Source of the DNA: Alphaproteobacteria bacterium
GTDB lineage: Bacteria; Pseudomonadota; Alphaproteobacteria; Rhizobiales; Beijerinckiaceae
Direction of reading: 5' to 3'
Assembly: GCA_021325385.1 (NCBI GenBank)
Contig: JAJPHH010000137.1
Location: 1 to 64,000, forward strand
Length of the DNA: 64,000 nt
Positions 1-64,000 of this stretch are shown in pieces (the first letter of the stretch is position 1; each line of letters opens with the position of its first letter). The notes beneath the pieces are model-generated. The model worked only from the letters and a program-made list of their open reading frames with translations, ran no database searches and was not told where the DNA came from. Both the position numbers and the translations under genes were made by a program.

Positions 1-726
1 CGCCGCGGCGGCACGGCGCGCCACGACGCCGTCGCCTGGGGCTACGCCCGCGCCGCCTCGGCGCGCGGCGTCGACATCGTCCAGAATTGCGAGGTCAAGG
101 CGATCAATCGGGATGCGTCAGGCGCCGTCAGCGGGGTCGAGACGACGCGCGGCCCGATCGCGACGAAAAGAATAGGCGTGGCCGCCGCGGGCCATACCAG
201 CGTCATCATGGCCATGGCGGGCGTCCGTATGCCGCTCGAATCCTATCCGCTGCAGGCGCTGGTCTCCGAGCCGCTGAAGCCGTTCATGCCCTGCGTGTGC
301 ATGTCGAATACGATCCACGCCTATATGTCGCAATCCGACAAGGGCGAGCTGGTGATCGGCGCCAATGCGGACGCCTATACGTCCTATAGCCAGATGGGCG
401 GCCTGCACATCGCCACTCAGACGATGGAGGCGATCTGCGAAATGTTCCCGATCGTCTCGCGCATCCGCATGATGCGCAATTGGGGCGGCATCGTCGACGT
501 GACGCCGGATCGTTCGCCGATCATCTCCAAGACGCCGGTTCCCGGTCTGTTCGTCAATTGCGGCTGGGGCACCGGCGGCTTCAAGGCGACGCCAGGTTCA
601 GGCCATGTCTTCGCTCATCTCGTCGCGACCGGCGAGCCGCACCCGATCAATGCGCCGTTCAGCCTCGATCGGTTTCGCTCGAACCGTCTCATCAACGAGG
701 CGGCCGCCGCCGCCGTCGCTCATTGA
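1..726 (+). CDS. soxB: Sarcosine oxidase beta subunit SoxB, C-terminal part (5' end outside window)
   Basis: Frame 1 is open from base 1 (RRGGTARHDAVAWGYARAASARGVDIVQNCEVKAI...NWGGIVDVTPDRSPIISKTPVPGLFVNCGWGTGGFKATPGSG...), typical SoxB/DAO C-terminus; followed directly by soxD. Confidence 0.92.
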   Translation, partial: RRGGTARHDAVAWGYARAASARGVDIVQNCEVKAINRDASGAVSGVETTRGPIATKRIGVAAAGHTSVIMAMAGVRMPLESYPLQALVSEPLKPFMPCVCMSNTIHAYMSQSDKGELVIGANADAYTSYSQMGGLHIATQTMEAICEMFPIVSRIRMMRNWGGIVDVTPDRSPIISKTPVPGLFVNCGWGTGGFKATPGSGHVFAHLVATGEPHPINAPFSLDRFRSNRLINEAAAAAVAH

Positions 727-736
727 GGCTTGGACC

Positions 737-1042
737 ATGCTGCTCATCTATTGCCCCTATTGCGAAATGGATCGGCCGGAGATCGAATTCAGATATGCGG
801 GCGAAGCGCATCTCGTTCGTCCGAAGATCGAGACGGCGAGCGACGAGGAATGGAGCGAATTCCTCTACTATCGTTCGAACCCTAAAGGCCTGCATGCCGA
901 ACGCTGGCGCCACGCGTCCGGCTGCGGCCGCTACTTCAATTGCCTGCGCGACACGGCGAGCGACAAGATCAAGGCGACGTACAAAGCGGGCGAGCCTTCT
1001 CCCCTCGCCGGAACCGAAGAGAAGCAACCCTCCAGTTTCTGA
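737..1042 (+). CDS. soxD: Sarcosine oxidase delta subunit SoxD
   Basis: MLLIYCPYCEMDRPEIEFRYAGEAHLVRP...WRHASGCGRYFN; Cys-x2-Cys and His...Cys Zn-ligand pattern; ATG at 737 inside ORF 605..1042. Confidence 0.93.
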   Translation: MLLIYCPYCEMDRPEIEFRYAGEAHLVRPKIETASDEEWSEFLYYRSNPKGLHAERWRHASGCGRYFNCLRDTASDKIKATYKAGEPSPLAGTEEKQPSSF

Positions 1043-1045
1043 GCG

Positions 1046-1765
1046 ATGGCGACAAGGAAACATGGCGCCGCCCTGACGACGATCGGCTTCGACGCCGACG
1101 ACACGCTCTGGCCGCACGAGGACTTCTATCGCGAGACCGAGGCGCGGCTTCTCGCGCGCCTCGCCGATCATGGCGATCACGCCGAGCTTTCGCAGAAGCT
1201 CCTCGAGATCGAACGGCGCAATTTGCCGCTCTATGGCTGCGGCGTCAAAGCCTTCACCCTGTCGATGATCGAGACGGCGATCGAAGCGTCGGGCGGTCGG
1301 GCGCCGTCGTCCCTGATCGGAGAGATTCTCGCCGCCGGGCGCGAATTGCTGCGCCATCCGGTCGTGATCTTTCCGCATGTGCGCGAAACCCTCGCCGAGC
1401 TCGCCGGCGCCTATCGGCTGGTCCTGATCAGCAAGGGCGATCTCTTTGATCAGGAGCGCAAGCTCGAGCAATCCGGGCTGGCCGACTTCTTCGACGCGGT
1501 GGAGATCGTCGCCGACAAACAGGCGTCGACCTACCGGCGCGTCTTCACCCGCCACGCCAATGGTCCAGAGCGGGCGATGATGGTTGGCAACTCGCTAAAA
1601 TCCGACGTCATTCCGGCGATCGAGGCGGGCGGCTGGGGCGTGCACGTCCCGCATGCGGTCACCTGGGCGATGGAGAGCGCCGAGCCGCCGCTGACGGCGC
1701 CGCGTTTTCGTCAGGTGGCGCATCTCGGCGAGCTGACCGGGTTGATCCGAAGCCTGGCGCTCTAG
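1046..1765 (+). CDS. HAD-family hydrolase
   Basis: IGFDADDTLWPHE (DxDxT motif), KPxxxx-like region and MVGNSLKSDV near C-terminus; 3 bp after soxD. Confidence 0.85.
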   Translation: MATRKHGAALTTIGFDADDTLWPHEDFYRETEARLLARLADHGDHAELSQKLLEIERRNLPLYGCGVKAFTLSMIETAIEASGGRAPSSLIGEILAAGRELLRHPVVIFPHVRETLAELAGAYRLVLISKGDLFDQERKLEQSGLADFFDAVEIVADKQASTYRRVFTRHANGPERAMMVGNSLKSDVIPAIEAGGWGVHVPHAVTWAMESAEPPLTAPRFRQVAHLGELTGLIRSLAL

Positions 1766-1794
1766 CCGCGTAATCGTCGCGCTTTACCAACCCT

Positions 1795-1810
1795 TTAAGC
1801 AGAAATTAAC
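1795..1810 (+). promoter_or_regulatory. Candidate CtrA box TTAA-N7-TTAAC upstream of globin-coupled MCP gene
   Basis: TTAAGCAGAAATTAAC followed by CATATC; exact match to the CtrA consensus. Confidence 0.6.
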
Positions 1811-1885
1811 CATATCCCATTAGTCGGTCAGCGGGGGTAATCCGAGCCGACGCGCGCCTGCCCGCCGCGATGTAATCGACGCCGG

Positions 1886-3568
1886 ATGGAGATTGTTATG
1901 AGCGAGTCCGGCCTCGGCCAGGACAGTCTCGCCGAGCGCCTCGACTTCATCGGGCTCGACGGCCAAGCGCGGGCGACGCTTAAAGAATTGCAGCCTCTCA
2001 TCAGCGCGGTTGTCGGGCCGGCGCTCGCCGCCGCCTACGATAGGCTCAGAGCCAATTCGGGCGCGCCCAAAGCCTTCGCGGACGACCGCCTGGCGGCGGT
2101 GAAGGACTTGCAGGAGCGGCATTGGGCGACGATCGCCGCGGCCGATTTTTTGGGGGGCTACGCGAGCGAGGCGCGCGACATCGGGCAGGCCAATGGGCGA
2201 ATGGGGCTCGAACCGCGCTGGGTCATTGGCGGCTATGCGTTGGCGCTCGAGCGGCTGATCGCCGCCGTGGTCAAGGACCAATGGCCGACTTTTCTTCGCC
2301 TCAGCCGGACAGGGCCAGACGGCGTTGCGCGACGCCTATCCAGCTTGGTCAAGGCGGCGCTGCTCGACGTCGATCTGATCATGTCCGTGTATTTGGGGAC
2401 GCTGGACGAACTACGCCGCCGGGCGGAAGAGGCGGGCAAGGCGGCGCTGGCCGAAGAGCGGGAGCGGGTCGCCGGATCGCTCGGTCTGGGCCTCGCCAAG
2501 CTCGCGGACAAGGACCTGACCTACCGTATGAGCGGCGACGTCGCGGAGCCTTATCGCGCGTTGCAGGACGATTTCAACGCAGGGCTCGAGCAGCTCGAAG
2601 GCGCGGTGCGCGAAGCGGCCGGCGCGGTCGAGGCGATCCAAGCCGGCGCGCAAGAAATGCAAGCGGCCGCCGAAGACCTGTCGCGCGGCGCCGAACGCCA
2701 GGCCGCCAGTCTCGAAGAGACGGCCGCCGCGCTCGCCCAAATCACCGCCGCGGTGACCAAATCCGCCGAAGGCGCGAGCCGCGCCCGCGATGTCGTGGCC
2801 GCTGCCGACGACGACGCCAAAAAGAGCGCAACCGTCGTTCGCCAAGCCGTCGCGTCAATGGACGCCATCGCCCAATCCGCGCAGCAGATTAACCAGATCA
2901 TCGGGGTCATCGACGAGATCGCGTTCCAGACCAATCTGCTCGCCCTTAACGCCGGCGTCGAAGCTGCGCGCGCCGGCCCGGCCGGCAAAGGCTTCGCCGT
3001 GGTCGCCGCCGAAGTTCGCGCGTTAGCCCAGCGCTCGGCCGATGCAGCCAAGGACATCAAACGTCTGATCTCGGCCTCGACCGCTCAAGTCGGCAGCGGC
3101 GTCAGGCTCGTCGGCGAGACCGGCGCGTCGCTCGAGCGGATCGCGCGACAAGTCGGCGAGATCAACAGCGCTGTGGCCGAGATCGCCGCTGGCGCCAGGG
3201 AGCAGGCAGCCGGGCTGCAGCAAGTGAACGCGGCGGTCCGTCAGATCGACGAGGCGACTCAGCAGAACGCCGCCGTCATCGAGCAATCGGCCGCGGCGAA
3301 CGCCGCGTTGTCGCAAGAGGCGGCAAGACTCGCCGGCGTCATCGGCGAGTTCTCGGCCAGCCCCGCGGAAGGCGGCGCAGCGTCCGGCCAATCGCGGAAA
3401 GCGGCGTCGGGCGCTTTTGCCCCCCCGGCCGCGCGGCCGGGGGAAACGCGAAAAAGCCCGAAGCCGGACGGCGCGGCGGTCAAATCAGAGTTGCGGTACG
3501 TTCGCGAGGAGCCGGCGCGCGGCGTCGCCAAGCGCCTGGCGAAAGCCGCCGGCTCGCGAGCCGGCTAA
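1886..3568 (+). CDS. Methyl-accepting chemotaxis protein with N-terminal protoglobin (globin-coupled sensor) domain
   Basis: [20 protein letters not shown]...[13 protein letters not shown]...[18 protein letters not shown] protoglobin pattern plus MCP signalling hairpin [23 protein letters not shown]; start may be ATG 1898. Confidence 0.88.
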
Positions 3569-3742
3569 GCTTGGGCGGCAAGCCGGCAAAACGAGCCGCG
3601 CGCGCCGGTCGATCTCGGTACTTCGCCCGGCGAACGCCCGTGAAGCGCCAATGTTCCGGCCATGCGCGTTAGCCCTCGAGCCGCGGTCCTGCGCTAACAC
3701 ATTCGTAAGAAAATCAATGCAAAGTGCAGCGCGAGGGGTTAG

Positions 3743-3757
3743 GCGCAATCATTGCGC
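3743..3757. repeat. 15-bp dyad GCGCAATCATTGCGC upstream of the mcp/che operon
   Basis: Perfect 7-bp arms with 1-nt centre. Confidence 0.5.
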
Positions 3758-4049
3758 AATTGAAGGCATGAAGCCATCGCGTCGCGCCGGTTCACCGGGC
3801 GCTGACCAAAACGCCTCCTGCGTTTCTTAGGGGTGTCTTCATGCCGCGCTTCCGTTCACGCCTGAGCCTGGGGCCGCCCTTGGCTTTCGCCGCTTCGCGC
3901 TCCGCGGCGGGTTGGCGCGCGTCTCCTTCGGCGACGGACCGGAGCGGCGGCTGGCCGCGAAAATTCAAACAAGGCGTCGGCGTCGCGCAATCGCGCTCGC
4001 TCGACGCGCTCGACAATCCCAACGCATCGCTAATTGAAGGAAACGACGA

Positions 4050-6026
4050 ATGACGCCCACGAATGTTGGACGCCCGGGGAAAGGCTTCTTCACTTCGATT
4101 CGCGCCAGGCTCGCCGCGGTCGTCGCGATGTTCGCGCTCGCCCTCGTCGCCCTGGTCGCGACGCTGACTTGGATATCGGCGGATTCGATCTTCTCCGCCC
4201 GGCGCGACCAGCTCAAAACAGTGACTCAGGTCGCGTACAAGGTGATCGAAGGTCAGTACCAAGATTTCAAGAACGGCAAGATTTCCGAGACAGAAGCGCA
4301 GGAGCGCGCCAAGGCGGCCCTGCGTCTGATGCGCTACAACACGAGCGACTATTTCTTCGTCCAGAATGACGGCGGCGTCACCATCGTCCATGGCGCGCGC
4401 CCCGATCAGGAAGGAACGACCTCGAATATCCTGGCCTCGGACGGCAGACCGCTTTCGACGGCCCTGCACGACACGGCGGCCGGCCAGGGCGAAGGATATG
4501 TAGGGTACGAATACGCCAAGCCCGGCGAGCCGCTCGACCACACCTCGCCCAAACTGTCCTACGTCAAGTGGTTCGCGCCGTGGAAATGGACGCTCGGCAC
4601 CGGCGTCTATATCGACGACGTCAGCGACCAAATCTGGCGGCGCATCTATGTCTCGGGCGCAATCGCGCTCGGCTTTCTCTTAGCCATTGGCGGCTTCGCC
4701 GGCTGGGTCGTCCTCAACCTGTCGCGGCGGCTCGACGCGCTCAGCGGCGTGATGGTGTCCTTGGCTGAAGGCAATAACGACGTCGAAGTTCCGACGATGG
4801 ACAAGGACGATGAAATCGGCCGCATGGCCAAGTCCGTCCAATATCTCAAGGACGCGGCGATCGAGAAGGCGCGCGTCGAAGCGCAGGCGCAGGCGGACCG
4901 CCGCCAGGCCGCCGAGGCGCGCGACGCGCATGAAGCGGAGCGGACCGAAGAAGCGGGCCTTCTGCAACAGGCGACAGAGGCGCTCGGCGAAGGCATGACG
5001 CGATTGGCGAGCGGCGATCTCGCCTATCGGATCACGACGCCGTTCTCGCCAAAGATCGAAAAGCTGCGCACCGACTTCAACAATTCGGTCGAAAAGCTGC
5101 AAGAGACGCTGCTGAGAATCGCCGCGACCGCCGACGTCATTAAGAGCGGATCGCAGGAACTGTCCAATGCGTCGGACGACATGTCACGCCGCAGCGAGCA
5201 GCAGGCGGCGAGCCTCGAAGAGACGGCCGCGGCGCTCGATGAAATCACCACGACCGTGAAAAAGACCGCCGAAGGCGCGGCGCGGGCCAGAGAGCTCGTC
5301 TCGAACGCCAAGAACGACGCCGAGCGTTCGGGCGACGTGGTGCGCGAGGCGACCGTCGCCATGGGCGGCATCAAGAACTCGTCGCAGCAAATCGGCCAGA
5401 TCATCGGCGTTGTCGATGAGATCGCCTTCCAGACCAATCTGCTCGCCCTCAACGCCGGCGTCGAGGCGGCGCGGGCCGGAGAAGCCGGCCGCGGCTTCGC
5501 CGTGGTGGCCTCGGAAGTTCGCGCTCTGGCGCAACGTTCGGCAGAGGCGGCCAAGGAGATCAAGGCGCTGATCTCCGCCTCCGGGCAGCAGGTCGAGCAG
5601 GGCGTCGATCTCGTCGGCCGAGCCGGCGAAGCGCTGCAGCGCATCGCCGCGCAATTCGCCGAAGTCAACACGGTCGTCGCCGAGATCGCGGTCGGGGCGC
5701 GTGAACAGGCGACCGGCTTGGAGCAGATCAACACCGCGATCAACGAAATGGACAAGGGCACGCAGCAAGGCGCGGCGATGGCCGAGCAGTCGCGCGCCGC
5801 CACCGCCAATCTCGCCCAGCAATCCGACGAATTGGCGCAGGCCGTCGCGCAATTCCGGCTCGACGCGGCCGCAAGCGAGCCGGCCAATGCCGAAGCTCGT
5901 CGGCCGGCGCCCGCCGCCGCGGCGGCGCGGATGGGCGCGGCGCGAACTGCGCTCAAGACCCTCGCGACGCGCCGCGACGGCGCGGCGGTGCGTAAGCCCG
6001 AAGCCGACAATTGGGAAGACTTCTGA
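4050..6026 (+). CDS. Methyl-accepting chemotaxis protein, single-cache periplasmic domain, HAMP, C-terminal NWEDF tail
   Basis: N-terminal TM, sCache_2-like region ([27 protein letters not shown]...[12 protein letters not shown]), HAMP, hairpin [24 protein letters not shown]; ends EADNWEDF. Confidence 0.93.
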
Positions 6027-6337
6027 TGGCGGCCGTCGAGCCGGCGGCGGCTCCCTCGCCAACGACCGTACCGTTGCCCGCGATTCTCGATCTCGCCGCC
6101 GCGGGGCCGCTGACGGAGCGCCTGCTGGCGGCGCGGGGGACCGATCTGACGATCGACGCCTCCGAGGTGCTGCGGGTCGGCGGCCAGTGCCTGCAGGCGC
6201 TGGTCGCCGCCGCCAAGACCTGGAGCGCGGATCGCGCTTCATTTGAAATCGCGCGGCCCTCGCCGGAATTCGTCGAGGCGCTGCAACGCTTTGGAATAGA
6301 GCCAGGAGTCCTCGCCATGCCGGAGCCGTCGCTATGA
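6026..6337 (+). CDS. STAS-domain chemotaxis protein (CheS-like by position)
   Basis: ILDLAAAGPLTERLLAARGTDLTIDASEVLRVGGQCLQALVAAAKTW; overlaps the mcp stop (ATGA-type) and cheY start; position mcp-X-cheY1-cheA as in rhizobial che operons. Confidence 0.75.
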   Translation: MAAVEPAAAPSPTTVPLPAILDLAAAGPLTERLLAARGTDLTIDASEVLRVGGQCLQALVAAAKTWSADRASFEIARPSPEFVEALQRFGIEPGVLAMPEPSL

Positions 6338-6699
6338 GCAAGACCGTGCTGACTGTGGATGATTCGCGCACGATGCGTCAGATGTTGCGCGCCGCGTTGG
6401 TCGACGCCGGCTTCAATGTGCTTCAGGCGGATGACGGCGTCGCCGGCTTGGAGGTCCTCGAAGCCGAGACGCCCGACGTCATCATCACCGACATCAACAT
6501 GCCGCGCCTGGACGGTTTCGGCTTCATCGAAGGCGTGCGCCGCGAGCCTCGCCATCGGGCCGTGCCGATCCTGGTTCTGACCACCGAGAGCGACGCGGCG
6601 AAAAAGGCGAAGGCGCGTTCGGCCGGCGCCACGGGATGGATCGTCAAGCCTTTCGATCCCGAGAAGCTCGTCACCGCCATTCGCCGCGTCACCGCTTAA
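6334..6699 (+). CDS. cheY: Chemotaxis response regulator CheY
   Basis: [18 protein letters not shown]...DVIITDINMPRLDGFGFIEG...WIVKPFDPEKL. Confidence 0.95.
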   Translation: MSKTVLTVDDSRTMRQMLRAALVDAGFNVLQADDGVAGLEVLEAETPDVIITDINMPRLDGFGFIEGVRREPRHRAVPILVLTTESDAAKKAKARSAGATGWIVKPFDPEKLVTAIRRVTA

Positions 6700-6712
6700 G
6701 GTCGGTTGAGTC

Positions 6713-8914
6713 ATGGCTTCCGACGCAATCGCGGACATCAAAGCGACGTTCTTTCAGGAATGCGAGGAGCAACTCGCCGAACTGGAGGCGGGCCTGCTCG
6801 CGCTCGAGGGCGGCGACGCCGATCTTGAAACGATCAACGCCATCTTCCGTGCGGTCCACTCGATCAAGGGCGGCGCCGGCGCCTTTCATCTCGATGATCT
6901 CGTCCGCTTCGCTCACGCTTATGAGACGAGCCTGGACAACCTGCGCGCAGGACGGATTTCGGCGACGCCGGCCGGAACCAGGGTCATGCTCAGGGCGGCG
7001 GACATGCTCGCCGATCTCGTGCGGGCGGCGCGCGACGGCGGCGCGGCGGACATCGCCCGCGGCGAAGCGATCATCGAAGAACTCGTCGCGCTGGGCGGCG
7101 GCCCGGAGGATCCCGGCCTCGATGAGGGCGACGGCATGGACGGCCTCGATTTCATGCCGGTTCAAGTCTCGTTCGATTCGGATTCGTTGGACGGCGGCGA
7201 AGCGACGGCGGGCGATCCCTCGGCGCCGCGTTATGTCATCCAGTTCAAGCCAAAGCCGGGCCTTTACGCGAAGGCCAATGAGGCCGGACTGCTGCTGCGC
7301 GAACTCGCCCGATTGGGCGAGGCTTCAGTTCGCTGCGACGTCAGCGAAGTGCCGTTGCTGCCTGATCTTGATCCCGAAGGCGCGTATTTGAGCTGGACGA
7401 TCGTCTTGCGCGGCGACGTCGACGAAGCAGCCATTCGCGAAGTCTTCGAATTCGTGGCCGACGATTGCGACCTCGATATCCGGCGCGAAGACGAGGCTCC
7501 GCCTGCGCCGGCCGCCGCCCAGAGCGGCGATCCCGACATACTCAGCCTCCTGAAGAAGCTCGAGGCCGAAGTACAAAATCAGCGCGGCGAGGCCGTGGAG
7601 CGGACGCCCGGGCAGCCTTCGCCGGTCGGGCTGCAGACCATCGATCGGCAACCGGCGGCTGAGAAATCAACCAAAGCCGAGGCAGGCAAAACTACGGCCG
7701 GCGCGGCGGCCGCTTCCGGGCAGACGACGATTCGCGTCGATATCGACCGCGTCGATCGGCTCGTGGATTTGATCGGCGAATTGGTCATCAATCAGGCGAT
7801 GCTGGCGCAGCGGGTCGCCGAAGCGGGCCTCGGCCGCGGCTCAGCGGTCGCCACCGGCCTCGACGAATTGGAGCGGCTGACGCGCGAAATCCAGGATAGC
7901 GTCATGGCGATCCGAGCTCAGCCGGTCAAGCCAGTGTTCCAACGCATGTCGCGCATCGTCCGCGAAGTGGCCGAGATCACCGGCAAATCGGTCCATCTCG
8001 TCACCGACGGCGAAAGCACAGAGGTCGACAAGACCGTTATCGAGCGGCTCGCCGATCCGCTCACTCACATGATCCGCAACGCCATCGACCACGGCATTGA
8101 AGAGCCGGCCAAGCGAATCGCAGCCGGCAAGCCGGGGGAGGGCGTCGTCCGCCTCAGCGCGCTGCATCGATCGGGCCGAATCGTCATCGAGGTCGCGGAC
8201 GACGGCGCCGGCATCAACCGTGCGCGGGTGAGGGAGATCGCGGCGCGCAAAGGCCTGGTGTCCGCGGACGCCGTGCTCAGCGACGACGAAATCGACAATC
8301 TGATTTTCGCGCCGGGATTTTCGACGGCGGAAACCGTCTCGAACATTTCCGGCCGCGGCGTCGGCATGGACGTCGTCAAGCGCTCGATCCAAGCCCTGGG
8401 GGGAAGGATCAGCATCTCCTCTCGTCCCGGCGCTGGCTCGACGTTCACGATGAGCCTGCCTCTGACCTTGGCGGTGCTCGACGGCATGGTCGTCAGCGTC
8501 GCCGGACAAACTCTGGTCTTGCCGCTGACCGCGATCGTCGAGACCTTGCAGCCGTCCGAGACGGACCTGCACGCTTTCGGCACTTCGGGTCAAGTGATTT
8601 TGGTCAGAAAAGCGCTGACGCCGTTGATCGATGTCGGCCTGCGCCTCGGCTTCCGGACGTCGCCGGCCGACTCGCTCTCGTGCGTGGTCATTCTGGTCGA
8701 ATCAGAAGGCGGCGGCCGCAGCGCGCTGCTCGTCGACGCGATCCAGGATCAGCGGCAAATCGTCGTCAAAAGCCTGGAAGGCAATTATGGCCACGTGCCC
8801 GGCATCGCCGCCGCGACCATTCTCGGCGACGGACGCGTGGCGTTGATCCTCGACGTCGACACGCTCGTCGCCGCACGACAGGCAAACGCACTCGAACAGT
8901 CTCAAGCAGCATAG
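6713..8914 (+). CDS. cheA: Chemotaxis histidine kinase CheA
   Basis: Hpt AVHSIKGGAGAF, dimerisation, HATPase HMIRNAIDHGIE / GRGVGMDVVKRSI, CheW-like C-terminus. Confidence 0.97.
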   Translation: MASDAIADIKATFFQECEEQLAELEAGLLALEGGDADLETINAIFRAVHSIKGGAGAFHLDDLVRFAHAYETSLDNLRAGRISATPAGTRVMLRAADMLADLVRAARDGGAADIARGEAIIEELVALGGGPEDPGLDEGDGMDGLDFMPVQVSFDSDSLDGGEATAGDPSAPRYVIQFKPKPGLYAKANEAGLLLRELARLGEASVRCDVSEVPLLPDLDPEGAYLSWTIVLRGDVDEAAIREVFEFVADDCDLDIRREDEAPPAPAAAQSGDPDILSLLKKLEAEVQNQRGEAVERTPGQPSPVGLQTIDRQPAAEKSTKAEAGKTTAGAAAASGQTTIRVDIDRVDRLVDLIGELVINQAMLAQRVAEAGLGRGSAVATGLDELERLTREIQDSVMAIRAQPVKPVFQRMSRIVREVAEITGKSVHLVTDGESTEVDKTVIERLADPLTHMIRNAIDHGIEEPAKRIAAGKPGEGVVRLSALHRSGRIVIEVADDGAGINRARVREIAARKGLVSADAVLSDDEIDNLIFAPGFSTAETVSNISGRGVGMDVVKRSIQALGGRISISSRPGAGSTFTMSLPLTLAVLDGMVVSVAGQTLVLPLTAIVETLQPSETDLHAFGTSGQVILVRKALTPLIDVGLRLGFRTSPADSLSCVVILVESEGGGRSALLVDAIQDQRQIVVKSLEGNYGHVPGIAAATILGDGRVALILDVDTLVAARQANALEQSQAA

Positions 8915-8923
8915 GTGACCGCC

Positions 8924-9388
8924 ATGAGCCAAACTCAATCAACGGAAGCCGAACCCCGCAAAGTCGTCGCCTTTCGGATCGGCAACCAAGAGTTCTGCGT
9001 CGACATCATGTCGGTGCGCGAAATCCGCACCTGGACTCCCGCGACGCCGCTGCCGCGCTCGCCCGATTTCGTCCGCGGCGTGATCAATTTGCGTGGTTTC
9101 GTACTGCCGATCATCGACCTCGCCGCGCGCTTCGGCTTTCCGCCGGCCGAGCCGACCGCGCAGAACGTCATCATCGTCACGCAAATCGGCCAACGAACCG
9201 TCGGCCTTCTCGTCGACGCCGTGTCCGACATTTTGACCGTGACCGACGACCTCGTCCAGCCGACGCCTGACATCGCCTCGGATCGGGCGGCGGCTTTCGT
9301 GCGCGGCGTCTTCGTCATCGAAGGCCGGATGATCAGCTTCGTGGCGCTCGAGGGGGTCGTGCCGAGCGCTGAAAGGGAGGCTGCTTGA
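8924..9388 (+). CDS. cheW: Chemotaxis coupling protein CheW
   Basis: VVAFRIGNQEFCVDIMSVREIRTW...LPRSPDFVRGVINLRGFVLPIIDLAARFG. Confidence 0.96.
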   Translation: MSQTQSTEAEPRKVVAFRIGNQEFCVDIMSVREIRTWTPATPLPRSPDFVRGVINLRGFVLPIIDLAARFGFPPAEPTAQNVIIVTQIGQRTVGLLVDAVSDILTVTDDLVQPTPDIASDRAAAFVRGVFVIEGRMISFVALEGVVPSAEREAA

Positions 9389-10284
9389 GCTTCCAGGCGC
9401 AGATCCGAGATGTCGAAGACAAGGACCCCGAATTCGTCGACAGCGAGTTCGAGATGTCGCGTCGCGACTTCAAAGAGATCGCGGCGACGCTGCACGCCGA
9501 GTCCGGCATTTATATCGCTGAATCCAAGACCGCGCTGGTCTATTCGCGTCTCGCCAAGCGCCTGCGCGCGCTCGGCCTCGCCAGCTTTCGCGACTATTGC
9601 AATCTGATCGCGGGCGAGGACGGCCGCGAAGAGCGCCAACGAATGATCGCGGCGCTGACCACCAACGTCACCGCCTTCTTCCGCGAACCCCATCATTTCG
9701 AGCATCTGAAGCACAACGTCGCGCCGCAATTGATCGCGGCGGCTCAGCGCGGCGAAAGGGTGCGGTTATGGTCCTCGGCCTGTTCGAGCGGCGAGGAGCC
9801 CTATTCGATCGCGCTCACATTGCTGTCGCTGGCGCCGAACCTCGCCAATTTCGACGTCAAGATTCTCGCCACCGATATCGATCCGAACGTCGTCGCCGTC
9901 GGCGAACGCGGCCTCTATTCGGAGCGCGCGCTCGCCGGCGCGCCGGCCAATTTGCGCGAGCGCTGGTTTCGCAGCGCACGCGGCGCGGACGGCGAAACGC
10001 TCAGCGCGGCGGATGAATTGCGCCGGCTGGTCGTTTTTCGCCAATTGAACCTGATCGGGCCGTGGCCGATGAAAGGGCTCTTTCACGCGATCTTCTGCCG
10101 AAACGTCGTCATCTACTTCGATCAGCCGACCCAAGCCAAGCTCTGGGGCCGCTTCGCCTCGGCGCTCGCGCCGGGCGGCGTGCTCTATATTGGCCATTCC
10201 GAACGGCTGTCCGGGCCGGCCGTCGCAGCGTTCCGCAGCGAAGGCGTAACGACCTATCGCTTGAGCGAGGGAGGCCGCCGATGA
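9385..10284 (+). CDS. cheR: Chemotaxis protein methyltransferase CheR
   Basis: [18 protein letters not shown]-type motif ([18 protein letters not shown]), [31 protein letters not shown]. Confidence 0.96.
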
Positions 10285-11330
10285 ATCCAGTCCGCGTCCT
10301 CGTCGTCGACGATTCGCGCACCATGCGCGGCTTGATCGCCGCGGAGCTGGTGCGCGATCCGTCGATCGAAGTCGTCGGTCAAGCCGCCAACGCGCTGGAG
10401 GCGCGCGAGGCGATCAAGGCGCTCAATCCGGACGTCGTGACGCTCGACGTCGAAATGCCGGAAATGGACGGCCTCTCGTTTCTCGAAAAGATCATGCGGC
10501 TTAGGCCGACGCCGGTGATCATGGTGTCGACCCTGACCAGCCGCGGCGCCGAATGCACCGTCAGGGCTTTCGAACTGGGCGCGGTGGACTGCGTCGCCAA
10601 GCCGTCGCCGGGCGACGAGAATTCTCTCGCCGGCCTTGCCGCTAAGGTGAAAGCGGCGGCTTCCGCTCGATTGGCCGGCCTCTCGCATCGATATTCCGCT
10701 CCGCCGAGGAGCCTGGCGCAGAGCACGAGCGCCTCGTACGAACCGGACGGCCGCGTCGTGGCGATCGGGTCGTCAACCGGCGGGGTCGAAGCCTTGCTGA
10801 ACGTCCTGTCCCGGTTTCCGCCGAACTGTCCGCCGACGATCGTCACCCAGCATATTCCCGGCCTGTTCACCAAGAGTCTCGCCGAACGGCTGAACCGCGC
10901 TTGCGCCCCGGCGGTCGCCGAGGCCCAGGACGGCGCGCCGCTCAAAATCGGCCATGTCTACATCGCGCCGGGATCGGTGGCGCATCTCGAAATCGGCGGT
11001 TCGCCCGGCGACTGGCGCTGCCGGCTCAAGGAGACGGCGCCAGTCAACGGCCATCGGCCGTCGGTCGACGTCATGTTCTTTTCCGTCGCCAAGACGATCG
11101 GCAAAAGAGCGGTCGGCGCGATCTTGACCGGAATGGGCCAAGACGGCGCGCATGGCTTGCTGGCGATGCGCGAAGCCGGCGCCAGCACGTTCGGACAGGA
11201 CGAGGCGACCAGCGTCGTTTACGGCATGCCGAGAGCGGCTTTCGAACTCGGCGCGGTCGAGAAACAAGTTCCGTTGGCCAGAATGGGGGATCAACTCATC
11301 GCCATCACGCAACGTAGAGGGAAAACGTGA
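10281..11330 (+). CDS. cheB: Protein-glutamate methylesterase CheB
   Basis: Receiver [15 protein letters not shown] plus methylesterase [16 protein letters not shown]...[17 protein letters not shown]...[15 protein letters not shown]. Confidence 0.97.
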
Positions 11331-11331
11331 G

Positions 11332-11718
11332 ATGTCTATCGCCGCGCAACTCAAAGTTCTCGTCGTCGATGACACGACCACCAGCCGCATGCTCGTGATC
11401 GACGCGCTTCAGGAGATCGGCTTTCGCCAGATCACCTACGCCAGCGATGGCCAAAAGGCTCTGAAACACATGATGACGACGCCGGCGCATCTCGTTATTT
11501 CCGACTACGAGATGCCCGGCCTCGACGGCGTCGGCCTGCTTCAGGGCATTCGCGCCTATCAGCCGACGCGCCACGTGCCGTTCGTGATGGTCACCGGCCG
11601 CGGCGATAAGGCCCTGATCGAGAAGGCGCGGCAGTTCGGCTTGAACAACTTCGTCACCAAGCCGTTCACCGTCGCTTCATTGAAGGCCGCCTTGCAGGCG
11701 ATCATCAAGGGCCTGTGA
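11332..11718 (+). CDS. cheY2: Second CheY-type response regulator
   Basis: [20 protein letters not shown]...[17 protein letters not shown]...FVTKPF; between cheB and cheD. Confidence 0.93.
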
Positions 11719-12260
11719 TGCTGAGGCAAGCGGGACGGAAATATATCCGCGTCATTCAAGGCGAGTGCCACGTCTCCGACGATCCCGACGTCGTCCTGAC
11801 CACGATTCTCGGGTCCTGCGTCGCCGCATGCATTCGCGATCCGGAAATCGGCGTCGGCGGGATGAACCATTTCCTCCTGCCGGGCGACGCGAGCCGCATC
11901 TCGCCGACCAGCGAGGCCGAGCGCTATGGCGCGTATTTGATGGAAGTTCTGGTGAACGGACTTTTGCGCCGCGGCGCCAGCCGCCATCGCCTCGAGGCGA
12001 AATTGTTCGGCGGCGCGAGCGTGGTGAAGAGCCTGTCGCCGATCGGCCTCCTGAACGCGGAATTCGCCAAGCGCTTTCTCGCCACGGAAGGCATCCGGAT
12101 CGTCAGCGAAAGCCTCGGCGACGAACGCGGCCGGCGGGTCGAGTATCGGCCCGTGTCGGGCCATGCCCGCCAACTCTTTGTCGAGGCGCCGGCCGAAATC
12201 GTCGAGGCGCCGCCGCCTTCGCTCGCGGCGAGCGCCCCCGGCGCGATCGAACTCTTCTGA
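11715..12260 (+). CDS. cheD: Chemoreceptor glutamine deamidase CheD
   Basis: [31 protein letters not shown] and KLFGGASV. Confidence 0.95.
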
Positions 12261-12271
12261 CGCGAGGGATC

Positions 12272-12664
12272 ATGTCCGGCAACGCGGTCAGGCAAGTTTC
12301 GACGATCGCCCAGGCCGAACCTTTGGCCGATCTGCTGCGGCGGGTCGCAGAGGAGTTGAGGAGCGCCGCGCGCGCGGTCGACGACGCCTACGGCGCGGCG
12401 GACGACGCCGAGGCCGGCGCTCCCGGCCTGCGCCAACCGCCGCTGACGCAGGCGCTGCAGGAGCTGGATCATACGTACCAGAAGCTCTCCTGCCTCGCCG
12501 ACTTCCTGAACGGGCTCGCCCAATCCGCGCCGGCCCAATGGGCGCTCGACCCCGAGCCGGCCGCGGCCGCGGTGACGCTGTCGGCGCTCGCCGAGCGGCT
12601 GCGCACGCCCGAGGCTTCGCCGTCGCGTCCGGATTCCGGCGACGGCGAGTTCGAGCTGTTCTGA
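12272..12664 (+). CDS. Small chemotaxis-operon protein, CheT-like; possible CheZ-like phosphatase
   Basis: Last gene of the che operon (rhizobial cheT position); contains LDHTYQKL (DxxxQ) in a predicted helix and a flexible tail ending GDGEFELF. Confidence 0.65.
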   Translation: MSGNAVRQVSTIAQAEPLADLLRRVAEELRSAARAVDDAYGAADDAEAGAPGLRQPPLTQALQELDHTYQKLSCLADFLNGLAQSAPAQWALDPEPAAAAVTLSALAERLRTPEASPSRPDSGDGEFELF

Positions 12665-12853
12665 GCCCCGCGGCGTTGATTCTATCTCGGCCCTTAAGGG
12701 GCGCTCCTTCGCTAGGCGGCTAACGGGCACGATCCGTCGACGCGAATCCGGCCAGCGAAGGCGTTTGCGGGATTCATCCAAATCGATGGGTAGTCTAAGG
12801 CGTTCCTTCCCCGGCCTGATTTCACAGCGTCCTACGGCGACCCGGAGGATGCG

Positions 12854-13600
12854 TCACCAGCCCTGCGGCCAGGACGAGAAACCGTTCGTCCGGACCTCCG
12901 GCGCGGCGTCGTTCGGCGCGGCGACGGCGGCCTTGGTTTCAAGACAGTAGCCGAGGTAGCGTTTCGAATCGATCGGGTCGAAGCCGAGGCGGTGCTTGAG
13001 CTTCTTGCGCAGCTTCGAGATGTGGCTTTCGACGACGTTCTCGTCCACGTCCTCGTCGAAAAGGCCATAGATCGAATTGAAGATCTGCGACTTGGTGACC
13101 CGGCGGCCACGATTGCTGACGATATACTCGAGGATGCGGCGCTCGCGCCGCGGCAGCGGCAGCGGCTCGCCTTTCACTTCCGGGTCGCGGCCGTCGAAAT
13201 AGACGCGGAGATCGCCGATCGTGACATGATCCGCTTGCGCCTTGTTGCGACGATTGATGGCGCCGACCCGGGCGAGGATTTCGCGCACATGGACGGGTTT
13301 GCGCAGCACGTCGTCCACGCCGGCGGCGAACAGATCCAGAGTCTGGTCGAGCGATGGGCGCTCGTTGAGGCAGATGACCGGCGCGCGCGAGCGCTCGCGG
13401 ATGAGGCGGGGATAGGATTCGCGCTGCTCGCAATCGCCGATCAGGAAAGCCTCGATCGCGTTGACGTCGGCCTCGCTGACCTTGCCGATCCAGTCTCGGA
13501 ATTCGGTCGGGTCGATTCCAGCGGACGATACGCCTTCACGATCAAAGCTCGAAGCGTAGCCCCCGGTCACGACGCTTCGTTCGTCCACGATAATATACAT
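12854..13600 (-). CDS. ftcR: Flagellar transcriptional regulator FtcR/Rem, OmpR-type
   Basis: [23 protein letters not shown]...[59 protein letters not shown]. Confidence 0.85.
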
Positions 13601-13858
13601 CGGCGCTCCTCGTTCGCGACAAGATGAAAGAAAGGACGCAAGAGCACGCAATCGACGCATCACCGCGGCGAGCGGGCAAGCAAGCGGAAACGATCGAGGG
13701 CCCGGGCGCCGGCAAAGCGCCGCCGCCTCGAACGCGAGCACGTTCGACGAGCGCCTCTCGAGAGCTTGGTAGAACCCCAGCCGCGCGCAGCCGGAGCTTT
13801 AAGGAGCCATTAGGCCCGAAGCATCTCGACTGCCATCAAATTGATAAATGCGATATGG

Positions 13859-13873
13859 TTAATGACGCGTTAA
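13859..13873 (-). promoter_or_regulatory. Candidate CtrA box TTAA-N7-TTAA upstream of ftcR
   Basis: Minus strand TTAACGCGTCATTAACCATATC; shares ATTAACCATATC with the box at 1795. Confidence 0.6.
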
Positions 13874-14032
13874 AGCTTGTGGTTAGAAGCGGGTGGCGGG
13901 ATGGCTTTCCGTTGGCGCGCCGTCAGTCATGCCGCGGCGGGCGCGCAATCATCCGTCGAGGCGATCTCGCTTTTCCGCGGGACGGGCGACCTTCGTAAAT
14001 GCGAGATCGGTCGGCGGAGTTTGGCGTTGAGC

Positions 14033-14413
14033 TCACTCGTCCTTCAAATAGGCCTCGGCGCTGACCTGGAGGCGTAGGCCCGGCGGGCCGATCAACTCTC
14101 GCGCCACGATCGTCGCTCGCGCCGGGTAGGGTTCGCGTACGAAGAATTCGCGATAGACGGCGTTAAGCCCGGCCAGATCCTTGGCGTCGGCCAGATAGAC
14201 GGTTAGATGAACGACGTGGTCGAGATCGCCGCCGGCCTCGCGCAGCAGCGCGCGCAGGTTTTGCATCGTCCGCCGCGCCTGAACGTCGATCGGGCCGTCT
14301 ACGAAGGCGCCGGATTCGAGATCGACGGGAATGACGGTCGCATGCGCCCTGTCGCCGGCCAGCACGCCGAAGCTGATCTGATGATTCGTCCGCGGCCCCA
14401 AAGCTTTCGCCAT
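14033..14413 (-). CDS. RidA/YjgF family protein
   Basis: ALLREAGGDLDHVVHLTVYLADAKDLAGLNAVYREFF...PARATIVARELIGPPGLRLQVSAEAYL. Confidence 0.85.
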   Translation of the reverse strand: MAKALGPRTNHQISFGVLAGDRAHATVIPVDLESGAFVDGPIDVQARRTMQNLRALLREAGGDLDHVVHLTVYLADAKDLAGLNAVYREFFVREPYPARATIVARELIGPPGLRLQVSAEAYLKDE

Positions 14414-14821
14414 TCGCCTTTCCCATGAGAAGGGTCGTCGAGGAGGCCGCGCCCCCGAGCCCGGCCGTGATTCGTCAGATGAATCGTATTCTAATCCGAG
14501 CGGAGCGCCACCCGGAACGATGCGGCGGAAAGCCGCCGCCTGCCGCGCTCGCCGGATCGGCGAAACGGGCAACAATGAATTTGTTTACTCGTTTTGCTTA
14601 AAATTGGGGCCGTTGAAAAGCGCTGTCGGGATTTGCAACCCGGCCGAGCGCGCTAGCTCTGTTTCAAAGGTCGCCGGCGTCCAACGCCTCGCGACGGGGG
14701 CGATGCGGCGATGGGTCCTAGTCCAGAGAGGGGGTCGCAAGCGTGGTCGGACGGCTCGCCCGCCGCCGACGAGATCAGCCGCGATTCGCGCCTCCTTCCG
14801 CCCCGCAGCAATCGATCCGCC

Positions 14822-15835
14822 ATGAGCGTCGGAACTTCGCTCAAACGGGCTCTCCAGATCGCCGTGATCCTGGCCATCGCGATTGTCGGCGCGCTCTGCG
14901 CGACCCGGACGAGCGCGACGCCCGATCTCGAATTGTACGTGCTGGCGCTGATCGCCTTGGGCATTCTCGGCATCGGTCTCGGCGAGTTCAAGGAAGCCGT
15001 CGCCGCGCCGATAGAGCCTCCCGTCGAACGCCGCGGGCCGCTCAAGAAAGGCGATCCGACGGCGCAGCAATTCGATAGCGCTCTGGCGGTGATCGTCAAA
15101 TTGATCCAGGCTCATCTGGAGGACAATTCGCGCTATTCGGATTCATTGGAGCGCGCCAATCGCGACTTGCCGACGCTGGACAAGCCGGAGCAGGTCCGCG
15201 AGGTGGTTTCCTCGCTCATCGACGAGAACGAGCGAATTCAGAACAAGATGAACGAGCTGTCGAGGAGCCTCGAATCGTCTCGAGAGCAAGTGGCGAAGCT
15301 CCGCTCCCGGCTCGCCGAGGCCAACGAATTGGGGCTGCGCGATCCGCTCACCTCGCTCGGCAATCGGCGCTTTTTCGACGCCAATCTCATCAAGGAGATC
15401 AACAAAGCTCAAGCCGATGACGGCGACATGTGCCTCGTCCTCGCCGATCTCGATCATTTCAAGACAATCAACGACCGCTTCGGTCATCCGGTCGGCGACA
15501 TGGTGCTGAGGCTGTTCGGCGAACTCCTGTCGAGCAACATCAGGGGGCGCGACACCGCCGCCCGCTATGGCGGCGAGGAATTTGCGATCATTTTTCCCAA
15601 CGCCACGCTCGGCGACGTCGCCGATATGACGGACAATATCCGCGCCCAACTCGAGCACAAGCGGTGGATGTTGAGCGGCACTGGCCAACGAATCGGCACG
15701 ATCACGGCCTCGTTCGGCGTCGCCCAGCTCAGGCCCGGGGAAGGACCCGAGGCTCTGATCAAACGCGTCGACGCGAAGCTCTACGAGGCGAAGATCAGCG
15801 GCCGCAATCGCGTCGCAGTCGACGCCGCGGCATGA
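14822..15835 (+). CDS. Membrane-anchored diguanylate cyclase (GGDEF)
   Basis: Two N-terminal hydrophobic segments; RYGGEEFAIIFP active site; RGRD five residues upstream matches the RxxD I-site. Confidence 0.92.
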   Translation: MSVGTSLKRALQIAVILAIAIVGALCATRTSATPDLELYVLALIALGILGIGLGEFKEAVAAPIEPPVERRGPLKKGDPTAQQFDSALAVIVKLIQAHLEDNSRYSDSLERANRDLPTLDKPEQVREVVSSLIDENERIQNKMNELSRSLESSREQVAKLRSRLAEANELGLRDPLTSLGNRRFFDANLIKEINKAQADDGDMCLVLADLDHFKTINDRFGHPVGDMVLRLFGELLSSNIRGRDTAARYGGEEFAIIFPNATLGDVADMTDNIRAQLEHKRWMLSGTGQRIGTITASFGVAQLRPGEGPEALIKRVDAKLYEAKISGRNRVAVDAAA

Positions 15836-15878
15836 ACGACGCCGCGCAGGTTGCGTCTCGAAGTGTTCACGGCGCGCC

Positions 15879-16310
15879 ATGAAGAACGCGTTTCAGCATG
15901 CGCCGGGCGCGCTCTTTGATCAGGTCCTCGCCGATCTCGAACGGTCGCGGCCGCGCGCCGAAGGCGCTCGGCGCGCCCTCGACATTGCGGCGAGCGCCGC
16001 CTTTCCCATTCTCGAGAACGAAGCGGGCGCGGCGCAGGCTTCGCCGGACGTCTTCGACGAGGCCGACGAGCCGCCGCAGGAGATCGAACCTTGTTCGGGC
16101 GAGGATCCCGAGGCGATCGCGCGCGAGCTCGGTCTCGATCGCGCTGCGAGCGAAGCCGAGCTCAATCGAGCGAAGCGTCGGTTCATGTGGCGCAATCACC
16201 CGGACCGCTGCCCTGAATCGCTGCGCGCGATCGCCGATCGGCGCGTCGCTATCGCCAATATGCTGATCGACCGCGCGCGGGCCGAGCTGGCGGCGCCGAA
16301 GCGGAGATAG
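15879..16310 (+). CDS. J-domain-like protein
   Basis: C-terminal AIARELGLDRAASEAELNRAKRRFMWRNHPDRCPESLRAIADRRVAIANMLIDRARAEL with intact HPD. Confidence 0.7.
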   Translation: MKNAFQHAPGALFDQVLADLERSRPRAEGARRALDIAASAAFPILENEAGAAQASPDVFDEADEPPQEIEPCSGEDPEAIARELGLDRAASEAELNRAKRRFMWRNHPDRCPESLRAIADRRVAIANMLIDRARAELAAPKRR

Positions 16311-16339
16311 CTCGCGCCTTCTCCATTTTTCCGGTCGGG

Positions 16340-16966
16340 TTACTGCGGCCGGCCGAAAATCATCCGCCTCGCGAAACGCTTGTCAGGATCCTGTTCGGCC
16401 GGCGAGAACGAGACGGCGTCGCTCAATTCGAGGATCGAGCCGCTGTCGGCCACCAGCGCCCATCGGCCATTGCGCTGCTCGATTGCGGCGACCCAGCCGA
16501 AGCCGGACAGGATCTCTCCAGGCTTGACTTGCCGGAAACCGAGTTCGCTCTCGACCCAGGCGGCGGCGCGGCTCGCCGAAACCAGCCGATAACGCGGCGG
16601 CGGCAGGCCCGCGCCGTCGGGCGGGTCCGCGCGCGTCGCGCTGGCGATCGAGCCGGTCGGCGTCGGGTCGACGCCGTTCTGATCGCTCGGCGCGTCGAGC
16701 CGGGCGAGGGCGGCTGGCGGCGCGGGATGGGCCGCGACTCTGAGGCCGTGGCTCGGCTTGGTGAAAATCGCCAGATACTCCAAACCCAGAAAATAGGGCT
16801 GTCGATCGCGGTCGCTGATCATGTAGCCGGCGAAAGCCATCGACCATAAGGCGAGCGCCACGCCGCAGCCGGCGAGCGCGCGATCGCTCGTCAGATTAAA
16901 TTTCGGCTTACGCCAGGAAGCGGAGGGCGGCGCGCCGCCGTCGGCCATGATGATCAACTCCTGCAT
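16340..16966 (-). CDS. Single-TM hypothetical protein next to fliI
   Basis: ALAGCGVALALWSMAFAGYMISD TM segment; VKPGEILSGFGWVAAIEQRNGRWALVADSGSILEL C-terminal domain; start codon uncertain. Confidence 0.6.
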   Translation of the reverse strand: MQELIIMADGGAPPSASWRKPKFNLTSDRALAGCGVALALWSMAFAGYMISDRDRQPYFLGLEYLAIFTKPSHGLRVAAHPAPPAALARLDAPSDQNGVDPTPTGSIASATRADPPDGAGLPPPRYRLVSASRAAAWVESELGFRQVKPGEILSGFGWVAAIEQRNGRWALVADSGSILELSDAVSFSPAEQDPDKRFARRMIFGRPQ

Positions 16967-16978
16967 TTCATGGGTGCG

Positions 16979-18355
16979 TCACTTCGTCGGCTTGTCCGGC
17001 TTGATTTCCGCAGTGAGCGCTGCGGCCAGCTCCTGGAAAGCGTCTTCGGACAGGGGCGCCGAGATGGCCTGGGTCATGGCCTCGTAGATTTTCGGCACGA
17101 TGTTGACCGCCTGATCCAAGGTTGGGTCGGCGCCCGGCGTGTAGCCGCCCATCAGCCGCAAGTCGCGCGTATCCTCGTAGCGGGCGATGAGCGTGCGCAA
17201 TCTCGCCACCAAGGCGCGTTGATCGGCCGTCCAGCCGTAATGCGCCAAGCGCGAGATCGACGAGAGGATGTTGACGGCGGGATAGCGACCCTGATCGGCT
17301 ATGGCGCGGTCGAGCACAATATGGCCGTCGAGCGTGCCGCGGATCGAGTCGGCGACCGGATCGTTATGGTCGTCGCCGTCGACGAGAACCGAGAAGAATC
17401 CGGTGATCGAGCCGCCGCCCTCTTCGCCCGGCCCGGCTCGTTCGAGCAAGCGCGGCAGGTCGGAGAATACGCTCGGCGCGTAGCCGCGGGCGACCGCCGG
17501 CTCGCCGGCGGCGAGCGCGACGTCGCGCGCCGCGTGCGCGAAGCGGGTCACCGAATCGATGATGAGCAGCACGGCGTCGCCGCGGTCCCGGAAATATTCG
17601 GCGATCGTCATCGCCGTCTTTGGCGCGAGGCGGCGCATCATCGGGCTTTCATCGCCGGTCGAGACGACGGCGACGGCCTCGCTGCGATAGGCGGCGAGCG
17701 CGTCGTCGAGGAACTCGCGCACTTCCCGGCCGCGCTCGCCGACCAGCGCGATCACCACCGTGTCGAAATCGGGCGCGCGCGCCAGCATCGCCAGCAGCGA
17801 GGACTTGCCGACGCCCGAGCCCGCGAAGACGCCGATGCGCTGGCCGGCGCAAAGCGGCGAGAACAGGTCGATCACCCTGATGCCAGTTTTGATCGGACGC
17901 TTGACTCGGGCTCGGCGCAACGCCGCCGGCGGCTCGGCGTCGAGCGGCATGACGCGCTCGCCCAATTCGAGCGGCCCGCCGCCGTCGATCGGCCGGCCCA
18001 AGGCGTCGACCGCCCGGCCCTTCCATTTCGGGTGCGGCGACAGCGAAAGATTCTCGGCGCGATAGGCGCGCGTGCCGATGCCGGCGTCGCAACGCGATTC
18101 GAACGGCTTCAGCGTGACATGGCCGTTCTCGATGCGGACCACTTCGCCGTACTGCACGCGATCGCCAATGTCGAGGCTGACGCATTCGCCGAGTTTGAGG
18201 AAGCGAGACAGGCCGGCGACGCGGTAATGCGACATCGCCACTTCGGTGACGACGCCGCTGATTCGCACAGGCTCCAGGTTCTTCCGTCCCCACGCCATCG
18301 CGCTCTCGAGCCGATCGAGCGCGTTCAGCGGACGCTGCTGGTTCTGCGTCTTCAA
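16979..18355 (-). CDS. fliI: Flagellum-specific ATP synthase FliI
   Basis: Walker A GVFAGSGVGKSSL; VVIALVGERGREVREF; LLIIDSVTRFAHAARDVALAAGEP. Confidence 0.97.
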   Translation of the reverse strand: MKTQNQQRPLNALDRLESAMAWGRKNLEPVRISGVVTEVAMSHYRVAGLSRFLKLGECVSLDIGDRVQYGEVVRIENGHVTLKPFESRCDAGIGTRAYRAENLSLSPHPKWKGRAVDALGRPIDGGGPLELGERVMPLDAEPPAALRRARVKRPIKTGIRVIDLFSPLCAGQRIGVFAGSGVGKSSLLAMLARAPDFDTVVIALVGERGREVREFLDDALAAYRSEAVAVVSTGDESPMMRRLAPKTAMTIAEYFRDRGDAVLLIIDSVTRFAHAARDVALAAGEPAVARGYAPSVFSDLPRLLERAGPGEEGGGSITGFFSVLVDGDDHNDPVADSIRGTLDGHIVLDRAIADQGRYPAVNILSSISRLAHYGWTADQRALVARLRTLIARYEDTRDLRLMGGYTPGADPTLDQAVNIVPKIYEAMTQAISAPLSEDAFQELAAALTAEIKPDKPTK

Positions 18356-18374
18356 AAGAGGCCTCCTGCCGCGC

Positions 18375-19100
18375 TCACGCCGCGCCGCCCAATGTCTTGA
18401 TCGCGTCTTGCAGCGAGGATTCGGATTGGCTCATCGCCGAGCTGACGCTGTCGAACGTCCGCGTCACCTCGATGAGCTTGCTCATCTCCCGGATTGGATT
18501 GACGTTCGATCCCTCCACCGAACCTTGAATGACGCCGTTCTGGGTGAAGTCGAGAATCGGCGTCGCCGGCTTGTCGGGGATCACGCCGGAATTGACCGTG
18601 CGGGTCAGGTTGGCGTCGTCCGGGATCGAAAAGAGGCCGATCGCCGCGATCTGCTTGCCGTCCTGGGTGATCATACCGTCGGCGGCGACGGTCGGGTCGC
18701 CGGCGCTGGCGTCAATCTGGATGGGCGAGCCGCCGGCGTCGAGCACTTGATAGCCGTTGACGGTCTGCAGCGCGCCGCTTTCGGTGAGCTGCATGCGGCC
18801 GTCGCGCGTATAGGCGATCCCGTTCGGCGTCTGGATGGCGAACCAGCCGTCGCCTTGCACGGCGAGATCGAGCGGATTGCCGGTCCTGGTCAGCGGACCG
18901 GCGACCCGCGAGATGAAGCTCTGCCCGCTCGAAGCGAAAGCGACCTGCTGATCGCCGGCCTTGGCGAGCTCCGCCGCGAACGACACCCCGTCGGCGCGAT
19001 AGCCGACCGTGTTCATGTTTGCGACATTGCTGGCGATCGTCTCCAGCCGACGCTCCAGCGCCACCTGGCCGGAAAGAGATACATAAAGCCCAGATTGCAT
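18375..19100 (-). CDS. flgF: Flagellar basal-body rod protein FlgF
   Basis: MQSGLYVSLSGQVALERRLETIASNVANMNTVGYRADGVSF; VEGSNVNPIREMSKLIEVTRTFDSVSSAM. Confidence 0.95.
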   Translation of the reverse strand: MQSGLYVSLSGQVALERRLETIASNVANMNTVGYRADGVSFAAELAKAGDQQVAFASSGQSFISRVAGPLTRTGNPLDLAVQGDGWFAIQTPNGIAYTRDGRMQLTESGALQTVNGYQVLDAGGSPIQIDASAGDPTVAADGMITQDGKQIAAIGLFSIPDDANLTRTVNSGVIPDKPATPILDFTQNGVIQGSVEGSNVNPIREMSKLIEVTRTFDSVSSAMSQSESSLQDAIKTLGGAA

Positions 19101-19180
19101 GGACGTCCCATCGCCGGCCGAAGGCGCGGCCGGGCGCCGCTGTCGCGCCGTTGCTTTGAGAAACACCATTCCATCGCCGA

Positions 19181-19195
19181 CTTGCGCGAAACTGG
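19181..19195 (-). promoter_or_regulatory. Recurrent flagellar upstream motif (flgF side)
   Basis: Minus strand CCAGTTTCGCGCAAG. Confidence 0.5.
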
Positions 19196-19206
19196 CGCGC
19201 CGCCAG

Positions 19207-19221
19207 AAAGCCTCGCGCAAG
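19207..19221 (+). promoter_or_regulatory. Recurrent flagellar upstream motif (motA side)
   Basis: AAAGCCTCGCGCAAG, 46 bp before the motA TTG start. Confidence 0.5.
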
Positions 19222-19267
19222 CTCAGCGGCGCAGGTTCGCTTGCGACTTGCGCAGCGGGAGAGCGAC

Positions 19268-20155
19268 TTGAACTTCGTCATCGGCCTGATCATCGCCATC
19301 GGCTGCATTCTGGGCGGCTACGCGGCGCTTGGCGGCCACCTGCAAGTCCTCATGCAGCCGTTCGAATTCGTGATCATTGCGGGTTCGGCGCTTGGGATTT
19401 TCGTGGTCGCCAACCCACTGCCGACGATCAAGGATTGCGGCAAGGCGATCGTCGAGGCGATCTTCGACAAGGCGCCGAAATCGCGCGACTTTCTCGACGT
19501 GCTCAGCGTGCTGCACGCGCTGATGCGCGAATTGCGCGGCAAAGCCCGCAACGAGGTCGAAGGCCATTTCGACAATCCGAAAGAATCGGAGATTTTCAAG
19601 GCGTACCCCAATCTCTTGGCCAATCACGACGTGACGACTTTCATCTGCGACTATTGCCGCCTGATCATCATCGGCAATGCGCGCACGCATGAAATCGAGG
19701 CGCTGATGGACGAGGAGATCCAGACCTTGACCTACGATCACCTCAAGCCTGTCCACGCCCTGACGCAGATCAGCGACGCTCTGCCCGCGCTCGGCATCAT
19801 CGCCGCCGTGCTCGGCGTCATTCACGCGATGGGCGCTCTCGACCAATCGCCGGAATTGCTCGGCGGCCTGATCGGCGCCGCGCTGGTCGGCACGTTCGGC
19901 GGCATATTCTTCTCGTACGCCCTCGTTTCGCCGCTCGCCCAGAAGATCAAGATCATACGCCGCAAACAAATGCGGACGTTCACCCTGGTCAAGCAGACGC
20001 TGCTCGCCTTCATGAACGGCGCCATGCCGCAAGTCGCGGTCGAGTTCGGCCGCAAGACCATTCCTTCGCGCGAGCGTCCGACGATCGATACGGTGGAGAA
20101 CGAGACGATCTCCGCCGGGGCCCCCGCCGACGCCGCAATCAGAGAGGCGGCGTAA
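19268..20155 (+). CDS. motA: Flagellar motor stator protein MotA
   Basis: [45 protein letters not shown]; probable TTG start at 19268 within ORF 19241..20155. Confidence 0.95.
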
Positions 20156-20158
20156 GCG

Positions 20159-21106
20159 ATGACGGCCGAACTCTCCGGCGCTTCGTCTGCGGCGCGACGC
20201 CCGCACGACCCGCTGGTCGACCAGTCCAATCTCTCGGTCGATCGCCTGCCGGGTCTCGTGATCGTGTTCGACCAATTCGCCGAACGCCTGGCGCAGGGTC
20301 TCGCGCCGCTGTGCCGCGGCGAAGCCCTGTTCGCCGTCGAGGCGATCGAGACGACCTCGCTGTTCGACGCGCTGGGCGAATGCCGGGGCTTGCTGGCGGG
20401 CGTGCTCCATTGTCCCGATCTCGACGCCCGCGCCTTGACGATTTTCGACCGGGACTTCGCCGAGGCGTTGGCCCATATCGCCTTTGGCGCAAAACAGCCG
20501 CCGCAAACGCGCCGAGAGAAGCCGATCCGGCCGGTCACCCGCATCGAGGCTGGACTGGTCGAGAAAGCGTCGCGAGCGGCGGCTGAGGCGCTGTCGGCCG
20601 GCTTCGCCGGCTTCACCGAAGCCGCTTTCGCATTCGAGCGTCAGGAGCCGATCGCCGACATCCAGCTCCTCGGCCGGCGCGACATGCCGGCCGTGATGGC
20701 GCGGTTGCGCCTCCTGGCCGCGGGCGAGAGCGGCCGCATGCGCGTGATCATTCCGCAGCCGACACTGCTGCCTATCCGGACGAAGCTCGCGAAAGATCCG
20801 GAGAGCGAAGCGCCGGCGATCGACCCGCGCTGGGCCAAGCAGATGAAGGCGGGCGTCAGCTCGGCGCTGATTCCGATCACCGGCGTGCTCGAAGAATTCG
20901 AAATGACCCTCGGCGAAATCGCCGAACTCGTCGTCGGCCGCGTGCTCGATTTGCCTGGCGACGGGTCGGGGCGGGTGCGGCTCGAGAGCGGCGGCCAGAA
21001 TCTCTTCTGGTGCAAGGTCGTCCAAGGCGAAGGCCGCTACAAGCTGGAAATCGAGGAGCCGATCGAGCCGGAGGACGGCATGCTCGACGCCGCGCTCGCA
21101 AATTGA
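20159..21106 (+). CDS. fliM: Flagellar switch protein FliM
   Basis: DQSNLSVDRLPGLVIVFDQFAERLAQGLAPL; position between motA and fliN. Confidence 0.9.
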   Translation: MTAELSGASSAARRPHDPLVDQSNLSVDRLPGLVIVFDQFAERLAQGLAPLCRGEALFAVEAIETTSLFDALGECRGLLAGVLHCPDLDARALTIFDRDFAEALAHIAFGAKQPPQTRREKPIRPVTRIEAGLVEKASRAAAEALSAGFAGFTEAAFAFERQEPIADIQLLGRRDMPAVMARLRLLAAGESGRMRVIIPQPTLLPIRTKLAKDPESEAPAIDPRWAKQMKAGVSSALIPITGVLEEFEMTLGEIAELVVGRVLDLPGDGSGRVRLESGGQNLFWCKVVQGEGRYKLEIEEPIEPEDGMLDAALAN

Positions 21107-21160
21107 CCCTTTCCGCTGAAGCCCCACGCGCGTTCAAGCGTCAAACAAAGGCGTTGAAAC

Positions 21161-21526
21161 ATGACCGATGAAGAAGAAGCCGCCGCCGCGATGACGGATT
21201 TCGCCGTCGACGGCGCGGCCATGGCCGCTCCGCCGGACGCCTCCGCCCCCGGCGTGAAGGAGGGCGTCAATTATGAGACGATCCTCAAGATTCCGGTGAC
21301 CGTCCAGGTCGTCTTGGGCACCACCACGATGCCGGTGGCGAGCCTCATGAAGCTCGGCCGCGGCGCGGTCGTCGCGCTCGATCAGCGGGTCGGCGAGCCC
21401 GTCAACGTTGTGGTCAACGGCCGCATTGTCGCGCGCGGCGAGGTCGTGGTCGTCGACGAAGCCTCATCGCGCTTCGGCGTCTCCCTGACCGAGATTGTCG
21501 CGTCAAACGCCGACAAGGCGGCTTAG
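21161..21526 (+). CDS. fliN: Flagellar switch protein FliN
   Basis: ILKIPVTVQVVLGTTTMPVASLMKLGRGAVVALDQRVGEPVNVVVNGRIVARGEVVVVDEASSRFGVSLTEI. Confidence 0.95.
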   Translation: MTDEEEAAAAMTDFAVDGAAMAAPPDASAPGVKEGVNYETILKIPVTVQVVLGTTTMPVASLMKLGRGAVVALDQRVGEPVNVVVNGRIVARGEVVVVDEASSRFGVSLTEIVASNADKAA

Positions 21527-21530
21527 CGCC

Positions 21531-22559
21531 ATGACCGCAATCGCCGCCGCCGACTACGCTGCGCCGTCGCGGATCTTGACTGGCGCCGAGAAATCCGCCG
21601 CGCTGCTGCTCGCGATGGGCAAGCCGCTTGCGGCGCGCTTGCTCAAGCGCTTCGACCAGTTGGAGCTGCGCCAGATCACGCGCGCGGCCGCCCATCTCGG
21701 CGCCATATCCAGCGAGGCGCTCGACAAGCTGGTCGAAGAATTCACCGAATGCTTCACGGCCGGCGCTGATCTTCTCGGCAACGCTAGCGAAGCCGAGCAG
21801 TTGCTGACCGGGGCGCTGCCGCCGGAAGAGGCGGCGGACATTCTTTCCGACGTTTTGGGCAGTTCGAATTCGAGCCTGTGGGAAAGGCTCGCCGGCGCCC
21901 CCGAAGCCGCATTGGCCGCCTATATCGAGAAAGAGCACCCGCAGACCGCCGCTTTCATTCTCTCGAAGGTGAGCCCGGCGTCAGCCGCCAAGGTCGTCGC
22001 GCAATTGCCGCGCGACCTGCGCAACGATCTCCTGATTCGCATGATCGCGCCGGCCGAGGTTTCGAACGAAGCGCTCAGGATCGTCGAAGCCGCGCTGCAG
22101 GAGGACCTGCTCAAGAGCGCCGCCCGCGCGGCCGGGACCGATAGCCGCGCGCGCATCGCCGACATCGTCAATCGGTTGGACCCGAACGCTGTCGAAGACG
22201 TCATCCAGACGATCAGCGAGGCGCAGCCTAAGGACGCCGCGATCCTCAAGAAGATGCTGTTCACGTTCGACGATCTGCCCAATCTTTCCAATCGGGCGCG
22301 CGCGCTCCTGTTCGATAATCTGCAGACGGAGACGATCGTCGCGGCGCTGCGCGGCACCGAAACGGCTTTCCGCGACACCGTGCTGTCGTCGATGGCTTCG
22401 CGCGCGCGGCGCCTGGTCGAAAGCGAGCTCGCGAACGGCGCCTCCGTTTCGCAGCGCGACATCGCCAAAGCGCGGCGGGCGATCGCCGAAATCGTGCTCG
22501 GCATGGCGCAGCGCGGCGAAATTGAAATCGGCGCGTCCGAAGGCGAGGAAGCGGCGTAA
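21531..22559 (+). CDS. fliG: Flagellar switch protein FliG
   Basis: EHPQTAAFILSKVSPASAAKVVAQLP...MLFTFDDLPNLSNRARALLFDNLQTETIVAALRGT. Confidence 0.94.
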   Translation: MTAIAAADYAAPSRILTGAEKSAALLLAMGKPLAARLLKRFDQLELRQITRAAAHLGAISSEALDKLVEEFTECFTAGADLLGNASEAEQLLTGALPPEEAADILSDVLGSSNSSLWERLAGAPEAALAAYIEKEHPQTAAFILSKVSPASAAKVVAQLPRDLRNDLLIRMIAPAEVSNEALRIVEAALQEDLLKSAARAAGTDSRARIADIVNRLDPNAVEDVIQTISEAQPKDAAILKKMLFTFDDLPNLSNRARALLFDNLQTETIVAALRGTETAFRDTVLSSMASRARRLVESELANGASVSQRDIAKARRAIAEIVLGMAQRGEIEIGASEGEEAA

Positions 22560-22579
22560 ATTAAGGATTCGAGGCCGAT

Positions 22580-23677
22580 ATGGCCGAAGAAGTCGACAAA
22601 GAAAGTCAGACCGAGGAGCCGACAGAGAAGCGGCTCGCCGATGCGATCGAGCGCGGCGTCGTGCCGACGTCGCGCGAAGTGGCGCTGCTCGCCTCGCTCG
22701 CTTCGATGCTCGTCGTCATGGCCTTTTTCTTCCGCGAAGCGGCCGGCCGCCTCGCCGGCGCGCTCATCCACTTTATCGACGATCCCGCCGGCTGGCGCCT
22801 CGACCGAGGCAGCGACGCGATCGCCCTCGGAAATTTGATGCTGCTCGACGCGCTGATGTTTCTGGCGCCGATTTTCGCTCTGTTCATTGTCGCCGGAATC
22901 GTCGCCTCCGCCGCTCAGAACGCGCCGCGCTTCGTGATCGACAGGATCATGCCCGATCTTTCCCGTCTTTCCATTCGCGGCGGGTTTTCCCGAATCTACG
23001 GGCTTCGCGGCTTGACGGAATTCCTCAAGAGCGTGGTCAAGTTCGCCGCCGTCGTCGGCATCGTCGCCATCGTGCTGAACGGGCAGCGCATCATGCTCGT
23101 CAATTCGATGTTCTACGACGTGGGCGGCTTGCCCGAGCGGATCCTCGATCTCGCCATCCGCTTGATCTCGGCCAGCGTGGCGGCGACGCTCGTCGTCGCT
23201 GCGGCGGACATTGTCTGGGCGCGCTTCCATTGGTTGCGCGGACAAAGGATGAGCCGTCAGGAGATCAAGGAGGAGATCAAGCAGACCGAAGGGGACCGTC
23301 TGCTCAAGGCGCGCTTCCGCTCGATCCGGCTCGACCGCTCGCGCAAACGCATGCTCAAGGCGGTGCCCAGAGCGACGATGGTCGTCGCCAATCCGACCCA
23401 TTACGCGGTTGCGCTACGCTATGTGCGCAGCGAAGGCGGCGCGCCGATCGTCGTCGCCAAGGGGCTCGACCTGATCGCGCTCAAGATCCGCGAGATCGCG
23501 GAGGAGCACAATATTCCGGTGATCGAAGACAAGCCCCTCGCCCGTTCGCTCTACGACGCGGTGAAGGTCGACGCGCAAATCCCGCCGGAATTCTATCGTG
23601 CGGTGGCCGAGCTCATTCACTTCATCCAGCAGAAGAAGAGCCATTGGCCGATTTTAAGGGAGGGCAGGGCGCAATGA
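22580..23677 (+). CDS. flhB: Flagellar export protein FlhB
   Basis: AEEVDKESQTEEPTEKRLADAIERGVVPTSREV; autocleavage site NPTH (VVANPTHYAVALRY). Confidence 0.97.
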   Translation: MAEEVDKESQTEEPTEKRLADAIERGVVPTSREVALLASLASMLVVMAFFFREAAGRLAGALIHFIDDPAGWRLDRGSDAIALGNLMLLDALMFLAPIFALFIVAGIVASAAQNAPRFVIDRIMPDLSRLSIRGGFSRIYGLRGLTEFLKSVVKFAAVVGIVAIVLNGQRIMLVNSMFYDVGGLPERILDLAIRLISASVAATLVVAAADIVWARFHWLRGQRMSRQEIKEEIKQTEGDRLLKARFRSIRLDRSRKRMLKAVPRATMVVANPTHYAVALRYVRSEGGAPIVVAKGLDLIALKIREIAEEHNIPVIEDKPLARSLYDAVKVDAQIPPEFYRAVAELIHFIQQKKSHWPILREGRAQ

Positions 23678-24123
23678 CCATCGACGAGTCCAGAAGTCAC
23701 TTGCGCGCCCAAGAGAAACTCGTCGCCGACGGCATCGTCGACGTCGCCACGGAGCTTCGGCTGGCCGACGCTTCCGAACTCATGTTCATGATCCGCAACC
23801 GTCAGGACGCCAATATCGCCGATTTGGTCAACTCCTCGACCGAGCTCTATTTCAAGCCTGGCGTGTTGAAATACGCGCTGTCCGCCGGCTGCAGCGTCGA
23901 TTGGAATTCGGCCCCGACCATCGCGCTCGACATGGAGTTCCGCAACGCGCCGGTTTGCGTATTCTTCAGGCTGATGCTGGGTCGCTCGCGCGCCGGCGTC
24001 GAAGTCATGGACATCCTTTTTGACGAAACGGGGCTGGACCCGGCCGAAAAGACTCAACGTTTGGCGGCGGCGATCGCCGACGCCCGGCTGCCGACGGGCG
24101 AGCGACCGCTGCTGCACGGGTGA
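23674..24123 (+). CDS. Conserved hypothetical protein between flhB and flgB
   Basis: ATGA overlap with flhB stop; MTIDESRSHLRAQEKLVADGIVDVATELRLADASELMFMIRNRQ; no family recognised. Confidence 0.7.
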   Translation: MTIDESRSHLRAQEKLVADGIVDVATELRLADASELMFMIRNRQDANIADLVNSSTELYFKPGVLKYALSAGCSVDWNSAPTIALDMEFRNAPVCVFFRLMLGRSRAGVEVMDILFDETGLDPAEKTQRLAAAIADARLPTGERPLLHG

Positions 24124-24148
24124 TTGCCTGAGGCGGGCGGTCGCGACG

Positions 24149-24163
24149 CCAGCCTCAGGCAAG
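24149..24163 (+). promoter_or_regulatory. Recurrent flagellar upstream motif, upstream of flgB
   Basis: CCAGCCTCAGGCAAG; its GCCTCAGGCAA half is one arm of an 11-bp perfect inverted repeat with TTGCCTGAGGC at 24124-24134. Confidence 0.5.
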
Positions 24164-24206
24164 ACTGGACCGATAGCTTCCTGGCAGGTTTCTCGCGAGG
24201 CGTCGT

Positions 24207-24587
24207 TTGTCTCAGATCTATCTTCTCCAGCTCGCGTCGCAGCAGGCGAAGTGGCTGACGGCGCGTCAGACTCTGGTCGCCGACAATATCGCGAACGCCA
24301 ACACGCCCGGCTATCGCGCGAAAGACATTCGGCCTTTCGCCGAGATCCTCGATCAGGCGCAGGTCACGATGGCGGCGACGAATCCCGCCCATATCGTCCC
24401 GGCCGACGAGGAGATCGCGGCCGAGGCGCAGCCGGTCGACAGCGACGGCTGGGAGACGACGCTCTCGGGCAATTCCGTCAGCCTTGAGCGGGAGATGATC
24501 AAGGAAGGGGACATCAACCGCAGCTATACGATGAACACCAATATCAAGCGGGTTTTTCACCAAATGCTGCTCTCCGCGTTGAAGTGA
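24207..24587 (+). CDS. flgB: Flagellar basal-body rod protein FlgB
   Basis: IYLLQLASQQAKWLTARQTLVADNIANANTPGYRAKDI; probable TTG start. Confidence 0.93.
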   Translation: MSQIYLLQLASQQAKWLTARQTLVADNIANANTPGYRAKDIRPFAEILDQAQVTMAATNPAHIVPADEEIAAEAQPVDSDGWETTLSGNSVSLEREMIKEGDINRSYTMNTNIKRVFHQMLLSALK

Positions 24588-24593
24588 TCGGTC

Positions 24594-25019
24594 ATGGCGT
24601 CGCTCGATCCGTTGCAGGCTTCTTTGCGCATCGCCGGGTCCGGCTTGCAGGCGCAGTCGGCGCGCTTGCGCGTCATTTCGGAAAACATCGCCAATGCGCA
24701 ATCGACCGGTTCGACGCCCGGCGCAGATCCTTACGCGCGCAAGACCATCACGTTCGACAGCGAATTGGATCGAACGCTCGGCCTGCCGGTCGTCCATGTC
24801 AAGAACGTCGGCGTCGACGAAACGCCGTTCAAGGTCGAACTCGACCCGGGCAATCCGGCGGCCGACGCGAAGGGCTTCGTCAAGATGCCGAATGTCGATC
24901 TGCTCGTCGAGCTTGCCGACATGCGCGAGGCCAATCGCTCGTATGAAGCCAATCTCCAGGTCGCCAAGCAGTCGGCCGATCTGATGAATCAAACCGTCAA
25001 CCTTCTGAAGGATGCATAA
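24594..25019 (+). CDS. flgC: Flagellar basal-body rod protein FlgC
   Basis: [29 protein letters not shown]...[34 protein letters not shown]. Confidence 0.95.
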
Positions 25020-25330
25020 TGATCGACGGCGTCACCGCGCTGAGCGCGACCAAATCCGCATCGCAATCGTTTGGCGCCGGCGGCGTCTCCGGCTCGGTCA
25101 GCGAAGCGACCGGCGGCGATTTCGGAGCCGTGCTCGGTCAAGTCGTCAACGATGCGATCGGCGCGATGCAAACCGGCGAAGGTCTGGCGATCCAGGGCCT
25201 GCAAGGCTCGGTCCCCGCTTTCAAAGTGGTCGAGGGCGTCATGGCGGCGCAGCGCACGTTGCAGACAGCGTTGGCGCTCCGCGACAAGGCGGTCTCCGCC
25301 TATCAAGAAATCAGCCGCATGGCGATCTGA
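25019..25330 (+). CDS. fliE: Flagellar hook-basal body protein FliE
   Basis: [34 protein letters not shown]. Confidence 0.93.
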
Positions 25331-25343
25331 GGACGATACGATC

Positions 25344-26132
25344 ATGAGAGCCCTCGCCATCGCCGCCACCGGCATGAATGCGCAAGAACAGAACATCGAA
25401 GTCATTGCGAACAACATCGCCAACATCAACACGACCGGCTTCAAACGGTCGCGGGCCGAGTTCACCGATCTCCTCTACCAAAGCGAGCGGCTGATGGGCG
25501 TCGCCAGCCGCGGTCGCGACGCGACCATTCCGGAGGGCGCGCAAATCGGCCTCGGCGTGCGCACGGCCGCCATCCGCACGCTGCACATGCAAGGGACCCT
25601 GACGCAGACCAGCAACTCGCTCGATTGGGCGATCAATGGCCGCGGCTTTTTCCAGGTGACGACGCCGAACGGCGATACGGTTTATACACGCGACGGCGCT
25701 TTCAACACCAACGCCAACGGCCAATTGGTGACGACTGACGGTTATACCGTGATCCCGGCGATCACCATTCCGCCCAACGCGACCAAGGTCGTCGTCAGTC
25801 AGACCGGCGTCGTTTCGGCGACGATTCCCGGCACGACTAATCCGCAGCAGCTCGGCCAGCTCACCACCGCGAACTTCATCAACGAGGCCGGGCTGCTGCC
25901 GCTCGGCAACAATCTCTATCAACAGACCGCCGCGTCCGGACCGCCGGCGGTGGGCGTGCCGGGCGACACAGCATTCGGCACGATCCAACAAGGCTATCTC
26001 GAGGCGTCGAACGTCGATCCTGTCACCGAGATCACCAATCTCATCGCCGCGCAGCGCGCCTATGAGATGAACTCGAAAGTGATTCAGGCGGCCGACCAGA
26101 TGGCCGGGACGATTTCGAATTTGCGAGGCTAG
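25344..26132 (+). CDS. flgG: Flagellar basal-body rod protein FlgG
   Basis: [46 protein letters not shown]. Confidence 0.97.
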
Positions 26133-26142
26133 GAGGCGCTTG

Positions 26143-26637
26143 ATGAAGCTTCGCGCGAGACGATGGGCGCTCGCCAGCGCCGCCGCCGGCGTTGCGCTGG
26201 CCCTGGCGTCGGGCGCCGGCTTGGCGCAGCAAGGGACGGACGCCGAAGTCGCGATGACGCCGGTGCCGCGGATGGTGATCTATCCCGGCGACGTCATCCG
26301 CGACGATATGCTGATGGACGTGCCCGCGAGCGAAGTCCAGGGAGCGGTCGATTCGATGATCCGCTCGCGCTCGGGCGTGGTCGGCAAGATGGCGCGTCGC
26401 ACGCTGTTGCCAGGCCGGGCGATCCTGCCCGTCGCTCTCAACAATCCGCGCGCTGTCGCCAACGGGGCGGAGGTCAGGCTCTTTTACATCGACGGCGGCT
26501 TGAGCATCGTGACCTCGGCCTCCGCGCTGCAGGACGGCGCGGTCGGCGATACGATCAAGGTGCGCAACGCCGACAGCGGTTTGACAGTGTCCGGCGTCAT
26601 CCAACCCGACGGCTCCGTGCGTGTGAGCGGCGGCTGA
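26143..26637 (+). CDS. flgA: Flagellar P-ring assembly protein FlgA
   Basis: Signal peptide; PRMVIYPGDVIRDDMLMDVPAS...SVVGKMARRTLLPGRAILPVAL-type SAF region, VSGVIQPDGSVRVSGG. Confidence 0.88.
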   Translation: MKLRARRWALASAAAGVALALASGAGLAQQGTDAEVAMTPVPRMVIYPGDVIRDDMLMDVPASEVQGAVDSMIRSRSGVVGKMARRTLLPGRAILPVALNNPRAVANGAEVRLFYIDGGLSIVTSASALQDGAVGDTIKVRNADSGLTVSGVIQPDGSVRVSGG

Positions 26638-27731
26638 TGCGGCGCTTGGCGGTCGTCCTGCTGCTTTGCCTGATCAGCGCCCAAGCCTCGGCCGCGGTGC
26701 GGATCAAGGACATCGCCTCGGTGCGCGGCGTGCGCGACAATCAGTTGATCGGCTACGGCCTCGTGGTCGGACTGCAAGGGACCGGCGATACGCTGAACAA
26801 TTCGCCGTTCACGCAGCAGGCCATTCAGAACATGTTCGACCGCATGGGCCTGATCGTGCGCGGCGCCAATTTGCGCAATCGCAACGTCGCGGCGGTGATC
26901 GTCACGGCGGACCTGCCGCCGGCCGTGGCGGTCGGCTCGCGCATCGACGTCACCGTGTCGTCGCTCGGCGACGCGTCGTCCCTCTTGGGCGGCACGCTGA
27001 TGTTGACGACGCTATCCGGGACGGACGGCCTCGTCTACGCCAGCGCTCAGGGCTCGGTGTCGGTGACCGGCTTCGGCGTCGCGGGACAATCGGAGACGCT
27101 CTCGCAAGGCGTGCCGACCGCCGGGCGAATCGCCAATGGCGCGTTGGTCGAAAAGGCGCTGCCGCCGATCACCGATGACGGCGCGCTGACTTTGGAGTTG
27201 AAGAACCCCGACTACAACACTGCGGTCAGGATCGCCGATGCGATCAACGCCTTCGCCGGCGAGCGATTCGGCCGGCGCGTCGCCCATGAGCTGGATTACC
27301 GCAGCGTCGCCATGTTGCGGCCGCCGCAGATCAGCGCCACCCGGTTCATCGCCGAAATCGGCGACCTGCTGATCGAGCCCGATACGGTCGCCCGGGTCGT
27401 CGTCGATTCGCGCAGCGGCACGGTGGTGATCGGTCAGGATGTCCAGATTTCGCCGGTCGCGGTCACCCATGGAACCCTGACCGTCCGGGTGACGGAGACG
27501 CCGCAGGTCTCCCAGCCGGAGCCCTTCTCGAAAGGCAAAACGGTCGTCACTTCCCAAACCCAGATCAATGCGAGCCAGCAGGGCGGTCAAATGGCCATTG
27601 TCGGCGGCGCGAGCCTGAGAACCCTGGTCGCCGGGCTTAATCGAATCGGGCTGAAGCCGGACGGCATTATCGCGATCCTCCAGGCGATCAAGACAGCCGG
27701 CGCGCTGCAGGCGGAACTGGTTGTCCAATAG
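26637..27731 (+). CDS. flgI: Flagellar P-ring protein FlgI
   Basis: VRIKDIASVRGVRDNQLIGYGLVVGLQGTGDTLNNSPFTQQAIQNMFDRMG. Confidence 0.97.
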   Translation: MRRLAVVLLLCLISAQASAAVRIKDIASVRGVRDNQLIGYGLVVGLQGTGDTLNNSPFTQQAIQNMFDRMGLIVRGANLRNRNVAAVIVTADLPPAVAVGSRIDVTVSSLGDASSLLGGTLMLTTLSGTDGLVYASAQGSVSVTGFGVAGQSETLSQGVPTAGRIANGALVEKALPPITDDGALTLELKNPDYNTAVRIADAINAFAGERFGRRVAHELDYRSVAMLRPPQISATRFIAEIGDLLIEPDTVARVVVDSRSGTVVIGQDVQISPVAVTHGTLTVRVTETPQVSQPEPFSKGKTVVTSQTQINASQQGGQMAIVGGASLRTLVAGLNRIGLKPDGIIAILQAIKTAGALQAELVVQ

Positions 27732-27897
27732 GCGATTTTTCGACGGTGGAAACTCTTGAGGCCGCTCGCCTTCCCGCGCCCGCCGTTCCGCTTCGCTTGA
27801 TCGCGGAGGGGAGCCCCGCTCCGAGCTCTCTTCCAGCAGCATTTGGCGGTCGCATCCTGAACTATCTCGCTCGTCCCCGGCGACCTGAACGAGAGCG

Positions 27898-27912
27898 TCA
27901 GCCCGGCGCAAG
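27898..27912 (+). promoter_or_regulatory. Recurrent flagellar upstream motif, upstream of motE
   Basis: TCAGCCCGGCGCAAG, 54 bp before the motE ATG. Confidence 0.45.
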
Positions 27913-27966
27913 CTGGCCTGAGCATTTTGAGCGACGCGTCTTCTCAATCCTCGCGCCGGCGTCGTG

Positions 27967-28554
27967 ATGTCGAAACGAAAATCGCTCTTTCTGAGGACTT
28001 GCGTCGCAATGCTCGTCGCGGCGCCGCCGATGACCGCCGCGACGCAGGACTTAAAGAAACCAGACATCGAAACGGGCAAAGCCGAGGCCGAGGCCGGCGA
28101 CGGCGTCGCGCGCTTTTGCGCGAATATCGCGCCGACCGCGGTCGAGGCGCGCATCGCCTGGCAGATGAAGCGTCTCAACGAGCTCGATGCGCAGATCAAG
28201 CAGAGGATCGCCGAACTCGACGCCAAGGAGGCCGAAGCGCGCGATTGGGTGACCAAGCGCCAGGACATGCTGGACAAGGCGACCGGCGACGTCGTCGCGA
28301 TCTATTCGAAAATGCAGCCCGAGGCCGCCTCTTTGCAATTGAGCGCGATGGACGATGTCAGCGCCGCGGCGATCCTCAGCAAGCTCAGTCCGCGCGCCGC
28401 CGGCGCGATTCTCGACGAGATGGACGCGGCGCGCGCCGCCAAGCTGGCCGATTTGATCTCGGGCGCGGCGAAGAGCGCAAACGCGACGGCCCCGACAACG
28501 GCCCCGCCGCCGAGCGGCGTTCAGCCGCTACCCGCCGACGGAAAGAAGTCTTGA
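27967..28554 (+). CDS. motE: MotE-like motility protein (coiled coil, MgtE-N-like)
   Basis: Signal peptide; RIAWQMKRLNELDAQIKQRIAELDAKEAEARDWVTKRQDMLDKATGDVVAIYSKMQPEAASLQLSAMDDVSAAAILSKLSPRAAGAILDEM; position flgI-X-flgH. Confidence 0.82.
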   Translation: MSKRKSLFLRTCVAMLVAAPPMTAATQDLKKPDIETGKAEAEAGDGVARFCANIAPTAVEARIAWQMKRLNELDAQIKQRIAELDAKEAEARDWVTKRQDMLDKATGDVVAIYSKMQPEAASLQLSAMDDVSAAAILSKLSPRAAGAILDEMDAARAAKLADLISGAAKSANATAPTTAPPPSGVQPLPADGKKS

Positions 28555-29282
28555 TGCGGTTTCGCCACGCGTCCTTGGTCGCCGCCGGACTTGTCGGCTT
28601 GGCTCTAGCCGGTTGCGCCGGCGGTCCCGGCGAATTCATGCGCGAACCGAGTCTCTCGCCGGTCGGCAGCGGCCTGGCGGCGCCGACCGCCGGCGTGGTC
28701 GCGAACGTCCCCATTTCGCCGCCGCCGCTGCGCAGCAATCCGCAATCGATGTTCGAGGCGAGCGCCGCCGACCTCTACAGCGATCAGCGGGTCACTAAGG
28801 TCGGCGACGTCATCACGGTCGTCATCTCGATCAACGACAAGGCGACGTTCGGCAACACGACCGACCGCTCGCAGAGCGCCAAGGTCGGGTGGGAGACGGA
28901 CTGGAACTACACGCCAGGCGGTTCGACTTCTTCTAATCCGCCGACCTTGACCGCCGACGTGAACTCGACGTCGACGACGCAAGGCCAAGGCAATATCGAT
29001 CGCTCGGAGCAGATTCAGGTCTCCGTCGCCGCTGTCGTCACCGAAGTTTTGCCCAACGGCAATCTCGTCATCAGCGGTTCGCAGGAGGTCCGCGTCAATT
29101 ACGAACTGCGTCAATTGACGGTCGCCGGCATCGTCAGGCCGTGGGACATTTCCCGCAACAACACCATCTCCTACGACCGCATCGCCGAGGCCCGCATCTC
29201 CTATGGCGGCCGCGGCCGCCTGATGGACGTGCAGCAACCAAATTGGGGACAGCAGATTTGGGACAGGTTCAGGCCGTTCTAA
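28554..29282 (+). CDS. flgH: Flagellar L-ring protein FlgH
   Basis: Lipobox LALAGC; VGDVITVVISINDKATFGNTTDRSQSAKVG...NLVISGSQEVRVNYELRQLTVAGIVRPWDIS. Confidence 0.96.
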   Translation: MRFRHASLVAAGLVGLALAGCAGGPGEFMREPSLSPVGSGLAAPTAGVVANVPISPPPLRSNPQSMFEASAADLYSDQRVTKVGDVITVVISINDKATFGNTTDRSQSAKVGWETDWNYTPGGSTSSNPPTLTADVNSTSTTQGQGNIDRSEQIQVSVAAVVTEVLPNGNLVISGSQEVRVNYELRQLTVAGIVRPWDISRNNTISYDRIAEARISYGGRGRLMDVQQPNWGQQIWDRFRPF

Positions 29283-29303
29283 ACAGGAAAGGACGCTGAT
29301 CGC

Positions 29304-29792
29304 ATGGCGGCCCCGGCCACCAATCGCGGCGAAGCGACGGGATCATTCGGCCAGTTCGCCGCAGCGCTCCTCGTCGTCACGATGCTCGCCGGCGCAGTCG
29401 GCGCGTTCTTTGCGCCGCATCCCGGCCCCGCTTCGGGCGGGCAAGCCGCGAAGGACCAGTCGGCGCCTGAAAGTTCGGCCGATGCGGCCGTTGCGCCGAC
29501 CACGAACCTCTTCGACCTGCCGCCGATCGTCACCAATCTCGGCTCGCCGCAGGAAATGTGGGTCCGTCTGGAGGCGTCGATGATTTTCGATTCCAGCATG
29601 GTCAAGCATCCGGAAGCTTTGGCCGCCGAAATCGCCAACGACCTCCTGGCCTATATCCGGACGGTCACGTCGGCGCAGATTCAAGGTCCCATCGGCCTGC
29701 AGAACCTCAGGCAAGATCTCAACGAACGCGCCGCGATCCGCTCGAACGGGGCGGTCAAGGAGCTTGTCATCAAAACTCTGGTCGTCCAATGA
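29304..29792 (+). CDS. fliL: Flagellar basal-body associated protein FliL
   Basis: N-terminal TM; FDLPPIVTNLGSPQEMWVRLEASMIFD; between flgH and fliP. Confidence 0.85.
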   Translation: MAAPATNRGEATGSFGQFAAALLVVTMLAGAVGAFFAPHPGPASGGQAAKDQSAPESSADAAVAPTTNLFDLPPIVTNLGSPQEMWVRLEASMIFDSSMVKHPEALAAEIANDLLAYIRTVTSAQIQGPIGLQNLRQDLNERAAIRSNGAVKELVIKTLVVQ

Positions 29793-30523
29793 AACGGCTC
29801 GTCCTTATCGGTTTCGCGCTGCTCGCCATGACGGCGAGCGCGGCGGCGCAAACCGTCGATCTCGGCGCGCTGCTGCCCAATAACGGCGCCTCGGCCACTG
29901 CGCGCATCATTCAGGTCGCCGCGATCCTGACCGTTCTTTCAGTGGCGCCGGGCCTGCTGATCATGGTGACGAGCTTCACCCGGTTCATCGTCGCGCTGTC
30001 CTTCTTGCGGACTGGCCTCGGCCTGCAAAGCACGCCCGCCAATCTGGTGCTGATCAGTCTGTCGCTGTTCATGACGTTCTTCGTCATGGCGCCGACTTTC
30101 GATCGGGCCTGGCAGAACGGCGTCAAGCCGCTGATGGACAATGAGATCAATCAGCAGGAGGCATATGCGGCCGTCACCCAGCCCTTCCGCGAGTTCATGC
30201 TCGCGCAAGTCCGCGATAAAGACTTGAATCTGTTCGAGGATCTCTCGAAGGGCAACTTTCAGATCAAGGACCGCTCGACGATCGACCTGCGCTTGCTCGT
30301 CCCGGCCTTCATGATTTCCGAACTCCGGCGGGGCTTCGAGATCGGCTTTTTGATCGTGCTGCCCTTCCTGGTCATCGACATGATCGTCGCGACATTGACG
30401 ATGGCGATGGGCATGATGATGTTGCCGCCGGCGATCATCTCGCTGCCGGTGAAAATCCTGTTCTTCGTACTGATCGACGGCTGGAACATGCTGATCGGCA
30501 GCCTGGTCCGGTCGGTGTCGTAA
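29789..30523 (+). CDS. fliP: Flagellar export protein FliP
   Basis: ILTVLSVAPGLLIMVTSFTRFIVALSFLRTGLGLQSTPANLVLISLSLFMTFFVMAPTFDRAW. Confidence 0.97.
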   Translation: MKRLVLIGFALLAMTASAAAQTVDLGALLPNNGASATARIIQVAAILTVLSVAPGLLIMVTSFTRFIVALSFLRTGLGLQSTPANLVLISLSLFMTFFVMAPTFDRAWQNGVKPLMDNEINQQEAYAAVTQPFREFMLAQVRDKDLNLFEDLSKGNFQIKDRSTIDLRLLVPAFMISELRRGFEIGFLIVLPFLVIDMIVATLTMAMGMMMLPPAIISLPVKILFFVLIDGWNMLIGSLVRSVS

Positions 30524-30554
30524 CGCGACGCGTCGCCGGCTGCCGAGAAACGAA

Positions 30555-30584
30555 AAGGCCGCCCGCCTGTCGACGCGCGGCCTT
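30555..30584 (-). terminator. Rho-independent terminator of flagellin gene
   Basis: AAGGCCGC...GCGGCCTT 8-bp arms; minus strand reads GCGGCCTTTTCG. Confidence 0.65.
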
Positions 30585-30620
30585 GGCGATATCGCAGGGC
30601 CGGCTTGACCGGCCTCGTGT

Positions 30621-31481
30621 TTAGGCGCCGAACAGCTTGAGGATCAATTGGCTGTTCTGGTTGGCGATCGACAACGATTGGATGCCGAGCTGCTGCTGAG
30701 TCTGCAACGCCTGCAAACGCGTCGACGCTTCGTTCATGTCCGCATCGACCAGGCCGCTGACGCCGTTCGTATAGTCCGTCGACAGCGCCGAATTGAAGTT
30801 CGAGGCCGCGTTCATGCGGTCCTGGGTCGAGCCGATCTGCGAGGAGTAAGCCGTCACGGCGGTCAGCGCCGCCTGGACGTTGGTCAGCTCGGTCGAGGCG
30901 TTCGCGGTCGTCACCGTGATGTTGGTCAGGTCCGTGCCGCTCTGGACCAGGCTGCCGGCCCCCGCATTGTAAAGCGCAGCCGATTGGAACGAGATCGTGT
31001 TGAACGTGCCGCCCGTCGAGGTGGCGTTGAAGCCGGAGACGAACTGCAAAGCCGCCGCGTCCTGGCTGCCGTCAAGCAGGTTGACGCCGTTGAACGAGGC
31101 GCCGCTTACGGCGTCGAGCAACTGCTTGCCGAGCGCCGTGACCGTCGTTTGGATCGCGGAGATGTCGGCGCCCGGATTCGCGGCCTGGGTCAGGGCCGTT
31201 TCGATGGAGCCGATCGTCGTGATGATCGACTGGATCGCCGAGGTCGCGGTGCTGAGAATCTGATTGCTTTCCGACAATGCGTCATTGACCGCGTGGACGA
31301 CGCCGCCATCCGCATTGAGCTGGGTCGCAATCGACCAATAAGCGGCGTTGTCGGCGGCGCTGGACACTTTGAGACCGGTGGAGACTTCGTTCTGGGTTTG
31401 GGAGAGGGCTTGCTCGGTCTGATTTAGGGATTCGAGCGCCGTCAGAGCCGACGAGTTCGTCAGAATTGAAGACGTATTCAT
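30621..31481 (-). CDS. Flagellin
   Basis: MNTSSILTNSSALTALESLNQTEQALSQTQNEVSTGLKVSSAADNAAYWSIATQL...LVDADMNEASTRLQALQTQQQLGIQSLSIANQNSQLILKLFGA. Confidence 0.97.
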   Translation of the reverse strand: MNTSSILTNSSALTALESLNQTEQALSQTQNEVSTGLKVSSAADNAAYWSIATQLNADGGVVHAVNDALSESNQILSTATSAIQSIITTIGSIETALTQAANPGADISAIQTTVTALGKQLLDAVSGASFNGVNLLDGSQDAAALQFVSGFNATSTGGTFNTISFQSAALYNAGAGSLVQSGTDLTNITVTTANASTELTNVQAALTAVTAYSSQIGSTQDRMNAASNFNSALSTDYTNGVSGLVDADMNEASTRLQALQTQQQLGIQSLSIANQNSQLILKLFGA

Positions 31482-31498
31482 TGGGTGTGTTTCCTTTT

Positions 31499-31512
31499 AG
31501 GCTCGCGAGCCT
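31499..31512 (-). promoter_or_regulatory. 14-bp palindrome in flagellin 5' leader just upstream of the RBS
   Basis: AGGCTCGCGAGCCT perfect palindrome, followed on the minus strand by AAAAGGAAACACACCCAATG. Confidence 0.5.
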
Positions 31513-31745
31513 TTTTTCGTTGACATTCGGACTCACACCGCGACGACGGAACGGCTTAATGCCTATAGGCCCGGCAAGGGCCCACCCCGTCGTGTTTTCG
31601 CCGACGCCTGGTCTTCGCCCAGACGCCTCGGCCGCGCGACTATGCCGCCGGCGGATTAATTTCGCGTAAAACGGCCCCTCGCCGCAGCAACGGGCGCTCG
31701 TCCGCCGCGATCGCGAAAGGCCGGCCGCGCCGACTTCCTCCCAAG

Positions 31746-31760
31746 CAACCTCCGCGCAAG
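31746..31760 (+). promoter_or_regulatory. Recurrent flagellar upstream motif, upstream of fliF
   Basis: CAACCTCCGCGCAAG, 51 bp before the fliF ATG. Confidence 0.45.
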
Positions 31761-31811
31761 CTCCGCCGTCAAGAGTGAGTTCATGACACGTGAGACAGCG
31801 TGGGACCTCGC

Positions 31812-33482
31812 ATGAACGCCCTGGCGCAGGCGGAGCGGCTCTGGAAGAACCTGCTCGCCCTCGGGGCGCGGCGTTTGGCCGTACTCGGCCTGATCGGGGT
31901 CAGCGTTTTCGCCGTGACGGGGCTCAGCGGCTATTATCTCAGCCGGCCGTCCAACGAGACGCTCTATTCCGGGCTCGACCGGGACGACGTTGTAACGATC
32001 GGCGCGGCGCTCCGCGAGGCGGGCATTTCCTTCGACGTCAGCACCGACGGCGCCGCCATCCTGGTTCCGGTTGGCCAGGCCGCCTTCGCCCGGATGACGC
32101 TGGCGGAAAAGGGACTGCCGCATAGCGGCAGCGTCGGCAACGAATTGTTCGACAAGCTCGGCTCGCTCGGCCTTACATCCTTCATGCAGGAGGTGACGCG
32201 AGTGCGCGCGATGGAAGGCGAACTCGCCCGCACCATTCAGATGATGCACGGCGTCAAGGCCGCGCGTGTGCATATCGTGATGGGGGATGAGGGATCGTTC
32301 CGTCGCGAGAGGCAGCCGCCCTCCGCCTCCGTCGTCATTCGAACCGAGGTCCCCGACGACACCAGCACGGCCCAGGCGATCCGCCATCTTGTCGCCGCCG
32401 CGGTTCCGGGCATGAAGCTCGACGAAGTGACGGTGCTGAATGTCGACGGCCTGCTGCTCGCCTCGGGATCGGATTCGATGGACCAAGCGCCGAGCAACAT
32501 GCTGGCCCTGCAAAAAAGCGTCTCGCAGGAAATCCAGGATTCGGTGCGCAAGACCTTGGCGCCCTATCTCAGCTTGAAGAATTTCCAGATCAGCGTCGCC
32601 GCCCGGCTTAATACGGACAAGCGGCAAACTAACGAAACGATCTACAATCCCGAACAGCGGGTCGAGCGTTCGGTTCGGGTGATCAAGGAGAGCCAGAGCT
32701 CGCAGAACTCGACCGGGCAGCAGCAGCCGACCAGCGTCGACCGCAATCTGCCGCAACCAAAACCTTCGACGAGCGATTCCAAGCAGTCGAACGACGAAAA
32801 CCAAAAGCGCGAGGAGCTGACCAATTACGAGATCTCCTCGAAGCAGACGACGACCACCAGCTCGGGCTACGCGATCGACAATCTATCGGTCGCGGTGCTC
32901 GTCAACCGCGCTGCTTTCGGCGACAAAGCGACGCCGGAATCGATCGACAAGCAGGTCAAGGATATCGAGCAGCTCGTCTCGTCGGCCGCTGGATTGCGTA
33001 AAGAGCGCGGCGACGCGATCAAAGTCTCGGTCGTCGATTTCGTCGACAGCGGGCGCGAGCTCGAGCCGGTGCCCGGGCCGTCGGTCGTCGAGCTCTTGCT
33101 GCGCCAATCCGGGTCGCTGATCAGCGCGGCGGCGGTGATCGCCGTCGCGCTGATGCTGATCTGGTTCGGCATCAGGCCGGCGACGAAAATGTTGCTCGCC
33201 GCGCCGGCCGCCGCCAGCCACGACGCCGCGTTCAATCTGCTGCCGGGCGGCGGCCTGCCGCCAGGCATGGCCGTCGAAAGCGACCCGGCGGTCGCCTTGC
33301 CCGGCGTTTCGCCGACGAATTTCCTGATTGAGCCGAGCGAGCCCAGCGACGGACTGATCAGCGAACTCGTCGCCCGAAAGAACAAGAGCCCGCAGCATAA
33401 GCTCGAGCAGCTCGTCGAGCACGACGAAGAGCAGGCTGCAGCAATTCTCAAACAATGGATCCGTCAGGGGAGCAGCGCATGA
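31812..33482 (+). CDS. fliF: Flagellar MS-ring protein FliF
   Basis: LYSGLDRDDVVTIGAALREAGISFDVS...TRVRAMEGELARTIQMMHGVKAARVHIVM. Confidence 0.97.
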   Translation: MNALAQAERLWKNLLALGARRLAVLGLIGVSVFAVTGLSGYYLSRPSNETLYSGLDRDDVVTIGAALREAGISFDVSTDGAAILVPVGQAAFARMTLAEKGLPHSGSVGNELFDKLGSLGLTSFMQEVTRVRAMEGELARTIQMMHGVKAARVHIVMGDEGSFRRERQPPSASVVIRTEVPDDTSTAQAIRHLVAAAVPGMKLDEVTVLNVDGLLLASGSDSMDQAPSNMLALQKSVSQEIQDSVRKTLAPYLSLKNFQISVAARLNTDKRQTNETIYNPEQRVERSVRVIKESQSSQNSTGQQQPTSVDRNLPQPKPSTSDSKQSNDENQKREELTNYEISSKQTTTTSSGYAIDNLSVAVLVNRAAFGDKATPESIDKQVKDIEQLVSSAAGLRKERGDAIKVSVVDFVDSGRELEPVPGPSVVELLLRQSGSLISAAAVIAVALMLIWFGIRPATKMLLAAPAAASHDAAFNLLPGGGLPPGMAVESDPAVALPGVSPTNFLIEPSEPSDGLISELVARKNKSPQHKLEQLVEHDEEQAAAILKQWIRQGSSA

Positions 33483-34102
33483 AGCCCATCCCGATCGCGC
33501 AATATCTCAACCGTTTCGAACGGGTCGGTCCGGCTGACGTCGAGGCCTCCTCGCGCGCGGCTCAGCCGAAGCCGCGCGTTGTCCCGGACGTCGAGGATAA
33601 CGAGGCGCGCCTTCACGAAGCTTATGAGCGGGGTCGGCAAGAAGGGCTCGCCGCCGCGGAGGCCGAATTCGCCGCGGCGCTCGCGCGTCAGCGAGGCGAG
33701 TTCGAGGAGCGGGCTAAAGCCGAGCGCGCCGCGTTTCAGGCCCAGGAATACGCCAAGCTCGCCGATGAGATCGCGGCGGGACTTGTCGAGGTCGAGGCGC
33801 GGATCGCCGAGGCGGTCGCCAATATTTTGCGGCCCTATCTCGCGCAGGAGCAAGCGGCGCGCGTCATCCATTCCCTTTCCGATCATCTCAACCGCATCCT
33901 GGCGAGCGAATCGGCCTCGGCGCTCAAAATCTCCGGACCGGAAGCCGTGCTGAACCTCCTGCGCGATCGGCTTTCGAGCTATCCGGTCGAGGTCGAATAT
34001 AGCCTGCAGGACGGCGTCGACGTCACGGTCGAAGCGCAGCAGACCCTCATCAAGTCGCAATTGCAGGCTTGGCTCGACCTGATCGAGTCGACGGCCGGTT
34101 GA
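33479..34102 (+). CDS. FliH-like flagellar export accessory protein
   Basis: Follows fliF with ATGA overlap; YERGRQEGLAAAEAEFAAALARQRGEFEERAKAERAAFQ coiled coil. Confidence 0.65.
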   Translation: MKPIPIAQYLNRFERVGPADVEASSRAAQPKPRVVPDVEDNEARLHEAYERGRQEGLAAAEAEFAAALARQRGEFEERAKAERAAFQAQEYAKLADEIAAGLVEVEARIAEAVANILRPYLAQEQAARVIHSLSDHLNRILASESASALKISGPEAVLNLLRDRLSSYPVEVEYSLQDGVDVTVEAQQTLIKSQLQAWLDLIESTAG

Positions 34103-34112
34103 GCATCGGGCG

Positions 34113-35546
34113 ATGGACCAGGCGCATCCCGAAATCGTCGTCATCAAGCGACACGGCGACGATGACGACGAGCATCACGGCGGCGCATGGAAGATCGCTT
34201 TCGCCGATTTCATGACCGCGATGATGGCGTTCTTCTTGGTCTTGTGGATCATCAACGCTACCGACAAGGACACCAAGACGATCATCGCCCGCTACTTCAA
34301 TCCGGTGAAGCTGGAGGACACGGCCAAGGCGCAGAAAGGAATTCGCGATACGATCCAAGGCAAGGTCAAGGGACAGATCGCGGATTCCGAAATTGATATC
34401 GACGGCCCGTCAGACGAAACGCAAGACGAGGCGAGGACCAAATCATCGAGCCCGGGCCGGAATGGCGCCGACGGCAATCAAGGCGCACATAATGGAAGGG
34501 GCGGACGAGACGGCGTGAAGCAAGCCGACTCCACCGAGAACGGAATGGCGAGCGTCGCCGACCCGGCGAAGCCGCAACCTACGCTTTCCGAAACATCTCT
34601 GTTCAAGGACCCGTACGCGAGTCTCGACGAGATCGCTGGAAAACCGGCGCCGCCGTCGTCGAGCACGCCTTTGGGGATTGGCCGCAACAATCCGATCATC
34701 GATGCCGGCACGATGGACTCGGATGCGTTCCGCGACCCGTTTCAGCCGATCGCGCGCGCCTCGGGCGGCGATCCCCTCAACGACGCGAAGCCCGAATCGC
34801 CGCAGCCGCCGGCTCGGCCCATCACCCAGAACGCGCAAGCGAGTCCGCCGGCCGTGGCGGCGCAGCAACCCTCCCAGCAGGAGCCGGCGAAGCCCGCCGC
34901 CCCGCCGCAGCCGGTCAGTCCAAGCGGCCAGACCGCGCCGCTTGCCTCGACCGACGAACCGAACAAGCCCTCGAAAGCTCCGGCTCCCGCTCGCGCTCCG
35001 ATCCCGGCGGAAGAAGCGGCTCACGGCGCGGCGAAATCGCCGGCTAAGCTCGAGCAAGAGAAGCCGGCGCCGAATGGGCAAAGCGCCGAGGTCGCCCAAT
35101 TGCGCAGCGACCTGCTGAAGGAGATCGGCGGCGATCGTCTTGAGCCCGGCCCCGGCCTGGAAGTGCAAGCGACTGACGAAGGTCTGTTGATCAGTCTCAC
35201 CGATCAATTCGACTTCAGCATGTTTCCGGTCGGTTCGGCGCAACCGCAGGCGCGCGTCGTGCGGATTATGGAGAAAGTCGCGCAAGCGCTGAAGAACCGG
35301 CCCGGCGTCGTCGTCGTTCGCGGCCATACCGACGCACGTCCCTATCGCTCCGCCACGTACGACAATTGGCGATTGTCGGAGGCCCGCGCGCAAATGGCCT
35401 ATTACATGCTGGTGCGGGGCGGCCTGCCGGAAAAGCGCGTTGAACGAATCGAAGGTTACGCCGACCGGCGCTTGAAGCTGCCGAACAATCCAATGGCGGC
35501 CGAGAACCGGCGCATCGAGATCCTGCTGCGGAAGCCGAACACATGA
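34113..35546 (+). CDS. motB: Flagellar motor protein MotB (OmpA-type C-terminus, extended linker)
   Basis: GGAWKIAFADFMTAMMAFFLVLWIINATD; C-terminal VVVRGHTDARPYRSATYDNWRLSEARAQMAYYMLVRGGL. Confidence 0.96.
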   Translation: MDQAHPEIVVIKRHGDDDDEHHGGAWKIAFADFMTAMMAFFLVLWIINATDKDTKTIIARYFNPVKLEDTAKAQKGIRDTIQGKVKGQIADSEIDIDGPSDETQDEARTKSSSPGRNGADGNQGAHNGRGGRDGVKQADSTENGMASVADPAKPQPTLSETSLFKDPYASLDEIAGKPAPPSSSTPLGIGRNNPIIDAGTMDSDAFRDPFQPIARASGGDPLNDAKPESPQPPARPITQNAQASPPAVAAQQPSQQEPAKPAAPPQPVSPSGQTAPLASTDEPNKPSKAPAPARAPIPAEEAAHGAAKSPAKLEQEKPAPNGQSAEVAQLRSDLLKEIGGDRLEPGPGLEVQATDEGLLISLTDQFDFSMFPVGSAQPQARVVRIMEKVAQALKNRPGVVVVRGHTDARPYRSATYDNWRLSEARAQMAYYMLVRGGLPEKRVERIEGYADRRLKLPNNPMAAENRRIEILLRKPNT

Positions 35547-36712
35547 CCGCCCGGCGCTTGCTGATCGCTTTGGCGACTCTGTTCATCTCCTGGGCCGGCG
35601 CTCGCGCTGGCGGCGTTTCGTCGCCGCTCGCCATGCTCGCCGATTTGCAAAACTTGCAAGCCAAAATCGCCCAGGGCGACAAGGCGGCTTATGCGGCGCA
35701 GCCTGCCATGCTGCATGATATGGCCGTGGCCATCGCCAACGCCGATCCGGACCTGTGGAAGCAGCCGGACAATGTCCATGCCGCCGTCGCTTTCGTGCTC
35801 AGCGGCGGGCCGCCGCGCGCCGTCGCGCCGCTGGCCGAGAGTGAAGGAATAGACAAAGAGGATAGACAATTGCTGCGCGGCGCGCTCGCCTATGTCCTTG
35901 GCCGGGAGGAGGAGGCGCAGAACCTGCTTGGCGGCGTCGACGCTCGAACGCTCGACCTGCGCCTCGCCGGCCAAGTCGCCTTCGTTCAATCGCTGCTCGT
36001 CTCGTCCCGCGACAAGAAAAAATCGGTCGAACTGCTCGATTTGGCGCGGCTTTTGGCGCCGGGCGGGCTGGTCGAGGAGGCGGCGCTGAGGCGCGAGATC
36101 TTGGTCTCGGGCGAAATGCGCGACGTCGATCGCTTCACGCTGTCAGCATGCCAGTACCTGAATCGTTTTTCCAAATCGATTTATGCCGAGAATCTTGTTC
36201 GCAGCATCGCGCAGACAGTGGCGCGACTCGGCCTCGCCGAAAATCTCGTTGATTTTCACAAGTTCGACAACCTTGCCGCTTCTCTGCCCGTCGACGCGCG
36301 CCGCGGCTTCTACCTCGCGATCTCGCGGGCTGCGCTCGTCGACGGCAAGGTCGCCGTGGCCGAGGCGGCCGCGCGCCTGTCGCTGGCGCAACCTTACGGC
36401 GACCGCATCGAGGATGCGCGCGGCAAATTCTATGGCGCGGCAGCGAGGGTCCTCGGCGACGGCTACGAGCAAAGCCTGGCTGAATTGAATGCAATCGACG
36501 CCAAGCAATTGCCCAAGCCGGACGTTGCGCTGCTGGCGGCGGCGCGCGACGTCGCGTCGCGATTGCGTTCGCCGCCGCCGCCAGACGAATCGCCTGCTTC
36601 GCCTGCCGCCGGAGGTACGGCGAAGAACGACGAGGGGGTTATGGCCACCATCCATCTCGCCGAGACCGCCTTGGCGCGCAGCGATCGCCTGGCTAACGGG
36701 AGACCTCAATGA
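35543..36712 (+). CDS. motC: MotC-like periplasmic motility protein
   Basis: Signal peptide; SPLAMLADLQNLQAKIAQGDKAAYAAQPAMLHDMAVAIANADPDLWKQPDNVHAAVAFVLSGG; motB-motC-fliK order. Confidence 0.88.
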   Translation: MTARRLLIALATLFISWAGARAGGVSSPLAMLADLQNLQAKIAQGDKAAYAAQPAMLHDMAVAIANADPDLWKQPDNVHAAVAFVLSGGPPRAVAPLAESEGIDKEDRQLLRGALAYVLGREEEAQNLLGGVDARTLDLRLAGQVAFVQSLLVSSRDKKKSVELLDLARLLAPGGLVEEAALRREILVSGEMRDVDRFTLSACQYLNRFSKSIYAENLVRSIAQTVARLGLAENLVDFHKFDNLAASLPVDARRGFYLAISRAALVDGKVAVAEAAARLSLAQPYGDRIEDARGKFYGAAARVLGDGYEQSLAELNAIDAKQLPKPDVALLAAARDVASRLRSPPPPDESPASPAAGGTAKNDEGVMATIHLAETALARSDRLANGRPQ

Positions 36713-38334
36713 GCGCTTCGACTATCGCGCCGCACGCCGCCGCGGCCGGCGGGTCGGCCGCCGGCTTGTTCGCGATCCACGCCGCCAAAACGGGCGCGAG
36801 CGCAAGTCAGTCGACGTTCGACGCCGTGCTGCAAAACTTGTCGGCGCACGAGACGCAAGCCGGGCAGCCCGAACGCGCGAAGACGAACGACGGCGGCGAG
36901 GCGGCGATATCCGATCCAACCAAGGACGATGCTTCTCATCGCGCCTTTCCCAATCCGGGAGACGCCCAGCCGGGTTTCGACCCGGCCGCGGCGCTCGCGG
37001 CGCTTGTCGCGCCGCAAGCGACCAACTCCAGCGTCGGCGTTGGGCAGTCCACAGGCGCCTCCGCGCCGCCGATCGGCGCGACAGTTCCTGGTTCGGCTGC
37101 GCAGGCTTGGGCGGCGCGGCTGCAGGCGCAAAATCACGGAGGCGATAGCGCCGCGATCGGCGGCGTCGGTATGCCGTCCGACTCCACGGCGCAACTCGCG
37201 CTCGGATCAACCCCGACGGTCGCTCCTGCCGTCATCGACGTTCACGTCCAGAGCGCGCGTACCTTTCTCGGCGTCTCTGGATCGGCGGCGACGCCGCCCC
37301 TTGCGATCGACGGAGGGTCGCGGCCGACGGCGCCGCTTGCGATTGACGGCGGCGGCTCGCGGCCGACCGCGCCGCTTGCGATCGACGGCGGCGGCTCGCG
37401 GCCGATTGCGCCGCTTGCGATCGACGGCGGCGGCTCGCGGCCGGCTGCGCCGCTTGCGATCGACGGCGGCGGCTCGCGGCCGATTGCGCCGCTTGCGATA
37501 GACGGCGGCGGGTCGCGGCCGACAGCGCCGATTGCAACTGACCGCGGCGTGCGCGTCAAGCCGCCGATTGAAAGCGATGGCGGCGATCAGGGCGCCGCCG
37601 CTGCAGCGAATGCGGCCAAAGCGGCGTCCCCTCAGACCTGCTCAGCGATCAATCCCAATGGCGGGCGGCAAATGGGCGGCGATGCGCGTCGCGACAAATC
37701 GAACGCCGCTGTCGCCGACGCGCCGAAGCGGGGCGCGGCGACGGACGCGACCAGCGCAGCGCCCGTCGCGAGCGCGGCGAGCGACCTCGCTTCAGCCGGG
37801 AGCGCGGCGCCCGGGACGCCGATCAGCCTCGCGCAATTGCCCGACCTGATCGCCAAGCAGGCGCCGACGCCGGCGGCGCCGGCAAATGCGGCGACGACGC
37901 CCGCAGGCGCGGCCAATCTCAATCCGGTCAAAGAACTTCAAGTGCAACTCAATCCGGCCGATCTTGGCTCGCTCACGGTCAAGATGCGGCTCGCCGACGG
38001 CAATCTCGCGGTCGTCATCGAAACCGCCAAGGACAGTACGGCGACATTGATCGACGGCGAACGCGATGCGATCGCTAGGCGCCTGGCCTCAGTCGATCAA
38101 CCAGTTGCTTCGCTCCTGATTCAGACTTCCGGCAACGCGCCAATGCAAGGCGAAAACGGCAATGCAGCAGGCTCCGCTACCCCGCAACAAAGCGATGCGC
38201 AGAACAGCGCGGCGAACGGCTCGCACGATCAGCCGCGGTCTTCGCGAGACGAAAGCCAAGCGCACGCGCGCCAGGCGAATCTTGCAGCGGATGAAGCGTC
38301 TCGCCGGGCCGGTTCTGGCGATCTTTTTGTCTAG
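36709..38334 (+). CDS. fliK: Flagellar hook-length control protein FliK
   Basis: C-terminal Flg_hook pattern LNPVKELQVQLNPADLGSLTVKMRLADGNLAVVIETAKDSTATLIDGERDAIARRLASV; Ala/Pro-rich N-terminus. Confidence 0.9.
   Translation: MSASTIAPHAAAAGGSAAGLFAIHAAKTGASASQSTFDAVLQNLSAHETQAGQPERAKTNDGGEAAISDPTKDDASHRAFPNPGDAQPGFDPAAALAALVAPQATNSSVGVGQSTGASAPPIGATVPGSAAQAWAARLQAQNHGGDSAAIGGVGMPSDSTAQLALGSTPTVAPAVIDVHVQSARTFLGVSGSAATPPLAIDGGSRPTAPLAIDGGGSRPTAPLAIDGGGSRPIAPLAIDGGGSRPAAPLAIDGGGSRPIAPLAIDGGGSRPTAPIATDRGVRVKPPIESDGGDQGAAAAANAAKAASPQTCSAINPNGGRQMGGDARRDKSNAAVADAPKRGAATDATSAAPVASAASDLASAGSAAPGTPISLAQLPDLIAKQAPTPAAPANAATTPAGAANLNPVKELQVQLNPADLGSLTVKMRLADGNLAVVIETAKDSTATLIDGERDAIARRLASVDQPVASLLIQTSGNAPMQGENGNAAGSATPQQSDAQNSAANGSHDQPRSSRDESQAHARQANLAADEASRRAGSGDLFV
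37297..37527 (+). repeat. In-frame 39-bp minisatellite in fliK (six tandem copies, first one 36 bp, plus a degenerate partial copy)
   Basis: Protein unit PLAIDGGGSRP(T/I/A)A repeated; DNA unit ccgcttgcgatcgacggcggcggctcgcggccgaccgcg. Confidence 0.95.
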
Positions 38335-38845
38335 CTTCGCCGCGGCGCGCGCCGACGAGCTCGCCTGCGAGCGAGAAATGACACGGGCGTCGCGGTTGAA
38401 CGACATCCCGCTGAACGTGCTCTATGCGGTGGGCCTGACCGAGACCGGCCATCGCGGCGAGCTCAGTCCGTTCGATATGAATGTCGACGGCCGCGCGGTT
38501 CGCTCGAAAAGCCTGGCCGAGGCGCTAGCCAAATTCGCGGCCGAGCGCGCCAACGGCGCCAAATACATCGATGTCGGCTGCATGCAGATCAACGAAAGAT
38601 TTCACCGCGCCGATTTCGCTTCGCTTGCCGATATGTTCGATCCGGCCCAGAACGTGCGCTACGCCGCGGCGTTTCTGAAGCAGCTCAAGGCTCAGGAAGG
38701 GAGCTGGACGCTGGCCGTCGCTCGCTACAATGCCGGGCCGAACAACAACGCCGCGCAGAAGAAATATGTTTGTGCAGTGATCGGCAACATGGTCGCGAGC
38801 GGCCTCGGCCAATGGACGACGAACGCCCGAAATTTTTGTAATTGA
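38291..38845 (+). CDS. Lytic transglycosylase (SLT domain), flagellar
   Basis: Signal peptide; LNVLYAVGLTETGHRG...YIDVGCMQINERFH...LAVARYNAGPNN; overlaps the fliK 3' end by 44 bp. Confidence 0.9.
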   Translation: MKRLAGPVLAIFLSSFAAARADELACEREMTRASRLNDIPLNVLYAVGLTETGHRGELSPFDMNVDGRAVRSKSLAEALAKFAAERANGAKYIDVGCMQINERFHRADFASLADMFDPAQNVRYAAAFLKQLKAQEGSWTLAVARYNAGPNNNAAQKKYVCAVIGNMVASGLGQWTTNARNFCN

Positions 38846-38864
38846 GGCTGCGGCGCGGCTCTCT

Positions 38865-39320
38865 CTAGAATCGCTGCTTGACCTCGGCCGTGGTCAGAAA
38901 CGTGAATTCTTGGATCGCCAGATCCGTCACCGCCTCGTTCTTCAAGCGGGCGTTGACATTCTTGATCACCGTGTTGATCAGCTTCTTCAAATCGTATTTT
39001 TTCAGGTTCCCCAGGTCGACAGAATCGTCGTCGAAAATGTATCGAAACGCCTCGTCGACCACCAAAGCTTCGGCGAACGCGGTGAGCTTTTTCGGCGCGC
39101 CGGCTTTGACCGAATAGGCGAATTGAGCGACGATATAGCCCTTCAGCGCGCCGTCCTTGATTTTCGGGACGTCGATCTCCTTCGTCTTTTTCATTTCGCT
39201 CGGCCCCGCCGGCTGCTCAACTTCGCTCTTGGCGTAGGCCGTCCGGAAATACTGGGTCGCGTAGCCGGAGGCGAGCGTGGCGAAACAGGCCCAGGCGCCG
39301 ATCAGGACGAACTTGATCAT
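38865..39320 (-). CDS. Conserved hypothetical protein in flagellar operon (membrane-anchored)
   Basis: N-terminal hydrophobic segment; last gene of the minus-strand flagellar block; ATGA overlap with upstream gene. Confidence 0.7.
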   Translation of the reverse strand: MIKFVLIGAWACFATLASGYATQYFRTAYAKSEVEQPAGPSEMKKTKEIDVPKIKDGALKGYIVAQFAYSVKAGAPKKLTAFAEALVVDEAFRYIFDDDSVDLGNLKKYDLKKLINTVIKNVNARLKNEAVTDLAIQEFTFLTTAEVKQRF

Positions 39321-39730
39321 TCGGCTTTCTCGCGCCAGGCGGAGGCGGAGTAAGTACCGTCCGACTGTCCCTCCTGAATGGCGCGGGCGATGATGTCGCC
39401 GACCTTGCGAGCCGCGTTCAGCTGGATTCGCAACATGCGTTGATTGGCGTCAAGCCGCGCGCGCAAGCCGGCGAGCGCGTCGCACAGCGGCTTGGTCGCT
39501 TCCGCGCCGGCGATCATCGGCTGCAGCCGCGTCAGCTCGAGCAGGCCCTGGCTTTTGCGCTGATTGAGCGCTTCGTAGTCGATACGGCAGCCGCGGGCGA
39601 TCTGCTCGTTCTCCGCGTCCAAGGTTTGATTGAGGCGCTCGATCACCGGCAAGATCATCTCGGCGGCTCGCGCGGCGCGCGTGGCGGCGAGCGGCACGAC
39701 GGTCGCAGTCGAAGCGGACGAATTGTTCAT
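39317..39730 (-). CDS. FlgN-like flagellar chaperone
   Basis: Helical; LNQTLDAENEQIARGCRIDYEALNQRKSQGLLELTRLQP...LRARLDANQRMLRIQLNAARKV; family inferred by eye. Confidence 0.55.
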   Translation of the reverse strand: MNNSSASTATVVPLAATRAARAAEMILPVIERLNQTLDAENEQIARGCRIDYEALNQRKSQGLLELTRLQPMIAGAEATKPLCDALAGLRARLDANQRMLRIQLNAARKVGDIIARAIQEGQSDGTYSASAWREKAE

Positions 39731-40389
39731 GACCGATCAGCCTTTGCAAAAAGAAAAGCGCCGTTGCGGATGTCGGCCCCGCTCGGCAGCGATAACGAAT
39801 TGGCGCTCGCCTGGGCCACGTCGGCGGCGCCGCCTGAACCCAGAAGGGAAGCATGCGATTCGCTCCCTTGACTCGACAGCGCATGCGTCGCGAACAGCCG
39901 CTTGGCGACGCCGAGCTCGCCGGATTTGGCGATTTGATGCGCGATCTGATCGCCGAGCATGCTCTTCCAGATGCCGCCCGCCGTTCCTTGGCCGAAGACG
40001 CTGGCGGCGTCCTTGGGCAGCATCTCGCCGACCAGATTGCTGAGCAGCGTCGCTTCGAACTCGACCTCGGCCTTCTTCGCCTTCTGCGCCTCGGCCAAAT
40101 CCTTGTTCAGGAGCCTCATGCGGGCGTCGGCCATCCCGGCTGCGGAAACTGGCGATGGACCCGCCGCGTCGAGCGCCTTGGCGAAATCTTGCGACGCCGA
40201 GGCCGGAGCGCCGGCGGCCAAAGCATTGAGCCGCTCCGTCGCCGCTGCGGCGCGGCTCGGATCGGCGGCTTTCAGGACGTCGAGTACGATATCAGAGGGA
40301 GGATTGATCGCCACCGGCTTCCTCCGAGAAGCTTGGTATTTCAGCGAGCTTCCTGCAACATCCTTACGCCGAGCTTGACGGCTTGCCAT
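39727..40389 (-). CDS. FlgJ-like rod-binding protein
   Basis: FEATLLSNLVGEMLPKDAASVFGQGTAGGIWKSMLGDQIAHQIAKSGELGVAKRLF; real start may be GTG 40314. Confidence 0.8.
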   Translation of the reverse strand: MASRQARRKDVAGSSLKYQASRRKPVAINPPSDIVLDVLKAADPSRAAAATERLNALAAGAPASASQDFAKALDAAGPSPVSAAGMADARMRLLNKDLAEAQKAKKAEVEFEATLLSNLVGEMLPKDAASVFGQGTAGGIWKSMLGDQIAHQIAKSGELGVAKRLFATHALSSQGSESHASLLGSGGAADVAQASANSLSLPSGADIRNGAFLFAKADRS

Positions 40390-40762
40390 TAACCGCGCGG
40401 TCGATCAAGTCGCCGAGGTCCTTGCGCTCTTTTTCGGCGCGGTAACTAGCGCCGACAGTCTCGACGAAGCGTTGTGCGAGCTTCGCCCTGGCGGCTTGGT
40501 CGAGCACGCGCTGCGACTGAGCGTCGTAATCGGCCTTGGCCACGGCGATTTGCCTTCCGATCGCCCGCAGTCGCCGGGCCGCGGCCGCCGCCGCGGCGCC
40601 GTGTCCGATCGTCTCGCTATTGAGCGCTTCGATCATCGCCCGCTCCGCCTCTTCGAGAGATTCCCGCTGCTGGCCGATGGCCGCCAGCCGCCAGCGGGTG
40701 AGATCATGCAGCTTCGCTTGCAATTGCGAAATCTTCTCCAAAGACTCCAAACGCTTTTTCAT
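40364..40762 (-). CDS. FliJ-like coiled-coil flagellar protein
   Basis: Coiled-coil protein MKKRLESLEKISQLQAKLHDLTRWRLAAIGQQRESLEEAERAM between fliR and flgJ-like genes. Confidence 0.55.
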   Translation of the reverse strand: MKKRLESLEKISQLQAKLHDLTRWRLAAIGQQRESLEEAERAMIEALNSETIGHGAAAAAAARRLRAIGRQIAVAKADYDAQSQRVLDQAARAKLAQRFVETVGASYRAEKERKDLGDLIDRAVNGKPSSSA

Positions 40763-40768
40763 GAAGGG

Positions 40769-41557
40769 CTACCCCGACGCGAGCCAGCTCGCGAAGCTCG
40801 CCATGAACTCCCCGAGCATTGACTTGATGGTGAAGTACAACAGCGCCAGTCCGCCCCCGATCACGAACGGGGCCGAAATATAGAAGATCGCGATTTGCGG
40901 GGTCAGGCGATTGATGATGCTGATCGCCAAATTGACGACGATAGCGTAAAGGATGAACGGCGAACAGATTCGCAGCGCGGCTCGGAACGTTTCGACGAGG
41001 ACGTCGCCGATGTGGCGCAGCGAAAAGCCGGGATCGAACGTGTCGGAAACCGGAAGCGCCGAATAGGAGGCGACCAGGCCGCGCAGGACCTCCCAATGAA
41101 GGTCGAGCGCGAAGATCAGAACGGTCGCCGAGAGCGTAACGAAGGTCGCGAGCGGCGGCAGCGCGTCGTTGGCTTCCATCTCGACGCCGAACGGATTGGC
41201 CAAGCCAAGGCCGGTGGCGCTGGCGACCGCCATAGTCTCGAGCGCGATGATGAAAATCCGCGCCATGAGGCCGATCGAGCCGCCGATCAACAGCTCCGTG
41301 GCGATGACGCGCAGAGTCGGAATCGGATCGTCGCTCAAGGATTGCAAGGGTAGGCGGCCAATCAGCAACGGCGCCAAGGCCAAGGTCGCCGCGATGGCGA
41401 CGAACAAGCGCACCTGAGTCGGAATTTGCGCGTTCGAGAAGCCGGGCGCCAGCATCAGACAACCGCCGATCCGACAAAAAAGGATGAACACGCCGAGCAC
41501 GATATGCGCGCCGACGACGCCAGGCGGGCCGCCGATAAAATTCGCGACCTCATTCAT
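40769..41557 (-). CDS. fliR: Flagellar export protein FliR
   Basis: VLGVFILFCRIGGCLMLAPGFSNAQIPTQVRLFVAIAATLALAPLL; ATG at 41557. Confidence 0.95.
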   Translation of the reverse strand: MNEVANFIGGPPGVVGAHIVLGVFILFCRIGGCLMLAPGFSNAQIPTQVRLFVAIAATLALAPLLIGRLPLQSLSDDPIPTLRVIATELLIGGSIGLMARIFIIALETMAVASATGLGLANPFGVEMEANDALPPLATFVTLSATVLIFALDLHWEVLRGLVASYSALPVSDTFDPGFSLRHIGDVLVETFRAALRICSPFILYAIVVNLAISIINRLTPQIAIFYISAPFVIGGGLALLYFTIKSMLGEFMASFASWLASG

Positions 41558-43647
41558 CACGAAATCGCGCCGAGCGACCTCACATCGAAGCCTCGGGCGA
41601 TTTCGAGCTGCGACAAGACCGGGAGAGTTGCGAACATCCGCTCGATGATCATCCGCACATAGGGGCGCGTCTCTGCGGTCGCGACCAAGGCGAAATGGTG
41701 CCCTTGATCCATTCGCGCCCGGATCGCGGCCGAGGCCTCCGCGCCGAATTGCTCCATCAATCTCGGATCGATGTCGAATTCGATCACGTCGCCCTTGGCG
41801 TCTCGCTTCAGGCTTTGATGGAAGACCAGATCCCAACGGTTGCCGAGTCTCAGCACTTTGAGCGCGCCGTGGTCGAGGAGATCGCCGCAGATCTGTTGGG
41901 CGATGCGCATGCGTACGTGCTCGGCGATCTGTTCGGGGCGGCGAGCGTGCGGAGCGATTTCGGCGATGGCCTCGAGGATGAGGTTGAGATTGCGGATCGA
42001 GATGCGCTCGGCCAGCAGCAGTTTCAGCACCGCTTGGAGGCCGGAATAGGAAATTTGAGACGGGATGATCTCGTCGATCAGCCTTTTGTATTCGGGATCA
42101 AGTCGGTCGAGCAGCGAGCGCATGTCCTTGTACGAGAGGAGCTGCGCCAGATTGTTGCGGATGACTTCGCTGAGATGGGTCAGCATCACCGAGAGCGGAT
42201 CGACGGTTTTGAAGCCTTCGCGCTTGGCGTGCGCGACGAAAGGCTCGGCGATGGCGATCGCCTTCATGCCGAAAGCAGGCTCCCGCACCTCTTCTCCCGG
42301 CACGCTCGGCCGCTTGCCGTCGCCGACGATGACCAGATATTCGTTCAAGCGCAGCTCTTGCGTGGCGACGACGGTGCCGTGAATGCGGAACTGATAGCTC
42401 TTCGGCGGCGCCTTGATGTCGTCGGTCAGCTTGATCTCCGGGACGACGAAGCCATATTGACGGGCGAATTTGCGGCGCATTTTGGCGACGCGCGAGCCGA
42501 TCTCCTGGTAAGACGGCAGAAGCTTCGTGGTCAGCTCCTTGCTGAGGCAAAGCTCGATCTCGGGCGTCCGCAATTGCTCTTTGATGGAAAGCTTGGCTTC
42601 CGCCCGCGCTTTTTCATCGCTCGCCGCTTGAGCCGCGGCGGCCGCGGCCTTCTCCCGCGCGATCCGCTGCGGGATGGTCACCCCGGCGAAGGCCATCAGG
42701 CCGCCGAGCAGTGCGAAGGGAAGGAACGGCAGTCCGGGTATCGCGCCGAGGATGAACATGAGTAGCGCCGCGAGGAACAGCGCCGAGGGATAATTGCTCA
42801 ACTGGCCGAGCACAGCCTTTTCGGCCGAGCCGCGGGTGCCGCCTTTGGCCACCAGCATGCCGGCCGCCAGCGAAATGATCAGCGCGGGGATTTGCGAGAC
42901 CAGGCCGTCGCCGACCGACAATTTGGTGAAAATATCGGCGGCGCTGGCCAGAGTCAGACCGTGGCGCGTCACGCCGATGACGACGCCGCCGAAGATGTTG
43001 ACGGCGAGAATGATCAAGCCCGCGATCGCGTCGCCGCGCACGAATTTGGAGGCGCCGTCCATCGAGCCGAAGAAGGAGCTCTCCTCTTCGAGCTCGCGTC
43101 GCCGGGCTTGTGCGATCTTCTCGTCGATCAGGCCGGCGTTGAGGTCGGCGTCGATCGCCATCTGTTTGCCGGGGATGGCGTCGAGGGTGAACCTCGCGCC
43201 GACTTCGGCGATGCGGGTCGCGCCCTTGGTGATGACCAGGAAATTGATCGTCACCAGGATCAAAAAGACGATGATGCCGATGACGAAGTCGCCGCCCATC
43301 ACAAGATTGGCGAAACCGCCGATGATGTAGCCGGCCGCCGTCGTGCCTTGCGCGCCATGCGACAGGATGAGTCGGGTCGTCGAAATGTTGAGCGCCAGCC
43401 GGAGGATGGTCGCGACCAGCAGCACGGTGGGAAACGCCGAGAATTCGAGCGGCTTTTGAATCCACAGCGCGACCATCAGGATCAGCACCGAGAACGCGAT
43501 CGACAACGCCAGGCCGAGATCGATGCAGACCGCGGGAACCGGCACAAAGAAGATGCAGAGGATGAGGACGATGCCGATCGCGAAGCCGACGTCCTTGCCG
43601 CCGCTGCGGCTGATGGGCGCCGACGCGGCCACTGTCGAGATCGCCAT
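41557..43647 (-). CDS. flhA: Flagellar export protein FlhA
   Basis: [77 protein letters not shown]. Confidence 0.98.
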
Positions 43648-43690
43648 TCGCGCCTCCTTGCTCCTCGCTCAGCAACAGTGCAGGGTCAAG

Positions 43691-43705
43691 CTTGCGCGAA
43701 TCTCG
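43691..43705 (-). promoter_or_regulatory. Recurrent flagellar upstream motif, upstream of flhA
   Basis: Minus strand CGAGATTCGCGCAAG, 43 bp before the flhA ATG. Confidence 0.45.
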
Positions 43706-43712
43706 CCAGAGC

Positions 43713-43985
43713 TCAGGGGCCGTAGCCTTTCTCGATGCGGCTGTAGACGCCTTCGGTGAAGGCGACGAAATGAGCGCCGATAAAGGGCGCCATCAAGCTG
43801 ATCGTGACGAAGACAACGATGATCTTCGGCACGAAGGTCAGCGTCATCTCTTGCACCTGGGTCAGCGCTTGCACCAGCGCGATGACGATGCCGACCGCCA
43901 TGGCCGCGCCAACCGCCGGACCGGCGCCGACAATGACCGTCCAGATCGCCGATTGAACGAGATCGAGCGCGTCAGCTTCGTTCAT
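43713..43985 (-). CDS. fliQ: Flagellar export protein FliQ
   Basis: MNEADALDLVQSAIWTVIVGAGPAVGAAMAVGIVIALVQALTQVQEMTLTFVPKII. Confidence 0.95.
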   Translation of the reverse strand: MNEADALDLVQSAIWTVIVGAGPAVGAAMAVGIVIALVQALTQVQEMTLTFVPKIIVVFVTISLMAPFIGAHFVAFTEGVYSRIEKGYGP

Positions 43986-44392
43986 TGCGCGCTCACCGTG
44001 ACGCCATCGCCCAGCGACACGGTCTTGCCATTGGTCAGCGTCGCGATCGAGCCGGAACCCGTCAAGCTGACCGAGGCGACCTTGCCCGTCACCGTCCCAT
44101 CCGCCGATGTGATCGTGTGGCCGATCAATTGCTCGGCTTGCGACAGCGAGTTCATGGTCAGCATCGAGGACAGGGTCGAGTTCATCTGCGCCGACTGGCC
44201 GACCTGCGAAATCGTCGCAAGCTGGGTGACCATCTGGGTCGGGTCCATCGGCTGAGTCGGGTCCTGGTTCTTCAGCTCGGTGGTCAGCAGCGTGAGAAAG
44301 TCGTTGTAGCCCAGGGTCGGGACGGAATTGGCCGAACTCGAAGAATGGGCCGACGAGTTGCTTGTGGCGCTCGAAACCGGGCTGACTGTCAT
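43982..44392 (-). CDS. flgD: Flagellar hook assembly protein FlgD
   Basis: LGYNDFLTLLTTELKNQDPTQPMDPTQMVTQLATISQVGQSAQMNSTL. Confidence 0.95.
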   Translation of the reverse strand: MTVSPVSSATSNSSAHSSSSANSVPTLGYNDFLTLLTTELKNQDPTQPMDPTQMVTQLATISQVGQSAQMNSTLSSMLTMNSLSQAEQLIGHTITSADGTVTGKVASVSLTGSGSIATLTNGKTVSLGDGVTVSAQ

Positions 44393-44404
44393 GGCTCTTT
44401 CCTT

Positions 44405-44815
44405 TCACGCGGCATGGGGAGCGGCGGCGGGCGTCGCAGGAAACACCACCGCCTGCTCGAGCGGAAAGAGGCCGCGCAAGGTCTTCATCGCGTCGAAATT
44501 GCGCGACCGCTTGATCAGGTCGTCGACGGTTTTCAGGCCGGAGAGGATTTCAGGCGTCTCGAATGTCGCCATGGCGGCGTCGATCAGCTTGCGCGCCAGC
44601 GCCATGGCGCTTTGCGTCGACTGCGGGTCCATCAGCATGATCTGGACGACGAAATAGATCTGCTTGAGCGGCGTCGTCGCCTCGTTCGCCTGCATCACGT
44701 GGTTTTCGAGCAGAAACGTCACGTCGTTCAGCAGCTCGATCGTGACCTTGCGGTCGACGCGAATGACCGCGCCGTTGATGTAGAGTTTCTCGTCAGCGCG
44801 AAGCGAGATGTTCAT
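44405..44815 (-). CDS. flbT: Flagellin post-transcriptional regulator FlbT
   Basis: NISLRADEKLYINGAVIRVDRKVTIELLNDVTFLLENHVMQANEATTPLKQIYFVVQIMLMDP. Confidence 0.95.
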   Translation of the reverse strand: MNISLRADEKLYINGAVIRVDRKVTIELLNDVTFLLENHVMQANEATTPLKQIYFVVQIMLMDPQSTQSAMALARKLIDAAMATFETPEILSGLKTVDDLIKRSRNFDAMKTLRGLFPLEQAVVFPATPAAAPHAA

Positions 44816-44824
44816 CTTTTCGCC

Positions 44825-45172
44825 TCAGATCAAGCCGTCGCGGATGATCTCGTTGATCTCGATCATCGGCGTCAGGTCCTTGGTCTTGCCGGTGCGGACG
44901 CGCTCGATCTCCTTGTTGATCCAAATCCCGATCGAGACCAGGCCGGCGCGCAGTTGCAGCGGCAGCTCGTTCTCGGGATTGTTCAGGTCGTCGAGGAAGA
45001 TCGACCACAGACGGCGGAGATAGAGGAGGGCTTCGAAAACTTCGCGCGTCCCCGGCCCTTTCTCCTGGGCGGCGCGCAGGAGCTCGATCGCGCGATCCAT
45101 CGCCTGACGCTCCCTGGCGCGCATCTCGCGCGGCGATTCTTCGATGACTTCGGCATAGGAGAATTGATACAT
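44825..45172 (-). CDS. flaF: Flagellin biosynthesis protein FlaF
   Basis: YAEVIEESPREMRARERQAMDRAIELLRAAQ...RRLWSIFLDDLNNPENELPLQLRAGLVSIGIWINKEIE. Confidence 0.95.
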   Translation of the reverse strand: MYQFSYAEVIEESPREMRARERQAMDRAIELLRAAQEKGPGTREVFEALLYLRRLWSIFLDDLNNPENELPLQLRAGLVSIGIWINKEIERVRTGKTKDLTPMIEINEIIRDGLI

Positions 45173-45191
45173 CTCAACGATCCTGAAGGCG

Positions 45192-46244
45192 TTAAGCGGG
45201 AAGATATTTGGCGAGGCTGAGCTGCTGCAGTTGAGCGGTCAGTTGATAAGCGGTCTGCAGCTGGGTGGTGAGCGAGTTGACCTCTGTCGCGACCTGATAG
45301 GAATTGACGTCGTCGAGATTGCCGATCTGCGTCTGCAGGATCGTCATTTGCGACGACATCGAATTGTTGGCGTCGGTGATTCGCGATTGCGCCTCGCCGA
45401 GTGTGGCCTCGGTCTCGGTCAACGAGCTCAGCGCGCTGGTGATCAGCGAGGAGGCGGTCGAGGCGACGGCCTGCTGCGCGGCTTGGTTCAGCGACGTGCC
45501 GCTGAACTCGGTCAGCATGGCGTAGGCTTGGGCCAGCTGCTGGAAACCCGTCTGATTGGCGTTGGCGCCGACGTCGACCGTTTCGCCGGGCGCGATCTCG
45601 CTGGAAATGTTCGTGCTCGACGCCGACGACCAGTCCGTGGTCCAAGACGAACCCTGGAACAGCCCCGCGAATTGATTGTCGAGGAAAGACTGCATCTGAG
45701 AAGCCGTGATCGAGCTCGCGCTCGGGCTTGTCGGGGTCGTGCCGAACGCGCTCTGAAAGGCGCTGTCGATCGCCGCCTTGGCCGGCGAACCGCTGGCGAA
45801 GTAATCGGCCATCGGCGGCGCGCTCGAATTGATCCCGCCAAATATGTATTGGCCGGACGACGTCGTGTTCGCGGCCGAGATCAGCGTCTGCAGCGAGCTG
45901 ACGCCGAGGCTCTGCAACGTGCCGCCGGCGCCGGTCCCTGTCGTCCATTGCGTGAGGCTGGTCAGAGCGGATTGGGCGCTGGCGCGGATCGCGTCCAGCG
46001 TCGATTGGGTCGTCGACAAATTGGTCGAGACGATATTGTTGGAGCCGGTCAGGGCCTGCAAAAGATTGTACTGATTCTTCAGCGACAGCTCGTAGCCGGA
46101 CTGCTCGCCGAGCTGAAGCCCGAGATCGGCGTATTGGCCGGTCGAGGATTCCTGGTTGGCGATGGCGAGTTGCGCCTGGGTCTGAGTGACCGCGAGGGTC
46201 AGCGACGACGCCAGATATTGCGTAGAAATGTTGTTGACGGTCAT
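45192..46244 (-). CDS. flgL: Hook-associated protein FlgL (flagellin family)
   Basis: Flagellin-type N- and C-termini, follows flgK with ATGA overlap. Confidence 0.9.
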   Translation of the reverse strand: MTVNNISTQYLASSLTLAVTQTQAQLAIANQESSTGQYADLGLQLGEQSGYELSLKNQYNLLQALTGSNNIVSTNLSTTQSTLDAIRASAQSALTSLTQWTTGTGAGGTLQSLGVSSLQTLISAANTTSSGQYIFGGINSSAPPMADYFASGSPAKAAIDSAFQSAFGTTPTSPSASSITASQMQSFLDNQFAGLFQGSSWTTDWSSASSTNISSEIAPGETVDVGANANQTGFQQLAQAYAMLTEFSGTSLNQAAQQAVASTASSLITSALSSLTETEATLGEAQSRITDANNSMSSQMTILQTQIGNLDDVNSYQVATEVNSLTTQLQTAYQLTAQLQQLSLAKYLPA

Positions 46245-47779
46245 CGGCTTGGGATCGCGGCGATCAGCGAGTTGAACATGTTGGTGACGGTGTCGAGCAG
46301 TTTGGCGGAGGTCGTGTAGGTGTTCTCGAGGTTGAGCATGTTGGTCATCTCGGCGTCGAGATTGACCCCCGTCGCGTTGGACAACGCGCCGCTCGCCTGG
46401 GTGACGAGCGCGCTTTGATAGGTCGCCTGGTCGCTGGCCTGTTGATTTTGACCTTGCAGCCAGCTGACGGACGCATTGGCGTAGTCGGCGAGGCTGTCGC
46501 TTGCGCCAAGCCCGGCGGCCGGGTCGAAGGATTGCGCCGCCGTGATGCCGGAGATCAATTGCGCAATTCGCCCGGTATAGCTCGCCGCGCCCGTCGTGTT
46601 GTAGGTGTAGACGCTGCCGCCGCTGGTCGAGGGATAATTGTCGTTCGGGTCGGCGATGCCGCCGTCGCGCAGCAGAGTGACGTCGCCGCCCTGCGCCGGA
46701 TCGACGCTTGGATTGACTTCGATCGAGCCCGCCAGGCCGGTTGCGCTGGTCGGCATGCCGGTCGCGCCCTGGTAGGTGAACAGGCCCGGCAGGCTCGCCG
46801 GCGGCGTCGGCCCTCCGGCCGAAGTCGATTGCGGCGTCTCGGCGAAGGCGCTGATCAGGCCATTGGCGATTTGATCGAGTTGCGCCTGATATTCCGGCGC
46901 GACTGTGTCGCGAAGCGACGCTAAGCCGGCGAGCGCGCCGGATTGGATCGCCATCGGCGACGAAGCGCCGGTGATCGGCACGCCACCGACCATGACCTGA
47001 TTGCCGCTCGTTCCCGCGGTCAAGGTCGTCGAAGGCTGGAAGGCGAGGGTCGCGGGCGTTCCTTGGAACAGGGTGACGCCGCTGTCCGTATAGATCGACA
47101 TCGAGCCGTTCGAATTGGTCACGGTCGAAACGCCGATTTGCTGCGAAAGCTGGGTGAGGATCTGGTCGCGCGAATCTTCGGCGTTGGTGACGTCCGCCCC
47201 GGTCGCCAAGCCGTTCACGACCGTGTTGTTGACTTGCTCGAATTGGTTCAGCAGCGAGTTGATCGTGTTGACCGACGACGCCATCTGCGAGTCCGCTTGT
47301 TGTCGGACCTGCTGCACGGCGGCGGTGGCGCTGTTGAGCGACGCCGCGAGGTTGTTAGCGGCTGTCGCCACCGCGCCGGCCGCGGACGCGCTGCTCGGCG
47401 ACGCCTGATAGGTCGCGAGCGCGCTCTCGAGATTCGAGAGCATGGCGGAAGGCGAATTGCCGTTTTGCGTCGCGCCGGTCGACGAAGCGGAGGAGCTGTC
47501 GCTGACCGTCGCGGCGAGGGTTTTCAACCCGTTCGACAGCGCCTGCTGGCCCGCCGATTGCGAGGTCGCCTGCAGCAACTGGTCGAGCAGAGCGCTGTCG
47601 GCCGCGCGGGTGATCGAGGCGACCTCGACGCCGCCATAGGAGGTCGTCGCGAGATTGGTGGTTTTGGCGGTGTAGCCCGTCGTATTGGCGTTGCTGATGT
47701 TTGCCGAGATCAGCGCCGTCTCCGCCGAATTGGCGACGAAGGACGAGCTGATGATGCTGAACGCGGACGACAGGCTCAT
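46241..47779 (-). CDS. flgK: Hook-associated protein FlgK
   Basis: FSIISSSFVANSAETALISANISNANTTGYTAKTTN; C-terminal LDAEMTNMLNLENTYTTSAKLLDTVTNMFNSLI. Confidence 0.95.
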   Translation of the reverse strand: MSLSSAFSIISSSFVANSAETALISANISNANTTGYTAKTTNLATTSYGGVEVASITRAADSALLDQLLQATSQSAGQQALSNGLKTLAATVSDSSSASSTGATQNGNSPSAMLSNLESALATYQASPSSASAAGAVATAANNLAASLNSATAAVQQVRQQADSQMASSVNTINSLLNQFEQVNNTVVNGLATGADVTNAEDSRDQILTQLSQQIGVSTVTNSNGSMSIYTDSGVTLFQGTPATLAFQPSTTLTAGTSGNQVMVGGVPITGASSPMAIQSGALAGLASLRDTVAPEYQAQLDQIANGLISAFAETPQSTSAGGPTPPASLPGLFTYQGATGMPTSATGLAGSIEVNPSVDPAQGGDVTLLRDGGIADPNDNYPSTSGGSVYTYNTTGAASYTGRIAQLISGITAAQSFDPAAGLGASDSLADYANASVSWLQGQNQQASDQATYQSALVTQASGALSNATGVNLDAEMTNMLNLENTYTTSAKLLDTVTNMFNSLIAAIPSR

Positions 47780-47813
47780 GAGCCGACCTCCAAACGACGC
47801 CGCCCGGCGACGA

Positions 47814-49049
47814 TCACGGTTTCAAGTTGTTGAGAACGTCGAGCAGAGTGGCGCCCGTCTGGAACGATTTGGAATTGGCCTGATAGGCGCTCTGCGCGTT
47901 GATCATCGCGGTCAATTCCGTCGCCAGATCGACGGTGGAGCTTTCGAGCGACGAGGATTGGATCGAGCCGAAACCGGCCTGCCCCGCCGTGCCGATTTTC
48001 ACCTGACCGGAGGCGAAGTTGGGTTGGTAGGCGTTGCCGCTGACCGAGGTCATGCTGTCCGGGCTCGGCACCGTCGCCAGCGGAATTTGGTAGCCGGCGA
48101 CCGTCTGTCCATTGGTGAACTGGAAGGACAAGGTGCCGTCCGTGCCGATTGTCACGCCGGTGACGCTGCTCGGTCCGTTGCCGTTCACGTTCGCCGTATT
48201 GACCGTGTAGCCGCTGCTGCCGCCGCCGCCGCTGCCCAGCTGAGTCATTCCGCTCAAGTCGAGCGCCAGGCTTTGGCCGTTGGGAACGGGAAAATTGAGC
48301 GTCGTGTTGTTCGTCCCGCTGGTGCTGACATTAGTGCCCGTGGCGCCGGTGATGTTCGAAAGCTTGCCCGTGGTCGGGTCGAAATTCAGAGTCGCAGTCG
48401 CAATCGGCGTTGTCGAGCCCGGAGGCAGAACCTGGAGCTGCCAGGTATTGGCGGAGGAATAGGTCCATTGCAGCGTGAGATTCTGCGCGTTGCCGAGATT
48501 GTCGTAGGCGGTCAAGGACGTGGAGAAAGGCCCGCTGGTCGATGTCGTCGGCAAGTTGGCGGAGAATGTTCCAGCCGTCGAGGGGGTAGCCTTCTCGCTG
48601 GCGCTGTCGACATTGACGATCGACATGCCGGCGTAAGAGTTGGCGCTGATCGTGGCCGGCCCGTTCTGGATGTTGTAGCCCATCAGAAAATAGCCGTCGG
48701 AATTGACAAGATTGCCAGACGCGTCCGGGACAAAGGAGCCGTCGCGGGTCAGAAACGTGTCGCCGGAGGAGTTGGAGACGACGAAGTAGCCGTTGCCCTG
48801 CACCGCGAGGTCAGTCACCGAGGACTGGCCGCCGACCACGATGCCCTGCATCGTGTTGAGCGACATCGTATTGGTCGAAACGCCGGCCGCGTCGTACGAG
48901 GCGGAGGAGGTCTGGTCGACCAGAGCCTCGAAACTGGTCTCGTTGTTCTTGTAGCCGGTGGTGTTCGCGTTGGCGATGTTTTGCGAAATCGAAGCCAGCC
49001 AGGTCGTGTCTGCATTCATGCCGGAGACGGCGGCGCCCATGATGCTCAT
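47814..49049 (-). CDS. flgE: Flagellar hook protein FlgE
   Basis: MSIMGAAVSGMNADTTWLASISQNIANANTTGYKNNETSFEALVDQ; C-terminal VDLATELTAMINAQSAYQANSKSFQTGATLLDVLNNL. Confidence 0.97.
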   Translation of the reverse strand: MSIMGAAVSGMNADTTWLASISQNIANANTTGYKNNETSFEALVDQTSSASYDAAGVSTNTMSLNTMQGIVVGGQSSVTDLAVQGNGYFVVSNSSGDTFLTRDGSFVPDASGNLVNSDGYFLMGYNIQNGPATISANSYAGMSIVNVDSASEKATPSTAGTFSANLPTTSTSGPFSTSLTAYDNLGNAQNLTLQWTYSSANTWQLQVLPPGSTTPIATATLNFDPTTGKLSNITGATGTNVSTSGTNNTTLNFPVPNGQSLALDLSGMTQLGSGGGGSSGYTVNTANVNGNGPSSVTGVTIGTDGTLSFQFTNGQTVAGYQIPLATVPSPDSMTSVSGNAYQPNFASGQVKIGTAGQAGFGSIQSSSLESSTVDLATELTAMINAQSAYQANSKSFQTGATLLDVLNNLKP

Positions 49050-49093
49050 TGGATAATCCTCGCGGTTTCCTGGTCCGAGCTAATCGTATGACG

Positions 49094-49118
49094 CTTGCGC
49101 GAAGCTGATTGGCGCAAG
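49094..49118 (-). promoter_or_regulatory. Recurrent flagellar upstream motif plus inverted partner, upstream of flgE
   Basis: Minus strand TCAGCTTCGCGCAAG (49094-49108), and CTTGCGC...GCGCAAG inverted repeat across 49094-49118. Confidence 0.55.
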
Positions 49119-49255
49119 GCGGGCTGGTCAATTCCGGCGACGGGCGGTCCGGACTCGATCGTACCTGCCCGCTTCGCTCGGAAGGCGCGCTGAATCGGGT
49201 CCTGTAAACAAAACGATAATGTTCGCCGGCGACGCTTCGTACCGATTTGGAACAT

Positions 49256-49603
49256 CTAGGACGCGGCGCTGAGCAGCGCATAGGGCGCGGGTTGCGGCGC
49301 GCGCGGCGAGCGCAATTGCGCGACATTCGATTCGATCGCGTCGGCGATCGCCTTGGCGATGCGCGTATGAGCGGCCTCGGAGATCGGCGCCGGCGCCGCG
49401 GGCGCAGCGCTTGCCGCCGTCTCCTTGACCGGCGCCGCCGTCGCGCGCTCTCGTTCGGCCGGCGCAGGCCCATAGATACCGGAAATCTCTTCGATCGTGC
49501 GGTCGATCACCGCGATCGCGCGATATTCCGGCGATTTCATCAATTGCTCGTGCAATCGTTCGCGGAAAGCGCGGAGGGCTTCGAGTCCTTCCTGGGTGAG
49601 CAT
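49256..49603 (-). CDS. Hypothetical protein
   Basis: LTQEGLEALRAFRERLHEQLMKSPEYRAIAVIDRTIEEI; good reading frame, own upstream motif. Confidence 0.6.
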   Translation of the reverse strand: MLTQEGLEALRAFRERLHEQLMKSPEYRAIAVIDRTIEEISGIYGPAPAERERATAAPVKETAASAAPAAPAPISEAAHTRIAKAIADAIESNVAQLRSPRAPQPAPYALLSAAS

Positions 49604-49654
49604 TTTTTAAGTCTCCTGACGATAACCGCAGCCCCGAGAGATTAGGGCGTTCGG

Positions 49655-49669
49655 CTGGCGCGAGGCTGG
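49655..49669 (-). promoter_or_regulatory. Recurrent flagellar upstream motif, upstream of 49603 gene
   Basis: Minus strand CCAGCCTCGCGCCAG, 51 bp before start. Confidence 0.45.
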
Positions 49670-49756
49670 AGCGGCTGGCAAGGAATCGGCAAGTTTTGCC
49701 TGAGAAAGCTTTGTTGCCCCGATTTGTCCAACCTCTGCGCCGGAGCCCTCCCCGCC

Positions 49757-50215
49757 ATGACCGACATTTTGCACGGCTTCGCGCAGGATCGGGGCGGTGG
49801 GCGCGCTGATCTCGGCCACGGCGAGATCAGCGCTTTGGCGCGGCAGGGCCGCGTCGCCTACCGGGTGTTGCCGGCGGTTTCGGCTGCGCGCAGCGGCGAG
49901 AGGCGCGCGAGCCGCCGCCGGCGTAGCCGCCTGCGCTCGGCCAAGCTGCTCGATTCGAACAATCGGTTTCTTTGTGAATGCCTGGTGCACGATTATTCGA
50001 CCGCCGGCCTGCGGCTGACGCTGATGAAGAATATCGGCCTGCCGAGCCGCTGTGTCGTGTTCGATGACGAGACCGGCGACGCTAAAGCCGTCGCCGTCGT
50101 CTGGCGGCGCGGCTCCCTTGTCGGCATGCGGTATCGCTGGAACGACAGACCGGCGCAGCTATCGTCCGTCGCTCGGGCGGCGCTGCGCGGCCGGTACTAT
50201 GCGATGGCGGATTAG
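49757..50215 (+). CDS. PilZ-domain protein (putative c-di-GMP receptor)
   Basis: RRRSRLRSAKLLDSNNRFLCECLVHDYSTAGLRL: RxxxR and DxSxxG motifs. Confidence 0.75.
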   Translation: MTDILHGFAQDRGGGRADLGHGEISALARQGRVAYRVLPAVSAARSGERRASRRRRSRLRSAKLLDSNNRFLCECLVHDYSTAGLRLTLMKNIGLPSRCVVFDDETGDAKAVAVVWRRGSLVGMRYRWNDRPAQLSSVARAALRGRYYAMAD

Positions 50216-50327
50216 CGAAAGCCAATGAGCCGCGCAGCGGCCCGTTCGCTCGGGCGCTCGGGCCCTGCGATGGAGCGAAGCGGGAACGGAGCGATCGACG
50301 GCGAGGGCGGATCTTTGCTGCGTCCGC

Positions 50328-51902
50328 CTAGGCTCGCTTGGTTGAGGACTTGACCGCCGCGGCCATGGCTTCGAACACGCCGCGCCACTCGCCTGGCTCG
50401 CTTTGCCGAAAGAGCCTCATCGTCGGGTACCAGGGCGAGTCGTCTCGGCCGCGCAGCCAGCGCCACTCAGCGTCTTTTTTGAGCGCGACCCAGACCGGCC
50501 TGCCGAGCGCGCCGGCGAGATGGGCGACCGAAGTGTCGCAAGTGATGACAAGGTCGAGCGAGCTCATCGCCGCGGCGGTATCGACAAAAGCGTCGGGGCC
50601 TGAATCGAAGTCTTCGCCCAGCGTTTCGACTTTGATATTCGGCGGCAGCGCGGCGATCTGTTCGGTCCCAAAACCTTTCTGCAAGGAGATGAGACGGACC
50701 TCAGGCAGGGCGGCGATCGGCACGAAAGAGACGAGCGATACGGCGCGCGCCATATCGGCTTCCGGATTGGGATTGCCCTGCCAGACGACGCCGATCCTGA
50801 AGCCGGCCGCGCCGATCCGCGCCGCCCACTTTTGTTCGAGCGCCGGCTCGGCGCGAAGGTAGGGAATCGGACGCGGGATTGTCTCAAGGCGCGTGCCGAA
50901 AGCGCGGGGCAAACTTGAGATGGCGATCTGCGCTTCGTATGGCTCGTTGTCGAGGGCGTCGATGAACCGAACGCCTGGAAAGGAGGAGAGCAGGCGGTGC
51001 AGCGAACGCGGGCAGAACAACGTCGTCTCGATTCCCGCCGCGGCCATGAGGCCAACATAGCGGTAAAATTGGATCACGTCGCCGAGCCCGTGGTCCTTCA
51101 TCACCAGGATCTTCGCGCCTTTCGTCATGGCGCCGGTCCAGATGGGAAAACGTACGCCCAAAGCCTCTTTAAGCGATTTCCCTTCGAGCCAACGAGCTTC
51201 GTAGCCCTCCCAACCGCGCTCGAAATCGCCGAGCGAGAGCTGAAGGCAGCCCTTGCCGCCGATCGCGGCGTTGCTGCCGAGGCCGATCGCGCCGTCGAAC
51301 GCGATCAGCGCCTCGTCCAATCGGTCGAGCGCGCGCAGCGCCAGCGCTTCGCCGTTCCACGCGGCGGCAAAATCCGGCTTGAGCGCCTTCGCCCGGCGAT
51401 AGCAGGGCAAAGCCTCCTCGACGCGGTCGAGCTTCAGCAAGGCGTTGCCAAGATTGAGCGCCGCCTCCGGAAAGTCCGGACGAAGCGCTAACGCCTTGCG
51501 CGCCGCCGCGGCTGATTCCTCCATCCGGCCCAGCTCTCTCAGCGCGCCGGCATAGCTGTTCCACCCGTCGGCGTCTTCCGGCGCGAGCGCGACCAGGCGG
51601 GCGAAGGCCGCCGCGGCTTCTTGATGACGACCGAGATCGAAAAGCAGTTTGCCGACATTCGACCAGGCGATCGTAAAATCTCCCCTGAGCTGCAAAGCGC
51701 GATCGTAAAAGCGCAATGCGGCGTCGGTCTTGCCCTGCTCCCGGAGGATAAAAGCGCCCATGCATAGCGCTTCCGGATAGTCGGGCTTCGCTTTGAGAGC
51801 GGCGTCGAGCTGGGCGATCGCCTCCTGGCGGCGGCCGGCGTTCCATAGCGCCGCGCCTTGCGCGTAATAGGCCTCCGCCGCGGCGCCGTTTGCAGCCGCC
51901 AT
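50328..51902 (-). CDS. TPR-repeat protein with GT9/OGT-like glycosyltransferase C-terminal domain
   Basis: Multiple TPR units (AWNGEALALRALDRLDEALIAFDGAIGLG etc.); KILVMKDHGLGDVIQFYRYVGLM...LDLVITCDTSVAHLAGALGRPVWVAL. Confidence 0.85.
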   Translation of the reverse strand: MAAANGAAAEAYYAQGAALWNAGRRQEAIAQLDAALKAKPDYPEALCMGAFILREQGKTDAALRFYDRALQLRGDFTIAWSNVGKLLFDLGRHQEAAAAFARLVALAPEDADGWNSYAGALRELGRMEESAAAARKALALRPDFPEAALNLGNALLKLDRVEEALPCYRRAKALKPDFAAAWNGEALALRALDRLDEALIAFDGAIGLGSNAAIGGKGCLQLSLGDFERGWEGYEARWLEGKSLKEALGVRFPIWTGAMTKGAKILVMKDHGLGDVIQFYRYVGLMAAAGIETTLFCPRSLHRLLSSFPGVRFIDALDNEPYEAQIAISSLPRAFGTRLETIPRPIPYLRAEPALEQKWAARIGAAGFRIGVVWQGNPNPEADMARAVSLVSFVPIAALPEVRLISLQKGFGTEQIAALPPNIKVETLGEDFDSGPDAFVDTAAAMSSLDLVITCDTSVAHLAGALGRPVWVALKKDAEWRWLRGRDDSPWYPTMRLFRQSEPGEWRGVFEAMAAAVKSSTKRA

Positions 51903-51995
51903 GCCGCTAAACCTCCTGGGGGCGGAAAGCGCCGAAGGCGGCGCTTCCGAAGGCGGCGATCTCAGCCGCTTCGCGGCAGAGGAAACGATGCGAGG

Positions 51996-52010
51996 CTTGC
52001 GCCAGGCTGG
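51996..52010 (-). promoter_or_regulatory. Recurrent flagellar upstream motif, upstream of TPR-glycosyltransferase
   Basis: Minus strand CCAGCCTGGCGCAAG, 93 bp before start. Confidence 0.45.
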
Positions 52011-52037
52011 TCGGGCGGGGCCGTCCAGATTGACCGG

Positions 52038-52919
52038 CTAGCCGCCGGTCTTGAACCCCTGCAGGCTTTCTAAAAAGCTGTTGCTGAAGAGCGGCGTCGT
52101 CGACGAGTTCGAACTGTTGAGAGCGGCGCTGATCGCCTGACCATTGGCGGAGATGACGCCCGCTAGAATCGAGGACGCGGCGGCGCCGCTTGCCGATGAC
52201 GGGTTGTTGTGGTTGGCGACGGTGAGCGCCGACGCCGCGCCGGATGTCGGGCCGTAATCCTTATCGTACATCGTCGTGAATCGCTCGACCAGTTGCTTGA
52301 GCTTGGCGGGGTTCTGCAGCTCCGAGAGCGGCATGAGATGGGAAATCTCCTTCGCCTCCTGGTCGATATTGGTCGTGTTCGGCGAGATCCCGAAGATCGT
52401 CTGAACAACCTCCAGCAGGTTCTTGTCGGCCAAGATTCCATAGGCGCTCGTGACAGTGGGCGCGACGCGCTGGAAGTAGAGCGCAAGCTGAACGCCTGGG
52501 TCCTGGTCGCCTTGATCGCTCTCCAATTGCTGTTCGACGTAGTTCTTTTCGGTCGCCTGAATTGCGCTCTGCGTCGAGACCGACGCAGCGCCCTGACCAA
52601 CAAAGTTGAACGCCGCGGCGAAGGCCTTCCACTTGCCGCCTTGCAGCGTGTTGGCCAGGCTCTTGGGGTTGGCGACGCCCCCTTCCAGGACTTTGGTGAT
52701 CAGCGCCTTCGAGTTGATCTGATCGCCGAGGCCATAGGCGTCCAGCGCGTAGGACAGCAACCGGTAATTGTTGACGAAGTCCGAGATCGACTTCACCTTG
52801 CCGATATTGGCGGCGTAATAGGCGCTGGCCGTCGTCACCGACGGCTCTTTGCCGGTCATGGTCTGATATCGGGAGAGATTGTTCTCGACCTGGATATAGG
52901 CCGCGGTCGTCGTGGTCAC
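52038..52919 (-). CDS. DUF1217-type flagellar-locus protein
   Basis: YYAANIGKVKSISDFVNNYRLLSYALDAYGLGDQINSKALITKVLEGG pattern. Confidence 0.8.
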   Translation of the reverse strand: MTTTTAAYIQVENNLSRYQTMTGKEPSVTTASAYYAANIGKVKSISDFVNNYRLLSYALDAYGLGDQINSKALITKVLEGGVANPKSLANTLQGGKWKAFAAAFNFVGQGAASVSTQSAIQATEKNYVEQQLESDQGDQDPGVQLALYFQRVAPTVTSAYGILADKNLLEVVQTIFGISPNTTNIDQEAKEISHLMPLSELQNPAKLKQLVERFTTMYDKDYGPTSGAASALTVANHNNPSSASGAAASSILAGVISANGQAISAALNSSNSSTTPLFSNSFLESLQGFKTGG

Positions 52920-53019
52920 GTTCGATCGCCCCTCGCGCCTACGCAGCTCGTGAACCAGCGTGCGGCAAGATTTAAGGAAATTTAGTTATCGATTTCTTAA
53001 GATTTGTAGGCGCGGACCC

Positions 53020-53349
53020 CTAAGCGTTGCGCGCCTTGCGGCCGAGCTCGACGAGGTAGGTCCAGCTGAATATGCCGGTCGAGTGGCCGTCGTCGAAAAT
53101 CGGCCGAATGGCGTAATTGCCGACCGGCTCGATCGACGTGATCCGCGCCTGGCGGGCGCCGACGAGTTTTTCGCGTTCGTCGTCGGTCAGCCGCTTGGCT
53201 TCGACGCTCGGCGTCATCTTCCGTAGGTACGAGCTGCTGAGGCTCAAGCTTTCGCCTGTGTCCAGAGCAATGGTCAGCACACGGCCATTGTCGGTGAGGC
53301 GGATTTCGGTCGGCCAGGGCTCGTCGGCGCTTTGGCTCATGCTTGGCAA
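53020..53349 (-). CDS. DUF971 (gamma-butyrobetaine hydroxylase-like N-terminal) protein
   Basis: WPTEIRLTDNGRVLTIALDTGESLSLSSSYLRKMTPSVEA...VGNYAIRPIFDDGHSTGIFSWTYLVELG; adjacent to mrp. Confidence 0.85.
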   Translation of the reverse strand: MPSMSQSADEPWPTEIRLTDNGRVLTIALDTGESLSLSSSYLRKMTPSVEAKRLTDDEREKLVGARQARITSIEPVGNYAIRPIFDDGHSTGIFSWTYLVELGRKARNA

Positions 53350-53355
53350 GCCCGC

Positions 53356-54459
<1,104 letters not shown>

Positions 54460-54614
54460 ACGTCCCTCCTTGAAGCCGCTTCGAGCCGAAACGAGCGCGA
54501 GGGGCAATCGATCCGTGATATAGACGGCTTGATCGGGCGTTTGAAGACGCGGGGCGGCGGAGCCGAGCGTGTCCAGGGAGGATCGTCCGATGAGAATCTT
54601 GGCAAAGGTTATCG

Positions 54615-55712
54615 ATGATGCCCGGCGATTTGGGCGCAGATTCCGCCTCCCTCCCGAATCCTGCGCCGGAGCAGGACGTCGCGCGAGCGGCTGCCGCAAT
54701 CGCGCCGCTCGCCAATCTCCCTTTATTTTTCAAGCTGCGCGGTAGGCAGGCCGTGGTCGCCGGCGGCTCGGACGCCGCGGCTTGGAAGGCCGAGCTCCTT
54801 GCTGCGGCGGGGGCGCAAGTCAGAGCGTTCGCCGCGGCGCCGTCCGAGAAAATGACGGAAGTCGCGGGCCGGCGAAGCGGCGAGGTCAGGATCGAGCGCC
54901 GGCGCTGGCGGCCCGAGGATTTGGCCGGCGCGGCGCTCGCCGTCGGCGATTTCGCCGATCGCGCCGAGTCCGCCGCTTTCCACGCCGCCGGCCGCGCCGC
55001 CGGCGCGCCGGTCAATGTCGTCGACCAGCCGGAATTCTGCGATTTCTCCTTCGGCGCAATCGTCAACCGCTCGCCGCTCGTCATCGGCGTCTCGACCGAC
55101 GGCGCCGCGCCGGTTTTCGGCCAAACTTTGCGCGGCCGGCTCGAATCGCTGATCCCGCAGGGCTTCGCCGCCTGGGCGGCTGCGGCCGACCGCTGGCGCG
55201 ACCACGTCCAGGGACTGGGCGCGAACTTTCGCCGCCGCCGCAACTTCTGGGAGCGCTTCGCCGCTCTCGCTATGGCCAAGGCCGATCGGCCGCCATCCGA
55301 GGACGACCTGCGCGCCCTCATCGAGGCTGCGCGCGTGGACGCCGCCGCGGAGGAGGGCGAGGCGATCGTCGTTTGCGCGGGGCCGGGCGGCGCCGAATCG
55401 CTGACGCTGAAAGCCTGGCGCGCGTTGCAATCGGCCGACGCAATCGTCTTCGACGACCTCGTCCCCTCGGAAATCCTCGATCTCGGGCGCCGAGAGGCGG
55501 CGCGGATCAGAGCGGATCAAGCTCGCGAGGCTGTCGACAGGCTCGTCTCGCTCTGCCGAGAGGGCAAGAAAGTCGTCCGGATCAGAGCGGGGGCGGCCGA
55601 TCTTCGCGCGGACGACGAGGAGATCGCGGCGTTGCGGCGAGACAGAATCGCTTATGCGATCGTTCCCGGCGTTGCCTCGCTCGCGGTCGCCAAGAGCGAG
55701 CCAGGGCCTTGA
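54615..55712 (+). CDS. CysG-like siroheme synthase: precorrin-2 dehydrogenase domain with truncated/degenerate SUMT domain
   Basis: LPLFFKLRGRQAVVAGGSDAAAWKAELLAAAGAQV and CAGPGGAESLTLKAWRALQSADAIVFDDLVPSEILDLGRREA, but the frame ends at AYAIVPGVASLAVAKSEPGP. Confidence 0.8.
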   Translation: MMPGDLGADSASLPNPAPEQDVARAAAAIAPLANLPLFFKLRGRQAVVAGGSDAAAWKAELLAAAGAQVRAFAAAPSEKMTEVAGRRSGEVRIERRRWRPEDLAGAALAVGDFADRAESAAFHAAGRAAGAPVNVVDQPEFCDFSFGAIVNRSPLVIGVSTDGAAPVFGQTLRGRLESLIPQGFAAWAAAADRWRDHVQGLGANFRRRRNFWERFAALAMAKADRPPSEDDLRALIEAARVDAAAEEGEAIVVCAGPGGAESLTLKAWRALQSADAIVFDDLVPSEILDLGRREAARIRADQAREAVDRLVSLCREGKKVVRIRAGAADLRADDEEIAALRRDRIAYAIVPGVASLAVAKSEPGP

Positions 55713-56566
55713 GGCTTTTCGTCTTCGGCCTCGGCTACAGCGCCCGCCATTTCGTCGCCGGCCTCGCCGACGCCGAGGTCGTCGGCACGGCGCGCGAAGC
55801 CGGCAAAGCCGAGAAGGACGATCGCGTCGAGCTTCTCGCTTTCGACGGCGCCCGAGCCGATCCCGCCATCCAAACGCATCTGTCAAAGAGTGACGCGCTG
55901 CTGATTTCGATCCCCCCTGGCGAGGGCGGCGACCCCGTTCTCACGCATTTCGCGGCAATGATCGCCGGCTCGCGCTGGCGCGCGATCGTATACCTCTCGA
56001 CCGTGGGGGTTTACGGCGATCACGGCGGAGCGTGGGTGGACGAGACGAGCGCGACGCGGCCGAGCTCTGCGCGGAACCGCGCCCGGGTCGACGCCGAGCA
56101 GGGCTGGCTGAGGCTCGGGCGCGAGATCGGCGCGCCTGTCCACATCCTCCGTCTCGCTGGCATTTACGGGCCCCGCCGCAACGCCCTGATCAATCTGCGC
56201 GACGGTCGCGCTCGGCGCATCGTCAAGCCAGGCCAGGTCTTCAACCGCATCCATGTCGCCGACATCGCTCAGGCGATCGGCCTGGCGATCGAAGCGGGAG
56301 GGGCGGGCGAAATTTGGAACGTCGCCGACGACGAGCCGGCGCCGCCGCAGGATGTGATCGCCTTCGCGGCCGCGCTGCTTGGCCTGCCGGCGCCGCCGGA
56401 CGAGCCTTTCGGCAGCGCCGACTTAACGCCGATGGCGCGGAGCTTTTATAGCGACAACCGGCGCGTTTCGAACGCCAAGTTGAAGCGCAAACTCGGCTTC
56501 AAGCCGCACTATCCGACTTACCGGGAAGGTCTTGGCGCGCTCGCCGCGGCCGGCGAGGGCGGCTGA
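55709..56566 (+). CDS. NAD-dependent epimerase/dehydratase family protein
   Basis: LFVFGLGYSARHFVAGL; AIVYLSTVGVYGDHGGAWVDE; LRLAGIYGPRRNAL; TTGA overlap with cysG-like gene. Confidence 0.88.
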   Translation: MRLFVFGLGYSARHFVAGLADAEVVGTAREAGKAEKDDRVELLAFDGARADPAIQTHLSKSDALLISIPPGEGGDPVLTHFAAMIAGSRWRAIVYLSTVGVYGDHGGAWVDETSATRPSSARNRARVDAEQGWLRLGREIGAPVHILRLAGIYGPRRNALINLRDGRARRIVKPGQVFNRIHVADIAQAIGLAIEAGGAGEIWNVADDEPAPPQDVIAFAAALLGLPAPPDEPFGSADLTPMARSFYSDNRRVSNAKLKRKLGFKPHYPTYREGLGALAAAGEGG

Positions 56567-56567
56567 A

Positions 56568-56589
56568 CGCGTCATCTTTTTTTGACGCG
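56568..56589. terminator. Hairpin CGCGTCA-N8-TGACGCG between convergent genes
   Basis: 7-bp perfect arms with T-rich loop. Confidence 0.4.
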
Positions 56590-56637
56590 GCGGCGAAAGG
56601 AAAAATCGCTTGCGCGCCGCGACGCGCTCTTTACAGG

Positions 56638-57195
56638 TCAGACCTGCTCGATGGCGCGCACTTCAGGCAGGAAATGGTGGAACAGATTCTGGATTCCGTG
56701 CTTGAGCGTCGCGGTCGAGGAGGGGCAGCCAGAGCAGGCGCCCTTCATATTGAGATAGACCACGCCGTCGCGATAGCCCTTGAAGGTGATGTCGCCGCCG
56801 TCGCCGGCCACGGCGGGCCGGACGCGAGTCTCGATCAGCTCTTTAATCGTGTCGACGACCTCGGAATCCTTCTCGTCGAAAAATTCGCCCGCGGCGTCGA
56901 TCGGCGCAGGTTCGCCCGCGAGGATCGGCTCGCCCGACAAATAGAATTCCGTGATCACGCCGAGGATCGCGGGCCTGAGGTGCTGCCACTCGCCCTCGCT
57001 CTTGGTCACCGAGATGAAATCCGGCGCAAAAAAGACGCCGCTCACGCCGGGCACTTGCAGCAAAGCCTTGGCGAGCGGCGAGCGCTCCGCCTCGGCCGGA
57101 TCGCGCGCCTCGAACGTGCCTTCGGGCATCACCGGTTGACCGGGCAGGAACTTCAAGGTCGCCGGATTGGGCGTAGCTTCGGTCTGGATGAACAA
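56638..57195 (-). CDS. NifU-family Fe-S scaffold protein
   Basis: FIQTEATPNPATLKFLPGQPVM...VRPAVAGDGGDITFKGYRDGVVYLNMKGACSGCPSSTATLKHGIQNLF; probable TTG start. Confidence 0.94.
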   Translation of the reverse strand: MFIQTEATPNPATLKFLPGQPVMPEGTFEARDPAEAERSPLAKALLQVPGVSGVFFAPDFISVTKSEGEWQHLRPAILGVITEFYLSGEPILAGEPAPIDAAGEFFDEKDSEVVDTIKELIETRVRPAVAGDGGDITFKGYRDGVVYLNMKGACSGCPSSTATLKHGIQNLFHHFLPEVRAIEQV

Positions 57196-57338
57196 GAGGC
57201 GGACTCCGCGGGAAAAAGGCAATTCGTTAGGCAAAATAGGAAGCGAGGCGGGGGGATGCAAGCAAAGCCCCCTTTCTCGCCGCATAGCCGCTGTCGCCGC
57301 GGTCGGCGAGCGCCGCTGCAGATGGCGGGAACGCTGCC

Positions 57339-60302
57339 ATGACCGGCGGTTTTCGCACGGCTTCCGGCGGCCGCGTCGATCGCGCCAAGCCGATCGAATT
57401 CTCCTTTGACGATGTCCGCTACCGCGGGCTCGCCGGCGACACGCTCGCTTCCGCGCTGCTCGCCAATGGCGTGCGACTGGTCGGCCGCTCGTTCAAATAC
57501 CACCGGCCGCGCGGGATATTGGCGGCCGGCTCGGAAGAGCCGAACGCGCTTGTCGGAATCGGGGCCCGCGAAAGCCGGTTCACGCCGAATTTGCGCGCGA
57601 CTCAGGTCGAGCTCTATCGCGGCCTGCAAGCGGTCAGTCAGAACAAGTGGCCGTCGCTGCGCCGCGATTTCCAAGCGATCAATGGCTGGCTGTCGCCGCT
57701 CTTTCCGGCCGGCTTTTACTATAAGACGTTCATGCGGCCCACGGCGGCGTGGAGGAGCCTTTATGAGCCGCTGATCCGAAGAGCCGCCGGCCTCGGCCGC
57801 GCGCCGAAAGCCCGCGACGCCGACCGCTACGCCAATCTTTACGCCCATTGCGATGTCGCCATCGTCGGCGCGGGGCCGGCCGGGCTCGCCGCCGCTCTGG
57901 CCGCAGCGCGCGGCGGCGGCCGCGTGATCGTCTTCGACGAGCAAGCCGAAATGGGCGGCTCGCTGCTCGCTGAGACGAGGGCGCGGATCGACGGCAGGAG
58001 CGCCGCCGAATGGCTTGCCGCGACCCTTGCCGAGTTGCGCGCCCGGCCGAACGTGACGCTCGTCCCGCGCGCGCAAATCTTCGGCTACTACGCCCAGAAC
58101 TTCCTCGGCGGCCTCGAACGGCTAACGGATCATCTCGCCGAGCCGGATCCGCGCCTGCCGCGCGAGCGCCTGTGGCAGGTTCGCGCCAAGCGCGTCGTGC
58201 TCGCGACAGGCGCGCATGAGCGGCCGCTGGTCTTCCCGAACAACGACCGGCCGGGGATCATGCTCGCCGAGGCGGCGCGGACATACCTCCAGCGCTACGG
58301 CGTCAAGCCGGGCTCGCGCGCTTTGATTGCGACCGCTCATGATTCGGCTTATCGCGCCGCGCTCGAATTGGCGGAAGCAGGGGTCGACATCGCGATGATC
58401 GCGGATTTGCGCGACGAAACGACGGGCGAATGGCCGGATTTGGCGCGCAAGGCGGGCTTGCGAGTCGAACAAGGCGCGCGCATTCGCGGGGCTCGCGGCA
58501 AGCTCCAGGTGAGCGGGGTTCGCGTCGCCGCGCGCGGGGGCGAGCAGACGATCGCCTGCGATCTGCTTGCGATGAGCGGCGGTTGGACGCCGAGCGTGCA
58601 TCTCTTTTCCCAATCGCGCGGCAAGCTCGTCTTCGACGAGGCGCTGCAAGCTTTTCTCCCAGGGGAATCGGCGCAGGACGAACGCTCGGCCGGCGCTTGC
58701 CGCGGCGTTTTCCGCTTGGCCGCCGCGCTCAAGGACGGCGCCGAGGCGGGCGCCGCCGCGCTCGGCGCGAGCGCGCCGAGCTTTGCGGTCGAGGATGCGC
58801 CGGAGGCGGGCGGCGGTCTTGTCGGCCAGCCGCCCGGCTCAGGGTACGACGCGAAGGCGTTCGTCGATTTCCAGAACGACGTCACCGCCCGCGATCTTTC
58901 ACTCGCGACTCGCGAGGGGTTCCGCTCGATAGAACATGTCAAGCGCTATACGACGAGCGGCATGGCGACCGATCAGGGGAAGACGTCGAACATGAACGCG
59001 CTCGCCATCGCCGCCGAGGCGCTGGCCAAACCCATCGCGGAAGTCGGACTCACCACGTTTCGTCCGCCCTACACGCCGGTGACTTTCGCAACCTTCGCCC
59101 ATATGTCGCGGCGAGGACTGTTCGATCCGGTTCGCAAAACGCCGCTGCATGACTGGGCCGAGGAGCATGGCGCGATTTTCGAGGAGGCTGGTCTGTGGAA
59201 GCGCGCGTCCTATTTCAGGCGAGCCGGCGAGACGCTGCGCGAGACCCATATCCGCGAATGCCTCGGCACGCGTCAGCGCGCCGGCATGATGGACGCGTCG
59301 ACTCTCGGCAAACTCGAAGTGACCGGCCCCGACGCGGTCGAATTCCTCAATCGCCTCTACGTCAACTCCTTCGACAAGCTCGCCGTCGGCCGCTGCCGCT
59401 ATGGCCTGATGCTGACCGAAGCCGGCTTCGTCATGGACGACGGCGTCGTCGCGCGGCTTGCGCCTGATCGTTTTCATGTCACCACGACCAGCGTCGGCGT
59501 CGGCCGCGTCGTCGCGCAGATGGAGGATTTTCTCCAGACCGAATGGCCGGACCTCGATGTCTGGTTCACGCCGGTCACCGAGCAATGGGCGACGATCGCC
59601 ATCAATGGTCCGATGGCGCGCCAAATGCTCCAGCCGCTGATCGAGGGCATCGACATTTCGCCTGCCGCGATGCCGCATATGAGCATGCGCGAAGGCCGCA
59701 TCTGCGGCGTTCCGACGCGCCTCGCCCGCGTCAGCTTCACCGGCGAGCTCGGCTTCGAGGTCAATGTACCGGCGGATTATGGCCGCGCGGTCTGGGAGGC
59801 GATCTGGGCCGAAGGACGCAAGCTCGATTGCGTCGTCTACGGCCTCGACACGCTGCTCATCCTGCGCGCCGAAAAGGGCTATATCGTCGTCGGCCAGGAG
59901 ACGGACGGAACCGTGACGCCGGATGATCTCGGCCTCGGCCGCATGGTCGCCAAGAACAAGCCTGATTTCATCGGCAAGCGCTCGCTCACGACGCCGGACT
60001 TGACCCGCGCCGGGCGCAAGCAGCTTGTCGGATTGCTGCCAGAAGATGTCGAAATCAAGCTCGACGAAGGCGCGCAGATCGTCCACGAAGAGAAGCTCGC
60101 GATCGGCTCGCCGGCGCTCGGCCACGTCACCTCGTCCTATTGGAGCCCGACCTTGCAGCGCGGTTTCGCTCTGGCGCTCGTCGCCGGCGGCCGCAGCATA
60201 ATGGGCGCGCGCGCCCATGTGACGACGATGGACGGAACCCGGCCGGCGCAAATCGTCGAGCCGATCTTCTACGACAAGGAGGGCAAGCGGCTTGACGCCT
60301 GA
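57339..60302 (+). CDS. soxA: Sarcosine oxidase alpha subunit SoxA
   Basis: SFKYHRPRGILAAGSEEPNALV; DVAIVGAGPAGLAAALAAARGGGRVIVFDEQAEMGGSL; C-terminal aminomethyltransferase-type domain. Confidence 0.96.
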   Translation: MTGGFRTASGGRVDRAKPIEFSFDDVRYRGLAGDTLASALLANGVRLVGRSFKYHRPRGILAAGSEEPNALVGIGARESRFTPNLRATQVELYRGLQAVSQNKWPSLRRDFQAINGWLSPLFPAGFYYKTFMRPTAAWRSLYEPLIRRAAGLGRAPKARDADRYANLYAHCDVAIVGAGPAGLAAALAAARGGGRVIVFDEQAEMGGSLLAETRARIDGRSAAEWLAATLAELRARPNVTLVPRAQIFGYYAQNFLGGLERLTDHLAEPDPRLPRERLWQVRAKRVVLATGAHERPLVFPNNDRPGIMLAEAARTYLQRYGVKPGSRALIATAHDSAYRAALELAEAGVDIAMIADLRDETTGEWPDLARKAGLRVEQGARIRGARGKLQVSGVRVAARGGEQTIACDLLAMSGGWTPSVHLFSQSRGKLVFDEALQAFLPGESAQDERSAGACRGVFRLAAALKDGAEAGAAALGASAPSFAVEDAPEAGGGLVGQPPGSGYDAKAFVDFQNDVTARDLSLATREGFRSIEHVKRYTTSGMATDQGKTSNMNALAIAAEALAKPIAEVGLTTFRPPYTPVTFATFAHMSRRGLFDPVRKTPLHDWAEEHGAIFEEAGLWKRASYFRRAGETLRETHIRECLGTRQRAGMMDASTLGKLEVTGPDAVEFLNRLYVNSFDKLAVGRCRYGLMLTEAGFVMDDGVVARLAPDRFHVTTTSVGVGRVVAQMEDFLQTEWPDLDVWFTPVTEQWATIAINGPMARQMLQPLIEGIDISPAAMPHMSMREGRICGVPTRLARVSFTGELGFEVNVPADYGRAVWEAIWAEGRKLDCVVYGLDTLLILRAEKGYIVVGQETDGTVTPDDLGLGRMVAKNKPDFIGKRSLTTPDLTRAGRKQLVGLLPEDVEIKLDEGAQIVHEEKLAIGSPALGHVTSSYWSPTLQRGFALALVAGGRSIMGARAHVTTMDGTRPAQIVEPIFYDKEGKRLDA

Positions 60303-60855
60303 CGCGCTGCGCCGTCCGCCTCTGGCGAGCTTCGTCCCGCCGCGCGCATCGCGCGCGGAAGTTTCTTTCTGCAAACCGGCGACGCGGCTGACCCTACGCG
60401 GCCGCGAGCACGCGGCGCGAGCCGCCGCCGCATTCGGCCCGGCGCCGCCGCTGCGGCCCCTGCGCGCCGTCGAGAAAGACGCTCGTGCTGCGATCTGGCA
60501 GAGTCCTGACGAGTGGCTGTTGATCGCCGAGGATTCGGAGCCTCGGCCGCTGATCGACTTGCTGCAAGCGGCGCTTGCGGACGTCCCGCACGGTCTCGTC
60601 GACATTTCACATCGCCAGGCGGCGCTCGAGATCAGCGGCGCCGGCGCGGCGCGACTGCTCAACGCCGGCGTGCCGCTCGATCTCGATCTCTCCGCCTTTC
60701 CGGCCGGCATGGCGGCGCGTACGCTGCTGGTCAAAGCGGATATCCTGCTGTGGCGGCGCGGCGTCGAGCGTTTCCGGCTGGAGTTCGGCCGCTCTTTTTC
60801 GGCTTATGTCGTCGACATACTCGCGCAAGCCGCAGCCGATCAGGAGGCGTGCTGA
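60292..60855 (+). CDS. soxG: Sarcosine oxidase gamma subunit SoxG
   Basis: WQSPDEWLLIAED...VDISHRQAALEISGAGAARLLNAGVPLDLDLSAFPAGMAARTLLVKADILLWR; overlaps the soxA 3' end. Confidence 0.93.
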   Translation: MTPDALRRPPLASFVPPRASRAEVSFCKPATRLTLRGREHAARAAAAFGPAPPLRPLRAVEKDARAAIWQSPDEWLLIAEDSEPRPLIDLLQAALADVPHGLVDISHRQAALEISGAGAARLLNAGVPLDLDLSAFPAGMAARTLLVKADILLWRRGVERFRLEFGRSFSAYVVDILAQAAADQEAC

Positions 60856-60880
60856 CTGGATCAGAATCAGGAACAGAGCC

Positions 60881-60987
60881 GTCATGGCCGGGCTTGTCCC
60901 GGCCACCCACGCCCCTGAGGCCGTACGCCAACGTCGAATCGTACGTGCGGCGTCGCCGCGTGGATGGCCGGACAATCCGGCCATGAC
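60881..60987. repeat. Long imperfect palindrome (REP/MITE-like) between soxG and sdaA
   Basis: Left arm GTCATGGCCGGGCTTGTCCCGGCCACCCACG; right arm CGTGGATGGCCGGACAATCCGGCCATGAC. Confidence 0.9.
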
Positions 60988-61011
60988 GACAAAGGGTACT
61001 GACGGAGCCGA

Positions 61012-62385
61012 ATGATGATTAGCGTCTTCGAACTCTTCAAGATCGGCATCGGCCCGTCCTCGTCGCATACGGTCGGTCCGATGAAGGCGGCGGCTGCTTT
61101 CGTCGAAGGCCTGGCGGCGCGGGGCGCGCTCGCCGCGACGGCGCGCGTTCATGTCGATCTCTATGGCTCGCTCGCCTTCACCGGCAAGGGCCACGCCGTC
61201 GATAAGGCGCTGATCCTCGGCCTAGCCGGCGAGAAGCCGGCGACGATCGATCCTGATGCGGCCGACCGGATCGTCCTGGAGACCCGCGCGGCGAAAAGCC
61301 TGCCCCTCGGCGGCAAGCGCGCCATTCCCTTCGATCCCGAGGCGGCGATCCGCTTCGATACGATCACGCAGCCGAAGCGCCATCCCAACACGCTGCGCCT
61401 TGTCGCCGCCGACGCCGAAGGCGCGACGCTGCTCGACGAGACCTGGTGCTCGATCGGCGGCGGCTTCATCTTGCGCGAGGACGAAGCCGAGGCGGAGACG
61501 GCGGCGAGCGCCACGTACCCTTATCCGTTTCGTTCCGCCGCCGATCTGATGGCGCGCGGAAGAGAGAGCGGTCTTTCCTTCGCCGAGATGGTCCGCGCCA
61601 ACGAAGCCGCGCTGCGGCCGCTGACCGAAGTCGACGCCCATGTCGATCTCGTCATTGCCGCCATGCTCGCCTGCATCGATCGCGGTCTTGCCGTCGAAGG
61701 CTTGTTGCCGGGCGGGCTCAAGGTGAGGCGCAGGGCCAAGGCGATCTATGAACGGCTCAAAGCGAACGTCTCGCTCAACGCCCGCGCCGCGCATGAAATC
61801 ATGGATTTCGTTTCGGTCTACGCCATGGCGGTGAACGAGGAGAACGCCGCCGGCGGCAGAGTCGTCACGGCGCCGACCAATGGCGCCGCGGGCGTGATCC
61901 CGTCCGTGCTGCGCTACTATCGCGACCATTGCATCGGCGCGACGGAGGACGGCATGCGCGCCTTCATCCTGACAGCGACCGCGATCGGCGCCCTCTTCAA
62001 GATGAATGCGTCGATTTCCGGCGCCGAAGTCGGCTGCCAGGGCGAGGTCGGCGTCGCCTGCTCGATGGCCGCCGCCGGCCTTTGCGCCGCGCTCGGCGGC
62101 AGCAACGCGCAGATCGAAAACGCCGCCGAGATCGGCATGGAGCACCATCTCGGCATGACCTGCGATCCGGTCGGCGGCCTAGTGCAAATCCCCTGCATCG
62201 AGCGCAACGCTTTCGGCGCGGTGAAGGCGATCGCGGCGGCGTCGCTGGCGCTGCATGGCGACGGCAGCCATAAGGTGTCGCTCGATTCGGTGATCGCGAC
62301 GATGCGACAGACCGGGGCTGACATGCAGTCGAAATACAAGGAGACGTCGCTGGGCGGGCTGGCGGTGAATTTCGTCGAGTGTTGA
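61012..62385 (+). CDS. sdaA: L-serine ammonia-lyase
   Basis: [90 protein letters not shown]. Confidence 0.97.
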
Positions 62386-62478
62386 GGGGCGAGAGGTGGA
62401 GGACACGACGAATGTCTGAGGAAGCCGACAGCCATCGGACGAGACACCGCGATCGAATTTATCAAACGGATCGGCAAT

Positions 62479-62694
62479 GTGATGAAGGGCCTTGGAGATG
62501 CTTGCGAAGCCCTTCGGCCGTCGTTGACGAAAGAGCATTTTCGTATTTTTGCGGAGGCGTTTGGCGCGGCCGTCAGCGAACTTGACCTCGGTGTGCTCGA
62601 AATCATCTATCGATGTCACCCGGACCTCCGCCCCAAAGATATGCCTCGGGGGCCGACCCTCAGAGAAATCGAAAACGGAGAATGTCGGATTTAG
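62479..62694 (+). CDS. Small hypothetical protein
   Basis: MKGLGDACEALRPSLTKEHFRIFAEAFGAAVSELDLGVLEIIYRCHPDLRP; frame remains open upstream to about 62386 without a clear start. Confidence 0.4.
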   Translation: MMKGLGDACEALRPSLTKEHFRIFAEAFGAAVSELDLGVLEIIYRCHPDLRPKDMPRGPTLREIENGECRI

Positions 62695-62944
62695 AGCGGG
62701 CCGGTGCGCTACTACCTTTTCGCTTTTCCACGATTAGTCCATAAGATCATTAGTTTACAGGAAAAGTACGAACTATCTCTTCGCGAAGCGCTCCGCTTCG
62801 GTTATAATACGAGCTTTCATGACGCAACGGAACACGGTTGGCGTCGCTGACCTGCAAATGTACGGACGAAAAGGATTTGGAAAACCCGTTTCCAAGTTTT
62901 TCCGCCGCTAAGCTATTGAAATCGCCCAAAACGGCCAAAGAAAG

Positions 62945-62964
62945 TTTGGAAAAATTTGGAAAAA
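62945..62964 (+). repeat. Perfect tandem 10-mer TTTGGAAAAA x2, with dispersed related copies at 62876 and (inverted) 63056
   Basis: TTTGGAAAAATTTGGAAAAA. Confidence 0.8.
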
Positions 62965-63175
62965 GCTTAGTCGGCGGTTTGCTGCGTCGTTGATAAGAAA
63001 GGAGCTTTGGGAACGTGAAAATTGGATCAGCAGTCATTGTCGCGCGATCCAAGGATTTTCCAAATTTGGCGTGCGGGAGTATGAAATACGAATCCGCACA
63101 TTCCAAAACGCTCATCCTGGCACGACTTCTTTGGCGCTTCCCGCGCTTATCGTGCATGCCATCGTCGTGCTCGGC

Positions 63176-63229
63176 GTCAAGGTCAAGCCGGCTTCGCCGG
63201 TCGCTCCGCTTCGCTGCGCGAACCTTGAC
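63176..63229. repeat. Hairpin GTCAAGGT...ACCTTGAC
   Basis: 8-bp perfect arms around a GC-rich internal palindrome. Confidence 0.6.
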
Positions 63230-63254
63230 TCCTCCGCTCGGCGACGGCGTTTTT

Positions 63255-63318
63255 GCTACCGTGACCTTTGGTGACAAAGGTGGCCGTTGGCCGCTTTGTC
63301 ACCAAAGGCCACGGTAGC
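63255..63318. repeat. 64-bp near-perfect hairpin
   Basis: GCTACCGTGACCTTTGGTGACAAAG...CTTTGTCACCAAAGGCCACGGTAGC. Confidence 0.95.
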
Positions 63319-63324
63319 CAACAA

Positions 63325-63457
63325 GCCACGCCGACCGATCGCAGTCACCTGTCCGGAGCGAAGCGGAGGATCCGCCATAGCGCCTCGAAAGAGTACGTAC
63401 TTTGTTATCCGCCCATCGTGGCGCTATGCCGGGTTGACGGCGATCGGCCGGCGTGGC
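63325..63457. repeat. MITE-like element with terminal inverted repeats
   Basis: GCCACGCCGACCGATCGCAGTCACC / GGTTGACGGCGATCGGCCGGCGTGGC, inner CCATAGCGCC / GGCGCTATGC. Confidence 0.7.
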
Positions 63458-63503
63458 GCCGAGTCGTGTGTCGCCTTTTGACAGTGAACGTGAAAGTAGC
63501 CCC

Positions 63504-64000
63504 ATGCCGTCTTCGCAAACTGCCCTCATCATCGGCGCCTCGCGCGGCCTCGGCTTGGGCCTCGCGCGCGAATATCTCGCTCGCGGCTGGCGCGTGATCG
63601 CGATGGTCCGCGATCCCACATCGCCGGCCATACGCGAACCGAAGGCGGAATTCGACCGCGCCCTCGACATCGAGACGCTTGACATCGCCGAGCAGAACCA
63701 GATCGCAGCCCTGCGCCGCCGCCTCGCCGACCGCGCCATCGATCTCCTCTTCGTCAACGCCGGCGTGACCAATGATCCCAACGAGCCGATCGGCGAAGTC
63801 TCGACGGAAGAATTCATCCGCGTGATGGTCACCAACGCGCTCAGCCCGATGCGCGTGATCGAAACCTTCGCCGACCGCCTTTGCTCGGACGGCGTTGCCG
63901 CCGTCATGTCCTCCGGCCTCGGCAGCGTCGCCGACAATGACGGCGGCGGCTGGGAGCTCTACCGCGCCAGCAAGGCGGCGCTGAACACGCTGATGAAAAG
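63504..64000 (+). CDS. Short-chain dehydrogenase/reductase (3' truncated by window end)
   Basis: TALIIGASRGLGLGLAREYLARGWRVIAMVRD...LFVNAGVTND...YRASKAALNTLMK. Confidence 0.93.
   Translation, partial: MPSSQTALIIGASRGLGLGLAREYLARGWRVIAMVRDPTSPAIREPKAEFDRALDIETLDIAEQNQIAALRRRLADRAIDLLFVNAGVTNDPNEPIGEVSTEEFIRVMVTNALSPMRVIETFADRLCSDGVAAVMSSGLGSVADNDGGGWELYRASKAALNTLMK

Follow-up and report, generated by a model that had tools for sequence, protein, structure and literature searches.

The last gene of the chemotaxis operon in the window, by which we mean the whole 64,000-nucleotide stretch of DNA analysed here, is, judged from its sequence, a divergent but genuine member of the known CheT family. 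We consider it probable that this gene is an orthologue of rhizobial cheT and that the helical hairpin of its product, together with a QxxDxxxQ motif, acts on phosphorylated CheY1 in the manner of CheZ, an action that is likely by analogy with the CheT protein of Sinorhizobium meliloti. Because the CheT family has already been described, the gene is for the most part an ordinary one. The alignment of its relatives nevertheless singles out Q63, D66 and Q70, along with a C-terminal tail shared with CheD, as the parts of the protein that can be tested.

The assignment to CheT, which had been put forward in a first-pass annotation, is supported by a family model, by orthologues, by a conserved operon position and by an invariant DxxxQ. 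The one model with a significant match was NCBIfam NF047973 (CheT; E=1.3e-6, 28.4 bits, residues 10-118), at a score below its 200-bit equivalog cut-off. A single-protein search found orthologues in genomes of the same family at 31-39% identity, with alignments that mostly reach the last residue, and no relative of the protein when run on the genome contig collection. Homologues were therefore gathered in two ways, through whole-genome searches and through similarity of CheA. A profile built from 21 orthologues was run on 398 genomes of the order, where it recovered 25 clear homologues, and it added six from elsewhere in the class; weak matches (E>5e-4) in the window's own genome and in long open reading frames were treated as coiled-coil noise. 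When iterated, the profile connects the window protein to the CheT of Rhizobium and Agrobacterium. Identity to the window protein is 44% for Methylocapsa acidiphila, 37% for Beijerinckia mobilis, 29-30% for Agrobacterium and 28% for Sinorhizobium, and orthologues are present in about 100 alphaproteobacterial loci.

The neighborhood of the gene is equally characteristic (Table 1). The window operon runs MCP, cheS, cheY1, cheA, cheW, cheR, cheB, cheY2, cheD, cheT, which is the order in S. meliloti; the Agrobacterium fabrum cluster shares this order, and in these clusters the STAS protein is CheS and the final gene CheT. The nearest relatives of the window CheA are from Beijerinckiaceae and Methylocystaceae (Methylocapsa, Methylocella, Methylosinus), and in most orthologous operons the syntenic CheY1 shares 72-79% identity with that of the window. 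In 10 other genomes, about 13 kb around the cheT match is arranged largely as in the window. Among 80 named records chosen only by CheA similarity, 71 have CheT, mostly directly after cheD. Eight of the remaining nine are short or end near CheA; the ninth, Caulobacter sp. S45, is long enough and has neither cheT nor cheD. Records with cheT right after cheD come from Methylocapsa, Methylocella, Beijerinckia, Hyphomicrobium, Rhizobium, Agrobacterium, Ensifer and Caulobacterales. The position after cheD that had been claimed to match rhizobial cheT is thus confirmed by both the window genes and the orthologous operons. In two of the 10 loci, from one alphaproteobacterial family, cheT instead comes after cheR-cheY2, while cheD sits at another place near a receptor, so that in this family CheT is tied to cheY2 and cheR rather than to cheD.

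Table 1. Positions in the window of the che operon genes and of the features of CheT, with the evidence for each.
Feature	Coordinates	Strand	Evidence
Chemoreceptor, ends in pentapeptide NWEDF	4050..6026	+	Translation; synteny with the receptor of orthologous operons
cheS-like STAS protein, start codon uncertain	6011..6337	+	Pfam STAS_2 E=2.6e-12; synteny
cheY1, by homology phosphate-sink CheY, likely CheT target	6334..6699	+	Pfam Response_reg E=2.8e-29
cheA, histidine kinase	6713..8914	+	Pfam Hpt/H-kinase_dim/HATPase/CheW
cheW	8915..9388	+	Pfam CheW E=8.2e-39
cheR, receptor methyltransferase	9385..10284	+	Pfam CheR E=2.4e-61
cheB, receptor methylesterase	10281..11330	+	Pfam CheB_methylest E=2.3e-60
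cheY2, single-domain response regulator; motor CheY by operon position	11332..11718	+	Pfam Response_reg; synteny
cheD, chemoreceptor deamidase, ends GAIELF-COOH	11715..12260	+	Pfam CheD E=1.2e-23; tail comparison
cheT, 130-aa protein, terminal gene of che operon	12272..12664	+	NCBIfam NF047973 match; orthologues
Predicted helix 1, residues 18-48	12323..12415	+	AlphaFold2, block pLDDT 81-95
Predicted helix 2, residues 56-85, carries motif with D66 and Q70	12437..12526	+	AlphaFold2, block pLDDT 95-97 over 61-90
QxxDxxxQ motif, residues 63-70 (Q63, D66, Q70)	12458..12481	+	Kept in all 104 distinct homologues
Predicted short helix 3, residues 94-110	12551..12601	+	AlphaFold2
Pro/Ser-rich flexible linker, residues 111-122	12602..12637	+	pLDDT about 51-52; sequence
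C-terminal tail GDGEFELF-COOH	12638..12661	+	Comparison with tails of homologues, CheD and other Che proteins

CheT therefore extends well beyond Rhizobiaceae, to Beijerinckiaceae, Hyphomicrobium relatives, Caulobacterales and Acidiphilium. In tallies that are not independent trials, since related genomes are counted several times, CheT and the closest CheD class (E<1e-48) coincide exactly within the order sample (25 of 25 genomes, against 0 of 50 for other CheD), and CheZ above the Pfam cut-off occurs in 0 of 31 genomes with CheT versus 15 of 35 that have CheD and no CheT. The distributions of CheT and CheZ hence look complementary. CheT would then represent a short, CheZ-free means of ending the chemotaxis signal that is linked to one class of CheD. 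Three CheZ matches below the cut-off in CheT genomes were rejected, as they are chemoreceptors (open frames of 650-687 aa ending GGWEEF).

The DxxxQ spacing on which the first-pass annotation relied is of little weight in a single protein. In a composition-preserving shuffle control, DxxxQ appeared in 46.6% of shuffles of the window protein and QxxDxxxQ in 3.3%, so the case must be made from relatives. Among these, QxxDxxxQ is found in all 104 distinct homologues, none of which was chosen for it, and DxxxQ gains its significance from being kept throughout even though identity over the whole protein drops to 14-30%. Measured against a Rhizobium-type CheT, for example, identity is 14-27%, except among the nearest relatives of that protein. 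Conservation of the Asp and Gln in orthologues, on which the original proposal had been staked, accordingly holds. Q63, D66 and Q70 stand at i, i+3 and i+7 and all fall on one face of the helix.

AlphaFold predicts for the window protein a confident two-helix hairpin (pLDDT about 95 in the helices) with a disordered linker and tail, and for a Rhizobium-type CheT a matching hairpin with helices at residues 14-42 and 52-79. The helical hairpin that had been expected is thus recovered, though as a short one: each helix has about 30 residues, and evidence of a four-helix-bundle dimer did not emerge. Similarly, the Pro/Ser linker and the GDGEFELF end are present as described, but a short turn and the third helix separate the linker from the DxxxQ helix. 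Profile matches to PDB sequences were to coiled coils and designed bundles only, and were set aside as compositional.

DxxxQ is the sensor-phosphatase motif of HisKA_3 kinases such as NarX and DesK, and Spo0E is a helical-hairpin phosphatase. Like these, CheT would be a small helical element that uses an acidic/amide pair to act on a receiver domain, although it has neither an ATPase domain nor the SQELD motif. The primary paper on S. meliloti CheT is said to name the sink protein CheY1 as its target. In a review of the published work (PMC12654446), S. meliloti CheT is described as having DXXXQ and a CheZ-like AlphaFold model, as dephosphorylating only one of the two CheYs, and as binding CheR in a complex in which both proteins stay active. 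CheZ is missing from rhizobia of this class, whose CheY1 serves as a phosphate sink (PMC8429497). By extension from S. meliloti CheT, the hairpin of the window protein would bind phosphorylated CheY, with the sink CheY1 as its most probable target; there D66 would contact the conserved Lys of CheY and Q70 would position the attacking water, as in CheZ. Decay of CheY1-P would be sped up, and CheY2-P would be drained through CheA and CheY1 in a system without CheZ. More speculatively, the linker and acidic -EFELF tail might serve as a docking peptide that, within the receptor array, tethers CheT to an adaptation enzyme (CheR or CheB). Compared with S. meliloti and A. fabrum CheT (atu0522; NF047973), the gene occupies the same place after cheD, ending the cheS-Y1-A-W-R-B-Y2-D operon, and the proteins are alike in size, in DxxxQ on a helix, in the predicted helical hairpin and in a GDxExF-type tail. 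What counts against the main reading, that of a CheT acting in the manner of CheZ, is an identity of only 28-30%, a score of 28.4 of 200 bits, and the lack of a detected relation to CheZ in sequence or fold.

The tail is a second conserved element. Among the 104 CheT proteins, 79 end in [DE][LFA][FL]-COOH, most of these in G-[DE]-[FCL]-[DE]-[FLA]-F-COOH, and 62 of 63 CheD proteins from the same operons end in [IVL]-[ED]-[FL]-F, giving both proteins a matching acidic -[DE][LFA]F-COOH end. No such tail was found, in signature-based sets from the same loci, on CheA (0/68), CheW (0/69), CheR (0/55), CheB (0/56) or CheY (0/70), or 0/318 in all. A GxVELF-type C-terminus is frequent in CheD of other proteobacteria, with or without CheT, and is missing from a second, short class of CheD. 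A published account of this shared tail was not found in the open-access papers searched.

Agbekudzi and Scharf (2024) are said to have reported that Sinorhizobium CheR binds pentapeptides. The receptor pentapeptide NWETF docks CheR and CheB (PMC7390727), and the pentapeptide-bearing receptors in these loci end in WEEF or similar. The CheT tail resembles this type of peptide in having a free C-terminus, a preceding flexible linker, acidic residues and a terminal Phe. Moreover, x-[FWY]-x-x-[FWY]-COOH, with an aromatic residue three before the end, fits the window tail EFELF and those of 51 of the 104 CheT proteins (compare GDFEAF of Sinorhizobium with NWETF). A possible though rather doubtful reading is that one dedicated docking peptide, G-x-[hydrophobic]-[DE]-[LF]-F-COOH, is common to CheD and CheT of proteobacteria. 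As a mimic of the receptor pentapeptide, it would recruit both to the same site, probably on CheR or CheB. If so, it would account for the reported CheT-CheR complex, and signal termination and receptor modification would be physically coupled. Against this proposal, Trp never occurs in the CheT tail, CheD has an aliphatic Ile, Val or Leu at the corresponding position, and the pocket residues of Salmonella CheR are not kept in the CheR of these operons. The last comparison is negative or else uninformative, since the residues are also missing from Sinorhizobium CheR, the protein said above to bind pentapeptides.

An alternative to catalysis is that CheT is mainly a scaffold, which binds CheY-P and CheR (perhaps also CheB or CheD) and so couples termination to adaptation, with QxxDxxxQ serving mostly as a binding surface and contributing little to catalysis. 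This would agree with the binding of S. meliloti CheT to CheR, the activities of both being kept in the complex (PMC12654446), and with the docking-like tail common to CheT and CheD. It would also give a role to the invariant Q63, which CheZ chemistry leaves unexplained, as FQDLTGQ of CheZ has no conserved Gln at that register; the conserved polar stripe of Q63, D66 and Q70 could also serve for binding instead of catalysis. We nevertheless regard a predominantly scaffolding role as unlikely. Asp and Gln are held at the exact catalytic spacing in 104 of 104 homologues despite very low overall identity, genomes with CheT lack CheZ, and S. meliloti CheT is stated, in the same review (PMC12654446), to dephosphorylate one CheY.

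It is far less probable that the window protein is a true, divergent member of the CheZ family. DxxxQ on a helical hairpin, the terminal position in a che operon and a short acidic/hydrophobic C-terminal peptide behind a flexible linker all recall CheZ, and the two proteins also share a presumed CheY-P target. However, Pfam CheZ (PF04344) has no match at E<=1 in the window protein or in its whole genome, alignment with hhalign to a CheZ profile including E. coli gave 0.8% probability and lay off the motif, and BLASTP to CheZ gave E=28. In place of the invariant A..FQDL.GQ of CheZ the window protein has QELDHTYQ, without the active-site signature FQDLTGQ; it also lacks the C-terminal Q..[IV]D, the Q..IDxL(F) tail through which CheZ binds CheY. 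At 130 aa versus 214, it has about 60% of the length of E. coli CheZ, with helices of about 30 residues. CheZ was absent from the 50 best structural matches from Foldseek, although searches with both CheT models returned generic hairpins only (WXG100/Esx proteins and others, all at E>0.3) and in themselves neither support nor exclude it. Membership in the CheZ family is thus rejected at the sequence level. With no detectable homology in sequence or fold, CheT would act like CheZ at most by analogy, and this is how the phosphatase proposed in the first-pass annotation fares: the action remains plausible from the description of S. meliloti CheT (PMC12654446), and the homology falls away. The suggestion that the tail is a CheY-binding peptide of the CheZ type is not supported, since the signature Qx[DEG][IV]Dx[LM] occurs in 0 of 104 CheT tails and a like tail is carried by CheD.

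That the reading frame is spurious or degrading, with a chance DxxxQ, has next to no probability: the DNA is GC-rich with abundant overlapping frames, the open frame extends upstream into cheD, and DxxxQ arises in 47% of shuffles, but alignments of orthologues across families, which keep both motif and tail, rule this out. The cheT frame is a genuine gene. It runs from an ATG at 12272, 11 bases past the cheD stop (12258-12260) and a few bases 3′ of a GAGG, to a TGA at 12664, and the predicted 130-aa product contains LDHTYQKL at residues 65-72, as first described, with D66 and Q70 spaced as DxxxQ. Neither a promoter-like nor a terminator-like site turned up around cheT.

The surroundings of the operon offer some further observations. 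The next gene (12854-13741, minus strand) is convergent with cheT and encodes an OmpR-type regulator whose closest NCBIfam model is CtrA, with a weak and partial receiver-domain match. Judged by eye, an obvious transmembrane N-terminus is missing from the first receptor of the cluster (1886-3568), which resembles a globin-coupled, possibly oxygen-sensing receptor and bears no pentapeptide. A third match to WETF in the genome lies in a small unrelated open reading frame and is probably due to chance. A second pentapeptide-bearing receptor in the same genome ends in AWEEF (contig C69, 55564-55578).
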